Positions 1-64,000 of a stretch of 64,000 bases of DNA are shown piece by piece (position 1 is the first letter of the stretch; every line of letters begins with the position of its first letter). The stretch is from NCBI RefSeq assembly GCF_900100875.1, contig NZ_FNKQ01000001.1:186001-250000 (forward strand), given 5' to 3'. The notes under the pieces were generated by a model. It was not told the DNA's origin. It saw only the letters and a program-made list of their open reading frames with translations, and ran no database searches. The stretch is from Halopelagius longus. GTDB taxonomy: Archaea > Halobacteriota > Halobacteria > Halobacteriales > Haloferacaceae. The translations under genes and the position numbers were made by a program.

Positions 1-24
1 ACCGGCGGTTCGTCGACGCCGCTC

Positions 25-963
25 CTACTCCGTCGGACCCGTCGGTAACTCCGGGAGGCCGGCCGCTATCTCGTCTCGCCGGTCCTCCAACCACTCGGGG
101 AGGACGAGTCGTTCACCGAGTTCGTCTCTGTCCTCGTCCACCGTGTACCCCGGTTCCTTCGTGGCGAACTCGAAGAGGACGCCGCCGTCGGTGCGGGCGT
201 AGACGGACTTGAACCACTTGCGGTCGATTATCTCCGTCGGCCGGAGGCCGCGGTCCTGGAGCACCTCGCGCCACTCGGCCTGTTCGTCCTCGGCCACTCG
301 AAACGCCACGTGGTGGACGGTGCCCGCGCCCGGCCGTCCGCGCCGGCCCTGCGGGTCTTCGAGGATATCGACGACGTAGCCCAACTCGCCGTCCGCCTCG
401 TACCGGGTCCGGTCGTGGTCGCTCTCCGCCTCCTCGAACCCCATCGTCCCGAGGAGGTCCGGCATCGCCCCGGCGGTGTCCAGAGAGAGCGTCGCGCCGA
501 AGAAGCCCCGAATCGCGTGCGCTTCGGGCACCGGACCGTCCGGAGGGTTCCCCGCGGGGGCGTCGTCGCGCGCCACCAGTTCGAGGGGGAGGCCGTCGGG
601 GTCGGAGAACGGAATCACCGTGTCGCCGAACCGTTCGCGCGGTTCGTCCGCCTCGACGCCCTCTTCCTCGAAGCGGTCCGTCCAGTACTCGACGGACTCG
701 GCGGGAATCAGGAACTGCGTCGCACTCGCCTGTCCCGTCCCCACCTGCCCCGGCCGGGCGTTCTGATAGGGGAAGAACGTCATGCTCGTCCCGGGCGACC
801 CCTCGTCGTCGCCGTAGAACAGGTGGTAGACGGACACGTCGTCCTGATTCACGCTCCGCTTGACCAATCGTAGTCCGAGCGTCTCCGTGTAGAACCGGAG
901 GTTCCGCCCGGGGTCGCCGGCGATTGCCGTGACGTGGTGGATTCCGGGGATGTCGGATGGCAT
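25..963 (-). CDS. VOC-family ring-cleaving dioxygenase
   Basis: 312 aa with two vicinal-oxygen-chelate repeats, about residues 7-130 and 150-290. The first begins with HHVT at residues 9-12. The second carries HHVAF at 217-221 and an FEF element at 264-266, which gives the His/His/Glu metal set expected for the fold. This arrangement matches the MhqO-type ring-cleaving dioxygenase/glyoxalase family, in which a metal centre acts on hydroquinone- or catechol-like substrates in the cytosol. The true substrate cannot be read from sequence. It stands alone, ending about 50 bases from the next gene. Confidence 0.85.
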   Translation of the reverse strand: MPSDIPGIHHVTAIAGDPGRNLRFYTETLGLRLVKRSVNQDDVSVYHLFYGDDEGSPGTSMTFFPYQNARPGQVGTGQASATQFLIPAESVEYWTDRFEEEGVEADEPRERFGDTVIPFSDPDGLPLELVARDDAPAGNPPDGPVPEAHAIRGFFGATLSLDTAGAMPDLLGTMGFEEAESDHDRTRYEADGELGYVVDILEDPQGRRGRPGAGTVHHVAFRVAEDEQAEWREVLQDRGLRPTEIIDRKWFKSVYARTDGGVLFEFATKEPGYTVDEDRDELGERLVLPEWLEDRRDEIAAGLPELPTGPTE

Positions 964-1012
964 ACTCCCACGTAGGTGAACGCGCGGAATAGAGTCTGGG
1001 GCGGGTTCTCGC

Positions 1013-1855
1013 TCACAGTCCGAGGATGTCGCGCGCCTGCGACGGCGTGGCCACCTCCCGACCGAGTTCCTCGGCGACGCGGACGGTTCGTTCGACGAGT
1101 TGAGCGTTGCTCTCCGCGAGTTCGCCGCGGCGGTAGTAGACGTTGTCCTCCAGTCCGACGCGGACGTGCCCGCCGAGGAGGATGCCCATCGCCGCGAACG
1201 GCAGTTGGTGCGGGCCGAACCCGAGCGTGTTGAACTGCGCGCCGTCAGGGAGGTTGTCGACGGCGTTCAGGAAGTTCCGCGGGCGCGGACGCGTGAGCGT
1301 TCCGCCGCCGAAGATGAGCGTCGCGTACACCGGGTCCGCGAGTTCCCGGCGTTCTAGCAGGCCGTACACCTCGTTGAGGTGGCCGTCGTTGAACACCTCC
1401 AGTTCGGGCTTGATCCCTCGTTCCCGCATCTCCTCGTGGAGCGAATCGACGAGGGCCCGCGTGTTCTCGCTGGTCAGGTGGTCGTAGCGGTTCAACGGTC
1501 CCATGTCGAGGGAGGCCATCTCCGGCGGCGGGTCCGTCCGGAGTGGGAGGTGTCTGTCCGCGTCGGGCGCGCCGGTTCCGCCCGTCGAGTGCTGGACGAT
1601 GACGTCGTCGGCGTACCGCCGCACCGCGTCGTCTATCTCCTGAAAGCGCTCGGTGGCGAACGACCGCTCCCCGTTCGGCGTCCGGGCGTGGAGGTGGACG
1701 ACCGCCGCGCCCGCCGCCTCCGCCGCGGCGGCGGCCCTCCCTATCTCCTCGGGCGTCTCCGGGAGATTCGGGTTCGCCTCCTTCCCGTGGACGCCGCCCG
1801 TCAACGCCGCGGTGACGATGACGGGGTCGCCCGCGAGGTAATCCTCGTACGTCAC
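1013..1855 (-). CDS. BKACE-family beta-keto acid cleavage enzyme (DUF849)
   Basis: 280 aa from a GTG start whose first bases overlap the stop of the upstream small gene (GTGA), implying translational coupling. The HLHAR motif (H54, H56) supplies two zinc ligands typical of beta-keto acid cleavage enzymes, which condense a beta-keto acid with acetyl-CoA to give acetoacetate plus a CoA ester. The length fits the family (about 270-310). An in-frame upstream extension is out-of-frame sequence of the Cys-rich gene and is not part of this protein. The substrate is unknown; the 3-keto-5-aminohexanoate activity is only one member's function. Confidence 0.85.
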
Positions 1856-2043
1856 GAGTCGTCCTCCGCCTCGTGCGCGCGGAATATCTCGCAGTGCGCG
1901 GCGTGGTCCAACTCGTAGCGGTCGTTGCAGATGTCGGCGCGCATCGGTTGGACGAACCGCCCGGCGGCGGTGCAGTACGCCCGTTCCGCGTCGAACTCCT
2001 CGCCGCCCGCCGAACTGCGGTACGCGAGGTAGGGACAGGTCAT
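1852..2043 (-). CDS. small Cys-rich conserved haloarchaeal protein
   Basis: 63 aa from the ATG that begins Met-Thr-Cys-Pro; a longer in-frame start exists but adds a non-conserved-looking stretch. Cysteines at 3, 24, 39 and 51 plus His47 and His50 suggest a small zinc- or iron-sulfur-binding protein. It sits directly before, and overlaps, the BKACE gene, so both are probably made from one transcript. I recognise the general pattern as a recurring haloarchaeal hypothetical but know no function. A metal-binding role is inference. Confidence 0.7.
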
Positions 2044-2175
2044 AACCGAGTGTCTCTCCGCGGTGGAGTAACTGTTTGCGGGCGTCGCCGTCACCCGGTG
2101 ACACCGCCGTCACCGCCGCGGACGATTCGCGCGTCCGGGCGGGACGCTTAATCCGCTCTGCGAGTAGTGTGCCGT

Positions 2176-3531
2176 GTGGCACCCGCCCTCGAAGACCCCG
2201 TCAGCATCGCCGGACTCGACGTTCCGAACCGCCTCTACCGCGCCCCGCTTTTGGAGTGCGCCGGAGAGGAATCGGACGCGGTGGATATCCTCCGCGAGGA
2301 ACTCGAACCCGCGGCGGCGTCGGGCGTCGGCCTCATCTGTCAGGGCGCGAGTCCCGTCCGCGAGGAGACGGGCCACGTCGCGCCGAACATGACGAGTTTC
2401 GCCGACCGGGCGTTCGCCCGCGGCCTGCGACCCCTCACGGAGGCGGTTCACGACCACGGCGCGAAGATACTCGCCCAACTCGACCACGGGGGGATTCGGA
2501 GCCTCGAAACGTGGCACGCCGCCTATCGCGAGGAGCGTTCCGCCCCGGAGCAACTCGCCGTCTCGCCGCTACCGACGCCGCTGAAACTGCTCGACGCGGC
2601 GGGGATCCTCTCGTACGACGCGCGCGTCCTCTCGACGGAGGCGGTGTACGAACTGGCGGCGGACTTCGGTCGGTGCGCCGAACACGCGGTGGAAGCGGGG
2701 TACGACGGCATCCACATCGCGGGCGCGAACATGGGCATCGTCCAGCAGTTCCTCTCGCCGTTCTACAACGCCCGCGACGACGAGTTCGGCGGGAGTCTCC
2801 GGGAGCGAACGCGCTTTCTCGAACTCGTCTACGAGGAGATACGGACGCGGGTGGGCGAGGACGTTCCCGTCGTGACTAAAGTGCCCGCGGAGACGGCGTC
2901 GCCGCCGTTCGTCCGGTCGTCCCTCTCCGTCGAGGACGGCGTTCGAATCGCCCGGCGACTGGAGGCCGTCGGCTTCGACGCCCTCGTCCCCGTCGAAGGC
3001 TCCGTCTTCTGGGACATGAGCCTGATTCGCGGCGAGTACCCGGACCGCGCGTGGTCGGACTCGCAGTTCCGCGACGGCTATCGGGAGGCGTTCGGCGGGC
3101 GACTCCGCCCGCGACTCGTCGCCCTCGCGCACAGAGTCCACGCGCGGAGCCAATCGTTCGACCCCGCGTGGAACAAGCCGTTCTGCACCCGCGTGCGGGA
3201 GGCCGTCTCGGTCCCGGTTCTCGCGGAGGGCGGCATCCGTCGCCGCGCGCAGATGGACCGCCTCCTCGCGGAGGGGCGGTGCGACATGGTGGGGATGGGC
3301 CGTCCGTTCTACGCCGAACCCCGCATCGCCGCGCGGTTCCTCGAAGACGGGGCGACGGACGGCGTACCGGGCGACGTGGAAGCGACGTGCGAGAACTGCA
3401 ACAACTGCACCGTCCCGCAGGTGACGGGCGCGCCCGGCGTCTGTCGGACGCCGAGCGTCCTGCGGGAGACGGGGAGACTCCGGAAGGAAGGCGCCTACGA
3501 GAGCGTCGAGACGGACGACCGGCGAACGTAA
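2176..3531 (+). CDS. Old Yellow Enzyme-type NADH:flavin oxidoreductase
   Basis: 451 aa TIM-barrel flavoprotein from the second GTG; a GTG nine bases upstream is also possible. Family signs are the N-terminal substrate-face segment (PNRLYRAP), QLDHGG near residue 100, the internal H-x-A-x2-MG segment, a C-terminal phosphate-binding stretch (LAEGGIRR ... GMGRPF) and a cluster CENCNNC with a further Cys about 12 residues on. This Cys set resembles the 4Fe-4S site of the larger 2,4-dienoyl-CoA reductase-like members, but the extra FAD/NADH domain is absent. It likely reduces an activated alkene; the substrate is unknown. Confidence 0.85.
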   Translation: MAPALEDPVSIAGLDVPNRLYRAPLLECAGEESDAVDILREELEPAAASGVGLICQGASPVREETGHVAPNMTSFADRAFARGLRPLTEAVHDHGAKILAQLDHGGIRSLETWHAAYREERSAPEQLAVSPLPTPLKLLDAAGILSYDARVLSTEAVYELAADFGRCAEHAVEAGYDGIHIAGANMGIVQQFLSPFYNARDDEFGGSLRERTRFLELVYEEIRTRVGEDVPVVTKVPAETASPPFVRSSLSVEDGVRIARRLEAVGFDALVPVEGSVFWDMSLIRGEYPDRAWSDSQFRDGYREAFGGRLRPRLVALAHRVHARSQSFDPAWNKPFCTRVREAVSVPVLAEGGIRRRAQMDRLLAEGRCDMVGMGRPFYAEPRIAARFLEDGATDGVPGDVEATCENCNNCTVPQVTGAPGVCRTPSVLRETGRLRKEGAYESVETDDRRT

Positions 3532-3576
3532 CCGGAAAAAAGCGGGACGGAGTCGAGCGGTCGGGCGCGTACGCCT

Positions 3577-4230
3577 CTAACTCTGGGTCTGCGTCGGCGT
3601 TTGGGTCTCCGTTTGCGTTTGAGTCTGGGTTTGGGTCTGCGTCTCCGTCTGCGTCTGATTCTGGTCGTCCCACCAGTCGTCGTCTTGGAGAATCTGGTCT
3701 TCCTCCTCTTCGTTGACTTCGCTGAAGTTGACCACTTGGAGTCGCTCGTTGTCGCCGAACGGCGCCCACTCGCGACTCATCTCCCAGACGGCGGGTTGGT
3801 TGACGTCGTCCTCGTCGGGGATGAAGCCCAAGTTCTGGTCGAACTCGGTCAACTGCTCGCTTGCGTCTTGGGTGACGAACAGCGTATCGACCTGTCCGTT
3901 GTGGAGCCACCGTATCTGGTAGGTGTTGTACTCGGACCACGCGCTGTCGCGGACGTCCGCCCAGTTCGGCGTCCACTCGATGACGCCCGAGACGAACGTA
4001 AAGCGGGCGGCCGGTTGGAAGTCGTCCTCGAAGATGAGCGCCTTGTAACCCTCGTCGGTGATGCCGTCGTCGTCCTGCGTACTGGTACCTCCCTGCGGCG
4101 TCTCGGTGCCCTGTTGTGCGGCGGCGGACCCGGAGGAGACGAGTCCGAGCGCCACGGCCCCCGAGGCGGCGGCTCCCGTTTTCATGAACGAGCGACGCGA
4201 CTGGTCGTTCGGCTGGTAGTCGTCAGTCAT
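3577..4230 (-). CDS. Tat-exported protein with Gln-Thr repeat tail
   Basis: 217 aa, starting at Met-Thr-Asp-Asp; the upstream in-frame extension was rejected because it places the signal too far in. A twin-arginine signal (SRRSFMKTG) is followed by an Ala-rich hydrophobic stretch and an AAAQQ cleavage-like site. The body is acidic with several Trp residues. The last 27 residues or so alternate Gln-Thr with occasional Glu/Pro, encoded by a short tandem DNA repeat. Probably a folded secreted protein with a glycosylatable linker-like tail. No family assigned. Confidence 0.7.
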   Translation of the reverse strand: MTDDYQPNDQSRRSFMKTGAAASGAVALGLVSSGSAAAQQGTETPQGGTSTQDDDGITDEGYKALIFEDDFQPAARFTFVSGVIEWTPNWADVRDSAWSEYNTYQIRWLHNGQVDTLFVTQDASEQLTEFDQNLGFIPDEDDVNQPAVWEMSREWAPFGDNERLQVVNFSEVNEEEEDQILQDDDWWDDQNQTQTETQTQTQTQTQTETQTPTQTQS

Positions 4231-4577
4231 CGGTATCACTCCCCGAGGGGACTCCCCCGAGGTCAACGAGAAAGAGGTGCCTCGGAGGAAAGAGACGACG
4301 GCAGACTTTCGCAAGCGCCTCGCGCCGCCTCTCGACGCCGACCCGCCCGTACGCGACGCTGCGGCCCTCGCACCGTCTCGGAAATCCGCCCCGTCGCTCG
4401 CGCCCGTCGCTCTTCGACCGGATGCGTTCGATGCCTGCGTTGGCCACTGTCAGCGAACTCTGTTATCGTACTCGTATATTTACAGACGGCCGAAATTAGC
4501 GGTATCGAGGGCTGAAAGGCGACATTCTCTCGTGTCAGCCCAATTTCTTATCCGCGTCCTATCCGTACGGCGTACGC
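4231..4577. other. intergenic region, divergent promoters
   Basis: About 350 bases between divergent genes. A TATATTTA-like box lies at about 4475-4482, and a weaker TTTCTTATCC box at about 4540-4550 would place a start almost on the ATG at 4578. The left 200 bases are GC-rich with no convincing ORF; reading frames there lack ribosome sites and family resemblance. Confidence 0.4.
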
Positions 4578-4805
4578 ATGAGTACAGACGACTCTCAGCC
4601 GTCGGACCGCATCGAGGAGACGACGACGTGGCCGGAACTCGCAGTCGGATTGTACGACCGCCTCACCGGGCGCGGCGCGCAGATAACGTACGAGTTCGAG
4701 GACATGTCGGTGGACGTTCCGAGTGCGACCGGCGACGACGCCGAGTACGCCCACTGGGAACTCGACGGCACGCTCAAAATCCGCACCTCCGAGCCGAACG
4801 ACTGA
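4578..4805 (+). CDS. small conserved haloarchaeal protein
   Basis: 75 aa acidic protein with an N-terminal Ser/Asp-rich arm, a helical WPELAVGLYDRLTGRGA segment and a beta-rich second half ending in a TLKIRTSEP strand. A TATA-like box about 30 bases upstream would give a leaderless message. Six bases separate its stop from the next gene, so the two are probably co-transcribed. I know no function. Confidence 0.65.
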   Translation: MSTDDSQPSDRIEETTTWPELAVGLYDRLTGRGAQITYEFEDMSVDVPSATGDDAEYAHWELDGTLKIRTSEPND

Positions 4806-4810
4806 CCGAG

Positions 4811-5173
4811 ATGTCCGACGTATCGGGCGTTCTCCGCGTGGAAGCGGACCTGACGCTCACCGTCGAGGGGGAGACGGCGACGGTGTCCACGGGGCCGTTC
4901 GGCGACGTGTACGTGGACGCGCCGTCGCTCGCGTCGGCGCTCAGAATCGCGCGCCGCGTCGGCGACTTACCGCCGCCGCTGGAACAGTCCGGGGACCGGT
5001 TGGCGGCGTCGGGTCTCACCGTCGTCGTCCGCGTCCGTCGGGCGATAGTCGCCCGCATCGGCGAGGGCGTCGAGAGCGGACGCCTCGAACGACTCGCGGG
5101 CAAGGAGCGAACGCGACTCTACGCCGACGGCGTGCTGACGGCCGCGCTCCGCGAACTTCGCGGCGTTCGGTGA
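4811..5173 (+). CDS. conserved hypothetical protein
   Basis: 120 aa from the ATG just after the preceding stop; a much longer upstream reading frame is only a shadow of that gene. The protein is predicted soluble: an N-terminal beta region (VLRVEADLTLTVEGE, then TVSTGPFGDVYVDAPS) and an Arg-rich helical C-terminal half. The spacing suggests an operon with the 75-residue protein. No domain that I can name is visible. Confidence 0.65.
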   Translation: MSDVSGVLRVEADLTLTVEGETATVSTGPFGDVYVDAPSLASALRIARRVGDLPPPLEQSGDRLAASGLTVVVRVRRAIVARIGEGVESGRLERLAGKERTRLYADGVLTAALRELRGVR

Positions 5174-5195
5174 GCAGAAAAGCGCCCGGCGGCGC

Positions 5196-5819
5196 TCAGC
5201 GGAAGTCCTCGACGAACCGGTTCGGCACGTACGCCAACACGCCCGCCGGAAGCGCGTCGACGACGCGTTCGGCTATCGTCACCATCGGCTTCCGGAGGAC
5301 GACGTAGGCCGCGGAGATGCCGAGGGCGACGAGGACGCCCGTCTGGACGTAGCCGTCGAACGCGTACAGCGTCGGCGCGGCGAACAGGACGGCGACGGCC
5401 AAGTCCTCCGGCGCGCCGTCGTAGCGAACCCACCGCCGCGGCCGAATCCACCGGCCGTGGTAGTGACTGTAGACGGCGCGGTCGGACGTTCCGAGCCACG
5501 GTTTGAGTTCGAGTCCGCCGCCGAGGGCGTCCATCAGGGAGTGAAGCGCCGCGGCGGCGAAGAACAGCGCCACAGACAGCGTGAGCGTCGTCGGCGCGAG
5601 GACGGCGATGACGAGTGCCGGTGCCGCGAGCATGCTGAAGTACACCGGGAAGTGCAGCGTCTTCCGGTGTGCGACGTACAGGTCGAAGTCCGGGAACACG
5701 CCGCCGAGCGCCGCGGCTACGACCGGTATCGGAATCGTTCCCGCGGCTGTTTCCGGAAACAGCGTCGCGAGAACCACGGCGAGCACGACCCCTGCGAGGG
5801 CGTGCGTTGTTGCCATCAT
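5196..5819 (-). CDS. membrane-bound metal-dependent hydrolase-like protein (YdjM/DUF457)
   Basis: 207 aa starting MMATTHALAG, which is the usual opening of the YdjM/DUF457 family. Features are a membrane-embedded His in the first helix, PDFDLYVAHRKTLHFP around residues 43-58 with Asp/His pairs, LHSLMDALGGG, and several hydrophobic helices. The family is annotated as inner-membrane metal-dependent hydrolase; the actual reaction is poorly known. A GTG three codons earlier is a possible alternative start. It faces the next gene across a divergent promoter region. Confidence 0.75.
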   Translation of the reverse strand: MMATTHALAGVVLAVVLATLFPETAAGTIPIPVVAAALGGVFPDFDLYVAHRKTLHFPVYFSMLAAPALVIAVLAPTTLTLSVALFFAAAALHSLMDALGGGLELKPWLGTSDRAVYSHYHGRWIRPRRWVRYDGAPEDLAVAVLFAAPTLYAFDGYVQTGVLVALGISAAYVVLRKPMVTIAERVVDALPAGVLAYVPNRFVEDFR

Positions 5820-5918
5820 CGCCGTCACGTAGGGGAAACGAGGGAAAAACCTTGTCGTGTACCGTGCTAACACGTCAATAGCACGACCGTTTATCCCGCT
5901 CCGCCCGTACGGTGAGTC

Positions 5919-6548
5919 ATGAACGCTCGGCGACGGTCCCTCCCCGCCCGCCACGCCGTTCGCGCGATGCAGTTCGGCATCGTCGGCATCCTCGTCGCGG
6001 GCGTCCTCGCGCGGAACGTCAGCGTCGCCGTCAACGGCCTGTTCGCCTTCGCGGTGACGTTCCTCCCCTCCGTCCTGAGTCGGGACTGGGGCATCCGCCT
6101 CTCGCCGGGTCTGACGCTGTGGATAACGCTCGCCGTCTTCCTCCACGCGGTGGGGATGTTGGGCCTCTACGACGGCGTCTGGTGGTACGACCACGTGACG
6201 CACACCCTCTCTGCGACCATCGTCGCGGGCGTCGGGTACGCCACCGCCCGCGCGGTGGATCGGTACACCGACACCGTCCACCTGCCGCGGCGGTTCATGT
6301 TCGTGTTCATCGTCACGTTCACCCTCGCGTTCGGCGTCTTCTGGGAAGTGCTGGAGTTCTTCGCCCGCCTCTCCGCCGACGCCGTCGGCGCGGAGGCGGT
6401 TCTCGTCCAGTACGGGTTGGACGACACCATCGTCGACCTCCTGTTCGACTCCGTCGGCGCGGTTCTGGTCGGTCTGTTCGGCACGAATACGCTCGCGACG
6501 GCGGTAGACAGCGTCCACAAGCGAATCGAGGAGGCCCGCGCGGGCTAA
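5919..6548 (+). CDS. multi-pass membrane protein (DUF2238-like)
   Basis: 209 aa with about five transmembrane helices. A WWYDHVTH element near residue 88 places Asp and two His at a membrane boundary, followed later by a Glu-containing helix (FGVFWEVLEFF) and a D-T-I-V-D-L-L-F-D segment. That Asp/His/Glu pattern is characteristic of the DUF2238/YjdF group, whose function is unknown. It is transcribed in the same direction as the TrkA-like gene 57 bases later but may have its own promoter. Confidence 0.7.
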   Translation: MNARRRSLPARHAVRAMQFGIVGILVAGVLARNVSVAVNGLFAFAVTFLPSVLSRDWGIRLSPGLTLWITLAVFLHAVGMLGLYDGVWWYDHVTHTLSATIVAGVGYATARAVDRYTDTVHLPRRFMFVFIVTFTLAFGVFWEVLEFFARLSADAVGAEAVLVQYGLDDTIVDLLFDSVGAVLVGLFGTNTLATAVDSVHKRIEEARAG

Positions 6549-6605
6549 CCGCCGCCCCCGGAGCGCCGTTCAAGCTTTTACCCTCCGCGGTCGTCAGACA
6601 CTACC

Positions 6606-7262
6606 ATGAGGTTCGTTATCGTCGGGTACGGTCGAGTCGGCGCCCGCACCGCCCGAGTGCTCAACGAGGAGGGACACGACGTAGTCGTCATAGACAACGA
6701 CGAGACGAAGGTCGAACGCGCCCGAGAGGCCGGCTTCGAGGTCATCGAGGGCGACGGGAGCAACGAGTCCGTCCTCCGGCGCGCGGGCGTCGAGGACGCC
6801 ACCGCAATCGGCGGCCTCACCGGCGACCCCAACGTCAACTTCGCCGCCTGCATGATCGGCGCGGAGTTCGGGTGTCGGACCGTGATGCGAATCAGCGAGG
6901 ACTACCGACAGGAGATATACGAGCAGTACGCCGACGACGTGGACGACGTCGTCTACCCCGAACGCCTCGGCGCGGCGGGCGCGAAGACGGCACTGCTCGG
7001 CGGCAACTTCAACGCCATCGCCGATCTGACGGAGCAACTCCGCCTCTCGACGGTGACGATACCGGAAGACTCCCCCGTCGTCGGCGAGAAAGTCGCCGAC
7101 GTCGACCTCGGGGAGGACGGCATCGTCTACGCTCACGGGCGCGCACGGGAGGCGATGACGATTCCGCTCCCCGGCACGAAAATCGAGGCCGGCGACCAAC
7201 TCGCACTCGTGACGGAACGGGACGCCTTAGACGACGTTCGAGTGACGTTGCTCGGCGGGTAA
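6606..7262 (+). CDS. TrkA-family NAD-binding protein
   Basis: 218 aa with an N-terminal Rossmann domain (GYGRVG at residues 7-12, acidic residues after the second strand in VIDNDE) and a C-terminal TrkA-C-like domain from about residue 140. Such proteins sit on the cytoplasmic face of K+ transporters or channels and gate them by nucleotide binding. No Trk/Ktr pore gene is adjacent here, so the partner is elsewhere. A TTTTACC-like element 25-30 bases before the ATG suggests a near-leaderless promoter. Confidence 0.85.
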   Translation: MRFVIVGYGRVGARTARVLNEEGHDVVVIDNDETKVERAREAGFEVIEGDGSNESVLRRAGVEDATAIGGLTGDPNVNFAACMIGAEFGCRTVMRISEDYRQEIYEQYADDVDDVVYPERLGAAGAKTALLGGNFNAIADLTEQLRLSTVTIPEDSPVVGEKVADVDLGEDGIVYAHGRAREAMTIPLPGTKIEAGDQLALVTERDALDDVRVTLLGG

Positions 7263-7509
7263 CTGTCCGACCGGACGGGGGAACGGGAGCGATGACGGCG
7301 CCGTGGGGGGAGGAGTGCGCCGTCTGCCGCGGCATCGGGAGTGCCGCGGCGGTGGGTGTGCCGGGCGCGCGTCGGGAGGATGGGAACTGAGGCCGTCGTG
7401 CGCGCCCGGATGGATATCGGCAACGATCGGTCTTAAATCCGTGTCAGACGGATGGATGACCCGCGTCTTCTGCGATAAACTACATCCGCGCGCCGACCCC
7501 ATTGCCACC

Positions 7510-8388
7510 GTGCACGGAATCGGACCGCCGTTGGCGACGCCCTTCGAGGAGGACGGAACGCTCGACGAACGCGCACTCCGCGAACTCGTCCGGTGGATGG
7601 AAGCCCGCGGGGTCGATTTCATCGCCCCCTGCGGGTCGAGTAGCGAGGCGGAGTTCATGTCCGCCGAGGAACGCGCCCGCGTGATAGAGATCGTCGTCTC
7701 GGAGTCTGACGTTCCGGTGCTGGCGGGGACGGGCCACCCCGGCTACGAGGAGACGGTGCGCGCCACCGCCGACGCCGCGGCGGCGGGCGCGGACGCCGCC
7801 CTCGTCGTCACGCCCTTCTACTACCCCCACGACGAGGACGAACTCGAAGCGTACTACCGCGACGTGGCCGACGAAGCGGACATCCCCGTCTACCTCTACA
7901 GCGTTCCGACGCACACGGGCGTCGCCCTCTCGCCCGAACTCGTCGGACGCCTCGCCTCCTACCCCAACATCGCGGGGATGAAAGACTCCAGCGGCGATAT
8001 CGACCGATTCATCCGCGAACGCCGCGCGACCCGCGACGACGACTTCGACCTGTTGGTCGGGGCCGGCGGCGTCTTCGCGCAGGCCCTCGGCGCGGGCGCG
8101 GACGGGGGCGTCCTCGGCCTCGCCAACGTCGTCCCCGAGGCGGCCGCCGAGGTGTACGAGAGACACCGCGACGGCGACGAGAAGGTGGCCCGCCGACTGA
8201 ACGCGTCGCTCGTCGATCTGAACCGCGCCGTCACCGACGAGTACGGCGTCCCCGGCCTGAAGGCCGCGATGCGGGCGCGCGGCGCGCCCGCCGGAACCGT
8301 CCGAAGACCGCTCCAGCCGGTGTCCGAGGACGTTCGGTCGCACCTCGAAGAACTGGCTGTCGCCGCCGGACAGGACGCGGACGACTGA
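7510..8388 (+). CDS. DapA/KDG-aldolase family lyase
   Basis: 292 aa from a GTG; the in-frame extension upstream lacks family similarity. It is a class I (Schiff-base) aldolase of the dihydrodipicolinate synthase superfamily. Lys is in GMKDSSGD, Tyr in YLYSVP, and the pyruvate carboxylate loop reads CGSSSE instead of the GTTGE of true DapA. That variation and the absence of lysine genes nearby favour a 2-keto-acid aldolase such as 2-keto-3-deoxygluconate aldolase, but the substrate is not certain. It converges on the regulator gene with nine bases between. Confidence 0.8.
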   Translation: MHGIGPPLATPFEEDGTLDERALRELVRWMEARGVDFIAPCGSSSEAEFMSAEERARVIEIVVSESDVPVLAGTGHPGYEETVRATADAAAAGADAALVVTPFYYPHDEDELEAYYRDVADEADIPVYLYSVPTHTGVALSPELVGRLASYPNIAGMKDSSGDIDRFIRERRATRDDDFDLLVGAGGVFAQALGAGADGGVLGLANVVPEAAAEVYERHRDGDEKVARRLNASLVDLNRAVTDEYGVPGLKAAMRARGAPAGTVRRPLQPVSEDVRSHLEELAVAAGQDADD

Positions 8389-8397
8389 GCGCCCGGG

Positions 8398-9201
8398 TCA
8401 CGGGCCGTCGAGTTCCGCGGCGTCGCCACCGCCCTCGGACCCGTCCTCGATTTCGTCGCTCTCGTGATTTTCGTCGCTCTCGTCGCCGTCGTCTCCCGTC
8501 GACGCCGCCACCGCAGTCGTCCGTGTCGCCGTCGCCTTCCACGACGCGACGACGCCCGCGCCGGGTTCGAGGCCGAGTCTGTCGGCGCTGTCGGCGGTGA
8601 CGAGCGCCCACAGCGGTTCTTCGAGTCCGACGTCCACCGCGACGCGGACGACGGCGTCGCCGCGTTCGAGCGCCGTGACCGACCCGTCGAGGCGGTTCCG
8701 CGCGCTGGTCGAGTCGGGCGCGGGCGAGTCGTCCGGCGCCTGAAGCGTCACGGCGTCGGCTCTGACGCTCACTTGGACCCGGCGGCCCGGTTCGCGCGCC
8801 GACGCCTCGCCCAGCGTTCTGACCGGCCCCGCCGCCGTCTCCACGTCGCAGAGTTCGCCCTCGACGCCGGCGACGGTGCCGGGCGTCACCGTCTCGGGGA
8901 CGCCCGCGGTGCCCGAGAGGGCGGCGTGGAGGCGGTCGAACCGGGCCAACACCTCGCGTCCCGTCGCGGTGAGTTCGCTGCCGCCGCCGTCGGACCCGCC
9001 GCGGCGGCGTTCGACCAGCGACCCCAACGCGTCTTCGAGTTCGCGGAGTCGCGCCAGACACCGCGGGCGCGAACGGCCCAACGCGGAGGCGGCACCGCTT
9101 ACGGACCCGGACTCGGCGACGGCGCGAAGGAGGGCGGCGTCGTCGTCGTCGAAGCTGACGCCGTCGGCGTCGAGGTACGCCTCGAACCAGTCGTCCACCA
9201 T
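8398..9201 (-). CDS. ModE-like regulator with TOBE domain
   Basis: 267 aa. Residues about 15-95 form a ModE/LysR-type winged helix (AVAESGSVSGAASALGRS as the recognition region). Residues about 110-240 contain two TOBE-like beta segments, the second reading LDGSVTALERGDAVVRVAV, which in ModE and Mop proteins bind molybdate or tungstate. The C-terminal 30 residues are an unusual acidic Asp/Glu/Ser tail. It lies just downstream of the Tup importer genes on the same strand, fitting a metal-responsive repressor of that transporter. Confidence 0.82.
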   Translation of the reverse strand: MVDDWFEAYLDADGVSFDDDDAALLRAVAESGSVSGAASALGRSRPRCLARLRELEDALGSLVERRRGGSDGGGSELTATGREVLARFDRLHAALSGTAGVPETVTPGTVAGVEGELCDVETAAGPVRTLGEASAREPGRRVQVSVRADAVTLQAPDDSPAPDSTSARNRLDGSVTALERGDAVVRVAVDVGLEEPLWALVTADSADRLGLEPGAGVVASWKATATRTTAVAASTGDDGDESDENHESDEIEDGSEGGGDAAELDGP

Positions 9202-9251
9202 ACGCGGCCGGACGCGCCCCGGCGGTAAAAATCGCTCCGGGAGGCGGACGC

Positions 9252-10136
9252 TCAGTAGACGAGTTCGCCCGCGACGAACTTCCGGGTTCGCTCGTCGTCG
9301 GGCGACTCGAAGACGCGTTCGGTGGGGCCGCACTCGACTATCGACCCGTCCAAGAGGAGGGCGGTGCGGTCGGAGACGCGCCGGGCCTGCTGCATGTCGT
9401 GCGTCGCTATCGCGACGCCGATACCGCGCGCGCTGGCCGCCTCGACGGCCTCCTCGACGAGCGCGGTGTTCCGCGGGTCGAGGTTCGACGTGGGTTCGTC
9501 CAAGAGCAGCACGTCCGGATCGGGAGCGAGGGCGCGGGCGATGGCGACGCGTTGGGCCTCGCCGCCGGAGAGCGACGACGCGTGCCTGTGGGCCTTGTCG
9601 GTCATCCCGACCGTCGAGAGCGCCTCTCTCGCGGCTTTCGGCGTCGTCTCGAAGCCGAGAGCGCGCCGCGCCGCCGTCCGGAGGCGGTCGGTCCACGACT
9701 CCCGGACGCGCAGGCCGTAGGCGGCGTTCTCCGCCGCCGTCGTCGAAAAGAGGCTCCGGACCTGAAACACCATCCCGACGCGGCGGCGGACGGCCAACCG
9801 GTCGGCTTCCGAGAGCGACCACACGTCGGTGCCGTCGGCGCTGACGACTCCCTCCTCCGGCGGGTGGAAGCACGCCAACAGTCGGAGCAGCGTCGTCTTC
9901 CCCGTCCCCGAGGGGCCGACGACGGCGAGCACCTCGCCCGGTTCGACCGTCAGGTCCACCGACTCGAACACCGGCCCCTCGCCGAACCCGTGGGTCACGC
10001 CCTCGGCGGCGAGGCGCGTCCCCTCGCGTTCGGGGGCGTGCTCGCCGTTCCGACGCCCCTCGTCCCGTCCGTCGCGGGCGGAAGCGCCGCGTCCTCCGTC
10101 GCCCGCGTCGCTACGGACGCGCCCGGCGTCGGTCAT
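9252..10136 (-). CDS. tupC: tungstate/molybdate ABC transporter ATP-binding protein
   Basis: 294 aa. After an acidic, disordered N-terminal 40 residues come Walker [10 protein letters not shown], a Q-loop (VFQVRSLF), the LSGGEAQR signature and Walker [13 protein letters not shown], followed by the H-loop in ATHDMQQ. Its start overlaps the permease stop by four bases. Together with the TupA-type binding protein this is the ATPase of a tungstate-class oxyanion importer. Assignment to tungstate rather than molybdate rests on the binding-protein family. Confidence 0.85.
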
Positions 10137-10882
10137 CGCTCACCTCCGCCGCGTCCGGCGGGCCCGCGCGACTGCCGGCCCCCCGCCGCCGTCTCGCCGG
10201 GCGTCCGGTCGCGGAACCGCGCGCCGACGGCGTTCACGCCGAGGACGAGAGCGAGGAGAATCGCGCCGAGGGCGATGCCCGTCTCGACGTTTCCCTTCCG
10301 GGCTTCGACGGTGATTGCCGTCGTCAGCGTCCGCGTGAACGACGTCTGATCGGAGAAGACGATGTTGCCGCCGACGATGAGCACCGACCCGACTTCGCTG
10401 ATGGCGCGGCCGTACCCCGCGAGGACGGCGGTGACGATGCCGTACCGCGCCTCGCTGAGAACCGCGAGTCCCACGTCCGTCCGCGTCCCGCCGGCGACGA
10501 AGGCGGCGTCGCGCAGGTCGGCGGAGACGCCTTCGACGGCCGACAGCGACACGCTGAGGACGACGGGCGTCGCGAGGATGGTCTGGGAGACGATCATCGC
10601 CTCGGGGGTAAAGAGCAGTCCGAACTCGCCGAGGGGGCCGGAGTTCGAGAGGGCCAGCAGGACGACCAGCCCGACGACGACGCTCGGAAAGCCCATCCCC
10701 GTCGAGACGAGAGACGTGAGAAGCGACTTCCCGCGGAAGTCGCCGAACGCGACGGCGACGGCCACGGGGAGGCTGACGGCGGTGCTGACGAGGACGGCCG
10801 CGGTGCTGACGTACAGGGAGACGAGCGTGATGCTGACGAGGTACTGCACGTTCAAATCGCCCAACGCGCCGCCGAGGAACAC
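10133..10882 (-). CDS. tupB: tungstate/molybdate ABC transporter permease
   Basis: 249 aa integral membrane protein with about six helices and the EAA-loop-like segment ([24 protein letters not shown]) that docks the ATPase. The C-terminus is a short Arg/Gly-rich cytoplasmic tail. It overlaps the ATPase gene by ATGA and follows tupA by 24 bases, so the three are one operon. Pairing with TupA assigns it to WtpB/TupB-type permeases. Confidence 0.85.
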
Positions 10883-10906
10883 GGGTACCTCTCCCTCCCG
10901 GTCGGA

Positions 10907-11929
10907 CTAAAAGTCCTCGGGGACGCGCTGGTCCACCCACGCTCGGAACGCGATGTCCTCCTTCGAGGGGTTCGACCCGTCCCAGTCTTCGGGCACGTAC
11001 TGCGCGAAGTTCGGCTCCTCCGCGAGGGCGTTCGGGAAGAACAACTGCGACCCGTTCGCGGTGTAGCCGTCTATCAGGGCCTGCCCCTCGGGACCGGTGA
11101 GGAAGCCGACGTACGCCATCGCCAGCTGATAGTTCGCGTCGCCGTACTTCGCGGGGTTCACCGGGATGACGCCGTAGGGGTTCTTGAGGATTGTCGGGCC
11201 GTCCTTCAGGGGTCCCTGCACGTGGATAGTGAGGTTCACCTCGTTCTTCATCGAGAGGTACGTCCCGCGGTCCGCGAGAGTGTACGCGCCGGACTGACTC
11301 GCCTGTACCAGCGTGTCGCCCATCCCCTTGCCTATCTCGCGGTACCACTTCCCGGACGGTTCGACGCCAGACTCCGCCCAGACGTTCAGTTCCTTCTTGT
11401 TCGTCCCGGAGTCGTCGCCGCGGGAGACGAACGTCGACTGCGTCTCCGCGATGGTCGTGAACGCCTTCGTCGCCGAGGACATCCCGTTGATGCCCGCCGG
11501 GTCGTCCTCCGGGCCGACGACGACGAAGTCGTTGAACATCACGTCCCGGCGGTTGACGCCGAACCCGTCCCGCAGGAACTGGTCCTCCGCGCCGCGGGCG
11601 TGGACGAGGATGACGTCCGCGTCGCCGTTGCGCGCCGTCTCGATGGCCGCGCCGGTGCCCTGCGGTATCGTCTTGATGGTCGCGCCGAAGGACTCCTCGA
11701 ACGCCGCGTTCAGTTCGTCGAGAAGCCCCGTGTCGTACGTGCTGGTCGTGGTGGCTAGGGTCAGTTCCGCGCCGCCGGACCCGCCGTCGGTCCGGCTCTC
11801 GACTTGCTCCTGCGTCCCGGCACCCCCCTGCGTCGCCGTCGAACCGCCGTCCTCGCCCGCGCACCCGCTCAGACCGAGGACCGTTCCGACGCCCGCCGCT
11901 TGGAGGAACCGCCTCCGTTGTATCGACAT
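10907..11929 (-). CDS. tupA: tungstate-binding lipoprotein of ABC importer
   Basis: 340 aa with a twin-arginine lipoprotein signal (RRRFLQAAG ... LSGC; Cys about 23), a Gly/Thr/Gln linker, then a type II binding fold. The segment [14 protein letters not shown] is diagnostic of TupA, in which Thr/Ser side chains cage the oxyanion. Later motifs include [31 protein letters not shown] and [20 protein letters not shown] box at 11952-11960 lies about 27 bases before the ATG, so the message is probably leaderless. Confidence 0.88.
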
Positions 11930-11951
11930 GGGAACAACGATGGGTGCGCTC

Positions 11952-11960
11952 GGAATAAAG
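11952..11960 (-). promoter_or_regulatory. TATA-like box of tupA
   Basis: On the minus strand this reads CTTTATTCC, centred about 27 bases before the tupA ATG. That is the expected spacing for a leaderless haloarchaeal transcript. Confidence 0.5.
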
Positions 11961-11976
11961 GTACTCCTCGCCGCGC

Positions 11977-12033
11977 AACGTGTTTCGGTTACGTTTCCCG
12001 CCGAAGTGCCGGGAGATAGTTACCGAAAACGTT
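11977..12033. promoter_or_regulatory. inverted repeat between tupA and the MOT1-type gene
   Basis: Arms AACGTGTTTCGGTTAC (11977-11992) and GTTACCGAAAACGTT (12019-12033) are inverted copies differing by one indel and one mismatch, separated by 26 bases. One arm lies about 17 bases upstream of the tupA TATA box; the other lies next to the expected promoter position of the divergent transporter. The most economical reading is an operator pair for the ModE-like regulator encoded at 8398-9201. Confidence 0.5.
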
Positions 12034-12062
12034 CAAGTCCGTCCTCTCCTACCGACTCGCCG

Positions 12063-13148
12063 ATGGCCCTCGCCGACGTTCGCGCCGGGCGTTCGCTCCG
12101 AATCGACGCGGGGGAACTCGCGGGTGCGCTCGGCGACTCGGTGACGGTGCTCCCCCTCGTCGTCGCCCTCGGAGCGCTCACGCCGTTCTCCGTCCCCACC
12201 GTCCTGCTTTGGTTCGGCGTCTTCCAACTCGTCTGGGGCGTCGCGTACGGGCTTCCGCTGTCGGTCGAACCGATGAAAGCGCTCGTCGGACTGACCATCG
12301 CCGGGACGATAACCGCGGGGGAACTCGTCGCCGCCGGACTCCTCGCGGGCGTCGTCCTCGTCGTCGCCGCCCGACTCCGCGCCCTCGGCCGAATCGAGTC
12401 GCTCGTCGGCGAGGCGGCGATTCGCGGCGTCCAACTCGCCGTCGCCCTCCTTCTGGCCCGGACGGGCGTCGAACTCGCCGCGGGCGACCCGACGCTCGCC
12501 GCCGCCTCCGTCGGACTCGTCGCCGTCGCCGCCGTCGCCAGACGCGTCCGCCTCTCGTCGCTCCTCGTCCTCGGGGGCGGGGCTGTTCTCGCCGTCGTCG
12601 CCGCCGGCGGCGTCTCCCCGACGCTCCCTTCTCCGGCCGTCTTTCCGACCGTTCCGACGCCGACGTTCGGCGCGGCGGAGGCGACGGCTGGGCAGTTGGC
12701 GATGACCGCCGGCAACGCCGCAGTCGCCACCTCGCTTCTCTGTTCGGACCTGTTCGACGCCGACGTGCCGCCGGACCGATTGGCGGGGAGCATGGGCGCG
12801 ATGTGCCTCGCGGCGGTTCCGTTCGGCGGCCTGCCGATGTGTCACGGAAGCGGCGGACTGGCGGGCAAACACGCCTTCGGCGCGCGCACCGGCGGAGCGA
12901 ACGTCGTCCTCGGCGTGCTCTACCTCGCGGCCGCCTGCGTCGCGGGCGTCGTGACGGCGTTCCCCACCGCAGTCCTCGGCGTCCTCCTCGTCGTCGTCGC
13001 GTGGCACCTCGGCCGCGCCGCCGCCCGGTGCGACAGACTCCTCCTCGTCGCCGCCGTCGGCGTCGTCGGCCTCCTGACGAACGTCGGCGCGGCGTTCCTC
13101 GTCGGCGCAGTCGCGGACCGACTCCTCGACCGGTTCGGGTCGGCGTGA
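12063..13148 (+). CDS. MOT1-type molybdate/sulfate transporter
   Basis: 361 aa with about ten hydrophobic segments. Family marks are SVEPMKALVG in the first half, TAGNAAVATS, and PMCHGSGGLAGKHAFGARTG in the second half, which match the MOT1 molybdate-transporter family of the SulP clan. It lacks a STAS domain, as MOT1 proteins do. Divergent from the Tup operon with about 130 bases between starts, it is probably under the same metal-responsive control. Sulfate as substrate cannot be excluded. Confidence 0.8.
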   Translation: MALADVRAGRSLRIDAGELAGALGDSVTVLPLVVALGALTPFSVPTVLLWFGVFQLVWGVAYGLPLSVEPMKALVGLTIAGTITAGELVAAGLLAGVVLVVAARLRALGRIESLVGEAAIRGVQLAVALLLARTGVELAAGDPTLAAASVGLVAVAAVARRVRLSSLLVLGGGAVLAVVAAGGVSPTLPSPAVFPTVPTPTFGAAEATAGQLAMTAGNAAVATSLLCSDLFDADVPPDRLAGSMGAMCLAAVPFGGLPMCHGSGGLAGKHAFGARTGGANVVLGVLYLAAACVAGVVTAFPTAVLGVLLVVVAWHLGRAAARCDRLLLVAAVGVVGLLTNVGAAFLVGAVADRLLDRFGSA

Positions 13149-13219
13149 GAGTCTCGGACGCACGTCCCCGCGTCCGACCGACCGAACGGCCCTTCTATCC
13201 GTGGACCGAACGCCGACCC

Positions 13220-13837
13220 ATGACATCGTGGACCGACCTGTTCGACCGCGCGGCATCGTCCGAACGGACGGCCGACGACGTGCGCGAGGCACTCGACGCG
13301 CGCCGGGAGGGTGGCGACGGAGAGGACGCCGCGGACGGTGCGGACGCGGACGTTCCGGACCCCGACGACGTCGAACGGAGTCCGGCCCGCGTCGCCGCCG
13401 ACGCGGACGTCCTCGCGGCGGACCTGTTCGTCGACGGCGACGCCAGAGAAGCGTTGGACGCCCTCCGTCGCCACTCGTGGACGACGCTCGTCGCCAGCGA
13501 CCCCCTCCTGGACGACGCGCGGGCGGTGGTCGAATCGCTCGGCGACGAATCGCTCGCGGCCGACTGGCTCGAACGGGTCGAGGAGTGGCGCGACCACGTC
13601 TCGCACCCCGCGGCCGACCACCCCGCTCTCGGGTCGGCGTACCGCGGCGGCGCGATGCACGTCCTCTCGTTCGACGACCGGTTGCTCTCCTCGAAGGCGG
13701 GCGCGACGCTCGGCGGTCAGTTCCCGGTGAGCGTCCACCACCCGCGCGCGTTCGCGACGCTGTTCGACGCCGAGAGCCTCCACGAAGAAGTCGTCGGCGG
13801 CGACTACCCCGGCCCGGACCGCGACCCGCGGGAGTGA
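13220..13837 (+). CDS. conserved haloarchaeal protein, possible PIN-like fold
   Basis: 205 aa acidic soluble protein. A disordered Asp/Glu-rich segment (residues about 30-60) precedes a region with spaced acidic residues: ADVLAADLFV, LVASDPLLDDA, AMHVLSFDDRLL. The alternation of short hydrophobic strands ending in Asp resembles PIN-type nucleases, but no toxin-antitoxin partner is present. It follows the MOT1-type gene by 71 bases in the same direction. Function unknown. Confidence 0.6.
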   Translation: MTSWTDLFDRAASSERTADDVREALDARREGGDGEDAADGADADVPDPDDVERSPARVAADADVLAADLFVDGDAREALDALRRHSWTTLVASDPLLDDARAVVESLGDESLAADWLERVEEWRDHVSHPAADHPALGSAYRGGAMHVLSFDDRLLSSKAGATLGGQFPVSVHHPRAFATLFDAESLHEEVVGGDYPGPDRDPRE

Positions 13838-13874
13838 GTCGGCCGCCACCGGCCGCGCGGCCGGTCGGTTCGGG

Positions 13875-14327
13875 TCAGTCCTTCGTCGCGGCCGAACAGG
13901 CGTCGTTCGTCCGGACCGACGGAACGCCGGCCACCGTTTCGAGCGTCATGGCGAACGCGTACGACCGGCAGAGTTCGGGCTCCCACCACTCGCTCGTCTC
14001 CCACTCGTCGCCTCGCACCTCGACGCTGTACCAGTCGCCGTCGTAGTCGGCGCGGAGCAACTCGCTCTCGGCGTTCGGCGGCACCGACGCCTCCTCGACG
14101 CGGTCGACCACGTTCTCGTCCCAGTCTCTGACGATTACCGTGGCGGTCTGTTCCGTCTCGGTCCGGTTCGTCACGCGGACGGCGAGCGTTCCGCCGGACG
14201 ACTTCTCGTCCGAGATTCCGCCGACGTCGCTTCCAGCCGCGCATCCGGCCGTGACGCCGGCGGCGGCGAGTCCGATCGACGCCAACAAGCGCCGTCTCGT
14301 CGGCCGCTCCCATCTGTTCGTTCCCAT
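13875..14327 (-). CDS. Tat lipoprotein of unknown function
   Basis: 150 aa. The N-terminus has a twin-arginine region (PTRRRLLASIG) and a lipobox ending TAGC near residue 29. The mature part starts with a short polar linker and an immunoglobulin-like beta region (LAVRVTNRTETEQTATVIVRDWDENVVD), followed by a Trp-rich patch and two further Cys that could form a disulfide. It is anchored outside the cell. No family that I can name. Confidence 0.7.
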   Translation of the reverse strand: MGTNRWERPTRRRLLASIGLAAAGVTAGCAAGSDVGGISDEKSSGGTLAVRVTNRTETEQTATVIVRDWDENVVDRVEEASVPPNAESELLRADYDGDWYSVEVRGDEWETSEWWEPELCRSYAFAMTLETVAGVPSVRTNDACSAATKD

Positions 14328-14507
14328 CGGAGTCGTCTCTGGTGACCCGGATTATCACTTTGTTGAATTACCAACCATCAGAGAATTGTCACTACCTCGC
14401 TCTCTTATCTCTCTGTCGTCCGATCTTCCGGCGTTGGGCGCTATCTATCCGCGATTATCGTTCCTCTGCCATCTGAGAAATAATAGTATGAGAACAGTCA
14501 CTTCTCC

Positions 14508-14620
14508 GGACTTCGTTCGTTCCGAGTCCTCCCGTTCGGTCGCTTCGGTCCCTCACGGGACCTACGTGAGACTCGCTACGCTCGTCTCACGAGGTTCGCT
14601 TCACTTGCGTTCAGCGAACC
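14508..14620. repeat. array of four consecutive inverted repeats downstream of rdgB
   Basis: Four hairpins lie end to end: GGACT/AGTCC at 14508-14529; GGTCCC/GGGACC with a 4-base loop at 14547-14562; CGTGAGAC/GTCTCACG at 14565-14591; and GGTTCGCT/AGCGAACC at 14593-14620, which runs into the last codons of rdgB. The array could end rdgB transcription or be a remnant of a dispersed intergenic element. The 180 bases to its left are AT-richer with no gene seen. Confidence 0.6.
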
Positions 14621-15233
14621 ACTCCCCGAACTTCGCCAACGCCCGCCCGCGGTGGGAGACGGCGTTCTTCTCCGCCGCGTCCATCTCGGCGAACGTCGTC
14701 CCGTCGTGTTCGAAGATGGGGTCGTAGCCGAATCCGCCGTCGCCGCGCGGCGGCACGATGCGCCCGCGAACGGTCCCCTCGAATATCTTCACCGGGAGGA
14801 GGTCCGTCTCCTCTTCGTCCCGTTCCGCGCCGTGGGCCGCCGCGGCGGTCCGGTCGTCTCTGTCTATCGGGTCGGGACTCGCCTCGAACTCCTCGCCGTC
14901 GCAGTACGCGAGCGTGCATTTGAACGCCGCCCGGCGCGGTTCGTCCAGTTCTCGCTCCGCGAGTCGGTAGACCGCTTCGACGCCGAGCGTCTCCTCGACG
15001 TACGAGGAGTACGGGCCGGGAAAGCCCTCGAAGCCGTCGACGAACAGTCCGGCGTCGTCCACGAGGACCGGTTCGCCCGCGTGCCGGTACGCCTCGCGCG
15101 CGCCGTGCGCCGCGATGGGGCCGAGGTCCGACCCCTGCACCTCGGTGTAGTCGTAGTCTAACTGCTCGACCGCATCGAGGTACTCTAACGCCTCGCGGAC
15201 CTTCCCCGGATTCGTCGTGACGTATCGGAGCAT
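14601..15233 (-). CDS. XTP/dITP pyrophosphatase (RdgB/HAM1)
   Basis: 210 aa starting MLRYVTTNPGKVREA, the nucleotide-binding opening of the HAM1 family, followed by VLVDDAGLFVDGFEGFPGPYSSYV (metal and base pocket) and the C-terminal GFGYDPIFEHDGTTFAEM ... SHRGRAL motif. It hydrolyses deaminated purine NTPs to monophosphate and pyrophosphate. An insert of about 35 acidic residues (around 115-150) sits between the usual CDG strand and the FEG strand. The start follows DUF5808 by 50 bases. Confidence 0.9.
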   Translation of the reverse strand: MLRYVTTNPGKVREALEYLDAVEQLDYDYTEVQGSDLGPIAAHGAREAYRHAGEPVLVDDAGLFVDGFEGFPGPYSSYVEETLGVEAVYRLAERELDEPRRAAFKCTLAYCDGEEFEASPDPIDRDDRTAAAAHGAERDEEETDLLPVKIFEGTVRGRIVPPRGDGGFGYDPIFEHDGTTFAEMDAAEKNAVSHRGRALAKFGEWFAERK

Positions 15234-15283
15234 TCGCTCGAACGTCCGGCGGGTCGAGAGAAAGAGGCGTCGGTGTCCGCCGC

Positions 15284-15568
15284 TCAGTCGTCGTCGACGA
15301 TGACTTCGACCGGGCCGTCGTCGTCGTCCATCGTCGCGACGGTGTCTCCGCCCGAAGACCGTTCCTGCCAGAGGAGTGCGCCGACGACGACCAGCGCGAT
15401 CCACGACCGCCAGTTGGCGAGGTTCAGCGTGTACCCGATTCCGAACGGCTTCTTCACGAGCATCCCCTTGCCGGGTTGCCAGTACGACGAGAGCATCCGG
15501 CCCATGGACGGTCGTTCGAAATTGTACGGAATCCCGAGGATTTCACCACTCTGGGGTTTGTCTGCCAT
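15284..15568 (-). CDS. DUF5808 membrane protein
   Basis: 94 aa. An N-terminal soluble half (ILGIPYNFERPS) leads into FGIGYTLNLANWRSW, the DUF5808 hallmark, and one hydrophobic helix of about 15 residues. The tail is acidic (DDDDGPVEVIVDDD). Likely a single-span membrane protein with both soluble parts on one side. Function unknown. It lies between kae1-bud32 and rdgB on the same strand. Confidence 0.75.
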   Translation of the reverse strand: MADKPQSGEILGIPYNFERPSMGRMLSSYWQPGKGMLVKKPFGIGYTLNLANWRSWIALVVVGALLWQERSSGGDTVATMDDDDGPVEVIVDDD

Positions 15569-15691
15569 ACTTCACGATTACGCGGGCGGCTGATAAATCG
15601 TTTTGGTGTCCTCTCGGACGCTGCGCCCGAAGCCGAGTCGCTCTTCGAGAATCGCTGCGGGGTTACGCCGAGTCGGACCGTACGAGCTGAC

Positions 15692-17284
15692 CTACTGATA
15701 CCGCCCGCGGCCCTCTATCTCGCGGAGGCGCGAGAGCACTTCGTCGTCGCCCTCGCGTTCGTACCCCTCCTCGAACGCCCGAAGCAGTGGCTCCGGTTCC
15801 GCGGCCGTCCCTTCGACGCTCTGGCCGAAGACGTGGAGGTCCATCGCGTGGTCCTCGACGTGGCCGGTGTGGTAGCCGAGGCCGAAGTCGATGAGGTACG
15901 TCCTCTCTCCGACGCGGACGTTCCGCGTCGTCGGGTCGCCGTGGACGAACCCCGCCCGATGAATGTGAGCGAGGTGTTCGCCGACGGTCCGACACCGGTC
16001 GGCCGTGAGGTTCCCGGCGAGGTCCGACTCGCCCACCCGGTCGAAGACGATGACGCCCTCGGCGGGGTCCACGTCGCGGACGACGGGCGTCGGAACGCCG
16101 ACGCGCCGCGCTTCGCTCGTGAGGCGCGCCTCCGCGACGGTTCGCTTCCGACGGAGTCTGTCGTCCAGTTCGGGGTGGCGGTACGCCTTCGTGACGCGGC
16201 GCTTGACGACGCGGTCCGACTCGATGGTGACCGTCGCCTCCGCGCCGCGAATCTCACCCGATGCCGCCGGGTCGCGCGCGACGGACTCCTCGTCGCCGCG
16301 CCACGTCACCGGCACTTGGTCGGGGCGGAAGTTCGGGTCCACCGACGAGTCCGGAATCGGGAGGGTGTCGCCCGCCTCGTACATCTTCGCGCCGAGGACG
16401 GCTATCATCCCCGCGTTGTCGCGGAGGAACCGTGGCTCGGGCGCGTAAAACTCCGCGCCGCGTTGCTCGCACATCTCCGCGAGCATCTCGCGCAGACGCT
16501 CGTTCTGCCCGACGCCGCCGCCGAGGACGAGTTCGTCCGTCCCCGTCAGAGAGAGGGCCCGTTCCGCCACCTCCGCGAGCATCCCGAAGATGGTCTCCTG
16601 CAGGCCCGCACAGATGTCCTCGACCGGCACGCCGTCGTCGTACGCCTGTTTCGCGGCGCTCATGATGCCGGAGAAGGAGAAGTCCATCCCCTTGACGACG
16701 TAGGGGAGTTCGTGGAACTCGCCGTCTCTGGCGGCCTTCTCGACCTTCGGGCCGCCGGGGTGGGACCACCCGACGTGGCGGGTGAACTTGTCGATGGCGT
16801 TGCCGACGCCGGTGTCCATCGTCTCCCCGAGGACGCGGTACCGGCCGTTGTGGTAACCCAACAGGTGAGCGTTCGCGCCCGAGGCGTTCAGACAGACCGG
16901 CGAGTCGAAGCCCGACCGGTGGCGGCCGATTTCGAGGTGCGCCACCATGTGGTTGACGCCGACGAGGGGAACCTCCAACGTCTGTGCGAGGGCGCGCGCC
17001 GCGGTGCCGACGATGCGGAGACACGGACCGAGGCCCGGTCCCCGAGAGAAGGCGACGGCATCGATTCCGGTTCCGTCGCCCGCCGCCGTCTCCGACGCCC
17101 GGTCGAGAACCGTCTCGACTACGGCCGGAATCGCATCGCCCATGTGTTCCGCGGCCTCGCGCGGGTGGATGCCGCCGCTATCGGGTTCGTAGGGGTCCGA
17201 CTCGATGAACACCTCGTCGGCTTCGCTATCGAACAAGGCGGCGCTGGCGGCCCACGCGGTACCTTCTATTCCGAGAACTCGCAT
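15692..17284 (-). CDS. Kae1-Bud32 fusion, tRNA t6A synthesis (KEOPS)
   Basis: 530 aa bifunctional protein. Residues 1 to about 325 are Kae1, an ASKHA-fold enzyme with the metal motif HMVAH at 112-116 and the glycine-rich LVLGGGVGQNERL. Residues about 340-530 are the Bud32 atypical kinase with HGDPTTRN as catalytic loop and IDFGL as metal motif. The complex attaches threonylcarbamoyl to A37 of ANN-decoding tRNAs, with Bud32 ATPase regulating Kae1. The fusion is common in euryarchaea. The gene follows S24e by 42 bases and probably shares its transcript. Confidence 0.95.
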   Translation of the reverse strand: MRVLGIEGTAWAASAALFDSEADEVFIESDPYEPDSGGIHPREAAEHMGDAIPAVVETVLDRASETAAGDGTGIDAVAFSRGPGLGPCLRIVGTAARALAQTLEVPLVGVNHMVAHLEIGRHRSGFDSPVCLNASGANAHLLGYHNGRYRVLGETMDTGVGNAIDKFTRHVGWSHPGGPKVEKAARDGEFHELPYVVKGMDFSFSGIMSAAKQAYDDGVPVEDICAGLQETIFGMLAEVAERALSLTGTDELVLGGGVGQNERLREMLAEMCEQRGAEFYAPEPRFLRDNAGMIAVLGAKMYEAGDTLPIPDSSVDPNFRPDQVPVTWRGDEESVARDPAASGEIRGAEATVTIESDRVVKRRVTKAYRHPELDDRLRRKRTVAEARLTSEARRVGVPTPVVRDVDPAEGVIVFDRVGESDLAGNLTADRCRTVGEHLAHIHRAGFVHGDPTTRNVRVGERTYLIDFGLGYHTGHVEDHAMDLHVFGQSVEGTAAEPEPLLRAFEEGYEREGDDEVLSRLREIEGRGRYQ

Positions 17285-17326
17285 CGAGAATACGAAAGCT
17301 GATTCGGAGTCTGTTCGACCCGGAAG

Positions 17327-17644
17327 TCAGGCCTCTTCGGCCTCCGCCTCGACCTCTTCGGTGTCGGCGGCGATCTTGTTCCGGTCGAGCATGTAGTCCT
17401 GTTCGACGTCGCGCGCGAAGTCCGGCGAGTCGTAGACCTTCGCGTAGCCGACGGTCTTGCGCATGCCGAACTTCGTGTCGAGTTCGTGGACGACGACTTC
17501 GTCGGAGTCTTTGTTCAGCTTCGCCGCGAGACTGTCGCGGACCGACAGACGGGACGGCGAGGCTTCTTCGTGCACTATCTCGAAGCGGACGTCGCTCCGG
17601 TGTAACATCGGATTCTCGTCTTCGGAGATGACTTCGATTTCCAT
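17327..17644 (-). CDS. 30S ribosomal protein S24e
   Basis: 105 aa small-subunit protein. The S24e fold is recognised from MEIEVISEDENPMLHRSDV, the KFGMRKTVGYAKVYDS core and a basic/acidic tail (DRNKIAADTEEVEAEAEE). A CTTTTACTTG box about 30-38 bases before the ATG on the minus strand is a reasonable promoter with a very short leader. In many archaea S27ae follows S24e; here only 42 bases lie between S24e and Kae1, so S27ae is not at this position. Confidence 0.92.
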   Translation of the reverse strand: MEIEVISEDENPMLHRSDVRFEIVHEEASPSRLSVRDSLAAKLNKDSDEVVVHELDTKFGMRKTVGYAKVYDSPDFARDVEQDYMLDRNKIAADTEEVEAEAEEA

Positions 17645-18325
17645 GGTTCAGTTGGGTTAAAATGCTCCCGATGCAAGTAAAAGGATTTCGAAGGGACGAA
17701 CGGACGCCTCGGCGACTCGGGTTCGCCCGTCGGACGGCGATTCGGCCGTCTCGCGTTCGAAATACGGACCGAAACATCCGCTCAGTACGGTGCGTTACTT
17801 ATTGGACAGCGAAACCGTAGCGGAGATGGTGGGCCGGTGGCTCGGCGCAGATACCGACTCTCACGGGGAGAGTCCTCGACTCCCTCGAACACGGATTTTT
17901 TAATAATCGGGTCACGAACGTGAACTCACGTTGAAAAAGAGCCCTGGGCCGAGCTCCGTATCTCGGTGATGTACTCCACCACGCGAGAGCGAAGGGAGGT
18001 TCGGCCGGCTCGCCAACTGTGGGCGGTTCGGTGACCCAACCGAATTCACGACCGGTTGGGGTTCTCACGGGGCTGTCGCGCTGATTGGCGCTCGGTTCGC
18101 GCCCTGCGCTCAGCTGTGCGTGGACCGTTCTTACAGGTTCTCTGTAGCTCGAGCGCAGTGCGTAGGCTGCCTCGTTCTCCGATCATCACGAGCTACCGAA
18201 CCCGCGTAAATGCCCGAAACGTCAACGACCCGGTCACACTTCAGTCGACAGCATCGCGTTCGTATCGAACAGGCGATTGATCACAGTTTCCGTCCGCTTT
18301 CGATATCACTCGGAGGGTACCCCTG
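17645..18325. other. 681-base region with no supported protein gene
   Basis: Lies between divergent S24e and the RsmC-like gene. The right part of S24e's promoter occupies 17645-17690. From about 17880 the sequence changes to a run of inverted repeats (see 17917-18103). A minus-strand reading frame over 17799-18068 shows no domain and its codons lie in the hairpins. A GGAGG at 18312-18316 is the ribosome site for the ATG at 18326. Confidence 0.5.
17917..18103. ncRNA. candidate structured RNA, strand uncertain
   Basis: Four stems follow each other. AACGTG/CACGTT spans 17917-17932. A long interrupted stem covers 17947-18006 (GGCCGA with TCGGCC, CTCC with GGAG, TCTCG with CGAGA). CCCAACCG/CGGTTGGG lies at 18035-18060, and GGCGC/GCGCC at 18087-18103. 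A TTTTTTAATAA box at about 17896-17906 could start a plus-strand RNA. On the minus strand the long stem is followed by TCTTTTT, which looks like a terminator. I checked from memory for the conserved RNase P and SRP cores and did not see them. Confidence 0.35.
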
Positions 18326-19453
18326 ATGAGGCACGCCCCCTACGAATTGGCTCTCGAATCGAAAATCTCGGGCGCACGTCCAGTATACCGGTTCTACACC
18401 GCAGACGGAGTCTGTTCGAAGCAGTCGTTCCGGAACGCCGAGCTCCTACTGATAGAATCTCTCTGGGGAGTCGACCTCGGCCGTCTCCTCGCTCTAGAAG
18501 CAAACTATGGCGTTGTTGGTGTCGTTCTCGCTGATCGCTCTGTCTCCGTCAGTATGGTGGAGTCCAGTGCTCGTGCCGTACAGCTTTGCGAGCGTAACGC
18601 GAGGGAAAATAGCGTTGACGCGGCAACCGCACTCGTCGCCGACGTCACCGCTCTTGGCGATACGTTCGACACAGTTGCGTACGCTCCGAAGCCCTACACC
18701 CCACTATCGGTCGGAAAACAGCGTATCGTCGATGGTCTGTCCGTTCTGCAACCCGACGGAAGCCTCTATCTGGCTGCGTCGAAGCAAACCGGTCTCACGC
18801 GCTACGAACGGTGCCTGCGCGAGACCGCTGCAACGGTCGAACAGGTAGCCGAGTACGATGGTTGCGCTCTTCTCGAGGCGACCCGACCGCGGTCATTCGA
18901 ACGACCGGCCTACGTCTCGCCGCGAGAGATCCGGCCAGAGATAGACGGCGTCACGCTCTCGCTCGTCACCGTCTCGGGGTTGTTTTCCCCCTCTAAATTG
19001 GACGACGGGACGCGTCTCCTCTTGGAGACGATAACGGTCGAAGACGGTGAAAGGGTGTTGGATCTCTGCTGTGGTTACGGGGCCATCGGAACGTACGCTG
19101 GTCGAGTCGCGGACTGTGATCTCTGGTTGAGCGACGACGATGCGGTTGCGACGTCGTGTGCGGAGTGCAGTCTCCGCGCGTCTCGCGTAGATGGAACTGT
19201 CGTAACTGCTGATTGCGCCGAGGGCATCGCCGATCAGACGTTCGATAGAGTGCTCTGTAATCCGCCAACCCACGCGGGTGGTGGGGTTCTCTCAGAGCTA
19301 TTCTCCGGCGTACACGACGTTCTCGCTCCCGACGGTGAACTCGAGATAGTACATCACCGTGAGGTCGATCTGCGTTCCCATCTCTCTCCGTTCGGTACAG
19401 TCGAGAGACTTCGAACGGGAGACGAGTATATCGTCCTGCGTGTCTCTAACTGA
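18326..19453 (+). CDS. RsmC/RlmG-like class I methyltransferase
   Basis: 375 aa with two tandem Rossmann-like halves. The N-terminal half (about 40-200) keeps the layout but has lost the SAM glycine motif (LEANYGVVG). The C-terminal half has DLCCGYGAIG at 246-255 and NPPTH at 312-316, the catalytic motif of N2-guanine rRNA methyltransferases such as RsmC. A GGAGG ends ten bases before the ATG. Codon use is less GC-extreme than in the flanking genes, and it is the only plus-strand gene in a minus-strand block, suggesting insertion or transfer. The rRNA target is inferred. Confidence 0.78.
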   Translation: MRHAPYELALESKISGARPVYRFYTADGVCSKQSFRNAELLLIESLWGVDLGRLLALEANYGVVGVVLADRSVSVSMVESSARAVQLCERNARENSVDAATALVADVTALGDTFDTVAYAPKPYTPLSVGKQRIVDGLSVLQPDGSLYLAASKQTGLTRYERCLRETAATVEQVAEYDGCALLEATRPRSFERPAYVSPREIRPEIDGVTLSLVTVSGLFSPSKLDDGTRLLLETITVEDGERVLDLCCGYGAIGTYAGRVADCDLWLSDDDAVATSCAECSLRASRVDGTVVTADCAEGIADQTFDRVLCNPPTHAGGGVLSELFSGVHDVLAPDGELEIVHHREVDLRSHLSPFGTVERLRTGDEYIVLRVSN

Positions 19454-19598
19454 ACGGCGTTCACGCTTGGTCGAAGAACGATGCTAGTGGGAGTTGAAAC
19501 GGCGGTCCGGCAGTTGGAGAGTCACCGCGGTAGCGGTTGTGGCAGCTATCAGTCGGGTCTGTGAAGAGGCTCCGTTCTGCACAAAACCACAGCACGAA

Positions 19599-20135
19599 CT
19601 ACGCTTCGACGCCGAGTACGTCGAGGGCGGCGTCGGCGTCGCCCTCCATCCGGCCCAACAGCGTCCGCATCTCCAGTTTCGCCTCTTCGGTGACCGAGAC
19701 GAGGACCATCCCCTCGTCGGGTTGGCCGTAGACGACGCTCGCGCCGAGTGGCGCGGCGACGACGGCCGGAAGCGTCGCCAAGTCCTCCTCGCCCTCGACG
19801 ACGATGGTGACCGGTTCGTCGTACTCCGCGAGTGCGGTAGCCAGCGCCGCGAGAAGTTCCTCGCCGATGGTTCCGGCCTCGTTTTCGGCGTCGATGCCGT
19901 CGTCCGGGGCGGCGACGGCGCGGCGAACCTCCTCGTCTATCGCCTCGCGCTTCGTCTTCCCGTCCACGACGGCCACGTCCGGCACGCGCCCGGCCTCGCG
20001 GAGGTGGTAGGTGACGACGTCTCCGACGGCGATTATCGGGTCGCCGGCGTCTTCGAGGAGACGGTCGGCGCGCTGATAGACCGGACCGAACGGCTCTTTG
20101 AACGCGCCGCGGAGGTCGCGAGGCAGTCGGAGCAT
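19599..20135 (-). CDS. GTP-dependent dephospho-CoA kinase (DUF359)
   Basis: 178 aa. Opening LRLPRDLRGAFKEPFGPVY, then IIAVGDVVTYHL, PDVAVVDGKTKRE and VEGEEDLATLPAVVAAPLGASVVYGQPDEGMVLV are the conserved blocks of the archaeal DUF359 family, shown to phosphorylate dephospho-CoA using GTP in the last step of CoA synthesis. It follows spt4 by nine bases and belongs to the rpo7-spt4 transcription unit. Confidence 0.92.
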   Translation of the reverse strand: MLRLPRDLRGAFKEPFGPVYQRADRLLEDAGDPIIAVGDVVTYHLREAGRVPDVAVVDGKTKREAIDEEVRRAVAAPDDGIDAENEAGTIGEELLAALATALAEYDEPVTIVVEGEEDLATLPAVVAAPLGASVVYGQPDEGMVLVSVTEEAKLEMRTLLGRMEGDADAALDVLGVEA

Positions 20136-20144
20136 CGTCCGGCG

Positions 20145-20342
20145 TCAGCGGACCTTCAGCGCGTAGCCGCCGGGTTCGTTGACGTTCATCTCGTCGGCTA
20201 TCTCGCTCTCCTCGGGGTGGGTGATGACGACGTACCCCGCCCAGTCTTCGGTGAGGGTGGTCGCGCCGCAGCTCTCGCAGACGTTCGCGTCCGGGTCGTT
20301 GATGTAGTGGCACTCGCGGCAGGCGAGACGCGGCTTCGCCAT
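20145..20342 (-). CDS. spt4: transcription elongation factor Spt4 (RpoE2)
   Basis: 65 aa zinc protein with Cys 8, 11, 22 and 25 forming one four-Cys site, followed by WAGYVVITHPEESEIA and the closing NEPGGYALKVR. Spt4 pairs with Spt5 and increases RNA polymerase processivity. Its start immediately follows the rpo7 stop with no intergenic bases, so the two are surely co-translated. Confidence 0.95.
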   Translation of the reverse strand: MAKPRLACRECHYINDPDANVCESCGATTLTEDWAGYVVITHPEESEIADEMNVNEPGGYALKVR

Positions 20343-20921
20343 CTAGCTTCCCTCCGCGCCGGTCGTGGCCTCGTTCTTCTGGCGGTCCTCTTCGAGCCAG
20401 CCGTGCTTGCCGAGCCCCGGCTGTTTGGCCGTGAGACCGATCTTCGAGTCGCGGGGGTTCCGCTCGTCGATGCTCTTCGTGACGATGCGGACCCGAACCG
20501 AGTCGCCGACGCCGAGCGTCCGCCCCGACTCCGTGGAGGCGAGTTGCTGGTTCTCGCCGTCGTAGGCGAGGTACTCGTCCGATATCTGCGAGACGTGCAG
20601 CAGTCCGTCCACCGGACCGATTCCGACGAACGCGCCGAACTCCACGACTTCGACGACTTCGCCGTCTACGACCTCCTGCATGTTGGGGTCGTACGTGATG
20701 GCGTCGAACTCCGCTTCGTAGTAGACGCCGGCGCGGCCCGGGAGGACCGTACCTTCGCCGATGTCGTGGACGTTCACGACGCTCACGACGCTGCCCACAT
20801 CTTCGTCCATCCGTCCTTCGAGCTTATCCTGCAGGAGTCGCTTGACCCGATTGGGGGTCACGTCAGCGAGATGCTCCGGCGGGACCTCGACTGTGTCCTT
20901 GAGTCGTACCCGTTTGTACAT
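20343..20921 (-). CDS. rpo7: RNA polymerase subunit Rpo7 (RpoE')
   Basis: 192 aa. N-terminal Rpb7-type RNP domain (residues 1-80) with KLEGRMDEDVGSVVSV, then an S1/OB domain (about 80-165) with GEVVEVVEFGAFVGIGPVDGLLHVSQI. With Rpo4 it forms the polymerase stalk that aids promoter opening and binds nascent RNA. The last 25 residues are a polar tail. Eight bases separate it from the upstream PIN gene. Confidence 0.95.
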   Translation of the reverse strand: MYKRVRLKDTVEVPPEHLADVTPNRVKRLLQDKLEGRMDEDVGSVVSVVNVHDIGEGTVLPGRAGVYYEAEFDAITYDPNMQEVVDGEVVEVVEFGAFVGIGPVDGLLHVSQISDEYLAYDGENQQLASTESGRTLGVGDSVRVRIVTKSIDERNPRDSKIGLTAKQPGLGKHGWLEEDRQKNEATTGAEGS

Positions 20922-20928
20922 CGTATGG

Positions 20929-21312
20929 CTATGGTTCCGTTATTGCGAGTTTGTCCCGACCCCTTATACCGATTACTCGAACGCCGCGTTCGAGCAGTCG
21001 GTCCCGAAGGGGCTTGTCGTTCGTGACGACGTAGTCGCACTCGCCTTCCGCGAGTTCGACGACTGCGTCGTCGGCGTACGGTGCGTCGGTTTCGACGACG
21101 CGACACCGTTCCGCGGCGAGGTCGGCGCCCACGCTGGCCGCCACGCCCTCTGTGCCGCCCCCGCGGGAGAGTTTCTCCAACTCCGCCGTGACTGCACGGG
21201 GGACGACGAGGTCGAGGTCGGCGGCGAGTAGCCGGTCGAGTTCCTCGAACAGTCGCACGTCGAGTTCGACCGGCATCATCAGCGCGTTCGTGTCCATGAT
21301 GACTGTCGTCAC
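20929..21312 (-). CDS. PIN-domain ribonuclease-like protein (Fcf1/VapC9-type)
   Basis: 127 aa, a single PIN domain. MDTNALM supplies the first Asp (residue 7); further acidic residues occur in AVTAELEKL (Glu), ADDAVVELAE and VVTNDKPLRDRL. The family includes Fcf1-like rRNA-processing nucleases. The fixed position between aIF2-gamma and Rpo7, without an antitoxin, favours an RNA-processing role over a toxin. It follows aIF2-gamma by 34 bases. Confidence 0.85.
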   Translation of the reverse strand: MTTVIMDTNALMMPVELDVRLFEELDRLLAADLDLVVPRAVTAELEKLSRGGGTEGVAASVGADLAAERCRVVETDAPYADDAVVELAEGECDYVVTNDKPLRDRLLERGVRVIGIRGRDKLAITEP

Positions 21313-21346
21313 ACCTTCCTCTGGGTTCGTGTCGCGTCTCTCTCCG

Positions 21347-22579
21347 TCACTTCAGCGTCCCGATGCCGATGAGTCGCCACCGCGCGCCGACCCGGCGGTT
21401 GATGGCTATCTTCGAGCCCGACCGCGCGCAGACGGGGCGCTTCAGCGACACTTCCGCCTCGCCGCTTCGCGCACTCGTGACGGCGCCGACCGTGGTGGCC
21501 GTGCCGACGGTGAGCATCAGGGGTTCGCCGGTCGATATCTCCTCGACCGTGTCCTCGTCCTCGCCGACGACTCGGTCGAGGAGTTCGACGTCCATCGTGA
21601 ACTCCTCGCGCGTCGGCGGCAGCGACCCGGGTTCGCCCGCGACCTGTCCCGCGAGGGCGTCTCCCTTCGTGAGACTCGGGTCGAGACCGGTCCCGACGCC
21701 GCAGAGGCCGCCGGGGCGGACTTCGTCCACCATCTGCCCGCCGGCCTGCAGCGAACGGATGTCGGTCGTGATGGGTCGCCACTCGGTCTGGCCGCCCTCT
21801 TCGACCTCTCGGCCGGGGCGGAGTTCGAGTTCGTCGCCCTCCGACAGTTTGCCGGTGACGACGGACCCGCCGATGACGCCGCCGGAGAGGTCCTCCCACG
21901 TCGTACCCGGGCGGTTGATGTCGAACGACCGCGCCGTAAACATCTGCGCGGCCTCGCCCTCGTCGCGGTCGGGCGTGGGAATCTCCTCTTCGATGGTCTG
22001 GATGAGGAGGTCAACGTTGACGCCTTGCTGGGCGCTGGTCGGGACGATGGGGGCGTCCTCGGCGACCGTTCCCTTCACGAACTCCTGGATCTGCTCGTAG
22101 TTCTCGACGGCCCGTTCGCGGTCGACGAGGTCGACCTTGTTCTGGGCGATGACGATGTTGTCGATGCCGATGATGTCGAGCGCCATCAGGTGCTCTTCCG
22201 TCTGCGCCTGCGGCACGTCCTCGGTGGCCGACACCACGAGCACCGCGCCGTCCATGATGGCCGCGCCCGACAGCATCGTCGCCATCAGGGTCTCGTGACC
22301 CGGCGCGTCTACGAACGACACCGTTCGCAGTATTTCCGTCTCGTTGCCTTCCTCGTCGGTCTCTTCGACCGTGTAGCACTCCGGTTCGTCCTTCCCGGGG
22401 ATTCGGCGGAACGTCGCGTCCGCGTACCCGAGTCGGATGGAGATGCCGCGCTTCATCTCCTCCGAGTGCTGGTCGGTCCACGACCCCGACAACGCCTGTA
22501 CGAGCGTCGTCTTGCCGTGGTCTACGTGACCGACGAGTCCGATGTTCACCTCCGGTTGTTGTGGATTTTGCGTCACCAT
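21347..22579 (-). CDS. translation initiation factor aIF2 gamma
   Basis: 410 aa GTPase with G1 [10 protein letters not shown]3 DAPGHE, G4 NKVD, then two beta-barrel domains ([22 protein letters not shown] ... [11 protein letters not shown]). It carries initiator tRNA to the small subunit as part of aIF2. The zinc-knuckle insertion found in many archaeal homologues is reduced here to one Cys (PECYTVEE). First gene of the block leading to kae1-bud32. Confidence 0.95.
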
Positions 22580-22747
22580 TGACCTCCTGAAGTAATCTTG
22601 GGGAAGTTTCGCCCCGAGCGCCTGATAAAGTTGCTGTTATAGTCGCGGGGCCGACGCTCTGCGGCCCGTGTCGTGTGAACTTCCCGCAGGAGAGGGAGTC
22701 GTCCCTCCCCGAACACTGTTCGAATACCACTAGGCGGGCCGAGGTGA

Positions 22748-23575
22748 TTAGTCCGCCGGCGGTTCGAAGGTGTTCGGCGGTCCCGTCGGCGAGAGCGTCT
22801 GTCCGGTGACGAACGACGCGGCGTCGCTGGCGAGAAAGCGGACGGCGTCGGCCACCTCCTCCGGCGTGCCGACCGTCCTGTCCACCGGGTCTCGCTCCGG
22901 CATCTCCTCGACGCCGAGCCACTCCCGCACCGCCGGCGTCGCGATGAACCCCGGTTCGACCGCGTTCACGCGAACGTCGTCGCCGGCCCACTCGACGGCG
23001 AGCGTCCGCGTGAGGGCGCTCACGCCCGCCTTCGCGGCGCTGTAGGGGCCCATCCTCGCGACGCCGTAGCGACCGGCCATGCTGGAGGTGTTGACCACCG
23101 CGCCGCCGTCTTCGCGGAGTGCGTCGGCGAACGCGCGGGTGACGTTGTACGTCCCGGTGAGGTTCACCTCGATAACGCCGTCCCAGTCGTCGGGTTCGAC
23201 TCCGTGAAGGGGAGCGCCGGGGCCGGCCCCGCCCGCGTTGTTCACGAGGACGTCCACGCCGCCGAACTCCTCGACGGTCGCGTCGGCGAACGACGCCACC
23301 GAGTCCCTGTCGGTCACGTCGCACTCGACGGCGAAAGCCGACCCGGGACGGTCGGCGGCGTTCAGTTCCTCGGCGACGGCGTCGACGTCCGCCTGCGTCC
23401 GAGAGCAGATGACCACGTCCGCGCCGTCCGCGACGAACGTCTCCGCGATTGCGCGACCGATACCGCTGGAGGCGCCGGTCACGACGACCGTTTCGTCGGC
23501 GACGCTCGACCGACCGCGGACCGACTCCGTCGTCCGCACCGCGTCTGTGTCTGGCATCGTCTCCGTTACGGCCAT
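22748..23575 (-). CDS. short-chain dehydrogenase/reductase
   Basis: 275 aa NAD(P)-dependent oxidoreductase. After about 25 polar residues come the cofactor motif TGASSGIG, NNAGG, a catalytic Ser in NTSSMAG and the YSAAK Tyr/Lys pair. The C-terminus has the usual GQTLSPTG substrate-loop ending. The Arg after the second strand (CSRTQAD) suggests NADPH preference. The substrate cannot be read, and no adjacent pathway genes give a clue. Confidence 0.9.
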   Translation of the reverse strand: MAVTETMPDTDAVRTTESVRGRSSVADETVVVTGASSGIGRAIAETFVADGADVVICSRTQADVDAVAEELNAADRPGSAFAVECDVTDRDSVASFADATVEEFGGVDVLVNNAGGAGPGAPLHGVEPDDWDGVIEVNLTGTYNVTRAFADALREDGGAVVNTSSMAGRYGVARMGPYSAAKAGVSALTRTLAVEWAGDDVRVNAVEPGFIATPAVREWLGVEEMPERDPVDRTVGTPEEVADAVRFLASDAASFVTGQTLSPTGPPNTFEPPAD

Positions 23576-23669
23576 CCGAGGGAAAAAGCGAGTGCCCGTC
23601 CTCCGAGCGTTCCGTCTGCGAAGCGCCGCGCCCTCCTCGACGCGCCGTCGTGCGCCCTCGACGCCGCGA

Positions 23670-24512
23670 CTACCGAACCCGCTTCATCAGCCCGAACAGT
23701 TCGTCGCGGTACGTCTCCGGTTCGAGGCCGAGGTCCACGTCCACGGTGAGCGATATCGCCTCCGAGGGCGACTTCGTCACCTCCCGCTCGAAGTTCTCGT
23801 CGGGGTAGGCCCCGCCCGTCACGAGCACGGAGCCGTCGCCTATCCACGCCGCGAGGTGTCCGGCGACGGTTATCTCTCCGCCCTCGATGGCTATCTTCCG
23901 GTCGCCCAAGTCGACCGAGAAGCCGTCGAACGCGTACGTCGCCTCGAAGTTAGTCAGGCGCGCCTCCGCGCCCGACGCCACCTGCATCGTCTCCTCGCTG
24001 GTCTTCGTCACGTCCGTGAGGCCCGCCTGTTTCAGGCGCGACTGGAACGCCTGCTGGGACTGCGATTCGACCCTGTCGAGGAGCTGTTGGCGGCCCGCGC
24101 CCGCCGGGAGACTCGTGATGTCGGGGTCGAACGTCGCCCGCGTGGCGAAGAACGTCGCCAGTTGCGCGTCCGCCCGGCCAAGCGTCTGCTCGGCTATCCG
24201 CTCTCGGAGCGCCGTGTCCTCGTAGAGGAGCGTCCGCGTGGCGGCGGTGAGCGTCATCGGCCCGACGGACTGCTCGAACGCCGGGTCGTCCGTCACGTCG
24301 TCCGTCTGCTCCCACCCGCCCTCGTCGAGTCGCCCCTCGGGGACCTTCGGCGGCCGCCGCGCGGCGCTCACCGTCGACCCCTGCCCGCTACAGCCGGCGA
24401 GCGCGGACGCGCCCGCGGCGGCCGCGACGCCGAGGTACGCCCGTCTGCTCCATCCCTCTCGTCCCTCGTTCCCGCTTCCGTCAGTCTCATTTCGTTCGTT
24501 TCCGGGGTGCAT
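23670..24512 (-). CDS. DUF6517-like Tat lipoprotein
   Basis: 280 aa from MHPGNE; a start nine codons earlier is possible. A polar stretch precedes the twin-arginine-like SRRAYLGVAAAAG and a lipobox ending LAGC, so it is exported and lipid-anchored. The mature part repeats beta-rich segments (NFEATYAFDGFSVDLGDRKIAIEGGEITVAGHLA) and resembles the haloarchaeal DUF6517 group. Function unknown. It stands alone; the divergent DUF5787 gene begins about 230 bases away. Confidence 0.7.
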   Translation of the reverse strand: MHPGNERNETDGSGNEGREGWSRRAYLGVAAAAGASALAGCSGQGSTVSAARRPPKVPEGRLDEGGWEQTDDVTDDPAFEQSVGPMTLTAATRTLLYEDTALRERIAEQTLGRADAQLATFFATRATFDPDITSLPAGAGRQQLLDRVESQSQQAFQSRLKQAGLTDVTKTSEETMQVASGAEARLTNFEATYAFDGFSVDLGDRKIAIEGGEITVAGHLAAWIGDGSVLVTGGAYPDENFEREVTKSPSEAISLTVDVDLGLEPETYRDELFGLMKRVR

Positions 24513-24742
24513 CCGTCGTCGTGGGTGGGGCGTATTCACAAAAGTAGTTATCTTCTGATATCCAACAGGTATCGCGCGATTGCAACCCGACTCGGCCGAC
24601 GCCTCGGTCTTTCGGCCGAAGAGCGACTATCGGACGCCGGACGCGTCGGCTCTCCGCCGTCTCTCGTCGTCGCCCCGTCGTTCTCTCCCGTCTCTCGTCG
24701 CCCGGCGAGGTGCTTTTGTCCGCGCCGCCCGGAGGGTCCCCC

Positions 24743-25726
24743 GTGCCCGCCTCGGACGACCGGACGCGAGAGTTCGCGTTCGAACTCGCGTTGTGCGCCC
24801 ACCTCGAAGCCGAAACCGAGTGGCTCCCCGCCCGGCAACTCGGCGCGGCAGTCGTCGCTCCCGGCCGCCGCATCGTCGATATCTGCGCCGTCGTCCCGGG
24901 CCCGCGGTTCGACGAGCGAACGGCCATCACCGCAGACACCATCCCGACGCGCGCAATCGAGAGCGACGTGGGCGTCGGGGAGGCGGTGTACTGGCGCGAC
25001 GCCTTCGACTGTTCCCGCGAGGCGGCCCGAACCGCGGTGGACCGCGCCGTCGAGAGCGGATTCTTCGAGCGCGAACGCCGCGGCGCGCGGGAGTACGTGC
25101 GCCGGACGACGCGGTACCCCGAGGAGTGGTTCGCCGAACTCGTCGGCGTCGAGAACAAACCCGACTTGGACGCGCCGGGCGCACTCGAACGCCAGTTGCG
25201 GACCGACGTGAGTCTCGGCCTCTTCGACCGCGTCGTCCTCGCCACCGAGAGCTACGTCACCCGCGCCCACCTGAACCGCCTGCCCGAGGAGGCGGGCGTC
25301 TGGCGGTTCGACCCCGAGACGGGCGACCGGACGGTCGTTCGGGAACCGACGCCCCTGCGGACGGACCGTCCGGGCGTCGAACTCGTCGAGGAACGGCCCC
25401 TGCGGACGGACGTGGCCGTCGTCTCCGCCGCGGAGAAGGCCCGCGCGCGCCGGCGACTCGCGGAACGCGCCTACGGCAAGGGCTGGCGGACGTACGAGTT
25501 CCCGGCCTGCGCCCGCGCCGACGCGACGGCCGACGGGCGACCCCGTTGTTCGCACTTCGGCCGCGTCGTCGACCCCGCCCGGGAGTGCGGCGCGGACTGC
25601 CCGGCGCGCGAGGACGGCGACGCGCCCGACGCGGACGTCGCCGCCCTCCGGGATACCCGGACGCCGTGGGTCCGAGACCCGGCGGGCGTCGTCCGGAGAC
25701 AGAGCGGACTCGACCGGTTCACCTGA
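24743..25726 (+). CDS. DUF5787 family protein
   Basis: 327 aa from the GTG encoding the Pro-Ala-Ser-Asp-Asp start; another GTG eleven codons earlier is less likely because DUF5787 proteins begin close to EFAFELALCAHLE. Segments RQLGAAVVAPGRRIVDI, ITADTIPTRAIESDVG and EYVRRTTRYPEEWF are family-like. A C-terminal Cys group (CARADA ... CSHFG ... ECGADC) could bind zinc. Its mix suggests nucleic-acid association, possibly nuclease-like, but the function is unknown. Confidence 0.7.
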   Translation: MPASDDRTREFAFELALCAHLEAETEWLPARQLGAAVVAPGRRIVDICAVVPGPRFDERTAITADTIPTRAIESDVGVGEAVYWRDAFDCSREAARTAVDRAVESGFFERERRGAREYVRRTTRYPEEWFAELVGVENKPDLDAPGALERQLRTDVSLGLFDRVVLATESYVTRAHLNRLPEEAGVWRFDPETGDRTVVREPTPLRTDRPGVELVEERPLRTDVAVVSAAEKARARRRLAERAYGKGWRTYEFPACARADATADGRPRCSHFGRVVDPARECGADCPAREDGDAPDADVAALRDTRTPWVRDPAGVVRRQSGLDRFT

Positions 25727-25728
25727 CG

Positions 25729-25917
25729 CTATTTCTCTTCCTCTCGGTTCGAGTAGACGAGTGCGACGGTGACGACGAGTCCGAACGCCAGCATGAACGC
25801 CGCGCCGCCCGCCCAGTCGATTTCTCCCTCCGCCGCCCACGAGAACGCGGCGAAGACGACGCCGCCGGCGACGGCACTCGCGACGGCGTAGCGGAGGTCA
25901 GAGGAGACGGTCGGCAT
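25729..25917 (-). CDS. small two-helix membrane protein
   Basis: 62 aa with two hydrophobic helices (about 9-28 and 36-55) joined by a short acidic loop and ending in a charged NREEEK tail. Converges with DUF5787 two bases away. No family recognised; composition is typical of small haloarchaeal membrane proteins. Confidence 0.6.
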   Translation of the reverse strand: MPTVSSDLRYAVASAVAGGVVFAAFSWAAEGEIDWAGGAAFMLAFGLVVTVALVYSNREEEK

Positions 25918-25980
25918 ACCCTATCGGGTCGCTCCGCGGCGAAGTATCCTCGGACGGACCGCGACGCGGGGACGACGCGC

Positions 25981-26811
25981 TCAGAGGTCGTACACCTCGC
26001 CGTCCACGGCGAGGGGTTCCTCGAACGCCTCGTCGGGCGGGTAGAAGTGCGCCGTGTGGACGAGACGGGTCTCCGAGGCGTTCAGGTCGTCGGCCAGGGA
26101 GAGCGCGCCCTCTCTGGTCATGTGCTTCGTCCCGAACGTGCGCGGGACGCCGTTTTCGTCGTGGTGTTTCCCGCCGAGGGGGTGGTGTTCGCAGAGCGAC
26201 GCCGGGACGATGGCGTCCGCGAGAAAGAGGTCCGGGTCGCGGAGCACCTCGCGGGACTCCTCGGGGACGGCGTAGTTCGTATCGCCCGATACGGAGAGCT
26301 TCGCGCCCGTCTCGGGGTCTTCGACTGCGAGTCCGTAACAGAGAAGCGGCGGGTGTTCGACGGGGACGAGGGTCACGTCGAGGCCGCAGACGCGGAACGA
26401 CTCGAACGGCGCGTGCCCGTAGACGCCGACCTGTTCGAGGTAGTCGTACTTGTCTGCGACCGTCTCGGCGACGCTCTCGCCCGTCCGCGGGTCCGTCTCG
26501 TCGGCCGCGTGGACGGGCAACTCGTCGAAGACCCGGTAGGCGTTCCCGAGGCCGTCCACGTGGTCGAAGTGGACGTGCGTCACGACGCCCGCGTCCGGGA
26601 GCGGAACGTCCTGCGTCAGGAACTGGTGCCGGAAGTCCGGGCTGAAATCCACCAGCAACGACTCGTCGGTTCGCTCGTTCTCGACGTGGACGGAGAAGCG
26701 ACTGCGCTCGACGCCGCGTTCTCGCGCCGACCGGCAGGTGTCGCAGTCGCACCCGACGGTCGGCGTCCCCGTCGTATCGCCCGTACCGAGGAGAGTGACC
26801 CGCATCACCAC
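25981..26811 (-). CDS. MBL-fold metallo-hydrolase, PhnP-like
   Basis: 276 aa. The metallo-beta-lactamase motif HVHFDH spans residues 79-84. A CDCDTC cluster at 21-26 matches the zinc site of PhnP-type phosphodiesterases, and a later SGDTNY plus HTAHFY supply the remaining ligands. PhnP hydrolyses cyclic ribose phosphates, but no phosphonate genes are nearby. A general phosphodiesterase is the safest call. A start two codons later is possible. Confidence 0.82.
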   Translation of the reverse strand: MVMRVTLLGTGDTTGTPTVGCDCDTCRSARERGVERSRFSVHVENERTDESLLVDFSPDFRHQFLTQDVPLPDAGVVTHVHFDHVDGLGNAYRVFDELPVHAADETDPRTGESVAETVADKYDYLEQVGVYGHAPFESFRVCGLDVTLVPVEHPPLLCYGLAVEDPETGAKLSVSGDTNYAVPEESREVLRDPDLFLADAIVPASLCEHHPLGGKHHDENGVPRTFGTKHMTREGALSLADDLNASETRLVHTAHFYPPDEAFEEPLAVDGEVYDL

Positions 26812-26877
26812 GAGGTACGTTCCTGCCGGTTGATAAGCGTAGTCGATGCGTCCCGGTCGTCGGGTTCCTCGCCGGCG

Positions 26878-27804
26878 TCAGTCGCCCGCGCGCCCGACGG
26901 CCACCGCCGTGTCGCTGACCAACTCCGCTATCGCCCGGCGCTTGAGGACGACGAACCCGGCGAAGACGACGAGAAAGCCCAAAAGCGTCGCGGGCGTGAT
27001 GTTCTCGTCGAGTATCGCCACGCCGGCGACTGTCGCGACCACCGGCACGAGGTAGGCGACCAGCGACGTTTCGAGTGCGCCCTGCGTCTCCAGTAGGTGG
27101 AAGTAGATGGAGAAGGCGGCGGCGGTGGCGAAGACGCCGAGGTACGCCACCGCGGCCCCCGTTCGGAGGGTTGCCGGGAGCGAGAACGACTCGCCGAGGC
27201 CGACGCTGACGGCGTGGAGGAGCACCCCGCCGACGAGCATCGACCACCCCGAGAGCGCGGCGTTGTCCAGCGTCGGGCGCGCCCGTTGGACGAGGACGCC
27301 GCCCAACGCGACGCCGGCGACTTGGAGGAGGATGAGCAGTCGGCCGACGACTCTGTCGCCGAGCAGGTTCGCGGGGTCCGGCCGGACGATGAGGACGACG
27401 CCGAGGAAGCCGAGGGCGATGCCGACCGCTCCGACCGGCGAGACGCGTTCCTCCGGCAAGAGCCCCAACGCCCACAGCGACGTGGCGATGGGGACGAGGC
27501 TCTGCAGGATGGCGGCCACCCCGCTCGGAACCGTCTGCTGGCCGACGAACAGGAAGGCGTTCATCCCGACGAGGAAGACGCCGCCCGCGAGGACGGCCGC
27601 GACGTTCGCGCGGTCCGCGGGCCGCCACGTCGCGCCGCTTGCGAGGGCGTAGCCCAACAGGAGCACCGCCCCGAGGTCGTAGCGGAACGCCGCGAACAGC
27701 ACCGGTTCGAGCGATTCGAGGCCGACGGAGATGGCGAGAAAGGAGAACCCCCAGAGGGTCGCGAGCGTCCCGAACAGGCCGACGGTGGCGAGGCGGCGGT
27801 TCAC
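26878..27804 (-). CDS. EamA-type drug/metabolite transporter
   Basis: 308 aa with ten predicted transmembrane helices arranged as two EamA repeats (about 10-140 and 155-290). The first repeat carries WGFSFLAISVGLE, the second IAVSIYFHLLETQG-type helices and the closing PATLLGFLVVFAGFVVLKRR. Such proteins export small metabolites or amino acids; the substrate is not inferable. It follows the metallo-hydrolase gene on the same strand by 66 bases. Confidence 0.88.
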   Translation of the reverse strand: MNRRLATVGLFGTLATLWGFSFLAISVGLESLEPVLFAAFRYDLGAVLLLGYALASGATWRPADRANVAAVLAGGVFLVGMNAFLFVGQQTVPSGVAAILQSLVPIATSLWALGLLPEERVSPVGAVGIALGFLGVVLIVRPDPANLLGDRVVGRLLILLQVAGVALGGVLVQRARPTLDNAALSGWSMLVGGVLLHAVSVGLGESFSLPATLRTGAAVAYLGVFATAAAFSIYFHLLETQGALETSLVAYLVPVVATVAGVAILDENITPATLLGFLVVFAGFVVLKRRAIAELVSDTAVAVGRAGD

Positions 27805-27858
27805 GGACGTACGACCGTCCGCCGGACAATTAGGCGTCTCGGTTCGGCGGTCGGCGCG

Positions 27859-28503
27859 TCACGCGTAGTGTCGCTCGGAGTACCGAACCCGCGTCGGGAC
27901 GGTTCGCGTCGCCGTCCGGCCGTCGAGCGTCACCGTCGCGGTCACCTCCCGCGGCGTCGCGGCGACCAGTCGGTCGAAGGCGGCGTTCGTCTCGCTCACT
28001 TTCTCCCCGTCGCGGTCGTACGTGACGACGTACTCGACGCTGACGAAAAGTCCGTCGTCCCCGGCGGTGACGCCGACGGACGCGCCGCCGTTCCCGTCCA
28101 GTTCGTCGGCGAGTCTCTCCGCCACCGCCTTCGAAGCGACGGTGGCGCACTCCGCCTCGGCCCACCGCTCCCACGGTATCTCCTCGTAGACGGGTTCGCG
28201 TTCGGGCGGTTCCGACCCGTTCACCACCGCCTCGTGGTTCGCGTGGCGGTAGGCGGCGACTATCCGCACCGTCTCGTTCTCGGGGACGTACGCCACGTCT
28301 TCGACGGTCTTCGAGACCGAGACGGGGTCGGCTTCGCCGGGCGTCGGGTCCGGCGTCGGTTCGCCGTCGGTCGTCGGTTCGTCTCGGTTCGTCCCGTCGT
28401 CGCCGCGGTTCGATGCGGTCGGCGCGCCGCCGAGGCACCCGCCGAGAACGGTGCTACCGAGGCAGGCGAATCCGCCGACGAACGCGCGTCTGGTGGAGGG
28501 CAT
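27859..28503 (-). CDS. Tat lipoprotein of unknown function
   Basis: 214 aa. Signal RRAFVGGFACLGSTVLGGC ends in a lipobox Cys at about residue 23, followed by a Thr/Asp/Pro linker typical of surface-anchored haloarchaeal proteins. The mature part has a helix with AECATVASKAVAERLADEL and beta strands with SVEYVVTYDRDGE. No enzymatic motif seen. The neighbours do not suggest a role. Confidence 0.68.
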   Translation of the reverse strand: MPSTRRAFVGGFACLGSTVLGGCLGGAPTASNRGDDGTNRDEPTTDGEPTPDPTPGEADPVSVSKTVEDVAYVPENETVRIVAAYRHANHEAVVNGSEPPEREPVYEEIPWERWAEAECATVASKAVAERLADELDGNGGASVGVTAGDDGLFVSVEYVVTYDRDGEKVSETNAAFDRLVAATPREVTATVTLDGRTATRTVPTRVRYSERHYA

Positions 28504-28574
28504 CGCTCGCCGGTTCCCGACCGCCTGCTAAGTACTTTGTCGAGAAAAGGGGCGAAACCCCACCGCACGTCGCC

Positions 28575-29948
28575 TCAGTCGTGGTCGTGACTGTGGTCGT
28601 GGTCGTGGTCGTGAGCGCCGCCGTCGCCCGCGACCAACTGCTCGCCGTCGGACATCATGTCCATGTTCTTCAGGTTGTCTCGCTCCTCGAAGTCCTCGAC
28701 GGCGTCCAAGATGTCCTCCTGCGTGAGCGACATCCGCTCTTCGGTGAGGGCTTCGAGGACGGCTTCCCGCATCACCATCCGGAGGTCAGAGCCGGTGAGG
28801 CCCTCCGTCCGGTCGGCGACGGATTCGGGGTCGAACTCCGCGACGTCCATCCGTCTGGTGATGATGCGGAGGATGTCCGCGCGCATGTCGCGGTCCGGTT
28901 TCGGGAAGTTCACGATCTCGTCGAAGCGACGCCACGCCGCGGAGTCGAGTTGGTCCGGGTGATTGGTCGCGCCGATGAGGATGACCTCGTCGCGGATGAG
29001 CGAGATGTCGTCGATGCTCTTCAGCAAGGTGTTGACCGCCCGCTTGAGCGCCGCGTGCTCGTCCGACCGGCGGGTCTTCGCCACGGAGTCGAACTCGTCG
29101 ATGAAGAGGATACAGGGCGACAGTCGCTTGGCCACCTCGAACGTCTTCTCGACGTTCTTGGCCGTCTCCCCGAGATACTGGCTCGTTATCATCGAGAGCT
29201 TCACCTCGACGAACGGGAGCCCGAGTTCGTGGGCGAGAGCGCGGGTGACGGTGGTCTTCCCGGTGCCCGGCGGCCCGACGAACAGTATCTTCCCTATCTC
29301 GCGGAGGCCGATCTCCGCGAGGTACTCGCGGTGTTCGATTGCCTTCATCAGCTTCTGTATCTCGCCCTCTTGGTCCTGCGTGAGGACCAAGTCCTGAAGG
29401 GTCATCTCTATCTCCTCCGGCGCGCGGACCTGCACCAAGTCGAGCATCTCCGCGTCCTCCTCCTCGTCGAAGTACTCGTCGAGGAGGCTGTCTATCCAGA
29501 CGCGGTCGGCCTGAATCGGCCGGGTGTGCTCCCGCGCCTCGGCGTGGGTCACGTCCACGTCGCCGCGGTCCTCGACGGTCGCCGCGATGGTGGGGTTCGT
29601 CTCCAACCGGTCGCGTTCGGCCCGGTCTAAGAACCACTCGGTCGCCATCTCGGGTTGCGTCAGCGAGATGCGCCCGGAGAACTCCTCGCGCTGCGTGAAC
29701 AGCAGGTCGGAGACGGCGTCCCACGGATGCTCGACGCCGGTTGCTTTCCTCGCCGTACTCTCGGTAACGACGAGGGGTCGTTCGATACCGATTGGGGCGT
29801 TCTCATCAGTGTCGGCGTCATCGTCCGGTTCCGCCCAGAACACTCGGCGGTACCGCGGCGGCAGGTCGTTCTCGTCCAACCCCCGGTTTTCCGTGTAGAG
29901 ATGAGCCGTGAGGAGAAATTCGACTACCTCGAGAGCCCGATTACTCAT
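28575..29948 (-). CDS. AAA ATPase with His/Asp-rich C-terminal tail
   Basis: 457 aa, started at MSNRALEVVE; upstream in-frame sequence is intergenic. Residues 1-190 are a haloarchaeal N-domain (FLLTAHLYTENRGLDE). The AAA module has Walker A GPPGTGKTT at 225-233, Walker B LFIDEFD at 281-287, sensor 1 GATNHPDQ and an Arg-finger region. The last 12-13 residues alternate His and Asp. It resembles SpoVK/Vps4-type membrane- or protein-remodelling ATPases; the tail looks like a divalent-metal-binding extension. Substrate unknown. Confidence 0.82.
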   Translation of the reverse strand: MSNRALEVVEFLLTAHLYTENRGLDENDLPPRYRRVFWAEPDDDADTDENAPIGIERPLVVTESTARKATGVEHPWDAVSDLLFTQREEFSGRISLTQPEMATEWFLDRAERDRLETNPTIAATVEDRGDVDVTHAEAREHTRPIQADRVWIDSLLDEYFDEEEDAEMLDLVQVRAPEEIEMTLQDLVLTQDQEGEIQKLMKAIEHREYLAEIGLREIGKILFVGPPGTGKTTVTRALAHELGLPFVEVKLSMITSQYLGETAKNVEKTFEVAKRLSPCILFIDEFDSVAKTRRSDEHAALKRAVNTLLKSIDDISLIRDEVILIGATNHPDQLDSAAWRRFDEIVNFPKPDRDMRADILRIITRRMDVAEFDPESVADRTEGLTGSDLRMVMREAVLEALTEERMSLTQEDILDAVEDFEERDNLKNMDMMSDGEQLVAGDGGAHDHDHDHSHDHD

Positions 29949-30142
29949 CCGTAAGAAGTTGCCGCCACGAACGCTTAAGACCGTCGAAGGGAAGACGCGA
30001 GCGACCCCCGTGCCACCGCTCCTCCCGCCGCCGTCGCCGGCTCGAATCCCCTTATACCGATAATACCTCACCAAGGTCTGCGGGTGACTCCCCCACACTT
30101 CACGACCGACTTATTTGTTCAAAGATTAGCGATTTATACCTG

Positions 30143-30170
30143 CATACGTCCCGTTATATCGTGAATCGGT
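30143..30170 (+). promoter_or_regulatory. upstream motif of nasA shared with nasD
   Basis: CATACGTCC, then TTATA two bases later, CG, and TGAATCGGT. The same order occurs before nasD at 33231-33259 with different spacing. A TGTAATAT box at about 30203-30210 sits 25 bases before the GTG at 30232, as in leaderless promoters. Candidate binding site for the nitrogen or nitrate regulator. Confidence 0.45.
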
Positions 30171-30231
30171 CCATGTTCGAACAGATGTGTAGGCCAAAAC
30201 CGTGTAATATGGCGTCGGGGTGGTACCCGTG

Positions 30232-32355
30232 GTGAGACAGGTTTCGACCACGTGCATGCGGTGTGCGGTCGGATGCGGGCACGTCCACCGGGAGGTGGAG
30301 GACGGCACCGGTATCGAGTCCGTCCGCGGCGACCCCGCCCATCCGGTCAACCGCGGACTCGCCTGCGGGCGGGGAATCGACGAGTCCGCGAACCCCGGCG
30401 GCGATTGGTTGACCCGCCCTCTCGTCCGCCGCGACGACGAACTCGTCCCGACGACGTGGGAGAACGCCCTCTCCGTCGCCGCGGTGCGCCTCCGGGAGGC
30501 GCGCGAGTCCGACCCCGACGAGGTGGCGGTGCTCGGAAGCGGTCAGCAGACGAACGAGGCGGCGTACGCCCTCGGGAAACTCGCCCGCGGCGGTCTCGGG
30601 ACGCGGATGTACGACGCGAACACGACGCTCTGCATGGCGAGTGCGGTCACGGCGTACTACAACGCGTTCGGAAGCGACGCGCCGCCGCCGACGTACGACG
30701 ACGTCCCCGAGGCCGACGTTCACGTCGTCTGGGGCGCGAACCCCGCCGTCGCCCACCCCGTGCTGTTCCGGTGGATAGCCGACGCCGCCACGGACGGCCG
30801 ACTCGTCGTCGTGGACCCGGTGGAGACGAAGACGGTCGGGTTCGCCGACGACCACGTCCAACTCGCGCCGGGCGGCGACTTGGCCCTCGCGAAGGCGGTC
30901 CTCGCCCGACTGGTCGAGACGGACCGCGTCGACGAGGCGTTCGTCGCCGAGAACGTCGAGGGGTTCGACGAACTCCGCGAGTCGCTTCCGCCCGTCGAGG
31001 CCGCCGCCGACGCCGCGGGCGTCGGACTCGACGCGGTCGACCTCCTCGCGGAGGCCCTCGAACGCCGGACGCTCGTCTACTGGGGCATGGGCGTCAACCA
31101 GAGCGTTCGCGGGACGGCGACGGCGGGTGCACTCGTGGACCTCTGTCTCGCCTCCGGCAACCTCGGCCCCGGGTCCGGTCCGTTCTCGCTGACGGGACAG
31201 GCCAACTCCATGGGGACGCGGGTCTGTTCCTCGAAGGGGACCTGGCCGGGTCACCGCGACTTCGAGGACCCCGCGGAACGGCGCACCGTCGCCGACGCGT
31301 GGGACGTTCCGGTCGAACGCCTCCCCGACGACGCCGGCCCCGGTCCGGTGGGCATCTTCGACTCCGACCCCTCGGTCGTCTGGACCGTCGCCACCAACCC
31401 CGCCGCCGGGTTCCCCGACGCGAACCGGGCGCGGGCGGTTCTCGACGACGCGTTCCTCGTCGCGCAGGACGCCTTCCGGACGGAGACGACCGACCTTGCG
31501 GACGTGGTGCTTCCTGCCGCGACGTGGGGCGAACAGGGCGGGACGACGATGAACATGGAGCGGACCGTATCGCGCGTCCGCGCCGCGACGGACATCCCGA
31601 CCGGCGTCCGGACGGACCTCGACGTAATCGCGGGCGTGGCCCGCCGCGTCTCGCCGGGTCTGCTCCCGAAACCGCCCGTCGAACCCGAGGCGGTGTTCGA
31701 CGAGTTCCGGGAACTCACCGCCGGGACGAAGGCCGACTGCGCCGGCATCTCCTACGAGAGACTGGAGGCGGAGGGCGCGGTTCGGTGGCCCGCGCCGACG
31801 CCCGACGACGCCGGCGGGTACCGCTACCGGACCGACGACGGGTGGTCCTTCGAGACGCCCTCCGGGACGGCGCGCGTCTCGACGGTGGCGTTCGACGCGC
31901 CGGACCTCCCCGAACCGGCCGACGACGACTACCCCCTCGTGCTCACCACCGCCCGCGAGGAGGACGGCTACAACACGGGCGTTCGTTCGCGGGACGTGGA
32001 CGACCCCGGCCCCCTCGAAGTCCGCGCCGCGCCGGCGACGATAGACGCCCACGCGGACGCACTCGACGCGTCGCCGGACGAGGCGGCCGGCGCCGGGGGC
32101 GACGCCGACGGCCGCCCGACGACGCTCGTGGACTCCCGGCGCGGGACCGTCGCGGGCGTCGTCGAGGCCGACGAGACGGTCCCCGAGGGGATGCTCTGGT
32201 GCAGCATCCACCACCCCGCGACGAACCGCCTCACCGTCCCCGCGGTTGACCCCCACTCGAAGGAGCCGAACTTCAAGCAGTGCGCCGTTCGCCTCCGCCA
32301 CCCGACGCAGGAGGCGAACCGAGGCGCGCCCTCCCCCGCGGAGGCGGGCGACTGA
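30232..32355 (+). CDS. nasA: assimilatory nitrate reductase
   Basis: 707 aa from the GTG at 30232, chosen because a TATA-like box lies 25 bases upstream; GTGs at 30220 and 30229 are alternatives. The N-terminal CMRCAVGC and a Cys 30 residues on form the 4Fe-4S site. DANTTLCMASAVTAYYNAFG, the molybdopterin segments (VVWGANPAV, GMGVNQS, GQANSMG) and a MoCo-binding C-terminus follow. It reduces nitrate to nitrite in the cytosol, with ferredoxin as the expected donor in haloarchaea. A Gly/Asp-rich insert lies around residue 615. No transporter gene follows it. Confidence 0.88.
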   Translation: MRQVSTTCMRCAVGCGHVHREVEDGTGIESVRGDPAHPVNRGLACGRGIDESANPGGDWLTRPLVRRDDELVPTTWENALSVAAVRLREARESDPDEVAVLGSGQQTNEAAYALGKLARGGLGTRMYDANTTLCMASAVTAYYNAFGSDAPPPTYDDVPEADVHVVWGANPAVAHPVLFRWIADAATDGRLVVVDPVETKTVGFADDHVQLAPGGDLALAKAVLARLVETDRVDEAFVAENVEGFDELRESLPPVEAAADAAGVGLDAVDLLAEALERRTLVYWGMGVNQSVRGTATAGALVDLCLASGNLGPGSGPFSLTGQANSMGTRVCSSKGTWPGHRDFEDPAERRTVADAWDVPVERLPDDAGPGPVGIFDSDPSVVWTVATNPAAGFPDANRARAVLDDAFLVAQDAFRTETTDLADVVLPAATWGEQGGTTMNMERTVSRVRAATDIPTGVRTDLDVIAGVARRVSPGLLPKPPVEPEAVFDEFRELTAGTKADCAGISYERLEAEGAVRWPAPTPDDAGGYRYRTDDGWSFETPSGTARVSTVAFDAPDLPEPADDDYPLVLTTAREEDGYNTGVRSRDVDDPGPLEVRAAPATIDAHADALDASPDEAAGAGGDADGRPTTLVDSRRGTVAGVVEADETVPEGMLWCSIHHPATNRLTVPAVDPHSKEPNFKQCAVRLRHPTQEANRGAPSPAEAGD

Positions 32356-32440
32356 TGCCGGTGAGGTACCCGACGACGTGCCGGTTCCGAAGGTACCCTC
32401 TCGGCGGCGCGGCGTCCCGACGGACCCCGAGACGGAACCG

Positions 32441-33094
32441 ATGACGGCCGAGGAGACGATTGACGCCTCCGACGCGCGTCGAATCGACGTGGGGACCGCC
32501 GGCGTGATTCTCGCGGGCGGCCGTTCCACGCGCTTCGACGGCGGCGACAAGGCCCTCGCGTCGGTGGACGGCGTCCCGTTGGTCGTCCGCGCCGCCGACG
32601 CGGTCGAACCGCTCTCGGATCACCTCGTCGTCAACTGCCGGGACGACCAACGCGACGCCCTCGCCGACGCCCTCGCGGCGGTTTCGATCCCGACGACGTT
32701 CGCGCCCGACCCCATGGCGGACCGCGGTCCGCTGTTCGGCCTGCGAACGGCGCTCAGACACGCCGACGCTCGGTACGCTGTAGTCGTCCCCTGCGACATG
32801 CCGGCGCTGACGACGGCGTTTCTCGCTCACCTCGCCGCCCGCGCAGAGGGGTCGACGGGCGCCGCGGTGCGGTGGGACGGCGCCGTCGAACCGCTTCCGT
32901 TGGCGGTCCACGTCCGCGCCGGAGAGGTGGCCTGCACGGAGACGCTCCGGGACGGCCGACACGACCTACGGAGCCTCGTCGAGGCGCTTTCGCCCGCCTT
33001 CGTCTCGGAGTCGACCGCCGCCGCCCACGGCGCGCCGGCTATCCTCCGAGACGTGGATACGCGCGCCGACCTCGGGTCCGTCGCGCGCGAGTGA
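32441..33094 (+). CDS. mobA: MobA-like molybdenum cofactor guanylyltransferase (NasC)
   Basis: 217 aa starting Met-Thr-Ala-Glu-Glu; a GTG 21 codons earlier is also open. GVILAGGRSTRFDGGDKALA is the MobA nucleotide-binding loop, followed by RGPLFGLRTAL and VVPCDMPAL. MobA links GMP to molybdopterin, forming the bis-MGD cofactor needed by NasA. In Haloferax mediterranei a MobA-like protein (NasC) is part of the nas operon, so placement after nasA fits. 85 bases separate it from nasA. Confidence 0.85.
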   Translation: MTAEETIDASDARRIDVGTAGVILAGGRSTRFDGGDKALASVDGVPLVVRAADAVEPLSDHLVVNCRDDQRDALADALAAVSIPTTFAPDPMADRGPLFGLRTALRHADARYAVVVPCDMPALTTAFLAHLAARAEGSTGAAVRWDGAVEPLPLAVHVRAGEVACTETLRDGRHDLRSLVEALSPAFVSESTAAAHGAPAILRDVDTRADLGSVARE

Positions 33095-33403
33095 CGGGCC
33101 GGTCCTCCCCGACCCCCTTCTTCGATGCGCTCCTCGGTACGTCGAACTCCGCGCTCTCCGCGCAGAATTGTTAATCATATTTCATTACCTTCAGTTGAGG
33201 ATGTACACTTCGAGGCAGAAAAACTGGAATCATACGTCCTTATACGCTACTGAATTGGTTATAAATAGGAGGAATGTCGAATTATCTAGCCATATGTTTG
33301 GTTTTTCAACGGTTAATACTATGTGCGTGGCTGCCACAGGCACGACCACGAATGAACGTCCAGACGACGCAACGCAAGACGGAGAAACCGTCGGTGATTC
33401 GCG
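33095..33403. other. AT-rich promoter region upstream of nasD
   Basis: 309 bases, clearly AT-richer than the surroundings. Holds the shared nas motif (33231-33259), a TTATAAAT box at 33259-33266 and a second TTAATACT box at about 33313-33320. A 46-codon reading frame from ATG 33274 ends inside the nasD start at 33414. nasD therefore appears to have its own promoter, as reported for H. mediterranei. Confidence 0.55.
33231..33266 (+). promoter_or_regulatory. nas motif and TATA box upstream of nasD
   Basis: CATACGTCC, TTATACG, four bases, TGAATTGGT (33231-33259), running straight into TTATAAAT (33259-33266). The first parts repeat the sequence before nasA at 30143-30170. The overlap with the TATA box would let a bound protein control promoter access. 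Confidence 0.5.
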
Positions 33404-35170
33404 ATGGCGCATAAGAAAGAGAAATTCAAGGAGGAACTGTACGGCGACGCCGTCCGCGAGAAGATTCTGGAGTTCGCCGCGGAGGGGTGGGAGTCCATCC
33501 CCGAGGACGAACGCGAAGAGTGGTTCACCCGGTTCAAGTTCTGGGGCATCTTCCACCAGCGCACCGGGCAGGAAGGGTACTTCATGATGCGGTTGACGAA
33601 CGCGGACGGTCGCCTGAAACCCGGCCAACTCCGCGCGATAGCCGAGGTGGCCCGCGACTACGCGAAAGGCCCCGTCTCGAACCCCGAGTTCGGAAACGGG
33701 TGGCTCGACCTGACGACGCGGCAGTCGGTCCAACTGCACTGGATTCGCCTCTCGGACGTCCCCGACATCTGGGAGAAACTGGAGTCCGCGGGCGTCTCGA
33801 CGCGTTCGGCCGGCGGCGACACGATGCGCAACATCGTCGGCTGTCCGGTCGCCGGCAAGGACGCCGAGGAACTCGTGGACACGACGCCCCTCTTGGACCG
33901 CTTCCAGGAGGAACTCCGCGGCGACGACGCCCTCGCGAACATGCCGCGGAAGTTCAACATCAGCGTCACGGGCTGTCACGAGGGCTGCGCCCAAGACAGC
34001 ATCAACGACGTGGGACTGGAACCCGCGCGCAAGGAGGTGGCGGGCGAGGAAGTCCTCGGCTTCAACGTCCGCGTCGGCGGCGGCCTCGGCGGCAGGGAAC
34101 CCCGCGTCGCCCGCCCTCTCGACGTGTTCGTCGCGGACGAAGACGAGGCCTACGAGGTGGTCCGCGGCTTCGTGGAACTGTACCACGACCACGGCGACCG
34201 GGACGTTCGCTCGAAGAACCGGACGCGCTTCTTCGTGGACGAAGAGGGTCCCGAGACCATCCGCGAACTGCTTCAGGAGGAGTACGTGGACTTCGAACTC
34301 CGACGCGCGGGCGAGGACATCCGCGAGGAGTACACGTACAACGCCGGTCGTCCGCCCGAGGCGGGGAAGGCCGACCACGTCGGCGTCCACGACCAGAAGG
34401 ACGGGCGGAACTACGTCGGTCTGAGCGTCCCCGTCGGGCGCATCCCCGCCGAGGACGCCATCGAACTCGCCGACTTGGCGGACGAGTACGGCTCCGGCGA
34501 GGTTCGACTCACCCGTCGGCAGAACCCCCTCGTGATGGACGTGCCCGACGACGAACTCGACGCCCTACTCGCGGAACCGCTCTTGGAGACGTACAAACCG
34601 GAGCCGAACCCGTTCACCCGCGGCGCGGTGGCGTGTACCGGCACGGAGTTCTGCTCGTTGGCGCTGACCGAGACGAAGGCGCGGATGGCGCTTCTGCTCA
34701 GGTGGCTCGACGCGAACGTGGACCTGCCGGACGACGCGGGGCCCGTCAAGATCCACTACTCGGGCTGTACCGCCGACTGCGGGCAGGCCAACACCGCCGA
34801 CATCGGTCTGTTCGGCATGCGCGCCCGGAAGGACGGCCAGATGGTCGAGGCGTTGGACATCGGCGTCGGCGGCGGCGTCGGCGAGGACCCCTCCTTCGTC
34901 GAGTGGATTCGCCAACGCGTCCCCGCCGACGAGGCGCCCGGCGCGATACGGAACCTGCTCGAAGGGTTCGCCGCCCACCGCGAGGAGGGCCAGACGTTCC
35001 GCGAGTGGGTCGAGTCGGTCGGCACCGAATCCCTCGTGGAACTCGCCGAACCCGAGGAGACGGACTACGAGGACCCGTACATGTACGACGCCAAGCAGGC
35101 GTGGTACCCGTTCGCCGAGGACGACGAAGCGTCGTCGGCGAGTGAGGCGGCGGGAACGGCGGACGACTGA
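33404..35170 (+). CDS. nasD: ferredoxin-dependent nitrite reductase
   Basis: 588 aa siroheme enzyme with two ferredoxin-like half domains, an RQNPLVMDVP linker region, and the paired Fe-S/siroheme motifs CTGTEFC and SGCTADC. Blocks GYFMMRLTNADGRL, TTRQSVQLHW and GCHEGCAQDSIND are nitrite/sulfite reductase signatures. It reduces nitrite to ammonium, completing the pathway begun by NasA. The last 30 residues are an acidic/Ala tail. Linkage to nasA-mobA makes nitrite, not sulfite, the likely substrate. Confidence 0.92.
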   Translation: MAHKKEKFKEELYGDAVREKILEFAAEGWESIPEDEREEWFTRFKFWGIFHQRTGQEGYFMMRLTNADGRLKPGQLRAIAEVARDYAKGPVSNPEFGNGWLDLTTRQSVQLHWIRLSDVPDIWEKLESAGVSTRSAGGDTMRNIVGCPVAGKDAEELVDTTPLLDRFQEELRGDDALANMPRKFNISVTGCHEGCAQDSINDVGLEPARKEVAGEEVLGFNVRVGGGLGGREPRVARPLDVFVADEDEAYEVVRGFVELYHDHGDRDVRSKNRTRFFVDEEGPETIRELLQEEYVDFELRRAGEDIREEYTYNAGRPPEAGKADHVGVHDQKDGRNYVGLSVPVGRIPAEDAIELADLADEYGSGEVRLTRRQNPLVMDVPDDELDALLAEPLLETYKPEPNPFTRGAVACTGTEFCSLALTETKARMALLLRWLDANVDLPDDAGPVKIHYSGCTADCGQANTADIGLFGMRARKDGQMVEALDIGVGGGVGEDPSFVEWIRQRVPADEAPGAIRNLLEGFAAHREEGQTFREWVESVGTESLVELAEPEETDYEDPYMYDAKQAWYPFAEDDEASSASEAAGTADD

Positions 35171-35174
35171 GACG

Positions 35175-35282
35175 ATGACGCGAGAAGAGCCTTCCGGGGC
35201 GGAACACGCCGACGAGTCCGACGCCCGCCAGCACGCCTCCGCCGACGTGGCACCCGAACTGTTCGCCGCCGAGGACGCCTAA
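35175..35282 (+). CDS. 35-residue ORF trailing nasD
   Basis: ATG four bases after the nasD stop; acidic product beginning MTREEPSG and ending ELFAAEDA, with two His. Its last four bases overlap the end of the convergent lipoprotein gene. The spacing suggests translation from the nasD message, but the length is small and no conservation can be tested here. Possibly a small partner of the nitrite reductase. Confidence 0.4.
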   Translation: MTREEPSGAEHADESDARQHASADVAPELFAAEDA

Positions 35283-35863
35283 CTCGGCGTCTCCGGGTCG
35301 GCGCAGGCGACGACGTCCGCGTTCGCGGCGGTCCGCGGGTCCGCGCGTTCGGACCCCTCTCTCTCGGCGCGAACCGCCCGCGTCGGGCCGACGAAGTACG
35401 TCGCGTGCGCCGCGTAGTCCGCGTGGACCGTCACGGGGGTTTCCGTCCCGCCCTCGTCGCCCTCCGGAAATCCGCACCCCATATCGAGCCGAACGGCGGC
35501 GAGGGCTCCGTTCTCTCTCGATTCGCTCCGTTCGACGGTACGACTCTTCACGGTGAGGTAGGTCGGGTCGCCGTTCGAAGACAGAACGTCGTTGCGCTGG
35601 TAGGCCGCCTCGAAGTTCAGCGCGAACGTCTCGGCGGCGGAAACGGCGGTCGATTCGGGGTGTTTCGGGTACGACGGTCCGTCGTCGGCGGCGGGCAACG
35701 ACGCGGCCACCTCGCACGACGATCGGGCGGGGGACGCGTCCGCGGCCGAACGCGTTCCTTCGGTCGAACGCCCGTCGTTCCCCGATTGGGCACTGCCGAG
35801 GCACCCGGCGAACGAGCACAGAGTGGCCGTGCTTCCGAGAAACCGGCGGCGGTGGAGGGTCAT
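35279..35863 (-). CDS. Tat lipoprotein of unknown function
   Basis: 194 aa from MTLHRRRFLGS, a twin-arginine signal with lipobox ending FAGC near residue 21. The mature protein has a Ser/Asp linker, then FALNFEAAYQRNDVL, a segment seen in several haloarchaeal lipoproteins, and Cys pairs that may form disulfides. The long upstream in-frame extension is antisense to other genes and was rejected. Function unknown. Confidence 0.68.
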   Translation of the reverse strand: MTLHRRRFLGSTATLCSFAGCLGSAQSGNDGRSTEGTRSAADASPARSSCEVAASLPAADDGPSYPKHPESTAVSAAETFALNFEAAYQRNDVLSSNGDPTYLTVKSRTVERSESRENGALAAVRLDMGCGFPEGDEGGTETPVTVHADYAAHATYFVGPTRAVRAEREGSERADPRTAANADVVACADPETPS

Positions 35864-35993
35864 CGGACGAGGCTCCCGGCGGCGGGCCAAGTGCTTTCGG
35901 GTGCCCGTAGAAGGAACCGCGAGCACGTGAAACTCCGTGCGGTATCCTTCGAGTTCTACCCCATTTATTGCCGCAGACGTTCGAAATGGGAGT

Positions 35994-37127
35994 ATGCCTA
36001 CGCCAGTCATCGCGGCCGCGTACCGAACGCCGTTCGGCAAAGCCGGCGGCGTCTTCGAGGACACGCGAAGCGAGGACCTCTCCGTCGCCCTCATCGACCA
36101 CATCATGGAGGAGACGGGCCTGCAGAGCGCCGACGTGAACGACCTCATGTGGGGGGTCGCCCAGCAACGCGGCGAACAGGACAACAACGTCGCGCGCGTC
36201 ATCGCCCTCCTCTCGGAACTCGGCGAGGGGACGCCGGCGACGAGCATCAATCGCTGGTGCGCCTCCTCGATGCAGGCCGTCATCTCCGCCTCCGACGCCA
36301 TCGCGGCGGGCAACCGCGAGTGCATCATCGCGGGCGGCGTCGAGAGCATGAGCCGCGTCCCGATGGACGGCGACTCCTACCAGCATCTCCACCCCGAACT
36401 GTCGGAGAAGTACAACGTCTTCCAACTCCAGATGGGGATGACCGCCGAGAAGGTGGCCGAACAGGAGGGCGTCTCCCGCGAGGAACAGGACGAGTACGCC
36501 CTGCGGAGTCACAACCGCGCCGCGGAGGCGACGGAGTCGGGTCGCTTCGACGACGAAATCGTCCCCATCGAGACGGACGACGGCGTCGTCACGAAAGACG
36601 AGGGTATCCGCTACGACACCTCCCTGGAGGCGCTTTCGAGTCTCTCGCCCGCGTTCACCGGCGACGGCACCGTCACCGCGGGGAACTCCTCGCAGATAAC
36701 CGACGGCGCGGCGGCGGTGCTCGTCACGAGTCGGGAGTTCGCCGAGGAAGAGGGGTTAGACGTCCTCGCGGAAGTCGGCACGAACGCCGTCGCGGGCGTG
36801 GACCCGACGGTGATGGGAATCGGCCCGGTGCCGGCGACGCGGCGACTCCTCGAACGCAACGGTCGGGACATCTCCGACTACGGCCTCGTCGAACTGAACG
36901 AGGCGTTCGCCAGTCAGGCCGTCTACGCCCGCGAGGAACTCGGCGTCGACGCCGCCCAGTACAACGTCAACGGCGGCGCGATAGCCCTCGGTCACCCCCT
37001 CGGCGCGTCCGGCGCGCGCCTCCCCGTGACGCTGATTCACGAGATGATAAAGCGCGACGAAGAGCGCGGACTCGCCACGCTCTGCGTCGGGTTCGGGCAG
37101 GGCGCGGCTATCGAGTTCAGTCGGTGA
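35994..37127 (+). CDS. acetyl-CoA C-acyltransferase (thiolase)
   Basis: 377 aa from the ATG that begins Met-Pro-Thr-Pro, with a CATTTATTG box about 30 bases upstream. The nucleophilic Cys lies in NRWCASSM (C89); the second half has GHPLG (His) and CVGFGQG (second Cys). It cleaves 3-ketoacyl-CoA in fatty-acid degradation or condenses acetyl-CoA. No other beta-oxidation genes adjoin it, although an acyl-CoA ligase lies 3 kb away on the other strand. Confidence 0.92.
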   Translation: MPTPVIAAAYRTPFGKAGGVFEDTRSEDLSVALIDHIMEETGLQSADVNDLMWGVAQQRGEQDNNVARVIALLSELGEGTPATSINRWCASSMQAVISASDAIAAGNRECIIAGGVESMSRVPMDGDSYQHLHPELSEKYNVFQLQMGMTAEKVAEQEGVSREEQDEYALRSHNRAAEATESGRFDDEIVPIETDDGVVTKDEGIRYDTSLEALSSLSPAFTGDGTVTAGNSSQITDGAAAVLVTSREFAEEEGLDVLAEVGTNAVAGVDPTVMGIGPVPATRRLLERNGRDISDYGLVELNEAFASQAVYAREELGVDAAQYNVNGGAIALGHPLGASGARLPVTLIHEMIKRDEERGLATLCVGFGQGAAIEFSR

Positions 37128-37260
37128 GGGAAGCCGGATTCCGGCGCTTTTTAGTTCGTAAACGGTGGCAGACCGCGCCCGCCGAGTTCGGTCAGTAGCC
37201 TCCGAGCGACGACTGACGGCGGCCACGACGCTTTTCGCCGTTCCGGGCGAATCGCACCCC

Positions 37261-37962
37261 GTGACCACTGAACGTCCAGCGGACGGTGCGGAGTCGGGAT
37301 GGGACTCTCGGGTGCTCTCGCGCCGACGACTCTTGACCGGCGTCGCAACCGCGGGGGCGGCCGCCTCGCTTCCGGCGTTCGTCGGCGGCGCGGCGGCACA
37401 GGAGGAGACGGAGTCGCCCGCCGCGACGCCCACCGAGGAGACGGAGGCCCCCACCGAGACGCCAACCGAGGAGTCGGGGACGAGCGCACCCGAAGAGGAG
37501 GTGACGACGGAGGCCGCCCTGCCGACCGACGCCCCGACGTTCGACCAGTCGGACTACGTGGGACTGTTCGTACAGGTGACCGGGTACGACCGGGAGGCCG
37601 ACCTCTCGGGGGTCGGCGAGTGCGGGTTCGTCGAGAACCAAGAGGACCTGACCGCCTTCGACGCGGAGATATTCGAGACGACCGGCGAGATGCCGTCCGA
37701 GCAGACGACCCTCTACACCGTCACCCAGCAGGGGACGGTCGTCCAATCCGGAAAGCTGTTCGTCGTCAACAGCCAGACGTCGTGCTCCAGCGATTTCGTG
37801 ACCGTCGGACTCGAAGAAGTCGGCGCGAGCAGCATCGAGACGCCGACGCCCGCGGGCGGGTCGTCGGGCGGGGCGATCCCCGGCTTCGACGCCGTCGCGG
37901 GCGTCCTCGGAGTGGGTGCGGCCGCCGCCGCCGCGGCGGTTCGTTCCCGCGGCGACGAGTGA
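37261..37962 (+). CDS. Tat-exported surface protein with PGF-CTERM-like tail
   Basis: 233 aa from a GTG. SRRRLLTGVATAGAAASLPAF is a twin-arginine signal ending AAAQ. A Glu/Thr/Pro-rich segment (about 45-85) resembles an O-glycosylated stalk. The C-terminus reads IPGFDAVAGVLGVGAAAAAAAV then RSRGDE, which is the pattern of archaeosortase-A (PGF-CTERM) substrates with an unusually Ala-rich helix. The core domain includes two Cys. Probably processed and lipid-anchored on the cell surface. Confidence 0.72.
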   Translation: MTTERPADGAESGWDSRVLSRRRLLTGVATAGAAASLPAFVGGAAAQEETESPAATPTEETEAPTETPTEESGTSAPEEEVTTEAALPTDAPTFDQSDYVGLFVQVTGYDREADLSGVGECGFVENQEDLTAFDAEIFETTGEMPSEQTTLYTVTQQGTVVQSGKLFVVNSQTSCSSDFVTVGLEEVGASSIETPTPAGGSSGGAIPGFDAVAGVLGVGAAAAAAAVRSRGDE

Positions 37963-37982
37963 ACGGAACGGCCGCCGCGGGG

Positions 37983-39851
37983 TCAGTCGTCCGGGTGGAC
38001 GTACTGTAGCGCCTCGCGGACCGACTCGTTGGCTCCCATGACGGTGATTCGGTCGCCCTTCTGGAGCGTGAAGTCGGCGTTCGGAACGCGCGTGTCGCCG
38101 TCTCTGGCGACCAACGCGATGAGGCAGTCGCCGGGGAGTTCCGGACCGACTTCGCGGACGGTGCGGCCGATGTGCTCCTCGGCGGTCAGTTCGACCTCTT
38201 GGATGTCGCCGGTGTGACCGACTTCGCCCATCCAGTCCATCATCGCCGGCCGCTCGATGTAGTTGTCCATCGCTTGGGCGGTGGCCAGCACCGAGGAGAT
38301 GGTCCGAACGCCGAGTTCCTCGAACGCGTCCACGTTGTCGGGGTTGTTCGCCCGCGCCAGAACCGTCTCGGGGTCGAACTTCGAGTTGACCAACTGGGCG
38401 ACGAGCAGATTCACGTCGTCGTCGCCCGTCGCGGCGACGACGATGCGACTGTTGTCGGCTCCGGCCGACCGGAGCACGTCCGTGTCGGTGCCGTCGCCTT
38501 TGTGGACGGTGAACCCCTCGTTGCGGGCGATTTCGACGGCTTCCTGACTCTGGTCGATGAGCACTACGTTCTCTCCGCGGTTTTCGAGACGGGCGGCGAG
38601 CTCTCTGCCCACCTTCCCGCCTCCGATGACGAGTACACGCATTGGTATGATGTCGAGGTATTCTGCGATGCGGCGGGCGAATCCGCCTTCGAGGACGACC
38701 GTAGCGAGGATGACGAGGAAGACGGTGCCGACGAGGAGGTCGGCCGCCTCCGTCAACCCTTCCGCGCGGAGTTGGATGGCGAAAAGCGTCGCGACGGACG
38801 CGGGGATGATGCCGCGCGGTCCGACGAGACTCATGAACATCCGCTCTTGGAAGCTGAACCGGTCGCCGACGGTCGATAAGAAGACGCCGAGCGGTCGAAC
38901 GATGAGCGCGACGGCGACGACGACGCCGAGTCCGCCCACGCCGAGTGCGATGAGCGTCTCGAACTGCAGGAGCGCAGCCAAGGCGATGAAGACGAACGAG
39001 AGCACGAGGAGGGTGATGTCGCCTTTGAACGCGGAGATGTCCTCCTCGTACGGTACGTCGAGGTTGGCGAGGAGGATGCCGGCCGTCGCCACCGCGGCGA
39101 TACCGGACTCGGTCGCGATGGTGTCTGCGGCGCCGTAGGCCACGAGTGCCCCGGCGAGAACGAGCAGTCGCGCGTTCTGCGGGGCGTTCCCCGGCGAGAG
39201 GTCCACGTACCGGAGCGCGTAGTAGACGGTCGCGGTGACGAGTCCGCCGACGATGACGCCGACACCGAGGCGTTCGGCGAACAGCGTCAGGAGTTCCGGT
39301 GCGGTACCGATGCCGGAGATGATGGCCTCGAAGATGACGACGGCGAGGATGGCGGCCGTCACGTCGTTGACGATACCCTCCGCCTCCAACGCCGCCTCGA
39401 CTCGGTCCCGCGCCGGGACGACTTCGAGAATCGGCGTGATGACCGTCGGCCCCGTGGCGACGAGCAACGCGCCGATGAGGAACGAAATCGGCCACGCGGC
39501 TTCGAGGAGGAAGTGAACCGCGGCGGCGGTTCCCAGAAGCGACAACACCGCGCCGACGGTCACCAAGCCGATCGTCGCCGACGGCGCCTCGCGAAGTTTG
39601 TCCGCCCGGAGGTGGAAGGCACCCTCGAAGACGATGATGGCGACGGAGAGGCCGACGATGGCCGAGAGGGCGTTCCCGAACGAGTCCGGACCGATGACTC
39701 CCAGTACCTCCGGACCGAGGACGATTCCCGAGAACAACAAGAAGACGACGCTCGGGACCTGAAACCGGTCGGAGAGCACTTGCGATACGACTCCGATGCC
39801 GATGATGGCCGCGACGATCGGGATGAGGTTCGCCCCTTCGGCGGTAGCCAC
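37983..39851 (-). CDS. CPA1 cation/proton antiporter fused to TrkA domains
   Basis: 622 aa. The GTG start is chosen because GGAGGT lies six bases before it. Residues 1 to about 400 give twelve membrane helices of a NhaP-type Na+(K+)/H+ antiporter, with the paired acidic GIVNDV motif. Residues about 410-535 are a TrkA-N Rossmann domain (VLVIGGGKVG) and the last 85 are TrkA-C. The fusion suggests nucleotide-gated ion exchange, useful for osmotic and pH balance in a halophile. Confidence 0.9.
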   Translation of the reverse strand: MATAEGANLIPIVAAIIGIGVVSQVLSDRFQVPSVVFLLFSGIVLGPEVLGVIGPDSFGNALSAIVGLSVAIIVFEGAFHLRADKLREAPSATIGLVTVGAVLSLLGTAAAVHFLLEAAWPISFLIGALLVATGPTVITPILEVVPARDRVEAALEAEGIVNDVTAAILAVVIFEAIISGIGTAPELLTLFAERLGVGVIVGGLVTATVYYALRYVDLSPGNAPQNARLLVLAGALVAYGAADTIATESGIAAVATAGILLANLDVPYEEDISAFKGDITLLVLSFVFIALAALLQFETLIALGVGGLGVVVAVALIVRPLGVFLSTVGDRFSFQERMFMSLVGPRGIIPASVATLFAIQLRAEGLTEAADLLVGTVFLVILATVVLEGGFARRIAEYLDIIPMRVLVIGGGKVGRELAARLENRGENVVLIDQSQEAVEIARNEGFTVHKGDGTDTDVLRSAGADNSRIVVAATGDDDVNLLVAQLVNSKFDPETVLARANNPDNVDAFEELGVRTISSVLATAQAMDNYIERPAMMDWMGEVGHTGDIQEVELTAEEHIGRTVREVGPELPGDCLIALVARDGDTRVPNADFTLQKGDRITVMGANESVREALQYVHPDD

Positions 39852-39983
39852 TATGACACCTCCATGTGACTGTGGCGATGTGGCGAACGACCATAAGTCC
39901 ATACATTCCCGACGCCATTTCCGGGTGCGAAACTGAACGTTCGTCCGGAAAACATCCGAAATCGGCCAAATGTGGTGGAAAAC

Positions 39984-41981
39984 TCAGTCGCGCGAGGCGG
40001 CGGTCGCCTCGTCGCGGTCGTCGGGGGCGCGGTACAGCATCTCTATCTGGTCTGCGTACCGATCGAGGATGTTCCGGCGCTTCTTCTTCATCGTCGGCGT
40101 CATGAGTTCGTTGTCCTCGGTGAACTCCTCGGGGACGAGGCGGAACTGCTTTATCCGCTCGTAGGACTCGAGCGACTCGTTCACGCCGTCGATTTCCGCC
40201 TGTATCCGCTCGCGAACTCGCTCGTCGCGACAGAGGTCCTGCCGGTCCTCGGGCAGGTCGATCCCCTCGCGTTCGGCCCACTCGCGCACTCCCTCGAAGT
40301 TCGGCACGACGAGCGCCGAGACGAACTTCCTGCCGTCGCCGAGAACCATGCACTGTTCGACGACGGAACTCGAGGCGAAGGCGTCTTCGATGGGTCCGGG
40401 TGCGACGTTCTTCCCCGTCGAGAGCACGAGTATCTGCTTCGCACGCTCCCGGAAGGCGACGTACCCGTCCGGCCGCAGTTCCACGATGTCGCCCGTCCGG
40501 AACCATCCGTCCTCGAACGACGCCGCCGTCTCCTCGGGGAGGTTCCAGTAGCCGTCGGTCACGTTCGGGCCGCGGACGAGGAGTTCGCCCACGTCGCCGC
40601 CCGCCTCGCCCTCGATGTCGCCGACGACGGTGTCGTCGAGTTTCACCTCGACGTCCTCCACCGGCGGACCGATGGTTCCCACCTTGGGTTCCTCGACGGG
40701 GTTGACGGCGATGACGGGCGAGGTTTCGGTCAGCCCGTACCCCTCCAGAATCGGCAGTCCCATCCCGTGATAGAGGGCGCACAGCTCCGCCGACAGGCTC
40801 CCGCCGCCGCTTATGAAGAACTCTATCCGCCCGCCGAGGGCCTCCCTGACCTGCTCGAAGACGAGTCGGTCGGCGACCCTGTGTTGCAGGCCGAGGAGGT
40901 AGCCGGGGGCGTCGCTCTCGTGGTGTCGCCGCCCCACGTCTACGGCCCACTCGAAGATGCGCTGTTTCAGGGCCGACTCGGACGCCTCCGACCGGACGGC
41001 GTCGAACAGTTTCTCGTACACCCGCGGAACGCTCGTCCCGGTCGTCGGCGCGACGAGTTGGAAGTCCTCGCGGAGGGTGTCGGGGTTCTCGGCGTACGCC
41101 ACCGTCGCGCCCGCGGCGAACATGAGGTAGTGTCCGGCGAGTCGTTCGAAGACGTGCGCCAACGGGAGGAACGACAGCGTCACCGAGTCCGACGAGACGA
41201 CCGGCACGTCGTCCTTGTCGGGACGGGGGCCGAACCGCCGGTAACACTGGTTGACGTTCGAGCGGAAGTTCCGGTGCGTGAGGCGCACGCCCTTCGGCCT
41301 GCCCGTCGTCCCGGACGTGTAGATGAGGGAGGCGAGGTCGTCGGGGCCGCGTTCCTCGATCCATCCCTCGTACGTCGCCTCGTCGAACGCCGCCGCGCCC
41401 CGGTCGTGGAGTTCGCCCAACGTGAGCAGGTCGTCCCTGTCGCGGACGGCACCCGCCATCCCGCTTCCGTCGGGTATCTCGTCCATCACGACGACGAACT
41501 CCAGATTCAGGTCGTCTTCGACGGCGAGAACCCGCCGGAGGAGGTCGGCGTTCTCGACGACGACGCCCGCCGCGTTCGAGTCGTCCAATAAGTAGCGGAC
41601 CTGTCGGTCGGAGGAGGAGGTGTACACCGTCGTGACCGCCGCGCCCGCCGCGAGGAGGGCGAAGTCGGTCTGCGCCCACTCCATTCGCGTGTGCGCGAAG
41701 ATACCGATGTGGTCGGCGGCGGTCACGCCGAGTTCCCGAAAGCCGGCGGCGAGGTTGCGGACCACGTCCCGCATCTCGCGGTACGTCAGGTCGGCGTACT
41801 CCCCTTCGGGCGCGGCGGCGACGGCCCCGCGTTCGACGAGCGACCGGTCGTAGACTCCGCCCTTGTACTGCTGGGCGGTCCGTCGGGCGTTTCGCTCCGC
41901 GCTGTCTTCGAACGTTCTCGAAAGCGTCGTGCGGCCGATTACCTCGTCGTCGAAGGCCGCCTCGGCGTCCCGCCAGTCCAT
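39984..41981 (-). CDS. long-chain acyl-CoA ligase (AMP-forming)
   Basis: 665 aa adenylate-forming enzyme. Motif YTSGTTGRPKG binds ATP, GYGLTETSP binds the acyl-adenylate and WFRTGDIVE/VLSTGKNVAP complete the fold. The size and the C-terminal IDGVNESLESYERIKQF match eukaryotic-like long-chain fatty-acyl-CoA synthetases. It activates fatty acids for degradation or lipid use. Separate promoter; not in an operon. Confidence 0.92.
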   Translation of the reverse strand: MDWRDAEAAFDDEVIGRTTLSRTFEDSAERNARRTAQQYKGGVYDRSLVERGAVAAAPEGEYADLTYREMRDVVRNLAAGFRELGVTAADHIGIFAHTRMEWAQTDFALLAAGAAVTTVYTSSSDRQVRYLLDDSNAAGVVVENADLLRRVLAVEDDLNLEFVVVMDEIPDGSGMAGAVRDRDDLLTLGELHDRGAAAFDEATYEGWIEERGPDDLASLIYTSGTTGRPKGVRLTHRNFRSNVNQCYRRFGPRPDKDDVPVVSSDSVTLSFLPLAHVFERLAGHYLMFAAGATVAYAENPDTLREDFQLVAPTTGTSVPRVYEKLFDAVRSEASESALKQRIFEWAVDVGRRHHESDAPGYLLGLQHRVADRLVFEQVREALGGRIEFFISGGGSLSAELCALYHGMGLPILEGYGLTETSPVIAVNPVEEPKVGTIGPPVEDVEVKLDDTVVGDIEGEAGGDVGELLVRGPNVTDGYWNLPEETAASFEDGWFRTGDIVELRPDGYVAFRERAKQILVLSTGKNVAPGPIEDAFASSSVVEQCMVLGDGRKFVSALVVPNFEGVREWAEREGIDLPEDRQDLCRDERVRERIQAEIDGVNESLESYERIKQFRLVPEEFTEDNELMTPTMKKKRRNILDRYADQIEMLYRAPDDRDEATAASRD

Positions 41982-42120
41982 GTCACTTCCTCGTCCGTCC
42001 GCAACGTAAAATCACGTGCGTTCGCGCGGCCGAACGTTGTTCGGCGTTCAACCGGTCGTTGTCCGTAACGAGTTGTTACCGAATCCCCCGTCGCCGCCCG
42101 TCTCGGCGGCCGACGGCGGG

Positions 42121-43044
42121 TCACTCCCCGTCGTCCTGCTTCGCCTTCCAGTCGAGGTAGCCGAGGACGCCCCGCGCGTTCAGGCGTTCCTCCGCGCGGG
42201 CCTTCGTCTCGCCCCACACGTTCACCATCCGCGTGTGTTCGGCGAAGTGGTCGACCACCGCCTCGTCGTCGCCGAGTTCCTCGCGCTTCTGCCGGACCGC
42301 CTCCACCCACTCCACGAGCGTTCGCTTGTACGTCTCCATCAGGTCGTCGTCGTACTCGCGGGGGCCGAAGTGGCCGAAACAGAGCGTCTCCGGCGACAGT
42401 TCCTCGATGGTTCGGACGTCCTCCAGACAGGCTTCGAGGTCGAACTGCGACGGCGGCGACGTCTCCCGAATCTCGCCCTTCGCGGGGACCCAGATGCCCG
42501 CGGCGTCGCCGGTGAACAGTATCTCCTCGTCCGGTTCGTAGAACATCGTCTGGTGGGGCGCGTGCCCCGGCGCGTGGACGACTTCGAGCGTCCGGTCGCC
42601 GAGCGATATCTCGTCGCCGTCCGTCAGCGGTTCGGTTCGGTCCTCGGGGACCGGTTTCGGGTCCACGTAGAACTGCCACTGGTCGCCGACGGCGGCTTTC
42701 GTCCCCTCGACGAGGCGTTCCGGGTCGACGAGGTGCGGGACGCCTATCTCGTGGGTCATCACCGTCGCGTTCGGACAGGCCTCCGCGAGGTAGCCCGCGC
42801 CGCCCGCGTGGTCGAGGTGGATGTGCGTCGGGAGAATCAGTTCGACGTCCTCGGGGGAGAGGCCGACCGATTCGAGGGCCTCCAAGATTCGCTCGTGGTT
42901 CGTGCCGATGCCCGAATCGACGAGCGTCGGTCGCTCCGCGTCCACGATGTAGACGGAGCCGTACGCTTCCGTGTCGTACATCCCGGTGTCGATATAGTAC
43001 ACGTCGTCGTGGCCGGAGACGGCCTCCACGTCGCCAATCGCCAT
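42121..43044 (-). CDS. MBL-fold metallo-hydrolase
   Basis: 307 aa starting MAIGDVEAVSG; the longer in-frame extension upstream is antisense to the divergent gene. HIHLDH at 74-79 is the dinuclear metal motif, with later His in APGHAPHQT and Asp in FTGDAAG. The C-terminal 80 residues form a helical region with FGHFGPRE. This is the glyoxalase II/arylsulfatase-like branch of the fold. The substrate is unknown. Confidence 0.85.
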   Translation of the reverse strand: MAIGDVEAVSGHDDVYYIDTGMYDTEAYGSVYIVDAERPTLVDSGIGTNHERILEALESVGLSPEDVELILPTHIHLDHAGGAGYLAEACPNATVMTHEIGVPHLVDPERLVEGTKAAVGDQWQFYVDPKPVPEDRTEPLTDGDEISLGDRTLEVVHAPGHAPHQTMFYEPDEEILFTGDAAGIWVPAKGEIRETSPPSQFDLEACLEDVRTIEELSPETLCFGHFGPREYDDDLMETYKRTLVEWVEAVRQKREELGDDEAVVDHFAEHTRMVNVWGETKARAEERLNARGVLGYLDWKAKQDDGE

Positions 43045-43135
43045 GCGTGAGGGGGGACGCCCGGAGCCAAAAGCGTTCGGCCGGCCACCGGGTGAGACAT
43101 AAGTGTCCGCTCGCCGACGGTTCGACGCGACGACC

Positions 43136-44149
43136 ATGGACACGCGCTTGACGGAACGACTCGGCATCGAGCGACCGGTGGTGCAGGCACCCATCGGAAG
43201 CGCCACCTGCCCCCGCCTCGCGGCGGCCGTCTCGGAGGCCGGCGGACTGGGAATGCTCGCGGTGACGTGGCGCGCCCCGGACGACGCGAGGGAGGCGGTT
43301 CGGGAGACGACCCGGCGGACGGACGCCCCCGTCGGCGCGAACGTCGTCCTCGACCCCGAGGCGTCGGACGTTCCCGCGTCGGAACTCGTGGCGGCGTGCC
43401 TCGACGCCGGGGTGGATATCGTCTCGCTCTCCTTCGGCGACGCCGCCCCGTTCGTGGACCGAATCCACGACGAGGGCGGGGTGGTGCTCCAGACCGTCGG
43501 GAGCGCCGAGGAGGCCCGGGCCGCGGCGGACGCCGGGGTCGACGTCGTCGTCGCCCAAGGCTGGGAGGCGGGCGGGCACGTCCAAAGCGACGTGGCGACG
43601 ATGCCGCTGGTTCCGCGAGTCGCCGACGCGGTGGACGTCCCCGTCGTCGCCGCGGGCGGCATCTCCGACGGGCGGGGACTCGCGGCGGCGGTGACGCTCG
43701 GCGCGGACGGGGCGTGGCTCGGAACCCGGTTTCTCGCGGCGGAGGAGGCGCGCGTCCACCGCGCGTACCGCCGCCGCGTCGTCGAGGCCGACGAGACGGA
43801 GACGGTGTACGGGACGCCGTACCCCGACGGGTGGCCGGGCGTCCCCCACCGAGTCGTCGAAAACGAGACGACCGACCGCTGGCGGGCGGCGGGCAGGCCG
43901 GAGGCGGGACGCCCCGGCGAGGGGGAGACGGTCGCTCGCTCCCCCGACGGGGAACCGCTCTCGCGGTACGAGGACTCGCTTGCGGTTCCGGGGACGGACG
44001 GCGACGTGACGGAACTACCGCTGTACGCGGGTCAGAGCGTGGGACTGACCCGCGACGTCGCTCCGGCGGCGACCATCGTGGAGACGCTGGTCGCGGACGC
44101 CGAGGCGGCGCTTTCGGACGCCCACTCGTCGGTCTCGGGCGCGGAGTGA
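43136..44149 (+). CDS. nitronate monooxygenase-like flavoprotein
   Basis: 337 aa FMN TIM barrel. ERPVVQAPIGSAT opens the barrel; GWEAGGHVQ supplies the conserved catalytic His and AAGGISDGRG plus GAWLGTRFLA bind the FMN phosphate. The family oxidises nitroalkanes or acts as 2-nitropropane dioxygenase. The real substrate in haloarchaea is not known. Sixty-eight bases separate it from serS. Confidence 0.87.
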   Translation: MDTRLTERLGIERPVVQAPIGSATCPRLAAAVSEAGGLGMLAVTWRAPDDAREAVRETTRRTDAPVGANVVLDPEASDVPASELVAACLDAGVDIVSLSFGDAAPFVDRIHDEGGVVLQTVGSAEEARAAADAGVDVVVAQGWEAGGHVQSDVATMPLVPRVADAVDVPVVAAGGISDGRGLAAAVTLGADGAWLGTRFLAAEEARVHRAYRRRVVEADETETVYGTPYPDGWPGVPHRVVENETTDRWRAAGRPEAGRPGEGETVARSPDGEPLSRYEDSLAVPGTDGDVTELPLYAGQSVGLTRDVAPAATIVETLVADAEAALSDAHSSVSGAE

Positions 44150-44217
44150 CCGGAACCCTGCCGCGCGGGCACACAGATGCGACACGGTTTTGCCTCGCCC
44201 GTCAGAACCTCGGAGCA

Positions 44218-45600
44218 ATGATTAGCAGGCAGTTCCTCCGCGAGAACCCGGAGACGGTCCGGGAGGCGCTACGGAACAAGGGCGTCGAGGACGTCGACTT
44301 GGACCGAGTCCTCGAAGTCGACGAGGAGTGGCGGTCGCTGAAGAACCGCGGCGACGACCTGCGGCACGAACGCAACCAGACCTCCTCGAAGATAGGCGAA
44401 CTCAAAGCCGAGGGGAAAGAGGAGGAGGCGCAGGCGGCCATCGAGAAGTCCCAAGAGCTCAAAGCCGAGTTAGAGGAGGTCGAGAACCGCGCCGACGAAC
44501 TGGAGGACGAACTGGAGGCGGCCCTCATGCGGATTCCCCAGATACCCCACGAGGACGTTCCCGTCGGCGAGGACGAGTCGGAGAACGTCGAACGCCGCCG
44601 CGAGGGGTTCGACGACATGCGCGAACTCCCCGACGAGGTAATCCCGCACTACGACCTCGGCGAGGAACTCGGCATCTTAGATTTCGAACGCGGCGCGAAG
44701 GTGACCGGCGGCGGCTTCTACTTCACGAAGGGCGACGGCGCGATGCTCGAACACGCCCTGATTCAGTTCTTCCTCGAAGTCCACCGCGAACAGGGGTACA
44801 CCGACGTGTTCCCGCCGGTTCCGGTCAACTCGCGGTCGATGGAGGGGACGGGCCAGTTCCCGAAGTTCACCGATGACGCCTACCGCCTCGGCGAGTCGAA
44901 CGAGGCGCCGTACGACGACGACGACCTGTGGTTGTGTCCGACGGCGGAGGTGCCCGTCACGAACATGTACCGCGACGAGATTCTCTTGGACGACGACCTG
45001 CCGCTGAAGCTGCAGGCGTACACGCCGAACTTCCGGCGCGAGGCGGGCGAACACGGCACCGAGACGCGCGGCATCGTCCGTGTCCACCAGTTCAACAAGG
45101 TGGAGATGGTCAACTTCGTCCGCCCCGAGGAGAGTTACGACCGATTCGAGGGACTCGTCGACGAAGCCGAAGAGGTGCTTCGCCGCCTCGGCCTCCCGTA
45201 CCGCATCCTGGAGATGTGCACGGGCGATTTGGGCTTCACGCAGGCGAAGAAGTACGACATCGAGGTGTGGGCCCCCGGCGACGACATGGAGGGGGGCCCC
45301 GAGGAGGGCGGACGGTGGCTCGAAGTGTCGTCGGTGTCGAACTTCGAGGACTTCCAAGCCCGCCGCGCCGGACTGCGCTACCGGCCCGAACGCCACGAGT
45401 CGGCGGAGTACCTCCACACGCTCAACGGGTCGGGCCTCGCCGTCCCGCGCGTGATGGTCGCCATCCTCGAGTACTACCAGAACGACGACGGCACCGTCAC
45501 CGTTCCAGAACCGCTCCGACCGTACATGGGCGGCCGCGAACGCATCGAGGGCCACGACCCGGTCGGCGAGTCGGCCCTGGGCGCTGGAACGGAGGAGTGA
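44218..45600 (+). CDS. serS: seryl-tRNA synthetase
   Basis: 460 aa class II synthetase of the common (bacterial-like) type. An N-terminal antiparallel coiled coil (about 30-110) precedes the catalytic core with motif 2 FRREAGEHGTETRG and motif 3 GSGLAVPRVMVAILEYYQ. It charges tRNA-Ser. The full length is present. Confidence 0.97.
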   Translation: MISRQFLRENPETVREALRNKGVEDVDLDRVLEVDEEWRSLKNRGDDLRHERNQTSSKIGELKAEGKEEEAQAAIEKSQELKAELEEVENRADELEDELEAALMRIPQIPHEDVPVGEDESENVERRREGFDDMRELPDEVIPHYDLGEELGILDFERGAKVTGGGFYFTKGDGAMLEHALIQFFLEVHREQGYTDVFPPVPVNSRSMEGTGQFPKFTDDAYRLGESNEAPYDDDDLWLCPTAEVPVTNMYRDEILLDDDLPLKLQAYTPNFRREAGEHGTETRGIVRVHQFNKVEMVNFVRPEESYDRFEGLVDEAEEVLRRLGLPYRILEMCTGDLGFTQAKKYDIEVWAPGDDMEGGPEEGGRWLEVSSVSNFEDFQARRAGLRYRPERHESAEYLHTLNGSGLAVPRVMVAILEYYQNDDGTVTVPEPLRPYMGGRERIEGHDPVGESALGAGTEE

Positions 45601-45765
45601 CGCCGCGTCCGACCCGTCAGCGCCCCGTTTAATCCGGCGTTTAACGTGAAACTCGGCGTAATCCGACGAAACTGGCTGCCACGGCCGACCCCTTACTTGA
45701 CGGTCCACGACGACCGGCGGGTGTATGGTCAGACGGACTCGGTACGATACATCCGGTGATGCTCG

Positions 45766-46032
45766 ATGAGGTCGGCCGAAGAGACGCGGTGGTACGCGAT
45801 CGGACGCCACCGGTTCGACGGACCCGACGAACTCGACGCGTCGCTTCTGCTCTCTCTCGACGCGGACGCCGAACGAACCTCCTGCCTCTCCGGGACGGAC
45901 CCGGAGGCGATCGAGAAACTGCTCGTGAGGGCCCGCAACGCCGGCGTCGACCTCTCGGTGTCGCTCTACGTCGACGGTCAGGAGGTACGAATCGACTCCG
46001 ACGGCGTCATCGCGGTCAGAAAGGAGGCGTGA
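45766..46032 (+). CDS. HalOD1-like output-domain protein
   Basis: 88 aa, about the size of a single HalOD1 module, with a helical segment (AIEKLLVRARNAG) followed by SVSLYVDGQEVRIDSDGVIAV, the closing strands of the domain. HalOD1 is a haloarchaeal putative output domain often in signalling proteins. Here it stands alone. Role unknown. Small converging gap of nine bases to the next gene. Confidence 0.6.
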   Translation: MRSAEETRWYAIGRHRFDGPDELDASLLLSLDADAERTSCLSGTDPEAIEKLLVRARNAGVDLSVSLYVDGQEVRIDSDGVIAVRKEA

Positions 46033-46041
46033 CGCCCGCGC

Positions 46042-46422
46042 TCACCGCGTGAACGTGTCGATTCGAACGATCCGACCGCCCTCGAACGCGAACGCGTCCA
46101 CGAACTCGAACCGAACGTCGCCGTCCGCGCCGACCAACCGCCCGCGGACGGCCCGCCCGCCGCCCTCGGCCGCGCGGTACGCGTTCACCACCTCGTGGGT
46201 GGTGTCCCTCTCGGGGCGGTCCTCGCGCATGAACGCGACGAACGACTCCCGCCCTTCGAACGTCCGGTCGGGTCGGTCGTGGACGAACTCGGGGGCCAGA
46301 AGCGACCGGAGGCGGTCGTAGTCGCCCGCGTCGATAGCCTCGTAGTATTCGCGTGCGGTCGCCGTCTCGTCTCCGACGTCTCCGTCGGCGTCGCTTCCGT
46401 CGTCGGCCTCCGTCGGTTCCAT
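46042..46422 (-). CDS. SnoaL/NTF2-like small protein
   Basis: 126 aa from MEPTEADDG; in-frame starts 9 and 23 codons earlier are less likely because the acidic linker is already present here. The cone-shaped NTF2 fold is suggested by [29 protein letters not shown], the ESFVAFMRE helix and the [20 protein letters not shown] strand pair. Such proteins are often isomerase- or hydrolase-like; no catalytic residue set is evident. Confidence 0.72.
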
Positions 46423-46508
46423 ACCGTTTCTCTCTGCCAGGAGACGCATCTGTCTGTCGCCCGCGGCGCGACGAACCCCTTTTGTCGGCACGCCGCGGAG
46501 GGACGGAC

Positions 46509-47036
46509 GTGACCGCAGACGCGACCGAGAGGGCGTACGAACTCCACGTTCGCTACGAGGGCGACGACGACCCGAAGAAGTGTACGGCCCGGAAACTCGC
46601 GAAGTTCGACCTCGCGGAACTCCACCGCTCGGACCGCGCGACGCCGTACGGCGTCGTCCTGAACCCCCACGCGGAGCGTGCGCTCTCGCCCGCCGACGCG
46701 GACGCGGCGACCCTCGTGGCCCTCGACTGTTCGTGGGAGTCGGCGGGCGAGGCGATGTTCTCGCTCCCCGGCGACCACCGCGCCCTCCCGTACCTCGTCG
46801 CGGCCAACCCGGTCAACTTCGGGCGGCCGATGCGCCTGACGACCGTCGAGGCGTTGGCGGCGGCGCTGTGCATCTTCGGCCGGAGAGAGCGCGCGGAGGC
46901 GATTCTCTCGAAGTTCACGTGGGGCCACACCTTCCTCGAACTCAACGAGGAACCGTTGCGTCGCTACGCGGACTGCGCGGACTCGACGGAAGTGGTCGAG
47001 GTTCAGCGCGAATACTTAGAGCGCGGCGAGGGGTAG
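46509..47036 (+). CDS. tsr3: Tsr3-type rRNA aminocarboxypropyltransferase (DUF367)
   Basis: 175 aa from a [49 protein letters not shown] and [16 protein letters not shown] are the DUF367/Tsr3 blocks. Tsr3 moves the aminocarboxypropyl group of SAM onto a conserved small-subunit rRNA nucleotide in the late maturation of 18S/16S rRNA. It converges on the next gene two bases away. Confidence 0.92.
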
Positions 47037-47038
47037 TT

Positions 47039-47407
47039 TTAGGCGCCTTTCGCCCACGACCCGACCGCGCCCGCGAGTGCGCTGTCGATAGCGAACAGGA
47101 GCGTCACGACCAAGCCGACGAGGAGGACGCCCCCGCCGCCGACGAGGGACCCGACGGGGCCGCCGACGAGGCCGACGAGACTCCCCAACAGGGCGAGGCC
47201 GACCGTGAGGATGATGCCCGAAATCGACCCGGCGACGAGGCCGTTCCACGCGCCGTGTCCGAGACTCCCGCCGGCGAGGTAGCCCGCGGCGAACCCCCCG
47301 AGGAGTCCTGCGCCTATCTGTCCCACTACCGGCAGACTCAGGCCGACGGCTCCGACGACGAGGATGACGACGAAGCCGACGGCGACGGCGCGCCAGTCTA
47401 TTGCCAT
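47039..47407 (-). CDS. DUF5518 membrane protein
   Basis: 122 aa from MAIDWRAVAVGF. It has about four glycine-rich hydrophobic helices with GFAAGYLAGGSLGHGAWNGLVAG, the DUF5518 signature. Gly/Ala-rich helices of this sort pack tightly in the membrane. Function unknown. Confidence 0.75.
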   Translation of the reverse strand: MAIDWRAVAVGFVVILVVGAVGLSLPVVGQIGAGLLGGFAAGYLAGGSLGHGAWNGLVAGSISGIILTVGLALLGSLVGLVGGPVGSLVGGGGVLLVGLVVTLLFAIDSALAGAVGSWAKGA

Positions 47408-47526
47408 GTCCGAACGTACGCGTCTCGCGAGCAAAAGCGTCGCGGCAGTCCGCCCGTGTCGCCGGACGCGGCGGCCGACGCGCCGTCCCCGAAACCGTTT
47501 TCGCGTCGGAATCCCAACCGTTTCAC

Positions 47527-48321
47527 GTGAAACGCCGACGCTTTCTCGCGTCCGTCGCCGCCGCGGGCGCCGCCGTCGGCGCGGGCGTCGTCCACCGAAC
47601 GCGGCGATACGAACTCGCCGCGACGGCCGAGCGGTTCGACTACGGGCTCAGATTCAACGACCTCGGCACCGAGCAACGCGGCGAGAGCGTCGAACTCTCG
47701 TCGTTTCCGGCGTCGGTCCGCCCGACGCTCAGGCAAGCCGCCGCGGTGCCGGGCGTATTCGGGACGAACGACCTGTCCGCGTCGGTCGCGGAACGACTCC
47801 GCGAGGCCGACTACCTCCGCGCGGACGGCCGGTACTACACGACGTACGTCAGCGACGTCCGCGACGTTCCGCTCTCCGTCGACGTCGCCGTCCGCGAGTC
47901 CCTGCGCGCACCGTTCGACCCCGCCGCGTTCTCGCTTTCGCTCCGAAACGAGGGCGCGGAGACGGTGGCGGTGGCCGCCGGGCCGCCGATGCCGTTCGGC
48001 GTCGTCGGCGCGCACCGCCCGGACGACCGAGAGTCGCGTCTCACGCTCTGGAGCGACGAGTACCGCGACGCTCCCGGGGTGAGCACCGTCGGCCGACGCG
48101 TCCTCTCGATGACGGGTCTCGGGACGGAGACGGCCGTGGAACCGGGCGAGACGGTCGGCACCGTCTACGAACTCGGACGCGGCGGGGCGGGGACGTGGCT
48201 ACTCGACGGCGACGTGGGCGTCTCCGTCGAGGGGCGCGACGCCGACGGCGGCGACGGGCACGACGGCGGCGACTTTCCGTACCGCGTCAGACTCGACGTG
48301 CGCCGCCGGTCGCCGTGGTAA
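47527..48321 (+). CDS. Tat-signal exported protein of unknown function
   Basis: 264 aa from a GTG. KRRRFLASVAAAGAAVGAGVV is a twin-arginine-type signal without lipobox. The mature part is beta-rich: SVDVAVRESLRAPFDPAAFSLSLRNEGAETVAVAAG looks like an Ig-like strand set, and it ends with repeated Asp/Gly (DADGGDGHDGG). No enzymatic motif. Likely a secreted or membrane-tethered protein. Confidence 0.65.
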   Translation: MKRRRFLASVAAAGAAVGAGVVHRTRRYELAATAERFDYGLRFNDLGTEQRGESVELSSFPASVRPTLRQAAAVPGVFGTNDLSASVAERLREADYLRADGRYYTTYVSDVRDVPLSVDVAVRESLRAPFDPAAFSLSLRNEGAETVAVAAGPPMPFGVVGAHRPDDRESRLTLWSDEYRDAPGVSTVGRRVLSMTGLGTETAVEPGETVGTVYELGRGGAGTWLLDGDVGVSVEGRDADGGDGHDGGDFPYRVRLDVRRRSPW

Positions 48322-48387
48322 CGCTCGGCTCGCGCCCGCGACGCCAAAGGACGGCCTTTTACCCTTCGGCCGAGTAAACGGTGCAAC

Positions 48388-49356
48388 ATGATTTTCGAGT
48401 CCCTACCGACGACGCCGCGGTCGGAGGAACTTCTCGACAAGGCGTTCTCTCGCGCGGCGCGTTCCGGACGTGCGAAGTCCGGGTTAGAGGCCCAGCAGTC
48501 GATGCTGCAGACGGCCTCCTCTATCCTCTCGGATAACTTAGAGAACGTCGTCACGGAGTGGCCCGACTTCGGCACGGTGGACCCCTTCTACTACGAACTC
48601 GCGGACGCCATCGTGGACGTCGACGAACTCCGGCAGGCGCTCTCGGAGGTGACGTGGGCGAGTCGGCAGATCTCCGAGATTCGCAGCGAGTACCAGCCGA
48701 AGCTCCGCAAGACGGAGCCGGAGACGGCGCGGAAGCACCGCAAGCAGGCGTTCGCCCGGATGGCAGACATCATGGACGAAATCGAAGACGACCTGCTCCT
48801 CGTCGGCGAGGCGCGCGACGACCTGAAGGACCTCCCCGACATCCGCCCCGACGAACCGGCCATCGTCGTCGCGGGCTACCCCAACGTCGGCAAGTCGTCG
48901 TTCGTCAACAAGGTCACCCGCGCCTCGAACGAGATAGCGCGCTACCCCTTCACGACGCGGGGCGTCCAGATCGGCCACTTCGAGCGCGACCGGGTTCGCT
49001 ACCAGATAATCGACACGCCGGGACTCCTCGACAGGCCCGAGGAGGAACGAAACGACATCGAACGGCAGGCCGCGAGCGCACTCGAACATCTCGCGGACGC
49101 CGTCATCTTCGTCGTGGACGCAAGCGGCGCCTGCGGGTATCCCCTCGACGTGCAGTTAGAACTCCGCGACGCCGTCGAAGAGCGGTTCGGCTCCGTCCCC
49201 GTCCTGACCGTCTGCAACAAGAGCGACCGCTCGACGGACGTGGAGGCAGACCTCTACATGAGCGTCACGAACGACGAGGGTATCGACGAGGTACTCGACG
49301 CCGCCGTCGATGCGGTCGGATACGAACCGGATATCCCGCCGTCTCGGCAGGAGTAA
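48388..49356 (+). CDS. Nog1-family GTPase
   Basis: 322 aa. A helical Nog1 N-domain (residues 1-150) contains FYYELADAIVDVDELRQAL and RKHRKQAFARMADIM. The GTPase has GYPNVGKSS, IDTPGLLDRP and CNKSD. Homologues act in large-subunit ribosome assembly in eukaryotes. The archaeal version lacks the C-terminal extension. A TTTTACC-like promoter lies about 30 bases upstream. Confidence 0.92.
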   Translation: MIFESLPTTPRSEELLDKAFSRAARSGRAKSGLEAQQSMLQTASSILSDNLENVVTEWPDFGTVDPFYYELADAIVDVDELRQALSEVTWASRQISEIRSEYQPKLRKTEPETARKHRKQAFARMADIMDEIEDDLLLVGEARDDLKDLPDIRPDEPAIVVAGYPNVGKSSFVNKVTRASNEIARYPFTTRGVQIGHFERDRVRYQIIDTPGLLDRPEEERNDIERQAASALEHLADAVIFVVDASGACGYPLDVQLELRDAVEERFGSVPVLTVCNKSDRSTDVEADLYMSVTNDEGIDEVLDAAVDAVGYEPDIPPSRQE

Positions 49357-49424
49357 CTCGGAAAATACGGAGTTCGGCGGAGGGCCGAAGCGGGTCGGTC
49401 GAAGTCGAATCGGTTGTTCTGCGG

Positions 49425-50156
49425 TTACTCGGCTTCGTAGGTGACGCTGACCGTCGCGGTCACCGTCACCGGGCCGGGTTCGAAGGAGGTGGAGCCTCCC
49501 GCGGCGGTTTCTGCGACGGCGCGGTCGTAGTACATCGGTTGGTTGCTGCCGTCCGTCGAGGCCGACCTGACGTCGCCGAGGGTGAGGTTCGACGCGGACG
49601 CCATCGTCTCGGCGTCCGTGCGGGCCGCGTCCATCGCGCGCTCTATCGCCTGTTGTCTGAGTTCGGCGCGCGTCTCCTCGGTGAGGGTGAACGCGACGTT
49701 GCCGACTTCGCTCGCGCCGTTGCCGACGGCGACGTCTACGATTTCGCCCGCGCGGGCGGGTTCGACTTCGACGCTGTAGGTGTGGACCGCGCGGTAACCG
49801 ACGACTTCGCGGCTCTCCTTCGAGTGGTCGTACTGGGCGTCGACGCGGTAGTCGGTGGTCTCGACGGCGTCGTCGGGCACGCCGGCGTCACGGAGCGCCT
49901 GTCGCATCCGGTCTGCGTCCTCGGCCACCTGTTTCCGGGCGGCGTCGGCCGAGTCGGCGGTGGCGGTCACGGAGACCGAAATCACCGCGAGGTCGGCCTC
50001 CGCGGTCACTTCGCCTGACCCGGACGCCGAGATGGTCGCGGGGCCGGCGGCGGCCCCGTCGTCGCTTCCGCCGTCGGTCTGGAGGGGCGCGAGGCACCCA
50101 GAGAGCAGGACGAGGGCGGCGAGTGCGGTCGGAAGTAGGTGCGCTCTGTATCGCAT
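49425..50156 (-). CDS. SIMPL-domain (DUF541) lipoprotein
   Basis: 243 aa from MRYRAHLLP; a start 15 codons earlier is also open. A lipobox LLSGC at about residue 20 gives a lipid-anchored surface protein. SASGSGEVTAEADLAVISVSVTAT and the later AVAETAAGG repeat are SIMPL-domain segments; these proteins (for example BP26) assemble into oligomeric channels or signal complexes. Function in archaea unknown. Confidence 0.82.
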   Translation of the reverse strand: MRYRAHLLPTALAALVLLSGCLAPLQTDGGSDDGAAAGPATISASGSGEVTAEADLAVISVSVTATADSADAARKQVAEDADRMRQALRDAGVPDDAVETTDYRVDAQYDHSKESREVVGYRAVHTYSVEVEPARAGEIVDVAVGNGASEVGNVAFTLTEETRAELRQQAIERAMDAARTDAETMASASNLTLGDVRSASTDGSNQPMYYDRAVAETAAGGSTSFEPGPVTVTATVSVTYEAE

Positions 50157-50218
50157 GACAGTACATCGGCGGCTCAGGTATTCAACCCGCCGTTGAGACA
50201 AAGGCCTCTTTCAGTCAC

Positions 50219-51628
50219 TCAGACCGCGGGCGAACGGGGGCCGACCCCCCTCGCGGACACCGCGGGGCGTTCGGGGCCGCCGTCCTCGTCTCCGGGAGTC
50301 GTCGCGCCGCCCGACTCTCCGTTCGGCCGTTGGATGGCGATGTATCGAACCTCGACTTGGACGCCCTCCTCTCTCCACGGTTCGAGCGTCTCGGGCGCCT
50401 GGTCGTTGAGTTTGCGGCTGATTTCGTCGGCGACCTGCGGCGGCGGTTCGCCCGGCGGATAGCCGATAGTGATGGTGATGCGCTCCGGGGTCAGGAGGGG
50501 GAAACTCCGATATCCGACCTCCATCGAGATGAGACTCGCGTCCTGCGGAAGCGACTCCTCGATTGCGACCCGGGCGTCGTTCTCGAACTCCGCGCTCCGA
50601 ACCGAACCGTACGTGGCGGCGCCGAGCACGGCCGTGAGGATGAGCAGAATCACGCTGAACGTCGTGACGCGGGTCATCATGATCGACCGGGCTTCGTTCT
50701 CCTGGACCCACAGTTTCGGCCGGTATCCCATCCGCCACAGCACGACGAGGGCGACGACGTTGATGGAGAGGACGTTCACGAGGACGAGCACCGCCGACCC
50801 GAGTACCGCGACCGGCGACCCCCACGCGAGGCCGATACCGACCACCGCCATCGGGGGCACCAACGCCGCGGCGATCATGACACCGACGAGGGCGGCGGAG
50901 ACGCCGGAAGCGAGCGAGAACGCCCCGGCGGCCCCCGCACCGAGGGCGACGACCAACGACAGAACGTCGGGCGAGAGGCGCGACTCCACCTCCCCGATGG
51001 AGAACACCTCCTGCCCGGTGAGGGGGACGATGTTCGTCATCCGGAGTACCAGCGCGAAGAGCGCGGCGCTCACGATGCCGAGGAGGATGCCGGACGCCTG
51101 CAACTTCGCCCCGCGGGCGAACATCTCCCGGTCGTCGATTATCGTGCCGACGCTCGTCGTCATCGCCGGGCCGACCAGCGGAGCGATGACCATCGACCCG
51201 ACGACGACGGCGGGCGAGTCGAGGAGCACCCCCGCGGTGGCGACGATGGCGCTGATGACGGTCATCACGACGAACGTCAGCGTCTGCGGCGCCATCTCCT
51301 CGGCGCGGGCGACGAGTTCCTCGCGCGCGATTCGGTCGCTCCCCTCCGGGTTCTCCTCGTTCCACTCGTCTTGAAGCTCGTCGAAGCGCCGAGAGACGAC
51401 CGTCTCGGCCTCCGTGACGACGATGTAGGAGTCGCGTTCGATACCCACGTCGCGGAGGCGTTGGAGGATGTGTTCGACGGCGGCTTTCGGGATGGGGAAC
51501 GTGACGACTGCGGCGTACTGACGGTTGCTCGACTCGGTGGAGAGGGCGTAGTCGATGCCCTCCTCTTCGAGGGCTCCGACGACGGCCTGTCGCTTCCCCG
51601 TCGGAACCATCACTTGGACGAGTCGCAC
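50219..51628 (-). CDS. DUF389 (TIGR00341-like) membrane protein
   Basis: 469 aa from GTG. A soluble N-terminal domain (1-120) is followed by about six transmembrane helices with VVVGSMVIAPLVGPAMTTSVG and SGVSAALVGVMIAAALVPPMAVVGIGLAWG, the DUF389 hallmarks. The second half carries a soluble domain ending in a disordered Gly/Pro tail. Thought to be a transporter or membrane sensor; function unknown. Confidence 0.85.
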   Translation of the reverse strand: MRLVQVMVPTGKRQAVVGALEEEGIDYALSTESSNRQYAAVVTFPIPKAAVEHILQRLRDVGIERDSYIVVTEAETVVSRRFDELQDEWNEENPEGSDRIAREELVARAEEMAPQTLTFVVMTVISAIVATAGVLLDSPAVVVGSMVIAPLVGPAMTTSVGTIIDDREMFARGAKLQASGILLGIVSAALFALVLRMTNIVPLTGQEVFSIGEVESRLSPDVLSLVVALGAGAAGAFSLASGVSAALVGVMIAAALVPPMAVVGIGLAWGSPVAVLGSAVLVLVNVLSINVVALVVLWRMGYRPKLWVQENEARSIMMTRVTTFSVILLILTAVLGAATYGSVRSAEFENDARVAIEESLPQDASLISMEVGYRSFPLLTPERITITIGYPPGEPPPQVADEISRKLNDQAPETLEPWREEGVQVEVRYIAIQRPNGESGGATTPGDEDGGPERPAVSARGVGPRSPAV

Positions 51629-51727
51629 GATCGAACGTGGGGCGGGTGAGGGAAAAACTCCCCGGGATACGCTCCGGACGACGGAGCTACCGACGATTCG
51701 CGAGCGGAAAAATAGCGCGCAGCGGCG

Positions 51728-52420
51728 TCACTCCACGTCCGCCGTGTCGCTCCGCCGGTAGCGGTTGACGCGGCGGTAGCCCTGAATCGCGCCGCCGGGT
51801 CCGAGTTCGAGTTCGTAACTGCCGAGGATGTCTTGGGAGTCGGGCACCGCCGGACGCTCTATCAGGTCGGCCACGACCAACCAGCCGTCCTCCTCGGCTC
51901 TGATCTCGCTGATGCCGTCTAACTCCCGTCCGATGAGGTCCGAAGCGGTGGATTCGACGATTCGTCTGACTTCGACGATATCGACGGACTCCCCGCCCGT
52001 CCCCTCGGCGGCGTCTTCGAGTCCGTCCGAGTCCACCGTCTCGTCGCCCTCCCTGCCGATGTCGCTCGTCTCGGTTCCGTCTCCGGAGTCGGCGTCTGAG
52101 TCGGTGTCGGCGTCGGACTCGGCGTCGGTGTCGGATTCGGATTCGGATTCCGTTTCGGCGTTGGCGTCGGACTCGGACTCCGTTTCGGCTTCGTCTCGGG
52201 ATTCGCTTTCGCTCTCGCCGCTTCCGCTCCCGCCGTCGCTTTCGCTCCCGCTTTCGGCTTCCGTTCCGCCGTCGGCGGCTATCTCGTCGATAGTATCGTC
52301 GCTCTGTCCGTGTTGGTAACAGAAGTCGCCGTCGCCGGCGGTTCGGGAACACCGTTCGCCGTCCCGGGTGAGAGCGATGCATTGCTCCGTCTCGTCGCTC
52401 GTCGCTGGGGCGTTGGCCAT
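51728..52420 (-). CDS. gvpO: gas vesicle protein GvpO with zinc-motif N-terminus
   Basis: 230 aa. The conserved C-terminal half (VEVRRIVESTASDLIGRELDGISEI, GWLVVADLIERPAVPDSQDILGSYEL) is GvpO, one of the proteins needed for vesicle formation. The N-terminus carries Cys14, Cys24, Cys34 and His37, a C-x9-C-x9-C-x2-H pattern that probably binds zinc. Between them lies a Ser/Glu/Asp-rich linker of about 100 residues. Overall it is about 1.5-2 times the usual size. Three bases separate it from gvpN. Confidence 0.88.
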   Translation of the reverse strand: MANAPATSDETEQCIALTRDGERCSRTAGDGDFCYQHGQSDDTIDEIAADGGTEAESGSESDGGSGSGESESESRDEAETESESDANAETESESESDTDAESDADTDSDADSGDGTETSDIGREGDETVDSDGLEDAAEGTGGESVDIVEVRRIVESTASDLIGRELDGISEIRAEEDGWLVVADLIERPAVPDSQDILGSYELELGPGGAIQGYRRVNRYRRSDTADVE

Positions 52421-52424
52421 ACTG

Positions 52425-53441
52425 TCATATTCCTCCCACGATGGATTGAATCTGGCCCCTAATCTCCTCGACTTCCTCCCGCGAAGATACCTTCGAAGCG
52501 AGAACGTCCGTGCAGATGTCCACGAGGATGTCGTCCTCCGGCGGGAACGCAGACAGTCCGCGCGCGGCCATGATGGCGGCCCGCGTGCCGACGGTGATGT
52601 CCATCTCCTCGCGGAGGCCGCGGACGATGGTGACGATTTTCTCGATGCTCTCGCGGTCGAGTTCGTCGACTTCCGAATCGACGATTTCGACCTCCGTCTC
52701 CTTGCCGTAGAAGCCCATGTGGATGCCGACGAGTCGGTCCAGAAGCGCGTCCTGGGGGCGGTGGACGCCGGCGTACTCGACGGAGTTCGAGGTGAGCACC
52801 GTCCTGAACTCCGGGTGGACCTCGACGGTTCGGTCGGCCCCGCGACCGGTCGAGTACTCCAGGAGGCCCTCCTCGAACGCCGACAGCAGGACGTTGTTCG
52901 CGGCGGGTTTCGAGCGGGAGAACTCGTTGTAGATGAGCGTCGCGCCCTCCCGCGCCGCGACCGAAAGCGGGTTGTCCACCCAACGGTCGCGGGTGATAGA
53001 GGTCTTCTTCACCACGTCCCTGACGTACTGGTCGCGTTCGGTGTACTGCTCTTTGCCCGCGTGTTCGCCGACGAGCGCGGCGGTATCGACCGCGTCGTCG
53101 CCCTCTATCCAGACGATGGGGCGTCCGCGCGCCACCGCCGCTTGGACGGCCATCGTCGTCTTCCCGCATCCGGTCGGTCCGACGAGGTGAACGGGCTGTT
53201 CGGCCGCCCACCAGTTGTTGATGCGCTCGACGAGCGCCTGCGTCTCGTCGGTTTCGACGAACGGCTCGAACCGTTTGGCGACCTCCTCGGCCGACAGGGG
53301 TCCCTCGTCGCCGCTTTCGTCCACCTCGGACCGGTGTCGGTCGAGGTTCTTCTCCTCCTTGCTTCGGCGCTGTGTCTCTTCGTTGTCGGACCGCACGCGG
53401 AGGCCGCGTACCGTCCGGTTGTGTTCGGAGCCGTCGGTCAT
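52425..53441 (-). CDS. gvpN: gas vesicle AAA ATPase GvpN
   Basis: 338 aa MoxR-type AAA protein. An extended polar N-terminus (about 50 residues) precedes Walker A GPTGCGKTT at 88-96 and Walker B region TLIYNEFSRSKP, then sensor elements in LTSNSVEYAG. GvpN aids vesicle growth but is not essential in Halobacterium salinarum. It follows gvpA by eight bases, so there is no room for gvpC. Confidence 0.93.
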   Translation of the reverse strand: MTDGSEHNRTVRGLRVRSDNEETQRRSKEEKNLDRHRSEVDESGDEGPLSAEEVAKRFEPFVETDETQALVERINNWWAAEQPVHLVGPTGCGKTTMAVQAAVARGRPIVWIEGDDAVDTAALVGEHAGKEQYTERDQYVRDVVKKTSITRDRWVDNPLSVAAREGATLIYNEFSRSKPAANNVLLSAFEEGLLEYSTGRGADRTVEVHPEFRTVLTSNSVEYAGVHRPQDALLDRLVGIHMGFYGKETEVEIVDSEVDELDRESIEKIVTIVRGLREEMDITVGTRAAIMAARGLSAFPPEDDILVDICTDVLASKVSSREEVEEIRGQIQSIVGGI

Positions 53442-53449
53442 TCAGTCGA

Positions 53450-53716
53450 TTACTGCGTCTGTGCAGGTTCGGTTTCGACTTCTATCTCCTCCAGTTCGTC
53501 GATATCGCCCGAGGCGCTCGCCTGTTCGATTTTCGCGATCTCCTCCGCGTAGTGGAGGAAGGTGTCGACCGACGCGACGACGACGCGCGCCTCGACGGTG
53601 AGGAGTTCGATACCGACGACGGAGATTCGGGCCCAGACGTCGATGACGACGCCTTTGTCGAGAACCCGGTCGAGGACTTCCGCGAGACTTGATGAGTTGG
53701 GTGTTCGTTGTGCCAT
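53450..53716 (-). CDS. gvpA: major gas vesicle protein GvpA
   Basis: 88 aa, the hydrophobic shell subunit. [38 protein letters not shown] is near-canonical; the C-terminal helix AEEIAKIEQ is followed by a short acidic tail. Polymerises into the rib-like wall that excludes water. First gene of the minus-strand arm. A TTCTATG-like box at about 53780-53788 on the minus strand is a possible promoter. Confidence 0.97.
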
Positions 53717-53963
53717 TGTAATCGACCTGGAACTGATGGTCCGACCCGGAACGTAATGAGGCTTGAGGCCAAGATGTGAACATAGAAGGGTTATCTTCCG
53801 ATACAGTTGCAAATTAGAGAATTAATACCCAGATCGGGGAAACGATCGACCGGTATAGATTCAGTCCTTTTGATAAACACCATCTCTTATCCGCGTAGCC
53901 CCCCTTATATGAAGGTGTGCGGACAGCCGTCGCGGACGGCCGCGATTCCGCGCGAAGATTCCA
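53717..53963. promoter_or_regulatory. divergent promoter region gvpA / gvpF
   Basis: 247 AT-rich bases between the two gvp arms. A CTTATATGAA box at about 53904-53913 lies 50-60 bases before gvpF. On the other strand a weaker TATG-containing box precedes gvpA. A GATCG/CGATC dyad lies near the middle. I could not find a clear copy of the GvpE activator half-sites (TGAAACGG and TGAACCAA). Confidence 0.5.
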
Positions 53964-54590
53964 ATGAGCGAAGAGAACCTGTACGTTTACGGAGCCATCG
54001 ACGCAGAGGACCTCGACTTAGAGATATCCGGGGTCGGAGGGGCCGAGCGAGTGTACACGGTCACCCACAAGACCGTCTCGGCTATCGTCTCCGACATCGA
54101 CACGACGGACCCCGAACGGACCGACGAGAACGTACAGGCGCACGACGAAGTGCTACGGACGGTACTGGAACACGGCGACGGCCGGACGGTCGTTCCCATG
54201 CAGTTCGGCATGGCGTTCAAAGACGCGCGAACGCTGAAGAACGTCCTCCGGGGCGCGCGCCCGGCGTTCAAGCGCGCGCTCAACGACGTCGAGGGAATGG
54301 TCGAACTGGGCGTGAAAGTCGTCTCCGAGGAGGACACGGACCTCGACGAGAGCACCGTCGAAGAAGCGGCAGAACGCCTCACGGAGGCCAGCATCAACGA
54401 AGTCGAGAACGGCCAGTTCAGCGACCGACTGCTGCTCAACCGGTCGTATCTGGTCGAGCGCGACAAGCAGGACGAGTTCGGCGAAGCGGTGGACGAACTC
54501 GAAGCCGAACTCGGCGACGTGCTGGTGCAGTACACCGGTCCGTGGGCCCCCTACAACTTCGTCGACATCCACGTCGGCGTCGATAGATAA
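53964..54590 (+). CDS. gvpF: gas vesicle protein GvpF
   Basis: 208 aa. LYVYGAIDAEDL and the closing GPWAPYNFVDIHVG mark the GvpF/GvpL family, small shell-associated proteins that contact GvpA during nucleation. In haloarchaea GvpF is essential. Starts the plus-strand arm; four bases separate it from gvpG. Confidence 0.95.
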   Translation: MSEENLYVYGAIDAEDLDLEISGVGGAERVYTVTHKTVSAIVSDIDTTDPERTDENVQAHDEVLRTVLEHGDGRTVVPMQFGMAFKDARTLKNVLRGARPAFKRALNDVEGMVELGVKVVSEEDTDLDESTVEEAAERLTEASINEVENGQFSDRLLLNRSYLVERDKQDEFGEAVDELEAELGDVLVQYTGPWAPYNFVDIHVGVDR

Positions 54591-54593
54591 GCC

Positions 54594-54848
54594 ATGTTCC
54601 TCCTTGACGACATACTCGTACGGCCGTTTATCTCGCTCCTCGACGTCCTCCACCAGTTGGCGCTCGAAGAGATGTACGACATCGAAGCGCTGCAGGACGA
54701 ACTGAAGGAGAACCAACTGCTGTACGAACTGGGCGAACGGTCCCAGGCGGAGTACGAGCGTCGGAAGGAGGAACTTGAAGCGGAACTGGAACTCGCCGAG
54801 GAGGTGCGCGAGCAACTGTCCGGCGGCAAGGTAGAGGTGAAACGCTAA
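54594..54848 (+). CDS. gvpG: gas vesicle protein GvpG
   Basis: 84 aa highly helical, charged protein (ELKENQLLYELGERSQAEYERRKEELEAELELAEEV), as usual for GvpG, with a conserved FLLDDILVRPFISLLDVLHQLA opening. Essential for vesicle formation in H. salinarum. Its stop overlaps the gvpH start by one base (TAATG). Confidence 0.93.
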   Translation: MFLLDDILVRPFISLLDVLHQLALEEMYDIEALQDELKENQLLYELGERSQAEYERRKEELEAELELAEEVREQLSGGKVEVKR

Positions 54849-55372
54849 TGCACGACTCAAACGACGACGACGAGAACCGACCTAACGACCGGGACGGCGT
54901 GTCGCTCGGTGCGGGACTACGGGCGCTGACGGGCCTGCTGTCTTCGCTCCGAAAGCGCAACCGAAACAGCGGTTCGGGCCTGTTCGACACCGACCGCTCG
55001 TCCGTCGAGTACCGGTACTCCGTCGAGACGGGACTCGGCGACAGGCCGGAGCACGACCGGCCGACGCGCGACGGGCCGAGACGCACGCCGCGGAAGGAGC
55101 GACCACGGACGAAGCGGCGTACGAACGCCGACCTCCCGTCTGCGGTCAGTCACGAGGAGGACGTGGCCATCGTCACCGTGGACCTCCGCGACTTCGACCC
55201 CGACGACGTGACGGTCGGACTCGACGACGACGAACTGGTCGTCGCAGTCGACGGTAGTCAGGTCGACAGGGTCCCCGTGGACGTTCCGCCGGAGCGAAAC
55301 ACGACCGCGCGACTCAACAACGGCGTCCTGCAGGTCCGAATCGAACCCGAGGAGGGGAGGACCGATGAGTGA
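54848..55372 (+). CDS. gvpH: gas vesicle protein GvpH (Hsp20-like)
   Basis: 174 aa. An Arg/Lys-rich variable region precedes an alpha-crystallin-type strand set (DVAIVTVDLRDFDPDDVTVGL ... VPVDVPPERNTTARLNNGVLQVRIEPEE). GvpH acts as an Hsp20-like chaperone for other Gvp proteins and is not strictly essential. Overlaps gvpI by eight bases. Confidence 0.9.
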   Translation: MHDSNDDDENRPNDRDGVSLGAGLRALTGLLSSLRKRNRNSGSGLFDTDRSSVEYRYSVETGLGDRPEHDRPTRDGPRRTPRKERPRTKRRTNADLPSAVSHEEDVAIVTVDLRDFDPDDVTVGLDDDELVVAVDGSQVDRVPVDVPPERNTTARLNNGVLQVRIEPEEGRTDE

Positions 55373-56504
55373 CGACCTCGACGAACTCCTCAGTCGAACG
55401 GAAGAGGAGATGGCGAAGCTCGAGGAGTCGGTGGACGAGGGGAACGTCGAGGACGCCCTCCAGACTCTCCAGCGACTGGTTCACACGGCGGACGAACTCG
55501 AAGACGTCCTCGACTCGGTGGACGTGAGCGAACTCCCGGACGCCGTGGACGCAGGCGAACTCGCGAAGGCGGTCGAAGTCGGCGAGATACCCGACGCACT
55601 TCGGGACGGCGACGTGGGGGACGCCGTCGACTACCGGCAACTCCTCCGTGCGGTCGAACTCCGGAAGATGCTCGGCGCGACCGACGTCCGCCAACTCTGG
55701 AAGCAGTCGCGGGACTCCGAGATGTTCGGAGGCGAGGACTCCGGCCTACTCGATTCGGGCGGCGAGGACTCCGGCCTCCTCGGCGGGTCCGACGACGGGA
55801 ACGCGGACGCCGAGAGGAACGAAGAGGACGACGTCATCGCTGAACTCGAAGCGTTAATCGACGACGACGCCGAAGACGACGATTCGCTGGTCGAAAGCGC
55901 CGCGGACGCCATCTCCGGCGACGACGCCGAAGACGACGACTCGCTGGTCGAAAGCGCCGCGGACACCCTCACCGGCGACGATTCCGACGAGTCCGCCGAC
56001 GCCGACGACGGGATTCTCGCCGGAGACGACGGCGACGGACTGGTCGGCGGAGACGACGGCGGATTGATGGGCGGCGACGGCAGTGGACTCGGCGACTACG
56101 ACCCGGAGGCCGTCCAGATAGGGATTCAGTCGAAGGCGATGGAGGCCGTAGACGAGTTCCGCGCGGGGATGCTGGAGGCCCACGAGAAACTGAAGAAGGT
56201 CTACGAGAAGAACCAAGAGCGCACCAGCAGTCAGAGTAAGAAAACCTCCTCGCGGAACCCCACCGCGGTCCGGACGATACAGAACGACCGCGGCGACATC
56301 GGGCACGCGACGCACTACTCGACGATTCCGCGGGAGACGCGCTACTCGACGGCCCCGAACCGCAAGCGCATCTACGGCTCCCGGTTCGAACAGGAGGCGC
56401 GCAAGTCGCAATCGGAGGCGGAAGCGAAAGCGGAGACGAAGACGGAGACGGAACCGAAGGCAGAGACGAAGACGGAACCGGAAAGGGGTGAGTCCGATGG
56501 TTGA
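55365..56504 (+). CDS. gvpI: oversized GvpI-position protein
   Basis: 379 aa in the gvpI position between gvpH and gvpJ; known GvpI proteins are about 140. Residues 1-125 form an extra acidic helical domain (ELLSRTEEEMAKLEESV; VDVSELPDAVD). Residues about 125-240 are acidic, including two identical-register 19-residue repeats, DDAEDDDSLVESAAD (167-185 and 186-204). Residues about 265-345 (NPTAVRTIQNDRGDIGHATHYSTIP) are the basic part that I take as the GvpI core. A Lys/Glu/Thr repeat tail ends it. GvpI identity rests on position and the basic core. Confidence 0.7.
   Translation: MSDDLDELLSRTEEEMAKLEESVDEGNVEDALQTLQRLVHTADELEDVLDSVDVSELPDAVDAGELAKAVEVGEIPDALRDGDVGDAVDYRQLLRAVELRKMLGATDVRQLWKQSRDSEMFGGEDSGLLDSGGEDSGLLGGSDDGNADAERNEEDDVIAELEALIDDDAEDDDSLVESAADAISGDDAEDDDSLVESAADTLTGDDSDESADADDGILAGDDGDGLVGGDDGGLMGGDGSGLGDYDPEAVQIGIQSKAMEAVDEFRAGMLEAHEKLKKVYEKNQERTSSQSKKTSSRNPTAVRTIQNDRGDIGHATHYSTIPRETRYSTAPNRKRIYGSRFEQEARKSQSEAEAKAETKTETEPKAETKTEPERGESDG
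55863..55976 (+). repeat. 57-base tandem repeat inside gvpI
   Basis: Two units, 55863-55919 and 55920-55976, nearly identical in DNA, each coding for DDAEDDDSLVESAAD plus four residues. A recent duplication is implied by synonymous conservation. Confidence 0.85.
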
Positions 56505-57192
56505 GCAACCGTCCCGCCAGAAGACCGACCTCGCGGAGATGGTCGAGATGCTCCTGGACAAAGGCGTCGTCATAAACGCCGACATCGTCGTCTCCATCGG
56601 CGACACGGAACTCCTCGGCGTGAAGGTGCGCGCGGCCATCGCCTCCTTCGAGACGGCCGCGGAGTACGGACTGGAGTTCCCCGAGGGGACCGACATGGAC
56701 CGCGTGGAGGCCGCCGCGAAAGGCGAACGCCGCGAGGGCCTCTCCGAGGCGGAAGCGCCCGTAACGGTGACCGAGTCCTCGGAGGAGGAACTGGACGCGG
56801 CGGAGGCCCGGAGGGACGACGACGAAGACGACGAGTCCGACGAGGCGGAGTTTCTGACCGCGAAGACGCCCGTCACCAGCCAAACTCCCGCCAGCGGTCA
56901 GACCCGGACGTCGGCGGAGACGCCCGCGACGGGTGAGACGCCGGCGTCGCCGGACGACGAGGCGGTGTCGGACGAAGGCGAACCCGATTCCGAAGACGAA
57001 TCCGACGCCGAAAGCGAATCCGAGGCCGACGACGACGACGCCGACGACGAACCCGAAGTCGAGTCGGGTGACGCCGACGGTGACGAGGCGGACGAGGACT
57101 CCGTCACCGACGACGCGGAGGGCGACGACGCCGACGAATCGGCCGACGAAGACACGTCCTCGGAGGACGAAGGAGACGGTGACGAAGGATGA
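56497..57192 (+). CDS. gvpJ: gas vesicle protein GvpJ with long acidic tail
   Basis: 231 aa. Residues 10-75 are GvpA-like ([41 protein letters not shown]), as GvpJ should be. The rest is a Glu/Asp/Ser-rich disordered tail with Thr-Pro repeats ([10 protein letters not shown]) and an extremely acidic end. Typical GvpJ is about 110-115 aa. Overlaps gvpI by eight bases and gvpK by four. Confidence 0.93.
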
Positions 57193-57518
57193 CCACGATA
57201 GAGATAGACGACGAGAACGCCGGGACCGGGCTGGTGGCGTTAGTCGTCACCGTGGTCGAACTGCTCGTGGAGGCGTTGGAACGCGAGGCGGTCCGGCGCA
57301 TGGAGTCGGGACACCTCACAGACGAGGAGATAGAGCGCCTCGGTCGGCAGTTGGCCGCAATCGAGTCCGAAATCGACTCGCTCAAAGAGCAGGAGGGAAT
57401 CGAGGAACCGGTCGAGGACCTGCGGGGCGACTTGGACGGACTGGTCGAAGACGCCATCCGGCAGGTCGAAGACACCGAGTGGGTGAAGCCCGCGTCGGAG
57501 GTCGAACGCGATGAGTGA
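57189..57518 (+). CDS. gvpK: gas vesicle protein GvpK
   Basis: 109 aa. [39 protein letters not shown] is the GvpK core, followed by a coiled-coil-like [11 protein letters not shown]. Needed for vesicle formation in haloarchaea. Overlaps gvpJ and gvpL by a few bases, so the arm is translated as one unit. Confidence 0.95.
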
Positions 57519-58359
57519 CGCCGCCGACGCCTCGTCCGCCGAGTTCGACGAGGGGCGGTACCTCTACTGCGTCGTCCGGGCCGACGACGCGGACGCCGAA
57601 TTCGACGTCGAAGGCATCGAGGACGAACCCGTCCGCGTCCTGACCGAAGGCGACGTCGGCGCGGTGGTCCATCGCTGCGAATCGCTGTACGACAGCGACG
57701 ACCCGACGACGCTGAAACGCTGGCTGTTGGCCCACCAGCGAGTGACCGACGCCGCCGCGGACGCCTTCGGCACCCCGCTTCCCGTCCGCTTCGACACGGT
57801 GTTGACGGGCGACGACGACACCGTGCGGGAGTGGCTTCGGGAGTCCGCCGACGGCCTCCGGGACGCCCTCGACGCTCTCGCCGGACGGCGCGAGTACCGC
57901 ATCGAAGTGCGCCGCAACGAGGACACCCTCGCCGACCGCCTCGCGGAGACGGACGACCGCCTCGGCGAACTCCGGGAGAAGAAGGAGGAGGCCGGCGAAG
58001 GGACCGGGTTCCTCGTCGGGAAGCAGTACGAACAGCGGTTGGAGGACCTCCTGCGCGAACACCGCGAGAACGAGGCCGAGGCCGTCGCGGAGGAACTGGC
58101 CCGGTACGCCGAACGGGTCCAACGGTTGGGCGAGAACCGAAGCGCGTCGCTCGTCGGCGCGCAACCGGACGACGACGACGCGACGAGTTCCGTCCGATTC
58201 GCCGTGTTGGCCCCCGTGGACAACGAGGACGACATCGGCGAGATACTGGACGACGTGGCCGCGGAGGACGGCGTCGAGGTGCGGTTCAGCGGTCCGTGGC
58301 CGCCGTACTCCTTCGCGCCGGAACTCGACGTGGGTGCGACCGAGGAGGGGTCGCCGTGA
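57511..58359 (+). CDS. gvpL: gas vesicle protein GvpL
   Basis: 282 aa, paralogue of Gvp[29 protein letters not shown], then a long helical middle ([21 protein letters not shown]) and the [13 protein letters not shown] ending. GvpL is essential and interacts with GvpF, J and M. GTGA overlap with gvpM. Confidence 0.95.
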
Positions 58360-58652
58360 AACCGAGTAAGGGCGACCAACACGCGGTCGTCGATCTAGTC
58401 GATATGCTCCTCCACAAGGGGGCCGTCGTCGAGGCGGACGTGCTCATCACCGTCGCGGACATCCCCCTCGTGGGGTTGAAACTCCGCGCCGCCCTCGCGG
58501 GCATGGCGACGATGCGGGAGTACGGCATGTTCGAGGAGTGGGACGAGATACAGCGAGAACTGAGTCGGGAGGAGGTAGCCCGACACCCCATGCGGTCTCG
58601 ACTCACCGCGCCGACCGACGGGAAGAAGAAATCGGATGCGGACGAATCGTAG
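58356..58652 (+). CDS. gvpM: gas vesicle protein GvpM
   Basis: 98 aa from GTG. VVDLVDMLLHKGAVVEADVLITVADIPLVGLKLRAALAGM is a GvpA-related core, then a polar basic tail. Essential accessory protein. Its end is six bases from the convergent acidic protein, marking the edge of the classical cluster. Confidence 0.95.
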   Translation: MKPSKGDQHAVVDLVDMLLHKGAVVEADVLITVADIPLVGLKLRAALAGMATMREYGMFEEWDEIQRELSREEVARHPMRSRLTAPTDGKKKSDADES

Positions 58653-58658
58653 CCGCCG

Positions 58659-59831
58659 TCAGGCAGTCCCTTCTTGACGCTGTTTGAGTTCGTTCACGAG
58701 GTCCTGCGCGAGTCCCTGTAGGTCGTCCTCCGACATCTCGACCAACCGGTCGCTCATCTCGTCTCGCGTCGCGTCGCCGTCCCCGTCGGAGTCGCCTTCT
58801 GTATTCGCGTCTCCGTCGGCATCGGAACCTCCGTCGGCGTCCGAGTCGTCCGTTTCGGACTCCTCGTCCGTACTCGACTCGTCCGCCTCCGCTCCGCCGT
58901 CCTCGCCGGCGTCCGTCGCTTCTTCGTCGGCGTCGGTGCCCTCCGCCTCCGAATCGTCGCCTTCGGACTCCTCTCTCGCTTCTTCGACTTCCTCGGCCGA
59001 CGCTTCGATGCTGCCTTGGGCGTCCGCTTCTATCTCCTCTTCGACCGCGCCCGCGTCCGATTCTGCGCTCACCGCCTCGTCTACGGTTCCCTCGTCCGCG
59101 GCGACGCCCTCGCCGGTCTCCGTCTCGTCGCCCTCGGCGTCGTCGCCGCCGTCGCTCGCGTCCGTCTCCTGCGCCTGCGACTCGGACCCCTCGTCGGCCT
59201 CCGATCCGTCGGATTCGCTCCCCTCGGGCGACTGGTCGCTCTCTGTGCTCTGTGGTTCGGTCTCCTCGCCGCGGACGATGGCGGCGGCTTCCTCGGCGCT
59301 CACGTCGAACGACTCCTGGATGCGGTCGATGATGGCCTGTTGGTCGTCCGACGTTCCCTCCTCTTCGGACTCTTCGTCTCCGGACTCCTCGTCGGACTCC
59401 GCCGGCCCGCCGGACACGGGGATAGCGTCCTTTACCTCTTCGCCGGCGGGTAGCGCCCCCTCGCTCCCGTCGCCGACTCCGGGAAGTACGTCTCCCATCG
59501 TTTGGAGCCACTCTTTGAGCGCTCTCACCCACGACCGAAGCATCTCCGTTAGCGACCCGGCTTCGTCGCCGCCCGTCACCGCGTCGCGTATCCGTAGCGC
59601 CAACCACGCGCCGAGTTCGTTCCCGAGGCGCGCGCCGAGTTCGCGTCCCAACGCCTCGCCGATGGCGCGTCCGACCACGTCGGCCGAGAGGTCGCCCTCA
59701 CCGATCTCGTCTATGTCCTGCAGTACCGCCTCGGACACGTCGGCGATGCCGGCGTCCTCCGGGGACGTGTCTTTCTCCGCGTAATCGAGTACTGTCTCTA
59801 CCGCGTTCGTCTGGGGTTGGGTCTGGCTCAT
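58659..59831 (-). CDS. acidic unknown protein abutting the gas-vesicle cluster
   Basis: 390 aa. Residues 1-130 are a non-repetitive, partly hydrophobic domain with a Gly/Ala/Leu helix (VVGRAIGEALGRELGARLGNELGAWLALR, 52-80) and WVRALKEWLQ. Residues 160-190 look like a small helical domain (DDQQAIIDRIQESFDVSAEEAAAIVRG). Residues 190-360 are almost entirely acidic low-complexity; the last 30 residues are again ordered (MSDRLVEMSEDDLQGLAQDL). A GGAGGAG lies 10-16 bases before the ATG. It converges on gvpM and shares its linker style. No family assigned. Confidence 0.75.
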   Translation of the reverse strand: MSQTQPQTNAVETVLDYAEKDTSPEDAGIADVSEAVLQDIDEIGEGDLSADVVGRAIGEALGRELGARLGNELGAWLALRIRDAVTGGDEAGSLTEMLRSWVRALKEWLQTMGDVLPGVGDGSEGALPAGEEVKDAIPVSGGPAESDEESGDEESEEEGTSDDQQAIIDRIQESFDVSAEEAAAIVRGEETEPQSTESDQSPEGSESDGSEADEGSESQAQETDASDGGDDAEGDETETGEGVAADEGTVDEAVSAESDAGAVEEEIEADAQGSIEASAEEVEEAREESEGDDSEAEGTDADEEATDAGEDGGAEADESSTDEESETDDSDADGGSDADGDANTEGDSDGDGDATRDEMSDRLVEMSEDDLQGLAQDLVNELKQRQEGTA

Positions 59832-60007
59832 GGGTCTCTGTCTCCTCCGGTTTTCGTTCGCCCTCGCGGGGTGTCGGAGAGCGGCGATGTACGGCTCGGC
59901 TCTGTGGGAGATGTTCGGCGTAAGAACGGATAACTGGTGTGGCCGTTCGTTCCGGAAAACGTGGATTTAGACGCTCAGACTCCCGTTAACGCCGGATGAA
60001 TTCTCCC

Positions 60008-60712
60008 CTACTCCGGTCGCAACCGGCGCAGAATCGGAATCTCCTCGATTCGCTCCTCGGACAGTTCCGCCCACCGGACGCCCGACGGTTTCGCCCGCAC
60101 CTCGTCTCGGACCGTTCGTTCGGGCGTGACTATCAGGTCGATGGGCACGTCGTGCGCCCCCGCGTCGACGTCGTCGTCCACCACCTGCATCTCGTGTACC
60201 GTCGTCGCGGTCACCGTCTCGTCGGAGACGAGGCCGCACTCCCGCAGGAGGGCGAACTCCAAGTCGCTGTACCCCTCGCCCTTGCCGATTCGCCCGCCCG
60301 ACTCGTCCACCGCGACGCTACCGCTCACTATCAGGTCGATGGGGTCCATCTCCTCGGGTGCGACCTGTACGCCCACCTCCGCGGACCCGCCGATGGTCGT
60401 CGCGTGGTCGTAGTCGTCTATCTCCGCGGGGTCGAGGCGGAGGAAGCACTTCTCCTCTCGGAGTCTGGGAACGGCCATGTACACCGTCTTCTCCTGCCGG
60501 AGTGCGGCCCGGCGGACGGGCAACTGCGGCGCGTCGGGGTTCGATTTGATCGCATCCGCCTCCCGCCACGCTTCGGTCGCCGCCAGTCGCTCCGCCGCCT
60601 CGTCCGCGCCGTTAAAATTGGGAATTCTCCCGTGCGGCGGGTACGGAAACCGCGCCTCGCCGCTCTCGGCTAACTCGTCCCAGACGCGTTCGCGAACGTC
60701 CTGTTTGTCCAT
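60008..60712 (-). CDS. 5-formyltetrahydrofolate cyclo-ligase
   Basis: 234 aa. Opening helices (VRERVWDELAESGEARFPYP), substrate segment KTVYMAVPRLREEKCFLRLDP and the phosphate-binding RIGKGEGYSDLEFALL are the family blocks. It converts 5-formyl-THF to 5,10-methenyl-THF with ATP. In haloarchaea this serves folate-dependent one-carbon metabolism. Stands alone. Confidence 0.92.
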   Translation of the reverse strand: MDKQDVRERVWDELAESGEARFPYPPHGRIPNFNGADEAAERLAATEAWREADAIKSNPDAPQLPVRRAALRQEKTVYMAVPRLREEKCFLRLDPAEIDDYDHATTIGGSAEVGVQVAPEEMDPIDLIVSGSVAVDESGGRIGKGEGYSDLEFALLRECGLVSDETVTATTVHEMQVVDDDVDAGAHDVPIDLIVTPERTVRDEVRAKPSGVRWAELSEERIEEIPILRRLRPE

Positions 60713-60919
60713 GTCTCGACGGGCGCGGGCGACGCACTAATAGGTCGTTCCTCCGGCGTTTGCAGGCCCAACGCACATGTCGTCGCCCCGCCAGTTTCCG
60801 ACGAGGACGTGTTACACAATGTCTGTGAACCGACCGTACCGAGAGCGCGGGCGACCGACCGCGGGACGTCGGCCGCGCGCGGAGCGAATCGGTAGTCCGG
60901 CGTCGAACTGGTCCCCGCC

Positions 60920-61690
60920 ATGACCGCCCGCATTCAGGACGTACTGGACGGGGAGTCGTCCGCCCTGCCGACGCCGAACCCCTCCGACGACGAACCCGAC
61001 GTCGGGACGGGCGTGCGAGTCGCCTCGACGATTCTCGGCGGCGCACTCCTCTGGTTCGGCGTCAGGCGGCGGACGTGGCCCGGGACGGTGGCCGCGTTGG
61101 CCGGCGGGTGGTTGCTCCACCGGAGCATCCCCGGGCGGAGTCCCCTCCCGAGCGTCTTCGGACGCGGCGGGAGTCGCGGCGAGGGCGACGAGGAACCCGT
61201 CGAGACGGACGTCGAACGGACGGTCACCGTCGGAGCCGACGCGGACGAACTGTACGAGCGTTGGCAGGACCCCGAGCAGTTGGCGCAGGTGATGGGTCAC
61301 TTCGCCGACGTGGACCCGGTGGACGAGGACAGACTTCACTGGACGGTCCACGGCCCGTTCGGCCGTGACATGGAGTGGAAGACGCGGTTCGTCGAGCGCC
61401 AACCCGGAGAACTGCTGCGCTGGGAGTCGATGGAGAACGCGACGGTGCCGAACGAGGGGTCGATTCGACTCCGTTCGGCGCCCGGCGACCAGGGGACGGA
61501 GGTGACGCTTCACCTGCGCTTCGACCCGCCCGGCGGGAAAGTCGGCAACGCGGCGATGAAGTTCTCGGGGTTCGTCCCTGCCGTCCTCGCGAAGAAGGCG
61601 CTTCGGCGGTTCAAGAGCCTCGTCGAGACGGGGGAGATACCGACGCTCGAAGGCAACCCCTCCGCTCGCGGACGCGGTGATACGGTATGA
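60920..61690 (+). CDS. SRPBCC (cyclase/dehydrase-like) protein
   Basis: 256 aa. A membrane-associated N-terminal hairpin (about 30-70; GVRVASTILGGALLWFGV) precedes a START-like SRPBCC domain with TVTVGADADELYERWQDPEQLAQVMGHFADVD, FGRDMEWKTRFVERQPGELLRWESM and AKKALRRFKSLVETGEIP. Such domains bind lipids, polyketides or ligands. Directly precedes the zinc alcohol dehydrogenase by ten bases, so they may act together. Confidence 0.85.
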   Translation: MTARIQDVLDGESSALPTPNPSDDEPDVGTGVRVASTILGGALLWFGVRRRTWPGTVAALAGGWLLHRSIPGRSPLPSVFGRGGSRGEGDEEPVETDVERTVTVGADADELYERWQDPEQLAQVMGHFADVDPVDEDRLHWTVHGPFGRDMEWKTRFVERQPGELLRWESMENATVPNEGSIRLRSAPGDQGTEVTLHLRFDPPGGKVGNAAMKFSGFVPAVLAKKALRRFKSLVETGEIPTLEGNPSARGRGDTV

Positions 61691-61700
61691 GGAGACAAGG

Positions 61701-62870
61701 ATGAGAGCGCTCTGCTGGAACGGAGTCAACGACTTGGGCGTAGAGACGGTCCCCGACCCGGAACTGGTCAACCCGCGCGACGTGGTGTTGCGCGTGACGC
61801 TGACGACGGCGTGCGGTTCCGACCTCCACTTCATCGACGGCTACCTCCCGTCGATGCGCGAGGGCGACGTCATCGGCCACGAGTTCATGGGCGAAGTCGC
61901 GCAGGTCGGGCGCAAAGTCGAGGGCCTCGAAGAAGGCGACCGGGTGGTCGTCCCCTCGTTCGTCGGGTGCGGCAGTTGCGCGTACTGTCAGGACGACCTG
62001 TGGTCGCTCTGCGACAACACGAACCCCAACCCCGAGTTACAGGAGCCGATTCTCGGCGACGCGACCGCCGGAATCTACGGCTACACGCACGCCTTCGGCG
62101 GGTACGCCGGGTCGCACGCGGAGTACGTCCGGGTGCCCCACGCCGAGGAGAACTGCTTCCACGTCCCCGACGAACTGAGCGACGAGCAGGCGCTTTTTGC
62201 CTCCGACGCGTGGCCGACGGGCTACATGGGCGCGGACTTCTGCGACATCGAACCCGGCGACATCGTCGCCGTCTGGGGGTGCGGCGGCGTCGGCCTGATG
62301 GCCCAACACAGCGCCCGACTGATGGGCGCGGAGCGAGTCATCGGCATCGACCGCTTCCCCGAACGACTGCGGACGGCGCGGAAAGAGGCGGGCTCGGAGA
62401 CCATCGACTACACGGCGGTAGACAGCGTCGTCGAGACGCTACACGAGATGACCGGCGGGCGCGGCCCGGACGCCTGCATCGACGCGGTGGGGATGGAGGC
62501 CCACGGCACCGGCGTCGCCCACGCCTACGACCGCGCGAAGCAGCAGTTGAAACTCCACACCGACCGCGGCGACGCCCTCAGGCAGGCCATCCGCGCCTGT
62601 CGGAAGGGCGGCACCCTCTCGATTCTCGGCGTCTACGGCGTGATGGACAAGTTCCCGATGGGCGTCGTGATGAACAAGGGCCTCACCGTCCGCACCGCAC
62701 AACAGCACGGTCAGCGGTACGTCCCCGAACTCCTCGAACACGTCGAGGAGGGGGAGATGGACCCGTCGTATCTGGCGACCCACGAGTTCTCCTTGGAGGA
62801 CTCCCCGCGGGGCTACGAGATGTTCAAGGAGAAGGAAGACGGCTGTATCAGACCGGTGTTCACGCCCTGA
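61701..62870 (+). CDS. zinc-dependent alcohol dehydrogenase
   Basis: 389 aa MDR-family enzyme. Catalytic zinc ligands Cys38, His60 and Glu61 (ACGSD ... GHEFMG), structural zinc Cys90/93/96/104 (CGSCAYC ... C), and Rossmann GCGGVG are all present. The AFGGYAGSHAEYVRV segment and the length are close to glutathione-independent formaldehyde-dehydrogenase-like members. Oxidises an alcohol with NAD(P); exact substrate unknown. Operon with the SRPBCC gene. Confidence 0.9.
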   Translation: MRALCWNGVNDLGVETVPDPELVNPRDVVLRVTLTTACGSDLHFIDGYLPSMREGDVIGHEFMGEVAQVGRKVEGLEEGDRVVVPSFVGCGSCAYCQDDLWSLCDNTNPNPELQEPILGDATAGIYGYTHAFGGYAGSHAEYVRVPHAEENCFHVPDELSDEQALFASDAWPTGYMGADFCDIEPGDIVAVWGCGGVGLMAQHSARLMGAERVIGIDRFPERLRTARKEAGSETIDYTAVDSVVETLHEMTGGRGPDACIDAVGMEAHGTGVAHAYDRAKQQLKLHTDRGDALRQAIRACRKGGTLSILGVYGVMDKFPMGVVMNKGLTVRTAQQHGQRYVPELLEHVEEGEMDPSYLATHEFSLEDSPRGYEMFKEKEDGCIRPVFTP

Positions 62871-62909
62871 GGCTAGGCTCCGCGGCGGCGAGGACTCGCG
62901 TCGCTCCGA

Positions 62910-63254
62910 CTACTCGCCGAGGCGCTCGGGTTCCTCGATGCTGTCGAGTATCTCGGCGGTGCACTCCAGCACCTTCTCCGGGTCGGCGTTGGCCGCCTCG
63001 GCGACCTGCTGGACGTGGACCGCAAGCGGCGAGAAGAGGTCGTACACCTTCTGGTTGAGTTGGTCGTCGTTGCTGTCGGCGTGGGCGTGGATGTAGTCCG
63101 TCCCGTTGCCGTACTGCATCGCCACGAAGAACGACTGTGGCTGTTCGACGTCGTCGTTCAGGAGGGCGGTCGCGTCACGAAGCGCCTGCCGGAGTTCTTT
63201 CGGGGAGTCACCCGGTTGGGGTCCGTTCGAGGGCTGGTCGGAGGTCCGTTGCAT
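62910..63254 (-). CDS. conserved haloarchaeal protein
   Basis: 114 aa soluble protein, started at MQRTSDQPS; a start nine codons earlier is possible. It is acidic with [21 protein letters not shown] near the middle and a helical ending ([26 protein letters not shown]). Reminiscent of short haloarchaeal stress proteins, but I do not recognise a family. Confidence 0.65.
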
Positions 63255-63433
63255 GGTACTCTGTCTCAGCCTACACAGCAACCGTAATAAGATTGTTGCT
63301 TAAAAAAGACTGTTCGAAGATAGAGACGTTATCGGGAGACGCCCGGTCGGCGGTCTCCGGACACGGGTCGAAGAGCGCGTTCGAGGAGGTCGTCAACGTC
63401 AGCATTAACCGCCGCGGCGGCGTCCGTCCACAC

Positions 63434-64000
63434 ATGTTCGAAGACCGCCCGGACCGGCAGGAGGTCGTCCTCGTCGGGCGTTCAAACGTCGGGAAGTCGA
63501 CGCTGATGCGCGAGTTGACGGGACACTCGAAGTTCACGACGGGGAAGAAACCCGGCGTGACGCGGAAGCCAAACCACTTCGATTGGGCCCCGGAGAGTTT
63601 CATGTTCACCGACCTGCCGGGGTTCGGGTTCATGTCCGGCGTCGAGGAGGACCGCCGCGAACAGATTATGACCGACATCGTGCGGTACATCGAGGCGAAC
63701 GCCGACGACATCCTCGCGGGCGTCCTCGTCGTGGACGGAAAGAGCGTCGTCGACATCATCGACCGCCACTCCGGCCCCGACGAGATACCGCACGACGTGG
63801 AGATGTTTCACTTCCTGCGCGAACTCGAAATCCCCGTCGTCGTCGCCGTCAACAAGATGGACAAGGTGGACGACGAGGACGAACGCCTCGACGAACTCTG
63901 CGACCGACTCGGCCTGATGCCGCCCTGGAAGCAGTGGCAGGACACCATCGCGCCGATAACCGCCAAGCGCGGGAACATCGAACCGTTGCTCTCCGCCCTC
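63434..64000 (+). CDS. engB: EngB-type GTPase, truncated by the window end
   Basis: First 189 residues of a small GTPase: GRSNVGKST at 15-23, GVTRKPNHF (switch I), DLPGFGFM (switch II) and NKMD (G4). The archaeal EngB family is a YihA-like ribosome-assembly GTPase. A TTAAAAAA box at about 63300 lies well upstream; the stop is beyond the window. Confidence 0.9.

Follow-up and report, generated by a model that had tools for sequence, protein, structure and literature searches.

A long-form GvpI from a distinct haloarchaeal gas-vesicle lineage that lacks gvpC

We analyze a gas-vesicle (gvp) gene cluster in the window, that is, the whole 64,000-nucleotide stretch of Halopelagius longus DNA under study, with emphasis on the gene between gvpH and gvpJ. 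The gvp set around this gene is complete and compact, with gvpO, gvpN and gvpA on the leftward side and gvpF through gvpM (F, G, H, I, J, K, L, M) on the rightward side (Table 1). The gene is read in a single frame from an ATG at 55365 to a TGA at 56502-56504 with no internal stops, is present in one copy in the source genome, and overlaps by 8 bases both gvpH (stop at 55370-55372) and gvpJ (ATG at 56497), which is usual for genes of one operon. The cluster leaves no space for gvpC, as only 8 bp separate the gvpA stop from the gvpN start, and a search of the whole source genome for the Halo_GVPC repeat (PF05465) returned no matches.

Table 1. Coordinates of the gvp cluster features in the window and of glycine-zipper family members in the window and in other loci
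Feature	Position	Strand	Evidence or remark
gvpO, acidic N-terminal extension	51728..52420	-	PF05800, NF045806
gvpN, AAA ATPase	52425..53441	-	TIGR02640 329 bits; census; GvpN tree
gvpA, acidic C-terminal tail ([20 protein letters not shown]) typical of gvpC-less clusters	53450..53716	-	
gvpF	53964..54590	+	PF06386
gvpG	54594..54848	+	PF05120, NF045779
gvpH, Hsp20-like	54848..55372	+	PF05455
gvpI, long form, 379 aa	55365..56504	+	intact ORF between gvpH and gvpJ; C-terminal part homologous to short GvpI
GvpI N-terminal domain, residues 1-122	55365..55730	+	AlphaFold2; lag-9 autocorrelation; homologs in 152/392 genomes
seven 9-residue units, residues 52-114	55518..55706	+	profile autocorrelation
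acidic, mostly disordered linker, residues 126-244	55740..56096	+	pLDDT; pI 4.05
two tandem 57-base linker units	55859..55972	+	repeat search, 91% identical
GvpI-type C-terminal part, residues 246-345	56100..56399	+	alignments; HMM match common to short GvpI
gvpJ, acidic C-terminal extension	56497..57192	+	NF046090; extension longer than in gvpC-containing clusters
gvpK	57189..57518	+	cluster HMM built here, also matching other gvp clusters
gvpL	57511..58359	+	cluster HMM built here, also matching other gvp clusters
gvpM (start inferred)	58356..58652	+	cluster HMM built here
glycine-zipper family ORF, 390 aa	58659-59831	-	
glycine-zipper member, L120	8357-8830		
glycine-zipper member, L121	8381-8845		
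glycine-zipper member, L125	6702-7226		
glycine-zipper member, L137	7397-7897		
glycine-zipper member, L147	11715-12149		
glycine-zipper member, L164	4027-4437		
glycine-zipper members, L175	7171-7674, 10870-11310		

The product is securely identified as a long-form GvpI. Its gene occupies the same gvpH-gvpJ position as that of the GvpI of Halobacterium salinarum (15.8 kDa, pI about 10.8), which is homologous to its C-terminal part and has the same order of motifs. Short GvpI ORFs match this part directly (E-values from 1e-7 to 1e-3), and an HMM common to long and short GvpI scores 60-130 bits; a Pfam search with the full-length protein found no families, the Halo_GVPC repeat included. Unlike the window protein, the Halobacterium protein has no N-terminal domain and no acidic linker and is strongly basic. 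The pI of the window GvpI is 4.06 at full length and 7.06 over residues 244-379, the latter because of an acidic tail, as against 10.4-11.0 for short GvpI; cluster-encoded long GvpI proteins lie near 4.05. As basic charge is a trait of the Halobacterium protein that all cluster-encoded long forms lack, its absence marks a subtype and does not exclude homology. An earlier note on this DNA had already recognized a GvpI from gene position and C-terminal resemblance, which our results bear out, but it had described the part behind the linker as basic, which the pI values contradict. A frameshift joining two ORFs, named there as a finding that could overturn the reading, is ruled out by the intact frame and by the same architecture in the sister species and many other genomes.

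The protein consists of three parts, of which the N-terminal domain and the disordered acidic middle with its tandem units agree with what the earlier note had proposed. AlphaFold2 predicts a confident helical hairpin at residues 2-51 (pLDDT about 92), followed at residues 54-122 by short, poorly fixed helices of moderate-to-low confidence (pLDDT only about 45-70 in the repeat region). The repeat region contains seven 9-residue units (VDVSELPDA, VDAGELAKA, VEVGEIPDA, LRDGDVGDA, VDYRQLLRA, VELRKMLGA and TDVRQLWKQ), a feature not mentioned in the earlier note. In the N-domain family profile, the autocorrelation peaks at lag 9 (z=7.0) and lag 18 (z=4.8), and neither value was reached in any of 500 column shuffles. 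A fold search of the N-domain against the PDB gave no matches below E 0.35. One PDB entry, 9e5c chain 0q (a LIM zinc-binding domain-containing protein), has an extended tandem array whose hydrophobic residues follow a similar 9-residue pattern, but we rejected it as a homolog because its best stretch had an i-Evalue of about 0.05 with high compositional bias in a low-complexity repeat.

Within the linker, pLDDT falls below 50 at residues 126-146, 185-194, 200-220 and 222-244. The two tandem units (55859-55915 and 55916-55972) are confined to this linker. The sister species (L031) has about one such unit, so the duplication in the window looks recent, and another species (L035) has independently duplicated a similar acidic segment; the linker thus tolerates changes in length. 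The C-terminal part carries the conserved signature SRNPTA...ST..P...YS......RIYG.RF, with a long, confidently predicted helix at residues 247-292 and another helix at 333-359 (AlphaFold2).

The gvpC-containing type, as found in Halobacterium and Haloferax mediterranei, is the source of what is known about archaeal gas vesicles, and the proteins that distinguish the gvpC-less type are, to our knowledge, unstudied. In Halobacterium, GvpI is a non-essential and very basic protein that forms a pair with GvpH and also binds GvpL and GvpF; it promotes the oligomerization of GvpJ, GvpK and GvpM, and its loss leads to extremely long vesicles (PMC7688916). Contact between GvpI and GvpC has been seen by split-GFP (PMC9501494), and direct contact between GvpI and GvpA was absent in a pulldown (PMC9372576). 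Clusters without gvpC are known, and the species with them listed in a review are gas-vesicle negative (PMC4390858). A large N-terminal extension of GvpI was likewise described in 2012 in Natrialba magadii (Nmag_0338) and Haloterrigena turkmenica (Htur_2370), whose clusters lack gvpC, gvpD and gvpE, in a short remark without domain analysis or census (PMC3403918). The window protein differs from these two in belonging to another family and in having its own linker duplication. We found no later analysis of N-extended GvpI in the literature, which was searched mostly outside subscription journals. The long GvpI of the window is not peculiar to its source genome but a new member of a known and barely studied form.

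The earlier note had called for a search of haloarchaea with the N-domain alone and for a comparison with clusters that retain gvpC, and both were carried out. Of 170 genomes in the family, 26 from 10 genera have the N-domain and 41 have the C-terminal part, with short GvpI genes of about 117-160 aa among the latter; Halo_GVPC occurs in 16, none of which has the N-domain. In a further genome (G166), the N-domain was found by HMM and missed by the single-sequence search. The family tally is 27 genomes with long GvpI versus 16 with gvpC, with an overlap of 0 among the 43 gvp-bearing genomes (Fisher p about 4e-12, not corrected for relatedness). In this tally, G147 is included on the strength of gvpC and gvpN hits only (gvpG matched weakly, and GvpI was not read there), and the 16 do not include G095, whose gvpC the Pfam search missed and our own HMM matched (L111). 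For the class-wide search we used a 9-sequence subset of the N-domains, since all 26 sequences together gave no conserved stretch. Across 392 genomes of the order, the N-domain is present in 152 (about 40%), covering 48 of 95 genera, and gvpC in 14, three of which (G211, G217 and G231; L177, L179 and L180) show single borderline repeats that we set aside because gvp genes are absent nearby. No genome in the family or order sample combines the N-domain with a multi-repeat gvpC. Relatives with the N-domain include Halogranum, Halogeometricum, Haladaptatus, Haloarcula, Halococcus, Halomarina, Halostagnicola, Halovivax, Halocatena and Halohasta.

The same division is seen cluster by cluster. In gvpC-containing clusters, every GvpI seen is short and basic and lacks the N-domain, so that this domain is not a general property of GvpI, and in the clusters seen here short GvpI is always accompanied by gvpC and gvpN. 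All gvpC-less clusters found have a long, acidic GvpI. The window gene is thus a GvpI ortholog in a distinct haloarchaeal gas-vesicle lineage without gvpC, and the GvpI of this lineage carries the N-domain as a rule. The earlier description of the protein as greatly enlarged holds in relation to the model organisms only; across the groups searched, long GvpI is more common than short GvpI.

Genes with both N-domain and C-terminal part also occur away from gvp clusters, among non-gas-vesicle neighbours (L046, L050, L051, L055, L101, L151, L152, L155, L156, L158, L160, L167, L171, L173 and L186), mostly in genomes that also have a gvp cluster. The C-terminal part was matched in every unlinked copy that was read except L047, where nothing reached the threshold, and weakly in L186. 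As gvpG is present in 78 of 80 tested genomes with the N-domain (the N-domain matches of the other two were among the weakest), the unlinked copies probably still serve gas vesicles, and we rejected the idea of a stand-alone or non-gas-vesicle domain on the same count and on the presence of the C-terminal part in nearly all of them.

Other proteins differ between the two cluster types as well. The GvpA tail beyond the core has a median length of 19.5 residues in gvpC-less clusters versus 6 in gvpC-containing ones, and the acidic tail of the former, noted for the window gvpA and 43 other gene copies and commonly GDLEDLxELEI-like, is absent from the latter. The C-terminal extensions of GvpJ and GvpM are also longer in gvpC-less clusters. 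Within the family, most clusters without gvpC have also lost gvpN, but it is kept despite the lack of gvpC in the window genus, in Natrialbaceae-like clusters and in G261, which rules out its loss as a universal mark of the type; the other gvpC-less clusters examined lack it. A family of small glycine-zipper proteins, with a GRxLGExLGRxLG segment, an acidic linker, and a C-terminal helix that is MSDEELQSLAxxLMDEL-like or SAP-like, occurs in or beside many clusters without gvpC but in no gvpC-containing locus examined. The window member has no matches in Pfam or NCBIfam, and the family is a candidate for an unnamed accessory Gvp. Second copies of gvpO occur in the gvp clusters of L125, L133, L139, L140 and L143 (Haladaptatus) and of L146 and L148, and a second gvpA-like gene in L125 and L133. 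The C-terminus of GvpC (L102-L115) is conserved as CxVC..YxAIT..HLxTH.M....YR, a motif resembling a small zinc-binding domain.

A tree built from the concatenated sequences of eight Gvp proteins in 64 clusters has a single branch, with support of 100, between the 16 gvpC-containing clusters and the 48 gvpC-less ones. The tree was built with a quick method that gave a long-branch warning, and the separating branch is not among the long branches flagged. The GvpN tree has the same split, with the GvpN sequences kept in gvpC-less clusters on one side and the window GvpN grouped among them. Exclusivity therefore reflects one ancient split rather than repeated replacement, and a correlation that rests on one event cannot by itself show that one protein has functionally replaced the other.

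The best overall explanation, to which we give about an even chance of being right, is that the C-terminal part docks on the GvpH/L/F complex and that the N-domain is a tethered helical-repeat adaptor that shapes the vesicle. The C-terminal part is the classical GvpI module and, by analogy with Halobacterium, most likely binds GvpH, GvpL and GvpF in the assembly complex, although it is less basic than short GvpI and may have other partners. The flexible acidic linker would tether an adaptor composed of the helical hairpin and, as far as the predicted fold goes, of short helices in the observed 9-residue repeat. This adaptor most likely contacts a second vesicle component, e.g., the acidic GvpA tail or another Gvp, and such contact would help to set vesicle length and shape. 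Long GvpI would then be a low-copy assembly factor rather than a GvpC-like coat. Expression level, the lack of homology and the single-event phylogeny all favour the adaptor over the coat; in Halobacterium, GvpI and the other gvpF-M proteins are produced at much lower levels than GvpA and GvpC (PMC4390858), and this speaks against a stoichiometric coat. What weighs against the adaptor explanation is the modest confidence of the predicted repeat region, for which no known fold was recovered, the less basic C-terminal part, and the vesicle-negative state of the gvpC-less species listed in the review (PMC4390858).

The earlier note had suggested that the N-domain might do some of the work of GvpC, and in its full form this would place the domain on the shell exterior, stabilizing or shaping the shell in place of GvpC. 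That long GvpI and gvpC did not occur together in any genome or cluster we examined is in keeping with this suggestion, as is the fact that haloarchaeal GvpC, a gas-vesicle shape factor, likewise combines helical repeats with acidic, low-complexity parts; and since GvpI binds GvpC in Halobacterium (PMC9501494), the two act in one pathway. Yet the exclusivity goes back to only one split, and the GvpC repeats are about 38 residues long as opposed to 9. GvpC also differs in ending in a Cys/His motif and in being encoded between gvpA and gvpN. A profile comparison of the N-domain with GvpC gave an hhalign probability of only 0.2-0.3%, which rules out a divergent GvpC, and the scarcity of gvpF-M products weighs against a replacement too. 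As GvpC is dispensable, none is needed, and we consider a functional replacement quite unlikely.

It is somewhat less improbable, though still doubtful, that gvpC was gained or lost once between the cluster types, with long GvpI being simply the ancestral or derived state and the N-domain serving a purpose unconnected with GvpC, such as binding to the glycine-zipper proteins or to the acidic extensions of GvpJ, GvpO or GvpA. The single branch, the matching GvpN tree, the tails of GvpA, GvpJ and GvpM that differ along the same split, and the glycine-zipper family seen only in gvpC-less loci all fit such a history, but it provides no mechanism by itself and leaves the retention of the N-domain in every gvpC-less cluster found unexplained. 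The extension could also be disordered or low-complexity sequence that is tolerated but does little, comparable to the acidic extensions of GvpJ and GvpO in this cluster. Between species, the linker does vary freely in its length and tandem units, and several Gvp proteins of the window have acidic extensions; this account fits the linker only, as the N-domain has a predicted structure and a periodicity and is conserved in several families within the class, and we regard it as highly improbable for the protein as a whole. We prefer a tethered assembly or shape adaptor as the likeliest role of the N-domain.

What is new here is the class-wide exclusivity, the 9-residue repeat of the N-domain, the restriction of the acidic GvpA tail to the gvpC-less type, the unlinked GvpI paralogs, and the glycine-zipper accessory family. 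A broader proposal is that gas vesicles of haloarchaea are shaped and strengthened by either of two systems, one being the textbook GvpC coat and the other, more widespread and independent of GvpC, consisting of long GvpI as a 9-residue helical-repeat adaptor, a GvpA whose acidic tail serves for recognition, and glycine-zipper accessory proteins; as it stands, this is unlikely. If long GvpI does control shape or strength without GvpC, it would open another route to engineering the mechanics of vesicles, with uses in ultrasound and antigen display. The function of GvpI is a long-standing question, and the domain structure described here makes it testable through domain deletion, in what is the commoner type of gas-vesicle cluster in the groups searched.
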